A stretch of 13,055 bases of DNA from Candidatus Auribacterota bacterium (GTDB lineage Bacteria; Auribacterota; Tritonobacteria; UBA1439), in NCBI GenBank assembly GCA_026391995.1, contig JAPLCY010000296.1, forward strand, positions 1-13,055, given 5' to 3'. Both the position numbers and the translations under genes were made by a program. Positions 1 to 13,055 of the stretch are shown here, piece by piece. Position 1 is the first letter of the stretch. Every line of letters starts with the position of its first letter. The notes under the pieces are model-generated. The model was not told the origin of the DNA and searched no databases. It was given only the letters and a program-made list of their open reading frames with translations.

Positions 1-188
1 CGGGCCGCGATCCAGAACCCCATGATGACCACCACCGAGGTGAGCGTATCGGAAAGGGTATGCCAGGAATCCGCCACCATCGCCACCGATCCCGCCTGGA
101 TGCCCACCCAGTATTTGAGCCCGAAGAGGGCGGTGTTCAAGACGATGGATATCCATCCTTCGAGGTAGCCGAGCGAGGATTTATTCAT
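1..188 (-). CDS. Cation diffusion facilitator (CDF) transporter, N-terminal part, cut by the window edge
   Basis: Only the first 62 codons are present; the gene continues beyond base 1. The protein begins MNKSSLGYLEGWISIVLN and has two hydrophobic segments (about residues 13-30 and 49-62). Between them lies ADSWHTLSDTLTS, the CDF signature at the start of the second membrane helix. D40, H43 and D47 sit where the family places metal ligands (HxxxD). The early EGWxSIxxNxxLFxxK pattern (E10, G11, W12, N18, F22, K25) is also typical. Family members export Zn, Co, Fe or Mn from the cytoplasm in exchange for protons; the metal cannot be told from this fragment. The ATG at 188-186 is the first start after an in-frame stop, and a promoter-like pair lies just upstream. 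It is divergent from the rpiB-like gene, so a functional link to the microcompartment genes is unproven. Confidence 0.88.
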   Translation of the reverse strand, partial: MNKSSLGYLEGWISIVLNTALFGLKYWVGIQAGSVAMVADSWHTLSDTLTSVVVIMGFWIAA

Positions 189-204
189 GCGGAAACCTGC
201 CGAG

Positions 205-233
205 AGTCTACGATAATGGAGAGGTTAAGACAA
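205..233 (-). promoter_or_regulatory. Putative sigma-70 promoter for the CDF gene
   Basis: Reading the minus strand, TTGTCT (233-228) and TAGACT (210-205) are separated by exactly 17 nt. The expected transcription start, near 198, gives a leader of only about 10 nt before the ATG at 188. The call rests on hexamer similarity and spacing alone. Its -35 is 7 nt from the -35 of the oppositely directed rpiB promoter. Confidence 0.5.
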
Positions 234-240
234 GATGAAA

Positions 241-269
241 TTGACGCATGCGGCGGCATTTGCTATTGT
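241..269 (+). promoter_or_regulatory. rpiB: Putative sigma-70 promoter for the rpiB-deoC unit
   Basis: TTGACG (241-246) and TATTGT (264-269) are separated by 17 nt. The predicted start of transcription is near 276, about 5 nt before the ATG at 281. The alternative upstream ATG at 248 falls inside the promoter spacer, so transcripts from here could not use it. No Shine-Dalgarno precedes 281, which fits near-leaderless translation. A 12-codon ORF at 235-273 with a GGAGAGG upstream also overlaps the promoter and is probably fortuitous. Confidence 0.55.
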
Positions 270-280
270 ATGAGCCTTGT

Positions 281-850
281 ATGATTGATCAGGACGCCAT
301 TGCCAGGATCGTGGGTGAGGTTATTTCTCGCTATCCCGCCGGGGTACCGGAGGAGCATCCACCGGCCGTGCCCGCGGAGAGGGTGCGCAGCGTCGCCCTT
401 GCCGCCGACCATGGCGGGGTGGATCTCAAGAACCTGCTGCGGGGATATATGGAGGATCTCGGGTACGCCGTGAAGGACTTCGGGACATATACCCGGGAAT
501 CGGTGGATTACCCCGACTACGCGGCGCGGGTGGCCCATGCCGTCGCGGCAGGAGAATATGACCGAGGGATTGTTATAGACGGCGCGGGGATCGGTTCCTG
601 CATGGCGGCGAATAAGGTCAGGGGTATCCGGGCCGCGATGTGTTATGATCTCAAAACCGCCCTTAACAGCCGCGAGCATAACGATGCAAACGTCCTCACG
701 CTCGGAGGCCCGCTGCTCGAACCGCGCGCCGCAAGGGAGATCGTGAAGGTATGGCTCGAAACGCCGTTCGGCGGGGGCAGGCACCAGCGCCGGGTGGACA
801 AGATCATGGCGATCGAAAATCAGGGATACGAGACAGGGGATCAGGGATAG
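281..850 (+). CDS. rpiB: RpiB/LacAB-family sugar-phosphate isomerase with BMC encapsulation-peptide-like N-terminus
   Basis: This 189-residue protein belongs to the RpiB/LacA/LacB fold, whose members interconvert aldose and ketose phosphates such as ribose-5-P and ribulose-5-P. Family landmarks are D43-H44 (ADHGG), the ESVDYPDYA segment, GIGSCMAANK, SREHNDANVL with H133 (the ring-opening His99 position of E. coli RpiB), and GGGRHQRRV near the C-terminus. Two active-site positions are changed. The CGTG loop of E. coli RpiB (Cys66, Thr68) reads D100-G-A102-G here, so the usual catalytic Cys is Asp and the Thr is Ala. About 35 extra residues precede the fold; residues 1-18 (MIDQDAIARIVGEVISRY) form an amphipathic helix followed by a Pro-rich linker, as in BMC encapsulation peptides. 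An in-frame ATG at 248 would add 11 residues but lies within the promoter. The gene sits 53 nt before deoC, the partner expected in SPU-type BMC loci. Fold assignment is secure; the substrate is not. Confidence 0.88.
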   Translation: MIDQDAIARIVGEVISRYPAGVPEEHPPAVPAERVRSVALAADHGGVDLKNLLRGYMEDLGYAVKDFGTYTRESVDYPDYAARVAHAVAAGEYDRGIVIDGAGIGSCMAANKVRGIRAAMCYDLKTALNSREHNDANVLTLGGPLLEPRAAREIVKVWLETPFGGGRHQRRVDKIMAIENQGYETGDQG

Positions 851-903
851 GTAAAAGGCCGATAGTGAAAGCCCTGAGTGGCTGAACTCATACAGGAGAA
901 TCC

Positions 904-1553
904 ATGGACAGCAAGGAACTGGCTCAACTGGTGACACGCGAAGTACTCGCGCGGTTGAAGGGGGCGTCCGGTCAGGGGCCCACCTGCGGGGCGGCGGATA
1001 TCTGCTCGGCGTGCGGCAGGTGCGTCGTCGCGCGCGAGGACGCGGTCCGGCAATTCATGCAGGGCGGGGCATCCCGCATCTCGGCGGCCGGCGGGGTGGG
1101 GAAGGTCGCCGTCGACCTTGCCCGGCTGATCGATCACACCCTGAGTGCGATATGGTGATCAATATCGGCGCGTTGAAGTCGGGAGATTTTGAGTTTGTGG
1201 AACGGGACATCCGGGGCGTTGTCAGGGCCGCGCGCCAGGGGACGGTGGTCAAGGTGATCCTGGAAACCTGTCTCCTCACCGACGCCGAAAAGGTCAAGGC
1301 GTGCGAGCTCTCCAGGAAGGCGGGCGCCGATTATGTCAAAACCTCCACCGGTTTCAGCAGCGGTGGCGCGACCGCCGAGGATATCGCGTTGATGCGCAAG
1401 GCCGTGGGGCCCGAGATGGGCGTCAAGGCATCGGGCGGCGTGCGTTCCAAGGAGGATGTCGAGAAGCTGGTCAAGGCGGGCGCCACGCGCATCGGGGCGA
1501 GCGCCAGCATCAAGATCGTCTCGGGCAAGGGAGGCGGCGGGGAGAAGTATTGA
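904..1553 (+). pseudogene. deoC: deoC, deoxyribose-phosphate aldolase with BMC-type N-terminus, broken by an internal deletion and frameshift
   Basis: DeoC cleaves 2-deoxyribose-5-phosphate to acetaldehyde and glyceraldehyde-3-P. The first frame (904-1158) starts at an ATG with AGGAG at 894-898. It encodes an amphipathic helix ([15 protein letters not shown]) like an encapsulation peptide, a Cys cluster (C28, C34, C37, C40), then LARLIDHTL, the first barrel strand. The frame then runs into TGA. DeoC sequence resumes in another frame at about 1145 with [14 protein letters not shown] and continues through [15 protein letters not shown] (Schiff-base Lys) and VKASGGVR to TGA at 1551-1553. The Asp of CDMVIN and both catalytic Lys are kept. 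By comparison with short bacterial DeoC proteins, about 70-75 residues between IDHTL and the ECDMVIN strand are missing. The missing length must be 1 modulo 3, so neither readthrough nor a one-base correction repairs it. It is either a real lesion or an assembly loss. ATG 1152 could start the C-terminal part but has no ribosome site. Confidence 0.85.
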
Positions 1554-1566
1554 GGAGGGGAGAGGG

Positions 1567-2133
1567 ATGAAGAGGCTGGTACCGATATCGGGCATGCTTC
1601 TGTGCGTACTCACGATGGTGTCGTGCGGATCGAGGTGCGGGATAATGAAGAAAAAGGGCGAACCGGTTGCGGTGATCAAGACCGGCATGGGGATCATCGT
1701 GTTCAAAATGTTTCCCGACAAGGCCCCGAAGGCATGTGAAAATTTCACCACGCTTTCCGGGAAGGGGTACTATAACGGGGTGATTTTTCACCGGGTTATC
1801 CCCAACTTCATGATCCAGGGTGGCGACCCTACCGGCACCGGCCGCGGCGGGCGCAGCGCGTGGGGGGGCACCTTCGAGGATGAATTTAGCCCCAACCTCA
1901 CGCATGAGCGGTCCGGCATCGTCTCCATGGCCAACGCCGGCCCGAACACCAACGGGAGCCAGTTTTTCATCACCCTCGCCCCTACGCCCTGGCTTGACAA
2001 TAGGCACACCATCTTCGGCGAAGTAATCGAGGGGTTGGACGTGGTGAAGGCGATCGGCGAGGTGCAGACCGGTGCCGGGGACAAGCCGCTGAAAGATGTG
2101 GTCATGGAACAGGTGCGCATCGAGTACCGCTGA
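1567..2133 (+). CDS. Exported cyclophilin-type peptidyl-prolyl cis-trans isomerase
   Basis: The 188-residue protein has an N-terminal hydrophobic signal (about residues 4-19) ending MVSC20, a weak lipobox, so it may be a lipoprotein or a plain secreted protein. The remainder is a complete cyclophilin domain, residues about 33-187. Active-site residues are all visible: R76 in FHRVIPNFMIQGGD, F81, M82, Q84, the SQFFIT strand (Q132, F133), W142 and H147. It should catalyse proline isomerisation during folding of exported proteins in the envelope. The start is fixed by a purine-rich ribosome site (GAGGAGGGGAGAGGG) filling the 13-nt gap after the deoC stop. It may be co-transcribed with the rpiB-deoC pair, but nothing suggests a role in the microcompartment. 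Confidence 0.92.
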   Translation: MKRLVPISGMLLCVLTMVSCGSRCGIMKKKGEPVAVIKTGMGIIVFKMFPDKAPKACENFTTLSGKGYYNGVIFHRVIPNFMIQGGDPTGTGRGGRSAWGGTFEDEFSPNLTHERSGIVSMANAGPNTNGSQFFITLAPTPWLDNRHTIFGEVIEGLDVVKAIGEVQTGAGDKPLKDVVMEQVRIEYR

Positions 2134-2264
2134 TGCGGCATGCGCGTGTGCCCTCCCCCATGAATGCGAAGCGCGCCGTTCTCTTCTGGGGTGTTGTGTT
2201 GTATCTCCTGCTTCTCCTGGCCATCATCCTCGCTAGTATCTCCGCCCTGCGCGTGAGCGGCTGA
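2133..2264 (+). CDS. Small single-pass membrane protein, function unknown
   Basis: This short ORF encodes 43 residues from the ATG at 2133, which overlaps the cyclophilin stop as TGATG, or 34 residues from the ATG at 2160. The shorter form starts MNAKRAVLFWGVVLYLLLLL. It is a basic N-terminus followed by a continuous hydrophobic stretch of about 22 residues, then a short polar tail ending RVSG. The stop-start overlap suggests translational coupling to the cyclophilin. I recognise no family. The sharp membrane-segment composition argues against a chance ORF, but its small size keeps confidence moderate. Confidence 0.5.
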   Translation: MRHARVPSPMNAKRAVLFWGVVLYLLLLLAIILASISALRVSG

Positions 2265-2291
2265 CCATCCTATTGTTCGCTATGCACTATT

Positions 2292-2337
2292 CCGCGCGGC
2301 TCGCACCATCCTCCCAAGGGGCCCCTTTGGGGCGCGG
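2292..2337. other. Nested GC-rich inverted repeat downstream of the cyclophilin unit
   Basis: An outer pair CCGCGC (2292-2297) and GCGCGG (2332-2337) encloses the perfect palindrome AAGGGGCCCCTT (2316-2327). It lies just after the small membrane ORF and could act as a transcript-end hairpin. There is no following T-run, so an intrinsic terminator is not established. Confidence 0.3.
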
Positions 2338-2343
2338 TGAGAA

Positions 2344-2384
2344 GTTGTAGCGCACACCGTAGCGCACACTTTAGTGTGCGATCA
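2344..2384 (+). repeat. 41-nt dispersed repeat, copy A
   Basis: This stretch matches 5699-5739 at 37 of 41 positions. Its right half holds the hairpin CGCACAC-TTTA-GTGTGCG (2363-2380). A related half-unit (GTAGCGCACAC or GTAACGCACA-like) occurs twice in tandem within each copy. Both copies lie immediately 3' of genes, typical of small intergenic palindromic elements. Confidence 0.75.
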
Positions 2385-2407
2385 ACGATCAGCAATCAAC
2401 GATCAGC
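2381..2407 (+). repeat. Short tandem direct repeat
   Basis: ATCAACGATCAGC occurs at 2381-2393 and again at 2395-2407, separated by one base, directly abutting the 41-nt repeat. Two units with no spacer do not make a CRISPR array. Its role is unknown. Confidence 0.7.
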
Positions 2408-2427
2408 GATTATAGGAGTCAACCACG

Positions 2428-2476
2428 CCTGCCTGCCCTGCCTGCCCTGCCTGCCGGCAGGCAGGCGGCAGGCAGG
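2428..2476. repeat. CCTGCC/GGCAGG palindromic element (REP-like), expanded copy
   Basis: Three tandem CCTGCCTGC units (2428-2454) are followed by two CGGCAGGCAGG units (2455-2476). The centre is the perfect 20-nt palindrome CCTGCCTGCCGGCAGGCAGG (2446-2465), found identically at 11021-11040 and in interrupted form at 6794-6849. The single-stranded form would make a very stable hairpin. It lies just upstream of the amidase -10-like box. Confidence 0.85.
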
Positions 2477-2488
2477 GATTGCGCCGAT

Positions 2489-2494
2489 TATAAT
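2489..2494 (+). promoter_or_regulatory. Consensus -10 box directly before the amidase start
   Basis: TATAAT ends 8 nt before the ATG at 2503, putting a predicted transcription start at or next to the start codon. No convincing -35 is visible about 17 nt upstream, where the palindromic repeat lies. No Shine-Dalgarno precedes the ATG. This is the arrangement of a leaderless gene, inferred from sequence only. Confidence 0.4.
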
Positions 2495-2502
2495 TGAATA
2501 CG

Positions 2503-4257
2503 ATGAAGCGAGTATTAACGCTTACGAGCGCCGTGATGGTGGTGACGGCGATGCTATGCGCGTCCGCGGGCGATCCCCGGCCGTTCCGCTTTGGTGTCAC
2601 CTTCCCTTCTCCGGAGTGCACGACTCGATTCACGCGAACCCGCGTGGCCGGCTTCGCCCCCCCGTCCGGGACGGTGGCCATTCAGGGCGCGGCGGTAAGG
2701 GTATATCCGACAGGGGCGTTCGTGGGGCTTGTCCCCCTGAGGGAGGGAGACAATACGATAGAGATTGTCGCCGCGCAGGGGCGCGCGACACAGCGGCGGC
2801 TCCTGAAGGTGCGCTGTGTCGACCCGATCACGACCTCGCCTGCGCAACCGCTCGCCATTGACAGGGTGTTGTGCGAGCCGTCGATGGATATGATTCTCCA
2901 GGAGGGGGATCTCGTGAAGGTGCGGTGCAAGGGCAGTCCCGGCATGGCGGCATCCTGGACACTCGGCGGTGCGGCGAACGATCTACCGCTCGGGGAGGGA
3001 GAGCCGGCGGCGCACGGGACGCTCATGGGGGTGCGCGGTATCTACCGGGACACCTACCGGATCAGGGCCGGCGACAGGGTCAAGGGGAAGAGGATTCAAT
3101 TCACGTTTCGCGATGCGACCGGTCACGTGGTCACTGCGCTCTCGCCCGGGCGCGTGACGTTAGTGCCGGGGATATTCCTCACGCGGGGCGTGGTCGGGGC
3201 GGGTGGCGGGACGCTTATCGAGGAGCCGGGAGGGAGGAAGGTGGGCGAGCTTCCGCCGGGAACACGCGTGAACCTGGGCGGGGAGGCCGGCGGCTACTGG
3301 CGCGTCCTGCTTTCGCGCGACGATCGGTGCTGGCTGGCGAAGGAGAGTGTCAATGTGATGATGGGTGAAGGGGGATGGGACCCGGTCACGGCAGGATCGC
3401 CGACGGTCACCCCCGGGCGGGACAAATCGCGCATCACGCTGCCGGTGAGTGGCCCGGTCCCCTATCGGGTGACCTATGGCGCGGATGGCCGCGAGTTACA
3501 GATCGAGCTTTTTGGCGCCGCGCCGCCGAAGATAATCTCCGGTCTGGAGGCGAATGGGGCGGTGAAGGATGTCAGGCTTGACCGGGGGCCCGAGGGATGC
3601 GTGCGGCTGGTGGCGCGGCTGCGTGGAGACGCCCTGTGGGGGTACACCTGCGCCCTTGCCGGCGGCGCCATCGCGTGCGAACTGAACAATCCTCCCGGGA
3701 AGAGCTTGAAGCGGCTCACCGTGGCCATCGATCCGGGGCATGGGGGGAGGCAGCCCGGCGCGGTGAGTCCTACAGGGCTCCTTGAAAAGGATGTCAACCT
3801 TGCCGTTGCGCAGGCAGCCGCAGAGTACCTCAAGAAGAAGGGGGCGCGGGTTGTGCTCACGCGGTGCGGGGATGAGACCGTGTCGCTGGCGGAGCGCCTC
3901 GGACGTGCTCGTGCGGCGGGGGCGGACCTGTTCGTGAGTATTCACCATAACTCCCAGTCGGAGCACGGCGACCCGCTCGCGTCCCGCGGCGGGGACGCGT
4001 TCTACGGCATCGAGCATTCCCGACGGCTCGCCGACACAATGCTCGGCAGCCTCGCCCGGAGCGGCGTGCGGGTCAACGGCGTTCAACGGGAAGGGTATGC
4101 CATCGTCCTGCCGACCGAGTTCCCCGCCGTACTGGTCGAGTGCGGCTACCTGTCGCATCCCGGAGACGAGGCGGAGCTGTTGAAGAAGTCGAGCGCGAAG
4201 CGCGTCGGGCGCGCCGTGGGCCGCGGGGTTGAAGAATATGTGAAACGGTGTGGTTGA
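2503..4257 (+). CDS. Secreted multidomain N-acetylmuramoyl-L-alanine amidase (Amidase_3)
   Basis: The 584-residue protein cleaves the bond between N-acetylmuramic acid and the stem peptide of peptidoglycan. Residues 1-22 form a signal peptide (MKRVLTLTSAVMVVTAMLCASA). Next come an Ig-like or glucodextranase-B-like module (about 45-105, with PPSGTVAIQG and LREGDNTIEI), a beta-rich region (about 110-225), an SH3-like segment (about 230-290, GTRVNLGG...GYWRVLL) and an AMIN-like beta region (about 305-400). The catalytic domain spans about 404-580. Its zinc ligands are H413 in DPGHGG, E428 and H481 in SIHHN, and the catalytic Glu is E546 in LVECGYLSHP. All are present, so it should be active. An in-frame TTG at 2494 would add three residues but overlaps the -10 box, so ATG 2503 is preferred. 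It is followed closely by a GH3 gene; together they suggest wall turnover or cell separation. The accessory domains are assigned by pattern and are less certain than the catalytic domain. Confidence 0.9.
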   Translation: MKRVLTLTSAVMVVTAMLCASAGDPRPFRFGVTFPSPECTTRFTRTRVAGFAPPSGTVAIQGAAVRVYPTGAFVGLVPLREGDNTIEIVAAQGRATQRRLLKVRCVDPITTSPAQPLAIDRVLCEPSMDMILQEGDLVKVRCKGSPGMAASWTLGGAANDLPLGEGEPAAHGTLMGVRGIYRDTYRIRAGDRVKGKRIQFTFRDATGHVVTALSPGRVTLVPGIFLTRGVVGAGGGTLIEEPGGRKVGELPPGTRVNLGGEAGGYWRVLLSRDDRCWLAKESVNVMMGEGGWDPVTAGSPTVTPGRDKSRITLPVSGPVPYRVTYGADGRELQIELFGAAPPKIISGLEANGAVKDVRLDRGPEGCVRLVARLRGDALWGYTCALAGGAIACELNNPPGKSLKRLTVAIDPGHGGRQPGAVSPTGLLEKDVNLAVAQAAAEYLKKKGARVVLTRCGDETVSLAERLGRARAAGADLFVSIHHNSQSEHGDPLASRGGDAFYGIEHSRRLADTMLGSLARSGVRVNGVQREGYAIVLPTEFPAVLVECGYLSHPGDEAELLKKSSAKRVGRAVGRGVEEYVKRCG

Positions 4258-4273
4258 TGATGGGGTGCGGGGG

Positions 4274-5705
4274 ATGAGGATATACGGCAACAGGTTCATC
4301 TTCGGTTTCGAGGGCTTGTCGCCTAAAGCCCTGCTCACGGAGATGATCACCGAGAACAGGGTGAGCGGCGTAATCCTCTTTGCGCGGAATATCGGGGACG
4401 GCTCTCAGGTGGCGGCGCTCTGCGCCGAGCTTCAGGACATGAGGCGCCGTATGCTCGGGCGCGACCTTCAAGGCGGTCGGCTACTCCATCGGCTGTGAGC
4501 TCCGGGCAATTGGCGTCACCATGAATCTCGCACCAGTCCTTGATATCAACGCGCACGCGCACAATCCGGTGATCGGCGTGCGCTCCTTCGGGGATAATGC
4601 CGCTGCGGTCGCCGCCTTCGGCGACGCCACGATCCGGGGGATTGAGAGGGCGGGGTGCGCGGCGGTGGCGAAGCATTTTCCGGGGCTGGGCTTTGCGGAG
4701 AGGGACGCCCACCACGAGCTGCCCATGATCCCGAAAGACATCCACGAGCTGGAGCGGGAGGATCTCCTCCCGTTTATGAGCGCGATCAAGGCGGGTGTGA
4801 CCGGGATCATGCTCAGCCATGCCCACTATCCGGCGTTCTCCGCCCGGCCCGCCAGCCTTTCACATTCGGTCGCGCACACGCTGCTGAGAGGACGCCTCGG
4901 GTTTGGCGGCATTTCGCTTACGGACGATCTCGAGATGGGCGCGGTCAGTGTCCAGCGCGGCGTCGCGGACGCGGCGGTCAAGGCATGCGCGGCGGGAGCC
5001 GACCTTCTTCTCATATGTCACTCATGGAACGAGCAGCGGGGAGCCCTCGCGAAGCTCTCGGAGTTCATCAACGGAGGGAAGCTGTCTGGCGAGAGATTGA
5101 GAGAGAGCGTGCGGCGGGTGCGCTGGCTGAAGGAGCTCACGCGTGAACGGCTCTCCCGCGTGCCCGAGGCGCCGGTCGTGGACGGTGCCCGCCTCGCGCA
5201 GGAGGTGGCGGATGCGGCGATCACCCTCGTCGGCGATGAGGGGCGGCTTCTCCCCCTTGTCCCTGACCGTGCGCTGAAACTCCTCCTCGTGTACGCTGAA
5301 CAGCGGGCGCTCACCGCCGTGGAGGAGGGGACCGGGTCCATGGGGGCTCTTGCATCGGCGTTCCGGGAACGCTTCCCCGTCGCCACGATGCTTCCGTTCG
5401 GGGTAATTCCCTCAGCCCAGGAGCGCGCGGCGGTCATAAGGGCGCTCGATGAAGCGGATTTGCTGGTGGTCGGGACATGCAACGCGCACCTCTACAGTCA
5501 GCAGGCGGCGTTGCTCAAGGAGATCGCGGCGAAGGGGAAGCGGGGGATATATATCGCGTTTCGCAATCCGTACGACCTGGAGCTTTATCCCCGCGGCGCC
5601 GCCCGGATCGCGGCGTATGGGTCGGATCCGCACACCATTGCCGCGGTGCGTAAAGTCATTTTTGGAGAGCACACCGCGACGGGAAAACTTCCGGTAAAGT
5701 TGTAA
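4274..5705 (+). pseudogene. Glycoside hydrolase family 3 (NagZ/beta-N-acetylhexosaminidase-like), disrupted by an internal deletion and frameshift
   Basis: The first frame (ATG 4274 to TGA 4496-4498) gives IFGFEGL, VSGVILFARNIGD and QVAALCAELQDM, the expected N-terminus of GH3 N-acetylglucosaminidases. Homology then jumps frame: from about 4455 the other frame reads SGATFKAVGYSIGCEL and continues as MNLAPVLDINAH, NPVIGVRSFGD, AKHFPGLG, ERDAHHELP (the His of the NagZ-type acid/base pair) and SLTDDLEMGAV (nucleophile Asp). A GH3 C-terminal domain follows to TAA 5703-5705. The segment that normally holds IDQEGGRV is absent from both frames; I estimate 30-45 missing residues, of length 2 modulo 3. 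Upstream in-frame GTG starts (4250, 4265) exist, but ATG 4274 behind a G-rich stretch is preferred. There is a 16-nt gap after the amidase stop, so the two were probably one transcript. Intact, it would trim GlcNAc from peptidoglycan fragments. No signal peptide is seen, so it is probably cytoplasmic. The stop codon lies inside a dispersed repeat. Confidence 0.8.
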
Positions 5706-5739
5706 CGCACATTGTAGCACACACTTTAGTGTGCGATCA
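5699..5739 (+). repeat. 41-nt dispersed repeat, copy B
   Basis: This is the second copy of the element at 2344-2384, with four substitutions. It supplies the last codons and stop (TTG TAA) of the GH3 gene and ends 12 nt before the DUF72 ATG. The hairpin is shorter than in copy A because of a mismatch (CACAC-TTTA-GTGTG, 5720-5733). Confidence 0.75.
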
Positions 5740-5751
5740 GCCGCACCCCTG

Positions 5752-6639
5752 ATGAATACACATGAGGTATACATAGGCACGGCGGGCTGGAGTTACGATG
5801 ACTGGAGCGGCGTCGTCTATCCGGCGGGAAGGCCGCGCGGTTTCGACCCTCTCGAATACCTCTCGCGCTTTTTGGACTGCGTGGAGATCAACAGCTCCTT
5901 CTACCGGATCCCCGAACGCCGCGACTGCGCGGCATGGCTCCGCAGAGTTGAGCGCAATGACCGTTTCCGATTTACCGCGAAGCTGTTCCGGGGATTTACC
6001 CACGAAATCGGGAGTTGCGGTGACGCCGAAGCCGCGCATTTCATGGAGGCCATGAGTCCCCTTCGTGGGGCGGCTCGGCTCGGCGCCGTGCTGGTCCAGT
6101 TTCCCTGGTCATTCAGGGATACGCCCGAGCATCGCGGCTACCTCGGCGCCCTTTTTGACATGTTCAAGCCAATGCCGCTCGTCCTCGAGGTGAGGCATTC
6201 GAGCTGGCTTTTCCCCGGGCTCTTTGCGTCACTCCGCGAGCGCGGGATAGGATTCTGCAATATCGATCAGCCGCTCTTCCACGACTCCATTCCACCCTCC
6301 GCCCGTTCGACCTCTTCGACAGGTTACTTCTGCCTTCACGGACGGAACGCCGACAACTGGTTCAGGGAGGGAGCGGGCCGTGATGCCCGTTACGATTATC
6401 TCTACTCCGATGAGGAACTTGAGGGCTGGGTTGACCGGATACACACGGTTTCCGGCGCCCTCCCCGCAACCTACGTGGTCATGAACAACCATTTCAAGGG
6501 CCAGGCGGTCTGCAACGCGTTGCAGGTGAAGGCGCGCGTCTCCGGCGGCAGGGTTCCGGTGCCCGGAACGCTGCTCGGGGCATTCCCCCGGCTTAATCTC
6601 ATTGCCCGGCGTGAATCCGTGCAGGGCGAGCTGTTCTGA
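5752..6639 (+). CDS. DUF72 (YecE-like) family protein
   Basis: The 295-residue protein is a full-length member of the DUF72 TIM-barrel family. Conserved blocks in order are YIGTAGWSYDDW (near residue 8), VEINSSFYRIP, RFTAKLFRGFTH, VLVQFPWSF, LVLEVRHSSW, FCLHGRNADNWF and YVVMNNHFKGQAVCNALQVK. The biochemical role of the family is not established. Conserved acidic, His and Asn residues on the barrel face have led to suggestions of a nucleic-acid or sugar-related function. ATG 5752 gives the usual family N-terminus. An in-frame GTG at 5731 lies inside the dispersed repeat and is less likely. No Shine-Dalgarno is visible before 5752. It follows the GH3 gene by 46 nt with no obvious functional tie. 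Confidence 0.9.
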   Translation: MNTHEVYIGTAGWSYDDWSGVVYPAGRPRGFDPLEYLSRFLDCVEINSSFYRIPERRDCAAWLRRVERNDRFRFTAKLFRGFTHEIGSCGDAEAAHFMEAMSPLRGAARLGAVLVQFPWSFRDTPEHRGYLGALFDMFKPMPLVLEVRHSSWLFPGLFASLRERGIGFCNIDQPLFHDSIPPSARSTSSTGYFCLHGRNADNWFREGAGRDARYDYLYSDEELEGWVDRIHTVSGALPATYVVMNNHFKGQAVCNALQVKARVSGGRVPVPGTLLGAFPRLNLIARRESVQGELF

Positions 6640-6692
6640 ATCAGCCGCAATCCCTTTCTCTCTTGCTCCGATAGAGTTACAAGAGATGTATA

Positions 6693-6721
6693 TTGACCCG
6701 CGGGAGCGGGCGTGCTAGTCT
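6693..6721 (+). promoter_or_regulatory. Putative sigma-70 promoter
   Basis: TTGACC (6693-6698) and TAGTCT (6716-6721) are 17 nt apart. It would start transcription near 6728, leaving a long leader of about 230 nt before the GTG at 6957. Transcripts would pass through the folded element at 6778-6900. The spacer is very GC-rich. Confidence 0.45.
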
Positions 6722-6777
6722 AACTTGGTTATTCATCAGGCTGATAAAGGCGCAATTATGGCGGCTTAAAAAAATAC

Positions 6778-6900
6778 AACCGCGGATTTCGCGCCTGCCT
6801 GCCGGTCCTTCAGATGCTGAGCATCTTCAGGATGCGAAGTACAGGCAGGGATTGGACGGATTCCGTATAAGAATTCGCGCAATCGGCGTAATCCGCGGTT
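6778..6900. repeat. Inverted-repeat element enclosing a REP-like palindrome
   Basis: Outer arms AACCGCGGATT (6778-6788) and AATCCGCGGTT (6890-6900) are exact reverse complements and extend imperfectly inward. Inside lies CCTGCCTGCCGG (6794-6805) paired with CAGGCAGG (6842-6849), and at its core the hairpin AGATGC-TGA-GCATCT (6812-6826). It looks like a REP-type element inside, or fused to, a second palindromic element. No ORF of transposase type is present, so mobility would need an enzyme elsewhere. Confidence 0.7.
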
Positions 6901-6956
6901 AAAACGTCAAAAGTTGGTGAATAGGTCAGGCTGAAATTGATTTTCGGAGGAGGATA

Positions 6957-7433
6957 GTGATCGACAGGGTTCTCAATCGGCAGGTTGGCGAGCTTGAGGG
7001 GGTCATCGTGCTCTGGCAGAGACTGTGCGCGATGATTCGCTCCTCGCGGAAAGACCGCCCGGGCGATATGGATGCCGTGAGCGGGCTGCGGGGCGAACTC
7101 GCGCGGCGGTGCCCTCCGCTCATGGAAAGCCTCGAAGTGGCCCCGGAGGAATGGGCCGAGAGCGCGCAGCTGCTGGGGAACCTGGGCAGTCATGATTTCC
7201 GCGGCGAATGCACCGATCTCCGGTGGAAGATGATGGAGGAGTCGATGGGGCGCGGCGAGATTGTCCTGCAGGGGATGTTGGGCATGCTCCAGGCCCGGCA
7301 GCGGCAGCTCGCCGGGTTGAGCGCACTCGCGTGTGCGGGGCGCCGTATCCTGGGCTCCTGGCCGTGCAGGCTTCTGTACGTTGTCATGGGAGTCGTGATT
7401 ATCTTTCTTGTATTGCGGATTGTTTTACGGTAG
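6957..7433 (+). CDS. Hypothetical protein with C-terminal membrane anchor
   Basis: The protein has 158 residues and starts at GTG 6957, chosen because GGAGGAGG ends 3-4 nt upstream. The first 135 residues are largely helical by composition, soluble and rich in Leu, Arg and Glu, with scattered Cys and Met. The last 21 residues (RLLYVVMGVVIIFLVLRIVL) form one transmembrane segment ending in Arg. It should be tail-anchored with its bulk in the cytoplasm. I recognise no family. The helical N-terminal part is loosely reminiscent of FlgN-type or flagellar/secretion chaperones, but the resemblance is too weak to name it. It lies 97 nt before an HU-family gene on the same strand, and a promoter-like pair lies about 235 nt upstream. 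Confidence 0.75.
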   Translation: MIDRVLNRQVGELEGVIVLWQRLCAMIRSSRKDRPGDMDAVSGLRGELARRCPPLMESLEVAPEEWAESAQLLGNLGSHDFRGECTDLRWKMMEESMGRGEIVLQGMLGMLQARQRQLAGLSALACAGRRILGSWPCRLLYVVMGVVIIFLVLRIVLR

Positions 7434-7494
7434 ACTGTAAACGATAAGCGTGTAGCGTAATAGTATGCAAAGCAAGATGATCCATCTATACACA

Positions 7495-7511
7495 GCGCCG
7501 TGAACCGGCGC
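7495..7511 (+). other. Small hairpin upstream of the HU-family ribosome site
   Basis: GCGCCG (7495-7500) pairs with CGGCGC (7506-7511) around the loop TGAAC, ending 9 nt before the AGGAGG site at 7521-7526. It could influence translation or mark a processed 5' end of the HU mRNA; there is no T-run. Confidence 0.35.
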
Positions 7512-7530
7512 CGTTCAGGGAGGAGGAGAG

Positions 7531-7815
7531 ATGACGAAGCGAGAGTTGGCAATCAGGATTGCGGAGGAGATGAAATTGACGCAGATCACCGTCAAGGAGG
7601 TCATTCAGAAGACGCTCGACTATATAATTGAGAGCCTCGAGCACGGTGAGAGCATTGAGCTCAGGAACTTCGGCGTGTTCAGAATCCGCACCCGCAGGGC
7701 GCGCCTTGGCCGCAACCCGAACAAGCCTGACCAGGAAGTCCGCATACCCGCAAAGCAGGTTCCCGATTTCAAGCCCGGCCGGATAATGAAGGCGAAGGTG
7801 GAGAAGCCTATCTGA
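7531..7815 (+). CDS. HU/IHF-family DNA-binding protein
   Basis: The protein has 94 residues, the normal length for HU. It opens with the helical dimerisation region (MTKRELAIRIAEEMKLT) and continues with the ESIELRNFGVFRIR strand. The DNA-binding arm carries GRNPNKPDQEVRIPA, with the intercalating-Pro region intact, and the protein ends VPDFKPGRIMKAKV. It should bend and compact DNA as a dimer. The usual VPAFKAGK is VPDFKPGR here, and the arm holds an extra Pro-Asp in place of the common TG, as seen in IHF-like variants. Start ATG 7531 follows a strong GGGAGGAGGAGAG site. It is probably transcribed from its own or the upstream gene's promoter; no clear promoter was found in the 97-nt gap. Confidence 0.93.
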   Translation: MTKRELAIRIAEEMKLTQITVKEVIQKTLDYIIESLEHGESIELRNFGVFRIRTRRARLGRNPNKPDQEVRIPAKQVPDFKPGRIMKAKVEKPI

Positions 7816-7868
7816 CCCCGGGTGCCCGCCTTATTATCGCGCGCTTTGCCGAGGAGTGTTCAAGCCCT

Positions 7869-7896
7869 GGCCCCCCCCTCAGGGGGGGAGAGGGCC
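7869..7896. other. Poly-C/poly-G hairpin between HU and hisS
   Basis: CCCCCCC (7872-7878) and GGGGGGG (7882-7888) flank TCA, with outer GGCC-type pairing. The position after the HU gene would suit a terminator, but there is no T-run. Similar C-run/G-run segments occur at 10983-11010, so this may be a repeat family rather than a terminator. Confidence 0.35.
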
Positions 7897-7961
7897 TTGT
7901 CATATCCGGCGCGGCGACGTGCCGTGCCGCGCTCTGAACGGCGGCTCGTGATACATCCAGT

Positions 7962-9157
7962 AAGAAACTCCAGCGACCGCGGGGTACCGCAGAGATCCGT
8001 CCCCAGGAGGCCGTGAGGTGGCAGTTCCTTGAGGGGGTCGTCCGTCGCGTCGCCGGCCTCTACGGCTACAGCGAAATCCGCACGCCGATCTTCGAGAGCA
8101 CCGATCTCTTCGTGAGAAGCGTCGGCGAGGTCACCGACATCGTCAGCAAGGAGATATACGGGCGTACCTCGAGAACGGCCTGGACCGCACCGAAAAGTGC
8201 GCGAAGCTCTACTACATCGGCCCGATCTTCCGCTACGAAAAGCCGCAGACCGGGCGCTACCGTCAGCATCACCAGTTCGGCGTGGAGGCGATAGGAATAG
8301 CCGAGCCCGAGGCGGACGCCGAAATCATCGAGATGATCCTCCACCTCTATACCGAGCTCGGCATCACAGGGCTCACCCCCGTGATCAACAGCGTGGGGTG
8401 CAAGGAATGCCGCCCGGGCTACACGAGCACGCTCCGGGGCTATCTGGAGGCCAGGGCCGCCGACCTCTGCGAGGATTGCCGTCGGCGCGTCGTGTTGAAT
8501 CCGCTGCGCGTCTTCGACTGCAAGGTGCCGCGGTGCGGCGCGGTGATCGCCGCCGCGCCGAAGGTGAGCGATAACCTGTGTCCGGCGTGCCGGAGCCACT
8601 TCGAGGCCGTCTGTGTGTCGTTGCGCGCGTCGGGGATAGAGTACGTGGTCAGGCCCCAGCTTGTCCGCGGCATCGACTACTATACGCGGACGACGTTCGA
8701 GATCCTCTCGGGCGAGCTCGGGGCCCAGAACGCCGTGGGGGGAGGGGGGCGCTACAACGATCTCGTGGAGACGCTCGGGGGGCCTCCCACGCCCGCCATC
8801 GGCTTCGGCACCGGAATCGAGCGCGTGTTGATGATCATGGCCGAGCGGGGTATCCCGTGCCCCGGCGACGTGAAGAGGGTGGTGCCGCTGGTCGTGTGGG
8901 AGCGGGAGTGCCTGGTCGCGGCGCGCGTGCTGCTCGCGGGGCTGCGGAGGGGAAATATCCCCGCGGAGATTGATTTCTCGCTGCCGAGCATCAAGTCGCA
9001 GCTCAGGCGCGCCCACCGCGCCGGTGCGCCCCGGGTGCTTATCTTGGGGAAGGATGAGATGGCGCGGAATGTGGTGAAGATCAAGCAGATGGGCGAGGGA
9101 GCGGAGCGCGAGGTGGCGCTCGACGCGGTTGTCAGGGAACTGGGCGGGGCATCATGA
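7962..9157 (+). pseudogene. hisS: hisS, histidyl-tRNA synthetase, with internal deletion/frameshift and no clear start codon
   Basis: HisRS charges tRNA-His. Homology begins at about 7962 (KKLQRPRGTAEIRPQEAV, with the conserved PRGT motif). No ATG, GTG or TTG precedes it in frame before a TGA at 7935-7937; the nearest in-frame start, GTG 8013, would remove PRGT. The first frame runs through RWQFLEGVVRRVAGLYGY to VTDIVSKEIY (8159). It then switches: AYLENGLDRTEKCAKLYYIG resumes in another frame at 8162. About 22 residues normally found here (the TLRPEGT histidine-binding block) are missing. A loss of 64 nt would restore the frame. The rest is normal: motif 2 (FRYEKPQTGRYRQHHQFG), four Cys pairs (GCKECRP, LCEDCRR, DCKVPRCG, LCPACRS), LVRGIDYYTRTTFEI, motif 3 (GFGTGIERVLM) and the anticodon domain, to TGA 9155-9157. 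hisS is normally essential, so a sequence or assembly fault, or a second copy, is more likely than simple inactivation. Confidence 0.88.
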
Positions 9158-10917
9158 AACTCTCCATGCGCACGCACACCTGCGGCGAACTGCGCGCGGG
9201 CGCCATCGGGCACACGGTCACCCTCTGCGGCTGGGTGCATCGCAGGAGGGATCACGGGGGGCTTATCTTTATCGATCTCCGCGACCGCTGGGGCCTCACG
9301 CAGGTGGTGTTCAATCCGGAATCGGCGGCAGAGGCGCACCGGCTGGCCGAGTCGCTCCGCAGCGAGTGTGTCATCGCCGTCACCGGCACGGTCGGCCGCC
9401 GTCCCGCCGGAACCGAGAACCGGAAACTCCCCACCGGCGAGGTGGAGCTGGTCGCCGGATCGCTCACTGTCTTATCCCGCGCCCAGACGACGCCGTTTTC
9501 CATCGAGGGTGATGACGAGGTGAGCGAAGATCTCAGGCTCAAATACCGGTACCTCGATCTTCGGCGCCCGGAGCTTCAGTACGCCCTCGCCGTGCGGCAT
9601 CGCATCGCGATGGAGACAAGGAATTACTTCGACGGAGAGGGTTTTCTGGAAATCGAGACTCCGATACTTACTAAGAGCACGCCCGAAGGGGCGCGCGACT
9701 ATCTTGTCCCGAGCCGCACGCAACCGGGATCTTTTTTCGCGCTTCCGCAGTCGCCCCAGCTCATGAAGCAGCTCTTGATGGTTGCCGGTGTCGAGCGCTA
9801 CGTGCAGATCTGCAAATGCTTCAGGGATGAGGACCTGCGCGCGGACCGGCAGCCGGAATTTACCCAAATAGACATAGAGATGAGCTTTGCCGGCGAGGAC
9901 GATATCTTCGACCTGGTCGAGCGGTTGATGGCACGCGTGTTCAAAACAGTGCTCGGGGTGGAGATCGCCATACCCTTCCCGCGCATGACCCATGCCGACG
10001 CCCTGGGGCGTTTCGGCAGCGACAAGCCTGATTTGCGCTACGGGATGGAGCTCAAAAATGTGACCCAGCTCCTCACGGGGAGTTCATTCAAGACGTTCGC
10101 CTCGGCGATCGAAGCGGGGGGACTGGTGAAGGGCATTGCCGTGCCGGGGAGCGCCGGCGCTTCACGCAAAGAGCTCGACGACCTCACGGCCTTCGCGGTC
10201 CAGCAGGGGGCGCGCGGGCTGGCCTGGTTCAAGGTCCGCAAGGATATTCTCGAATCCCCTATCGCCAAGTTCTTCACTCCCGAAACACTCGCCGCGCTGC
10301 GCGCCGCGCTCGGCGCGACGGAGGGAGACCTGATCCTCTTCGTCGCGGACGCGCCGAAGGTCGTCTACGCGGTTCTCGGCTCGCTCAGGAACCGCTTCGG
10401 GCGGACGCCGGGCCTCGTCAAGGACAACACGTTTCACTTCAGCTGGGTGGTCGACTTCCCTCTTGTCACCTATAACAAAGAGGAAGAGCGGTTCGAAAGC
10501 GAACACCATCCGTTCACGGCCCCGAAGGCCGAGGATATCCCGCTACTGGAGACGGACCCCCTCAGTGTGCGCTCCTCCTCATATGACCTTATACTGAACG
10601 GCTGCGAGATTGCGAGCGGGAGTGTTCGTATTCATGACGAGACGCTCCAGCACAGGATTTTCAAACTCCTCGCGTTGAAGGAGGAGGTCATCCGGGAACG
10701 CTTCGGTTTCTTCCTCGAGGCGTTCCGCTACGGCGCTCCGCCCCACGCGGGGCTCGCCATCGGACTCGACAGGCTCGTGATGCTGATGACCGGGCGTGAA
10801 AGCATCAGGGACGTTATCAGCTTCCCCAAGACGCAGAAGGCGTCATGCCTGATGACCGGCTCCCCCTCGCCGGTGAGCCCGGAACAGCTGAAAGAGCTGA
10901 AGATTAAACTGCAATAA
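9154..10917 (+). CDS. aspS: Aspartyl-tRNA synthetase, bacterial type
   Basis: The 587-residue protein is full length for bacterial AspRS. The anticodon-binding OB fold comes first (CGWVHRRRDHGGLIFIDLRD, about residues 25-45). The catalytic core contains motif 2 (FRDEDLRADRQPEFTQID, from residue 223), a GAD domain insert (about 280-410, between PFPRMTHADALGRFG and FHFSWVVDFP) and motif 3 (GLAIGLDRLVMLMTGR, from 533), then ISFPKTQKASCLMTG. All catalytic motifs are intact. The Arg-Asp-His-Gly pattern in the OB fold (H34) resembles AspRS enzymes that also charge tRNA-Asn, where discriminating E. coli AspRS has Leu; this is only a hint. ATG 9154 overlaps the hisS stop as ATGA, indicating translational coupling in the common hisS-aspS pair. 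An in-frame ATG at 9166 is possible but would lose the overlap. Confidence 0.96.
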   Translation: MKLSMRTHTCGELRAGAIGHTVTLCGWVHRRRDHGGLIFIDLRDRWGLTQVVFNPESAAEAHRLAESLRSECVIAVTGTVGRRPAGTENRKLPTGEVELVAGSLTVLSRAQTTPFSIEGDDEVSEDLRLKYRYLDLRRPELQYALAVRHRIAMETRNYFDGEGFLEIETPILTKSTPEGARDYLVPSRTQPGSFFALPQSPQLMKQLLMVAGVERYVQICKCFRDEDLRADRQPEFTQIDIEMSFAGEDDIFDLVERLMARVFKTVLGVEIAIPFPRMTHADALGRFGSDKPDLRYGMELKNVTQLLTGSSFKTFASAIEAGGLVKGIAVPGSAGASRKELDDLTAFAVQQGARGLAWFKVRKDILESPIAKFFTPETLAALRAALGATEGDLILFVADAPKVVYAVLGSLRNRFGRTPGLVKDNTFHFSWVVDFPLVTYNKEEERFESEHHPFTAPKAEDIPLLETDPLSVRSSSYDLILNGCEIASGSVRIHDETLQHRIFKLLALKEEVIRERFGFFLEAFRYGAPPHAGLAIGLDRLVMLMTGRESIRDVISFPKTQKASCLMTGSPSPVSPEQLKELKIKLQ

Positions 10918-10982
10918 AGACACACACTGGTTCCCGGTTTCTGGATTGAAGAAAAGGCATCAGGAGGCACGGCCTTAGTTCC

Positions 10983-11040
10983 AGGGGGGCCTCAATCATG
11001 TTCCCCCCCTTGAGGGTGAGCCTGCCTGCCGGCAGGCAGG
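10983..11040. repeat. Repeat-rich spacer: C/G-run hairpin followed by a REP-like palindrome
   Basis: AGGGGGG (10983-10989) can pair with CCCCCCT (11004-11010). The perfect palindrome CCTGCCTGCCGGCAGGCAGG follows at 11021-11040. It is flanked by TGAGGGTGAG on the left and GGTGAGGGTG on the right, so it appears inserted between short related sequences. The segment lies between aspS and phoH and could stop transcription or stabilise the aspS mRNA 3' end; there is no T-run. Confidence 0.7.
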
Positions 11041-11089
11041 GGTGAGGGTGCGCTAACCGTACGAGACTGAGGTATTACATCCGGAGGCA

Positions 11090-11095
11090 TATTGT
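11090..11095 (+). promoter_or_regulatory. phoH: -10-like box directly before phoH
   Basis: TATTGT ends 7 nt before the ATG at 11103, so the predicted transcript would begin at or next to the start codon. No good -35 is seen 17 nt upstream. A GGAGG at 11082-11086 lies about 16 nt before the ATG, too far for normal use. It is the same -10-like hexamer as upstream of the rpiB-like gene. Confidence 0.35.
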
Positions 11096-11102
11096 ATCCC
11101 TT

Positions 11103-12086
11103 ATGAAGGAACTTCGTATCGATTTTGAGAATCCACACCAGATGGGTGCGCTCGTCGGCAGGGGGGAGGAACACCTGAAGACGGTGGAGAGGGCGTTCGG
11201 TGTTTCGATCGTCTCTCGCGGTCACCAGCTCAAGATCATGGGCGCGGAAGAAGGACTGGAGAAGAGCAGGGCGCTCTTTGCCGAACTCGCCGCGGCCGCC
11301 CGGGAGGGGAGCCCCATCCGCGGCCACGAGGTCAAGTACGCGATCCGCACCCTGCAGAAGCACCGGGAGAAGGAGATGACCGGCTTCCTTAACGACCGGA
11401 TCAAGGTCGCTTCGCGCAGGTCTTACGTGAGCCCGAAGACCGGGGGGCAGAAGGCGTATGTAGACGCGATACGCGGTAACGACATTGTGTTTGGGATAGG
11501 CCCCGCCGGCACAGGGAAGACCTACCTGGCGATGGCGATGGCCGTCGAGGCGCTCCTCACCGAGCGGGTGAGCAGGATCATTCTCACTCGACCCGCGGTC
11601 GAGGCGGGCGAGTCGCTCGGTTTCCTCCCCGGCGACCTCTACGAGAAGATCACCCCCTACCTGAGGCCGTTGTACGACGCCCTCTACGACATGATGGAGG
11701 TCAGTCAGGTCCAGCGGCATATCGAACGCGGGACGATCGAGATTGCGCCGCTTGCCTACATGCGCGGCCGGACGCTCAACGATTCGTTCATTATCCTCGA
11801 TGAAGCCCAGAACAGCACCGCCGCGCAGATGAAGATGTTTCTCACGCGCCTTGGTTTCGACTCGAAGACGGTGGTCACCGGCGATATCACACAGGTTGAC
11901 CTGCCCGGACACCGGCAATCGGGGCTGGTCCAGGTACAGGGGATTCTCGAGGGAATCAAGGGGGTCGCGTTTGCCTATTTCACCGAGCACGATGTGGTCA
12001 GACACGAGCTCGTGCAGGAGATCATCAGGGCATACGCGCGCGCGGACCAAAAAGCCCTGCGCCGCGGCGGGGGGAGGGCGCGATGA
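11103..12086 (+). CDS. phoH: PhoH-family ATPase (PhoH/YbeZ type)
   Basis: The 327-residue protein has a KH-like N-terminal region (about residues 10-65, with ALVGRGEEHLKTVER) followed by a P-loop ATPase. The Walker A motif is GPAGTGKT (133-140) and the Walker B is FIILDEAQN with D233-E234. TRPAVEAGESLGFLPGDLYEK and VVTGDITQVDLPG are also family signatures. Members are thought to act with the rRNA-processing endonuclease YbeY in RNA metabolism. The gene is next to a 7TM-HD gene, a conserved order often continued by ybeY beyond such a point, which supports the assignment. Its stop overlaps the next start as ATGA. The C-terminus is short and Arg/Gly-rich (RRGGGRAR). The start is set by homology length. 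Confidence 0.95.
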   Translation: MKELRIDFENPHQMGALVGRGEEHLKTVERAFGVSIVSRGHQLKIMGAEEGLEKSRALFAELAAAAREGSPIRGHEVKYAIRTLQKHREKEMTGFLNDRIKVASRRSYVSPKTGGQKAYVDAIRGNDIVFGIGPAGTGKTYLAMAMAVEALLTERVSRIILTRPAVEAGESLGFLPGDLYEKITPYLRPLYDALYDMMEVSQVQRHIERGTIEIAPLAYMRGRTLNDSFIILDEAQNSTAAQMKMFLTRLGFDSKTVVTGDITQVDLPGHRQSGLVQVQGILEGIKGVAFAYFTEHDVVRHELVQEIIRAYARADQKALRRGGGRAR

Positions 12087-13055
12087 CGCGCTGGTGGACC
12101 CAGTACCGGTTGCGCAAGAAGGGGCTCGCCGGAAAGCCTCTCAGGAAGAAGCACGCCAAGGGATGGTTCCAGACGCTGCTCGAAGGGAGCCACGTGGTGA
12201 AGACGTTGATCGCCGTCACCGGATGCCTCGGGACCGTGGCGATCATGCTCCTCGGGCAGATATCCTATCGCGACACAGTGGAGCTTTACGTGGGGCAGCC
12301 GGCGACCGCCGACGTATTCGCCGACATCGGCTTTTCCTACGAGAACAGGGAGGAGACGCAGAAGCTGAAGATCGAGGCGTCGCAGCGGGTTCCCCCGCAC
12401 TACAGCGTGAACGTGGATCGCGCGAGGTCCTGCGCCCATCAGATCAGCGGGGCGCTGGGGATCGGCGCCGGCGAGGGGGGGGAGGCGAAACCCGCCTCCC
12501 CCCCGCCGCGGGGGAACGGCCACGCGCGGAACTCCATCCTCATGCCCGCCGAGCTCGATCCGCTGAAGAAAACCTCCGCGCCGGCAAGGCTCGCCCAACA
12601 AATGGAGTCGTTCCTCGTAGAGGTGAGCGGCACGGGCGCCCCGGCCCTTCTCGATGCGGAACAGGCAATGGCGAAGGGGCTTGGGGGGCAGGATGGGGAG
12701 CGCCACCGCCGGGCGCTGCTCGTGGTGCTGAACGACGAGATAGAGCGAAGGGCCTCCGCCGCCGCGCCGCGGGACCGCCTCCTGCGCGATGCCGTGGTGA
12801 CGGCGTTGCTCCTCTCCTGCGAGCGGAGCATCGAGTACGACGAGAAGCTCACGCAGTTCGTGCGCGATCGCGCCGCGGCACAGGTGAAGCCGGTGATCAC
12901 CCGCGTACACCCCGGGAGTAAGATCATCGAGAAGGGCTACGAGGTCACCCCGCGGCAGGTCGAGGTCTACTCGGCCTATCTCGCCCGGCGCGAACAGGCG
13001 GAGCCGCTGGCCGCCAGGATGCGGGAGCGATGGTATTATATACTTGGCCTCACCC
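12083..13055 (+). CDS. 7TM-HD (PgpH/YqfF-type) receptor phosphodiesterase, N-terminal part, cut by the window edge
   Basis: The 324 codons present cover the N-terminal anchor and the extracytoplasmic domain. A basic cytoplasmic start (MTRWWTQYRLRKKGLAGKPL) precedes one membrane helix (about residues 39-58, LIAVTGCLGTVAIMLLG). Then comes the 7TMR-HDED-type domain: VELYVGQPATADVFADIGFSYE near its start and KIIEKGYEVTPRQVEVYSAYL near its end. The window stops at WYYILGLT, about where the bundle of membrane helices should begin. The cytoplasmic HD phosphodiesterase domain, which hydrolyses c-di-AMP in characterised members such as Listeria PgpH, would lie beyond the edge. An Ala/Gly/Pro-rich stretch (about residues 128-155) is an insertion in the extracytoplasmic domain. 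The start overlaps the phoH stop, which indicates coupling. Confidence 0.88.
   Translation, partial: MTRWWTQYRLRKKGLAGKPLRKKHAKGWFQTLLEGSHVVKTLIAVTGCLGTVAIMLLGQISYRDTVELYVGQPATADVFADIGFSYENREETQKLKIEASQRVPPHYSVNVDRARSCAHQISGALGIGAGEGGEAKPASPPPRGNGHARNSILMPAELDPLKKTSAPARLAQQMESFLVEVSGTGAPALLDAEQAMAKGLGGQDGERHRRALLVVLNDEIERRASAAAPRDRLLRDAVVTALLLSCERSIEYDEKLTQFVRDRAAAQVKPVITRVHPGSKIIEKGYEVTPRQVEVYSAYLARREQAEPLAARMRERWYYILGLT

Follow-up and report, generated by a model that had tools for sequence, protein, structure and literature searches.

A tagged RpiB-DeoC pair as probable cargo of a scattered, SPU-like bacterial microcompartment in Candidatus Auribacterota

Bacterial microcompartments (BMCs) of the SPU type owe their name to two enzymes, a triose-phosphate isomerase and an aldolase resembling DeoC; an RpiB-like isomerase was noted in all such loci (Axen 2014, PMC4207490); according to the consulted text of Sutter 2021 (PMC8217296), the seven subtypes SPU1-7 share pfam01791 and pfam02502, and the organelles are proposed to use (deoxy)sugar phosphates, in connection with DNA detritus. 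The same text describes FRAG BMCs, whose shell genes are spread over as many as six places, with a BMC-P triplet and no obvious signature enzyme, and some genomes with HO BMCs (Haliangium ochraceum type) that encode remote pfam01791 enzymes with N-terminal extensions resembling encapsulation peptides (EPs). A pfam00596 class II aldolase belongs to SPU-like, PVM and ACI loci, with a C-terminal EP stated for ACI, and an RpiB-like protein is described together with the class II aldolase for the SPU-like locus (PMC4207490 and PMC8217296, in the parts compared).

The window analyzed here is a stretch of 13,055 nucleotides that forms one contig (C319) of a metagenome-assembled genome (MAG; G000) with 395 contigs and 1,814,315 bases (completeness 83.86%, contamination 2.45%). 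It encodes an RpiB-type isomerase followed by a DeoC-type aldolase, and a fragment on a second contig of the same MAG completes the set of features discussed below:

281..850, + strand: RpiB-type sugar-phosphate isomerase with an N-terminal extension, 189 aa, intact ORF (PF02502, LacAB_rpiB, E = 5.2e-54, residues 38-175)
290..328, + strand: predicted encapsulation helix of RpiB (residues 4-16; AlphaFold2; IxxIVxEV majority pattern), then a low-confidence linker to about 388
904..1142, + strand: 5' piece of DeoC, the N-terminal extension and first aldolase residues (LIDHT), 80% identical to residues 1-82 of DeoC from the same-genus relative G001
910..957, + strand: predicted encapsulation helix of DeoC (residues 3-18; AlphaFold2 model of the close relative P0001; conserved in profile A1)
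985..1023, + strand: four-cysteine motif C-x5-C-x2-C-G-x-C in the DeoC extension (C30, C36, C39, G40 and C42 invariant in 10/10 intact relatives)
1142..1143, + strand: point at which 226 bp present in 10/10 relatives are missing, out of frame (DNA alignment; tblastn 904-1143 in frame 1, 1143-1523 in frame 3)
1143..1553, + strand: 3' piece of DeoC, covering the latter half of the aldolase and including VKTSTGF and VKASGG (PF01791 profile 95-217; 85% identity to G001 DeoC over its residues 158-284)
C174 (L009) 76-2, - strand: N-terminal 25 residues of a BMC-type AldDH, helix-like at the N-terminus and truncated where the contig ends (80% identical to the main-locus AldDH of G003, E = 4e-9)

A first-pass annotation, made from the letters of the window, had read the pair as SPU-type cargo and had placed the RpiB N-terminal helix and its linker outside the isomerase fold. 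For RpiB this description stands: about 36 residues precede the Pfam domain, and in the AlphaFold2 model (mean pLDDT 85) residues 4-16 are helical, the fold starts at residue 37, and what lies between (about 17-36) is a linker of low confidence. The helix (DAIARIVGEVISRY) has a hydrophobic moment of 0.61, which is borderline against shuffled sequences (p = 0.051) and is reached by 2.1% of 14-mers in the MAG genes used for comparison; IxxIVxEV is the majority pattern in this helix among 46 aligned relatives. The best 120 matches listed for RpiB, from a search in which scores were computed for only the 8000 candidates sharing most words, include no near-identical allele of the window; the closest non-self full-length proteins are 82-83% identical, and one fragment is 85% identical. 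Near homologues are labeled Candidatus Aureabacteria, Candidatus Euphemobacter frigidus, "bacterium" and, once, Chlamydiota.

No shell protein lies in the window, as had been noted; elsewhere in the genome, where the first-pass annotation had suggested looking, shell genes sit on three other contigs of the same MAG. Profile searches place PF00936 over the cut-off at C174:640-867 and in two domains within one C8 gene, and PF03319 at four places, one on C174 and three in succession on C284; a further PF00936 match (C174:994-1164) lies below the cut-off, with the whole 210-aa protein passing at 26.4 bits. The MAG thus has a shell set of BMC-H, BMC-T and four BMC-P, whose over-cut-off matches are free of stops, and a reading in which the genome has no shell genes is ruled out. 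The C8 BMC-T adjoins a PduS-like gene and carries the CPGKY motif, which is described for PduT homologs and thought to hold an iron-sulphur cluster (PMC6325248, in the part consulted).

The main locus of the relatives runs BMC-T, BMC-H, BMC-P, AldDH, PduS, BMC-T and class II aldolase, and C174 has BMC-H beside BMC-P and AldDH. This contig ends 209 bases past the BMC-P gene, and its last 76 bases encode MNLTEAQIAAIVENVINRLTTEGAF; since this stretch is 80% identical to the N-terminus of the G003 AldDH, the MAG's own genome encodes an AldDH with an N-terminal helix-like stretch. These 25 residues rule out an assembly devoid of BMC-type AldDH; the gene is present at full length in relatives, and two PF00171 matches elsewhere in the MAG look, by eye, like other dehydrogenases. 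Of the aldehyde dehydrogenase and PduL-type cargo that the first-pass annotation proposed to look for, the former is present as these 25 residues, and PF06130 (PTAC) was not found in the MAG's assembly. Among the papers listed for this phylum or for microcompartments, none treats the BMCs of this phylum, judged by title or abstract start.

To follow the DeoC extension across the phylum, profile A1 (built from ten intact DeoC) and PF03319 were both searched in 44 genomes. N-extended DeoC occurs in 11/13 BMC-P-positive genomes vs 0/31 BMC-P-negative ones (Fisher p = 1e-8, kinship ignored), with G000 counted on its 5' piece and G039, whose DeoC has in-frame stops and matches from model position 35, counted as not extended. 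The two exceptions with BMC-P are G019, where the sole DeoC is short, and G028, where a short copy is accompanied by a partial 3' match. Short DeoC is found in genomes without BMC-P (e.g., G015, G023, G026 and G034) and, as a second copy, in several relatives (G001, G003-G006, G031 and G033); genomes with no shell match include copies in which the match begins at about residue 70 (DeoC) or at about residue 27-38 (RpiB). As short DeoC and RpiB occur without shell genes, it is the extension, not the enzyme, that tracks the shell. The RpiB comparison covered 59 genomes, of which 57 have a homologue and only 11 an extended one, all 11 with BMC-H or BMC-P; nine of these match from residue 1-7, and G006 (match from residue 23, judged extended by eye) and G005 (cut by the contig end) were added. 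A second RpiB in the MAG itself (G000:C277) matches from residue 27, without a match to the helix.

The same association was seen in a named set of 80 genome loci, in which an extension of at least 45 aa defined extended DeoC (28 loci) and anything below it short DeoC (52 loci). The fetched piece carries a BMC gene in 20/28 extended loci vs 2/52 short ones, and both short cases (L097 and L140) look extended by eye. PF03319 was then searched in 32 whole genomes, comprising the eight with extended DeoC and no BMC neighbor, four others and 20 short-DeoC controls. BMC-P is present elsewhere in seven of the eight, which are labeled Kryptonia, Eisenbacteria, Bacteroidetes, Riflebacteria, Ignavibacteria, Ignavibacteriales and bacterium BMS3Abin04; the absence of BMC neighbors in L107 and L136 says little because their contigs span only 3-5 kb. 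It is also present in each of the four others (L145, L103, L093 and L094) and in 7/20 controls, with one copy in four, two in two and four in one (G079). With G079 dropped from the copy-number tests (its DeoC is cut at the contig start), at least two BMC-P are found in 7/8 extended vs 2/19 short genomes and at least three in 6/8 vs 0/19. The first-pass annotation had named two findings that would tell against it, a complete genome without any BMC shell genes and the same N-terminal helices on close homologues from genomes that lack shell genes. Neither check, when run, refuted it: shell genes are present in the MAG, and the DeoC extension is absent from all the BMC-P-negative genomes of the phylum and, outside it, occurs without BMC-P in one of the eight. 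This one is L114 (G064, Ignavibacteriae), whose 50-aa extension has no clear helix or cysteines and which is possibly a decayed case.

The position of the pair relative to the shell genes varies among the relatives. In G013, G031 and G033 the distance to the nearest BMC-P triplet gene is 1.6-2.6 kb, and no shell match is listed on its contig in 7/10 relatives (G001-G006 and G021), the pair being near a contig end in G005 and G006. In G002, for example, the pair occupies a 142,587-bp contig and the shell genes lie on C2 and C8, of 249,200 and 132,994 bp. The MAG's own shell genes are in several places (C174, C8 and the C284 triplet), with contig breaks limiting how far scatter can be read in G000. 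Offered the choice between satellite and remnant that the first-pass annotation left standing, the seven relatives favor the former, and the pair is likely a satellite locus. G013 was considered as a counter-example, having an extended pair and no PF00936, and was rejected because it has three BMC-P, of which the closest is 1.7 kb away; the divergent gene beside the pair in G013, G031 and G033 was considered as an AldDH, and the scanned copy, that of G013, encodes an FAD-linked oxidase. The AldDH profile applied to the 80 named loci had included these three proteins, and its labels were set aside.

Based on these observations we conclude, with a probability of roughly 0.87, that the pair is cargo of an SPU-like BMC whose genes are scattered over the genome. 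The N-terminal encapsulation helices would lead RpiB and DeoC to the lumen, an AldDH with its own N-terminal helix would oxidize the aldehyde, and the PduS/PduT-like pair on C8 could pass electrons across the shell. Points against the cargo reading are the window's lack of a shell gene, the broken DeoC frame, the missing PF06130, the unremarkable amphipathicity of the DeoC helix taken alone and the exceptions G019, G028 and L114.

Compared with described SPU BMCs, DeoC (pfam01791) and RpiB (pfam02502) are likewise encoded together, AldDH is a shared component and PduS one shared with some SPU loci (PMC4207490 and PMC8217296, as far as their text was compared); BMC-H and BMC-P are in the same genome, the core enzyme AldDH is represented by its first 25 residues, and extended DeoC stands beside shell genes in several phyla. 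Unlike in SPU loci, the pair of the window's family is encoded away from the shell genes, the MAG's assembly has no PF06130 PTAC match, and the main locus has a class II aldolase with a cysteine-bearing C-terminal tail. Scattered shell genes, a BMC-P triplet and an occurrence in candidate phyla and Ignavibacteriae are shared with FRAG BMCs (PMC8217296, compared text); FRAG BMCs, however, are defined by shell composition, whereas the likeness here is one of gene layout, a tagged RpiB-DeoC pair co-occurs here, and C174 has BMC-H next to BMC-P and AldDH. With HO BMCs the shared trait is the EP-like extension on pfam01791 enzymes encoded elsewhere in the genome, whereas the compared text of PMC8217296 makes no mention, for HO, of RpiB pairing, shell tracking or a cysteine motif.

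The first-pass annotation missed that DeoC (904-1553) is not intact in this assembly. As assembled, the aldolase is in two frames: the first ends at the stop at 1158, the rest continues up to 1553 in another frame, and the 226 bp missing after 1142 correspond to about residues 83-157 of the G001 protein. The frame is intact in 10 relatives. Such a break could mark a decaying remnant, in a lineage that once had SPU cargo and a species that lost DeoC by a real deletion, and we regard this as unlikely, even though the deletion is clean and out of frame against all ten relatives and profile A1 found no DeoC in the MAG beyond the two window pieces. (A PF01791 match on C272, considered as a housekeeping DeoC, is not matched by profile A1 and looks like another class I aldolase.) By tblastn with proteins of relatives, frame-shifting internal gaps also interrupt other genes of the same MAG, which points to the assembly: HisRS (window 8013-9157) around 8156 relative to G004 and a NagZ-like beta-N-acetylhexosaminidase (window 4250-5705) around 4453-4476 relative to three relatives, and the PduS-like gene at 418-1511 of C8 (L010), the neighbor of the PduT-like BMC-T with CPGKY. 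HisRS is normally essential. Decay is further disfavored by the retained DeoC halves, which still have 80% and 85% identity to G001 DeoC, by the open RpiB frame and by the stop-free shell matches. Judged from the sequences, and because these gaps resemble that in DeoC, the break is most likely an assembly error.

As the DeoC copy in the window is broken, AlphaFold2 was applied to DeoC of the relative P0001 (mean pLDDT 79). The model has a helix at residues 3-18, a segment without regular structure and mostly of low confidence at 19-41, helices at 42-45 and 47-55, a strand at 60-63 and the barrel from residue 78; the best Foldseek matches are DERA structures. The hydrophobic moment of the DeoC helix is 0.43, a value reached by 14% of 14-mers and not significant against shuffles (p = 0.40), and we discarded it as proof of the helix. 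Amphipathicity being weak in the single sequence, support for the helix comes from its conservation and not from the moment. The opening of DeoC had been described as an amphipathic helix followed by a flexible linker; the helix is predicted and conserved, whereas its amphipathic character is weak, and the part that follows holds four conserved cysteines and a predicted helix and strand. An EP is typically an approximately 18-residue terminal amphipathic helix with a disordered linker; a helix and a low-confidence linker are predicted in both proteins here, with amphipathicity at p = 0.051 (RpiB) and 0.40 (DeoC).

These properties also admit, with rather low probability, N-terminal helices that serve oligomerization or regulation in a subfamily merely co-occurring with shell genes. 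The encapsulation role is predicted from sequence and models, the DeoC helix is not exceptionally amphipathic, and the extension is partly structured and exceeds the typical EP length, all of which suit such helices. They fit poorly with the phylum-wide tracking of shell genes by the extension, with the helix-like N-terminus that stays where the cysteine part is absent (by eye) and with the similar terminal stretches on the main-locus AldDH (N-terminal, in the MAG's own copy too) and class II aldolase (C-terminal). That the pair is simply a deoC-rpiB operon of nucleoside salvage, with N-terminal extensions that mean nothing, is highly improbable: DeoC and RpiB are common housekeeping enzymes and no shell gene is nearby, but the extensions occur in several phyla and track the shell, the MAG's second RpiB has no helix match, and several relatives have a second, short DeoC.

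Beyond its helix, the DeoC extension of the cargo pair is distinguished by the cysteine motif, which reads C-x(5-7)-C-x2-C-G-x-C across the intact relatives and is invariant in all 10. In the AlphaFold2 model of P0001 the cysteines lie in or next to the low-confidence segment and are not placed confidently. The extension is present in 109 of the 120 proteins nearest to G001 DeoC, with CxxCGxC in 69, at least three cysteines in another arrangement in 39 and fewer in one, a share that is biased upward because the query itself bears the cysteines. In the named set, fewer than three cysteines are found in 8/20 extended DeoC with BMC neighbors (L080, L084, L092, L103, L112, L125, L144 and L148), so the motif is not required for the cargo role; the helix-like N-terminus persists without the cysteine part, by eye, in L112, L144 and L148, among others. 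In the fetched loci a simple purpose-written script called 482 genes and missed some (e.g., DeoC in L045); the pattern C..C[GN].C was found in 17 of the 482: 10 DeoC, two class II aldolases, four PduS-like genes and one other (L051_18), which is ferredoxin-like by eye. This distribution hints at a metal site, and the motif is perhaps a candidate metal or redox site.

CxxCGxC also precedes DeoC in all 14 of the longer fusions (473-511 aa) among the 120 proteins nearest to G001 DeoC. Three of them (P0115, P0057 and P0076) were scanned, and each has Flavoprotein PF02441, one just under the cut-off; with two matches over it, an identification of these proteins as RpiB fusions was rejected. An aldolase-isomerase fusion is on record from Marinimicrobia (PMC4207490, part consulted). 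The order in the fusions is Flavoprotein (PF02441), CxxCGxC segment, DeoC, and P0115 also opens with an encapsulation-like stretch (by eye). In a PDB sequence search with the DeoC profile, every best stretch begins at profile position 67 or later. A search by title and abstract start, with supplements and most subscription papers outside its reach, found no paper treating a cysteine motif in BMC aldolases; the word "cysteine" is absent from the main text of PMC8217296 and, in the compared portions of PMC4207490, concerns AldDH and PduT.

The second aldolase of the system carries a comparable element at its other end. The MAG's own class II aldolase (L170, on G000:C237) has CxxCGxC followed by a helix-like C-terminal end, and CxxCGxC lies within the last 75 residues in 98 of the 120 proteins (P0241-P0360) nearest to the class II aldolase of G006, a biased sample. 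A C-terminal tail with at least two cysteines and then a helix-like end is found in 11/11 BMC-P-positive genomes with a fetched copy vs 0/9 BMC-P-negative ones, whose homologues have 0-1 cysteines in place of such a tail; this tail, too, tracks the shell. The tail takes the form CxxCGxC in six genomes (G000 and G002-G006) and CxC, CxxC or C-x5-C in G019, G021, G028, G031 and G033. One genome thus encodes both aldolase classes (in the window and on C237), each with CxxCGxC near a terminal helix-like stretch. The class II aldolase is shared with SPU-like, PVM and ACI loci; the combination of both classes, both with this motif, differs from those loci as described in the compared text of PMC4207490 and PMC8217296. 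G019 (L067 and L068) combines shell genes with the class II aldolase, lacks extended forms of RpiB and DeoC, and is possibly a variant with the class II aldolase only.

As far as PMC4207490 and PMC8217296 were compared, three findings are new: the extension tracks shell genes across the phylum, the pair belongs to a FRAG-like gene layout, and the two aldolases have a cysteine motif in common. The RpiB-DeoC pair provides candidate signature enzymes for that layout, and a tagged pair of this kind offers the scattered organelles of one candidate phylum, and possibly of others, a testable chemistry, the use of (deoxy)sugar phosphates. That two unrelated aldolases carry the cysteine motif next to a terminal helix is a specific feature, absent from the compared text of the two papers. 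More speculatively, and with doubt outweighing confidence, CxxCGxC and the terminal helix may form a cargo module common to DeoC (N-terminus) and class II aldolase (C-terminus) and also present in the PF02441-DeoC fusions; it might bind an iron-sulphur cluster or zinc, or act as a redox switch, tying the cargo to the PduS/PduT electron path, and FRAG-like organelles in several phyla might then be sugar-phosphate organelles with a remote, tagged DeoC as signature enzyme.

Elsewhere in the window, positions 5731-7815 hold genes for a DUF72 protein, for a short product with no Pfam match (6957-7433) and for an HU-like protein, a trio that is also found together in G005 (L048).
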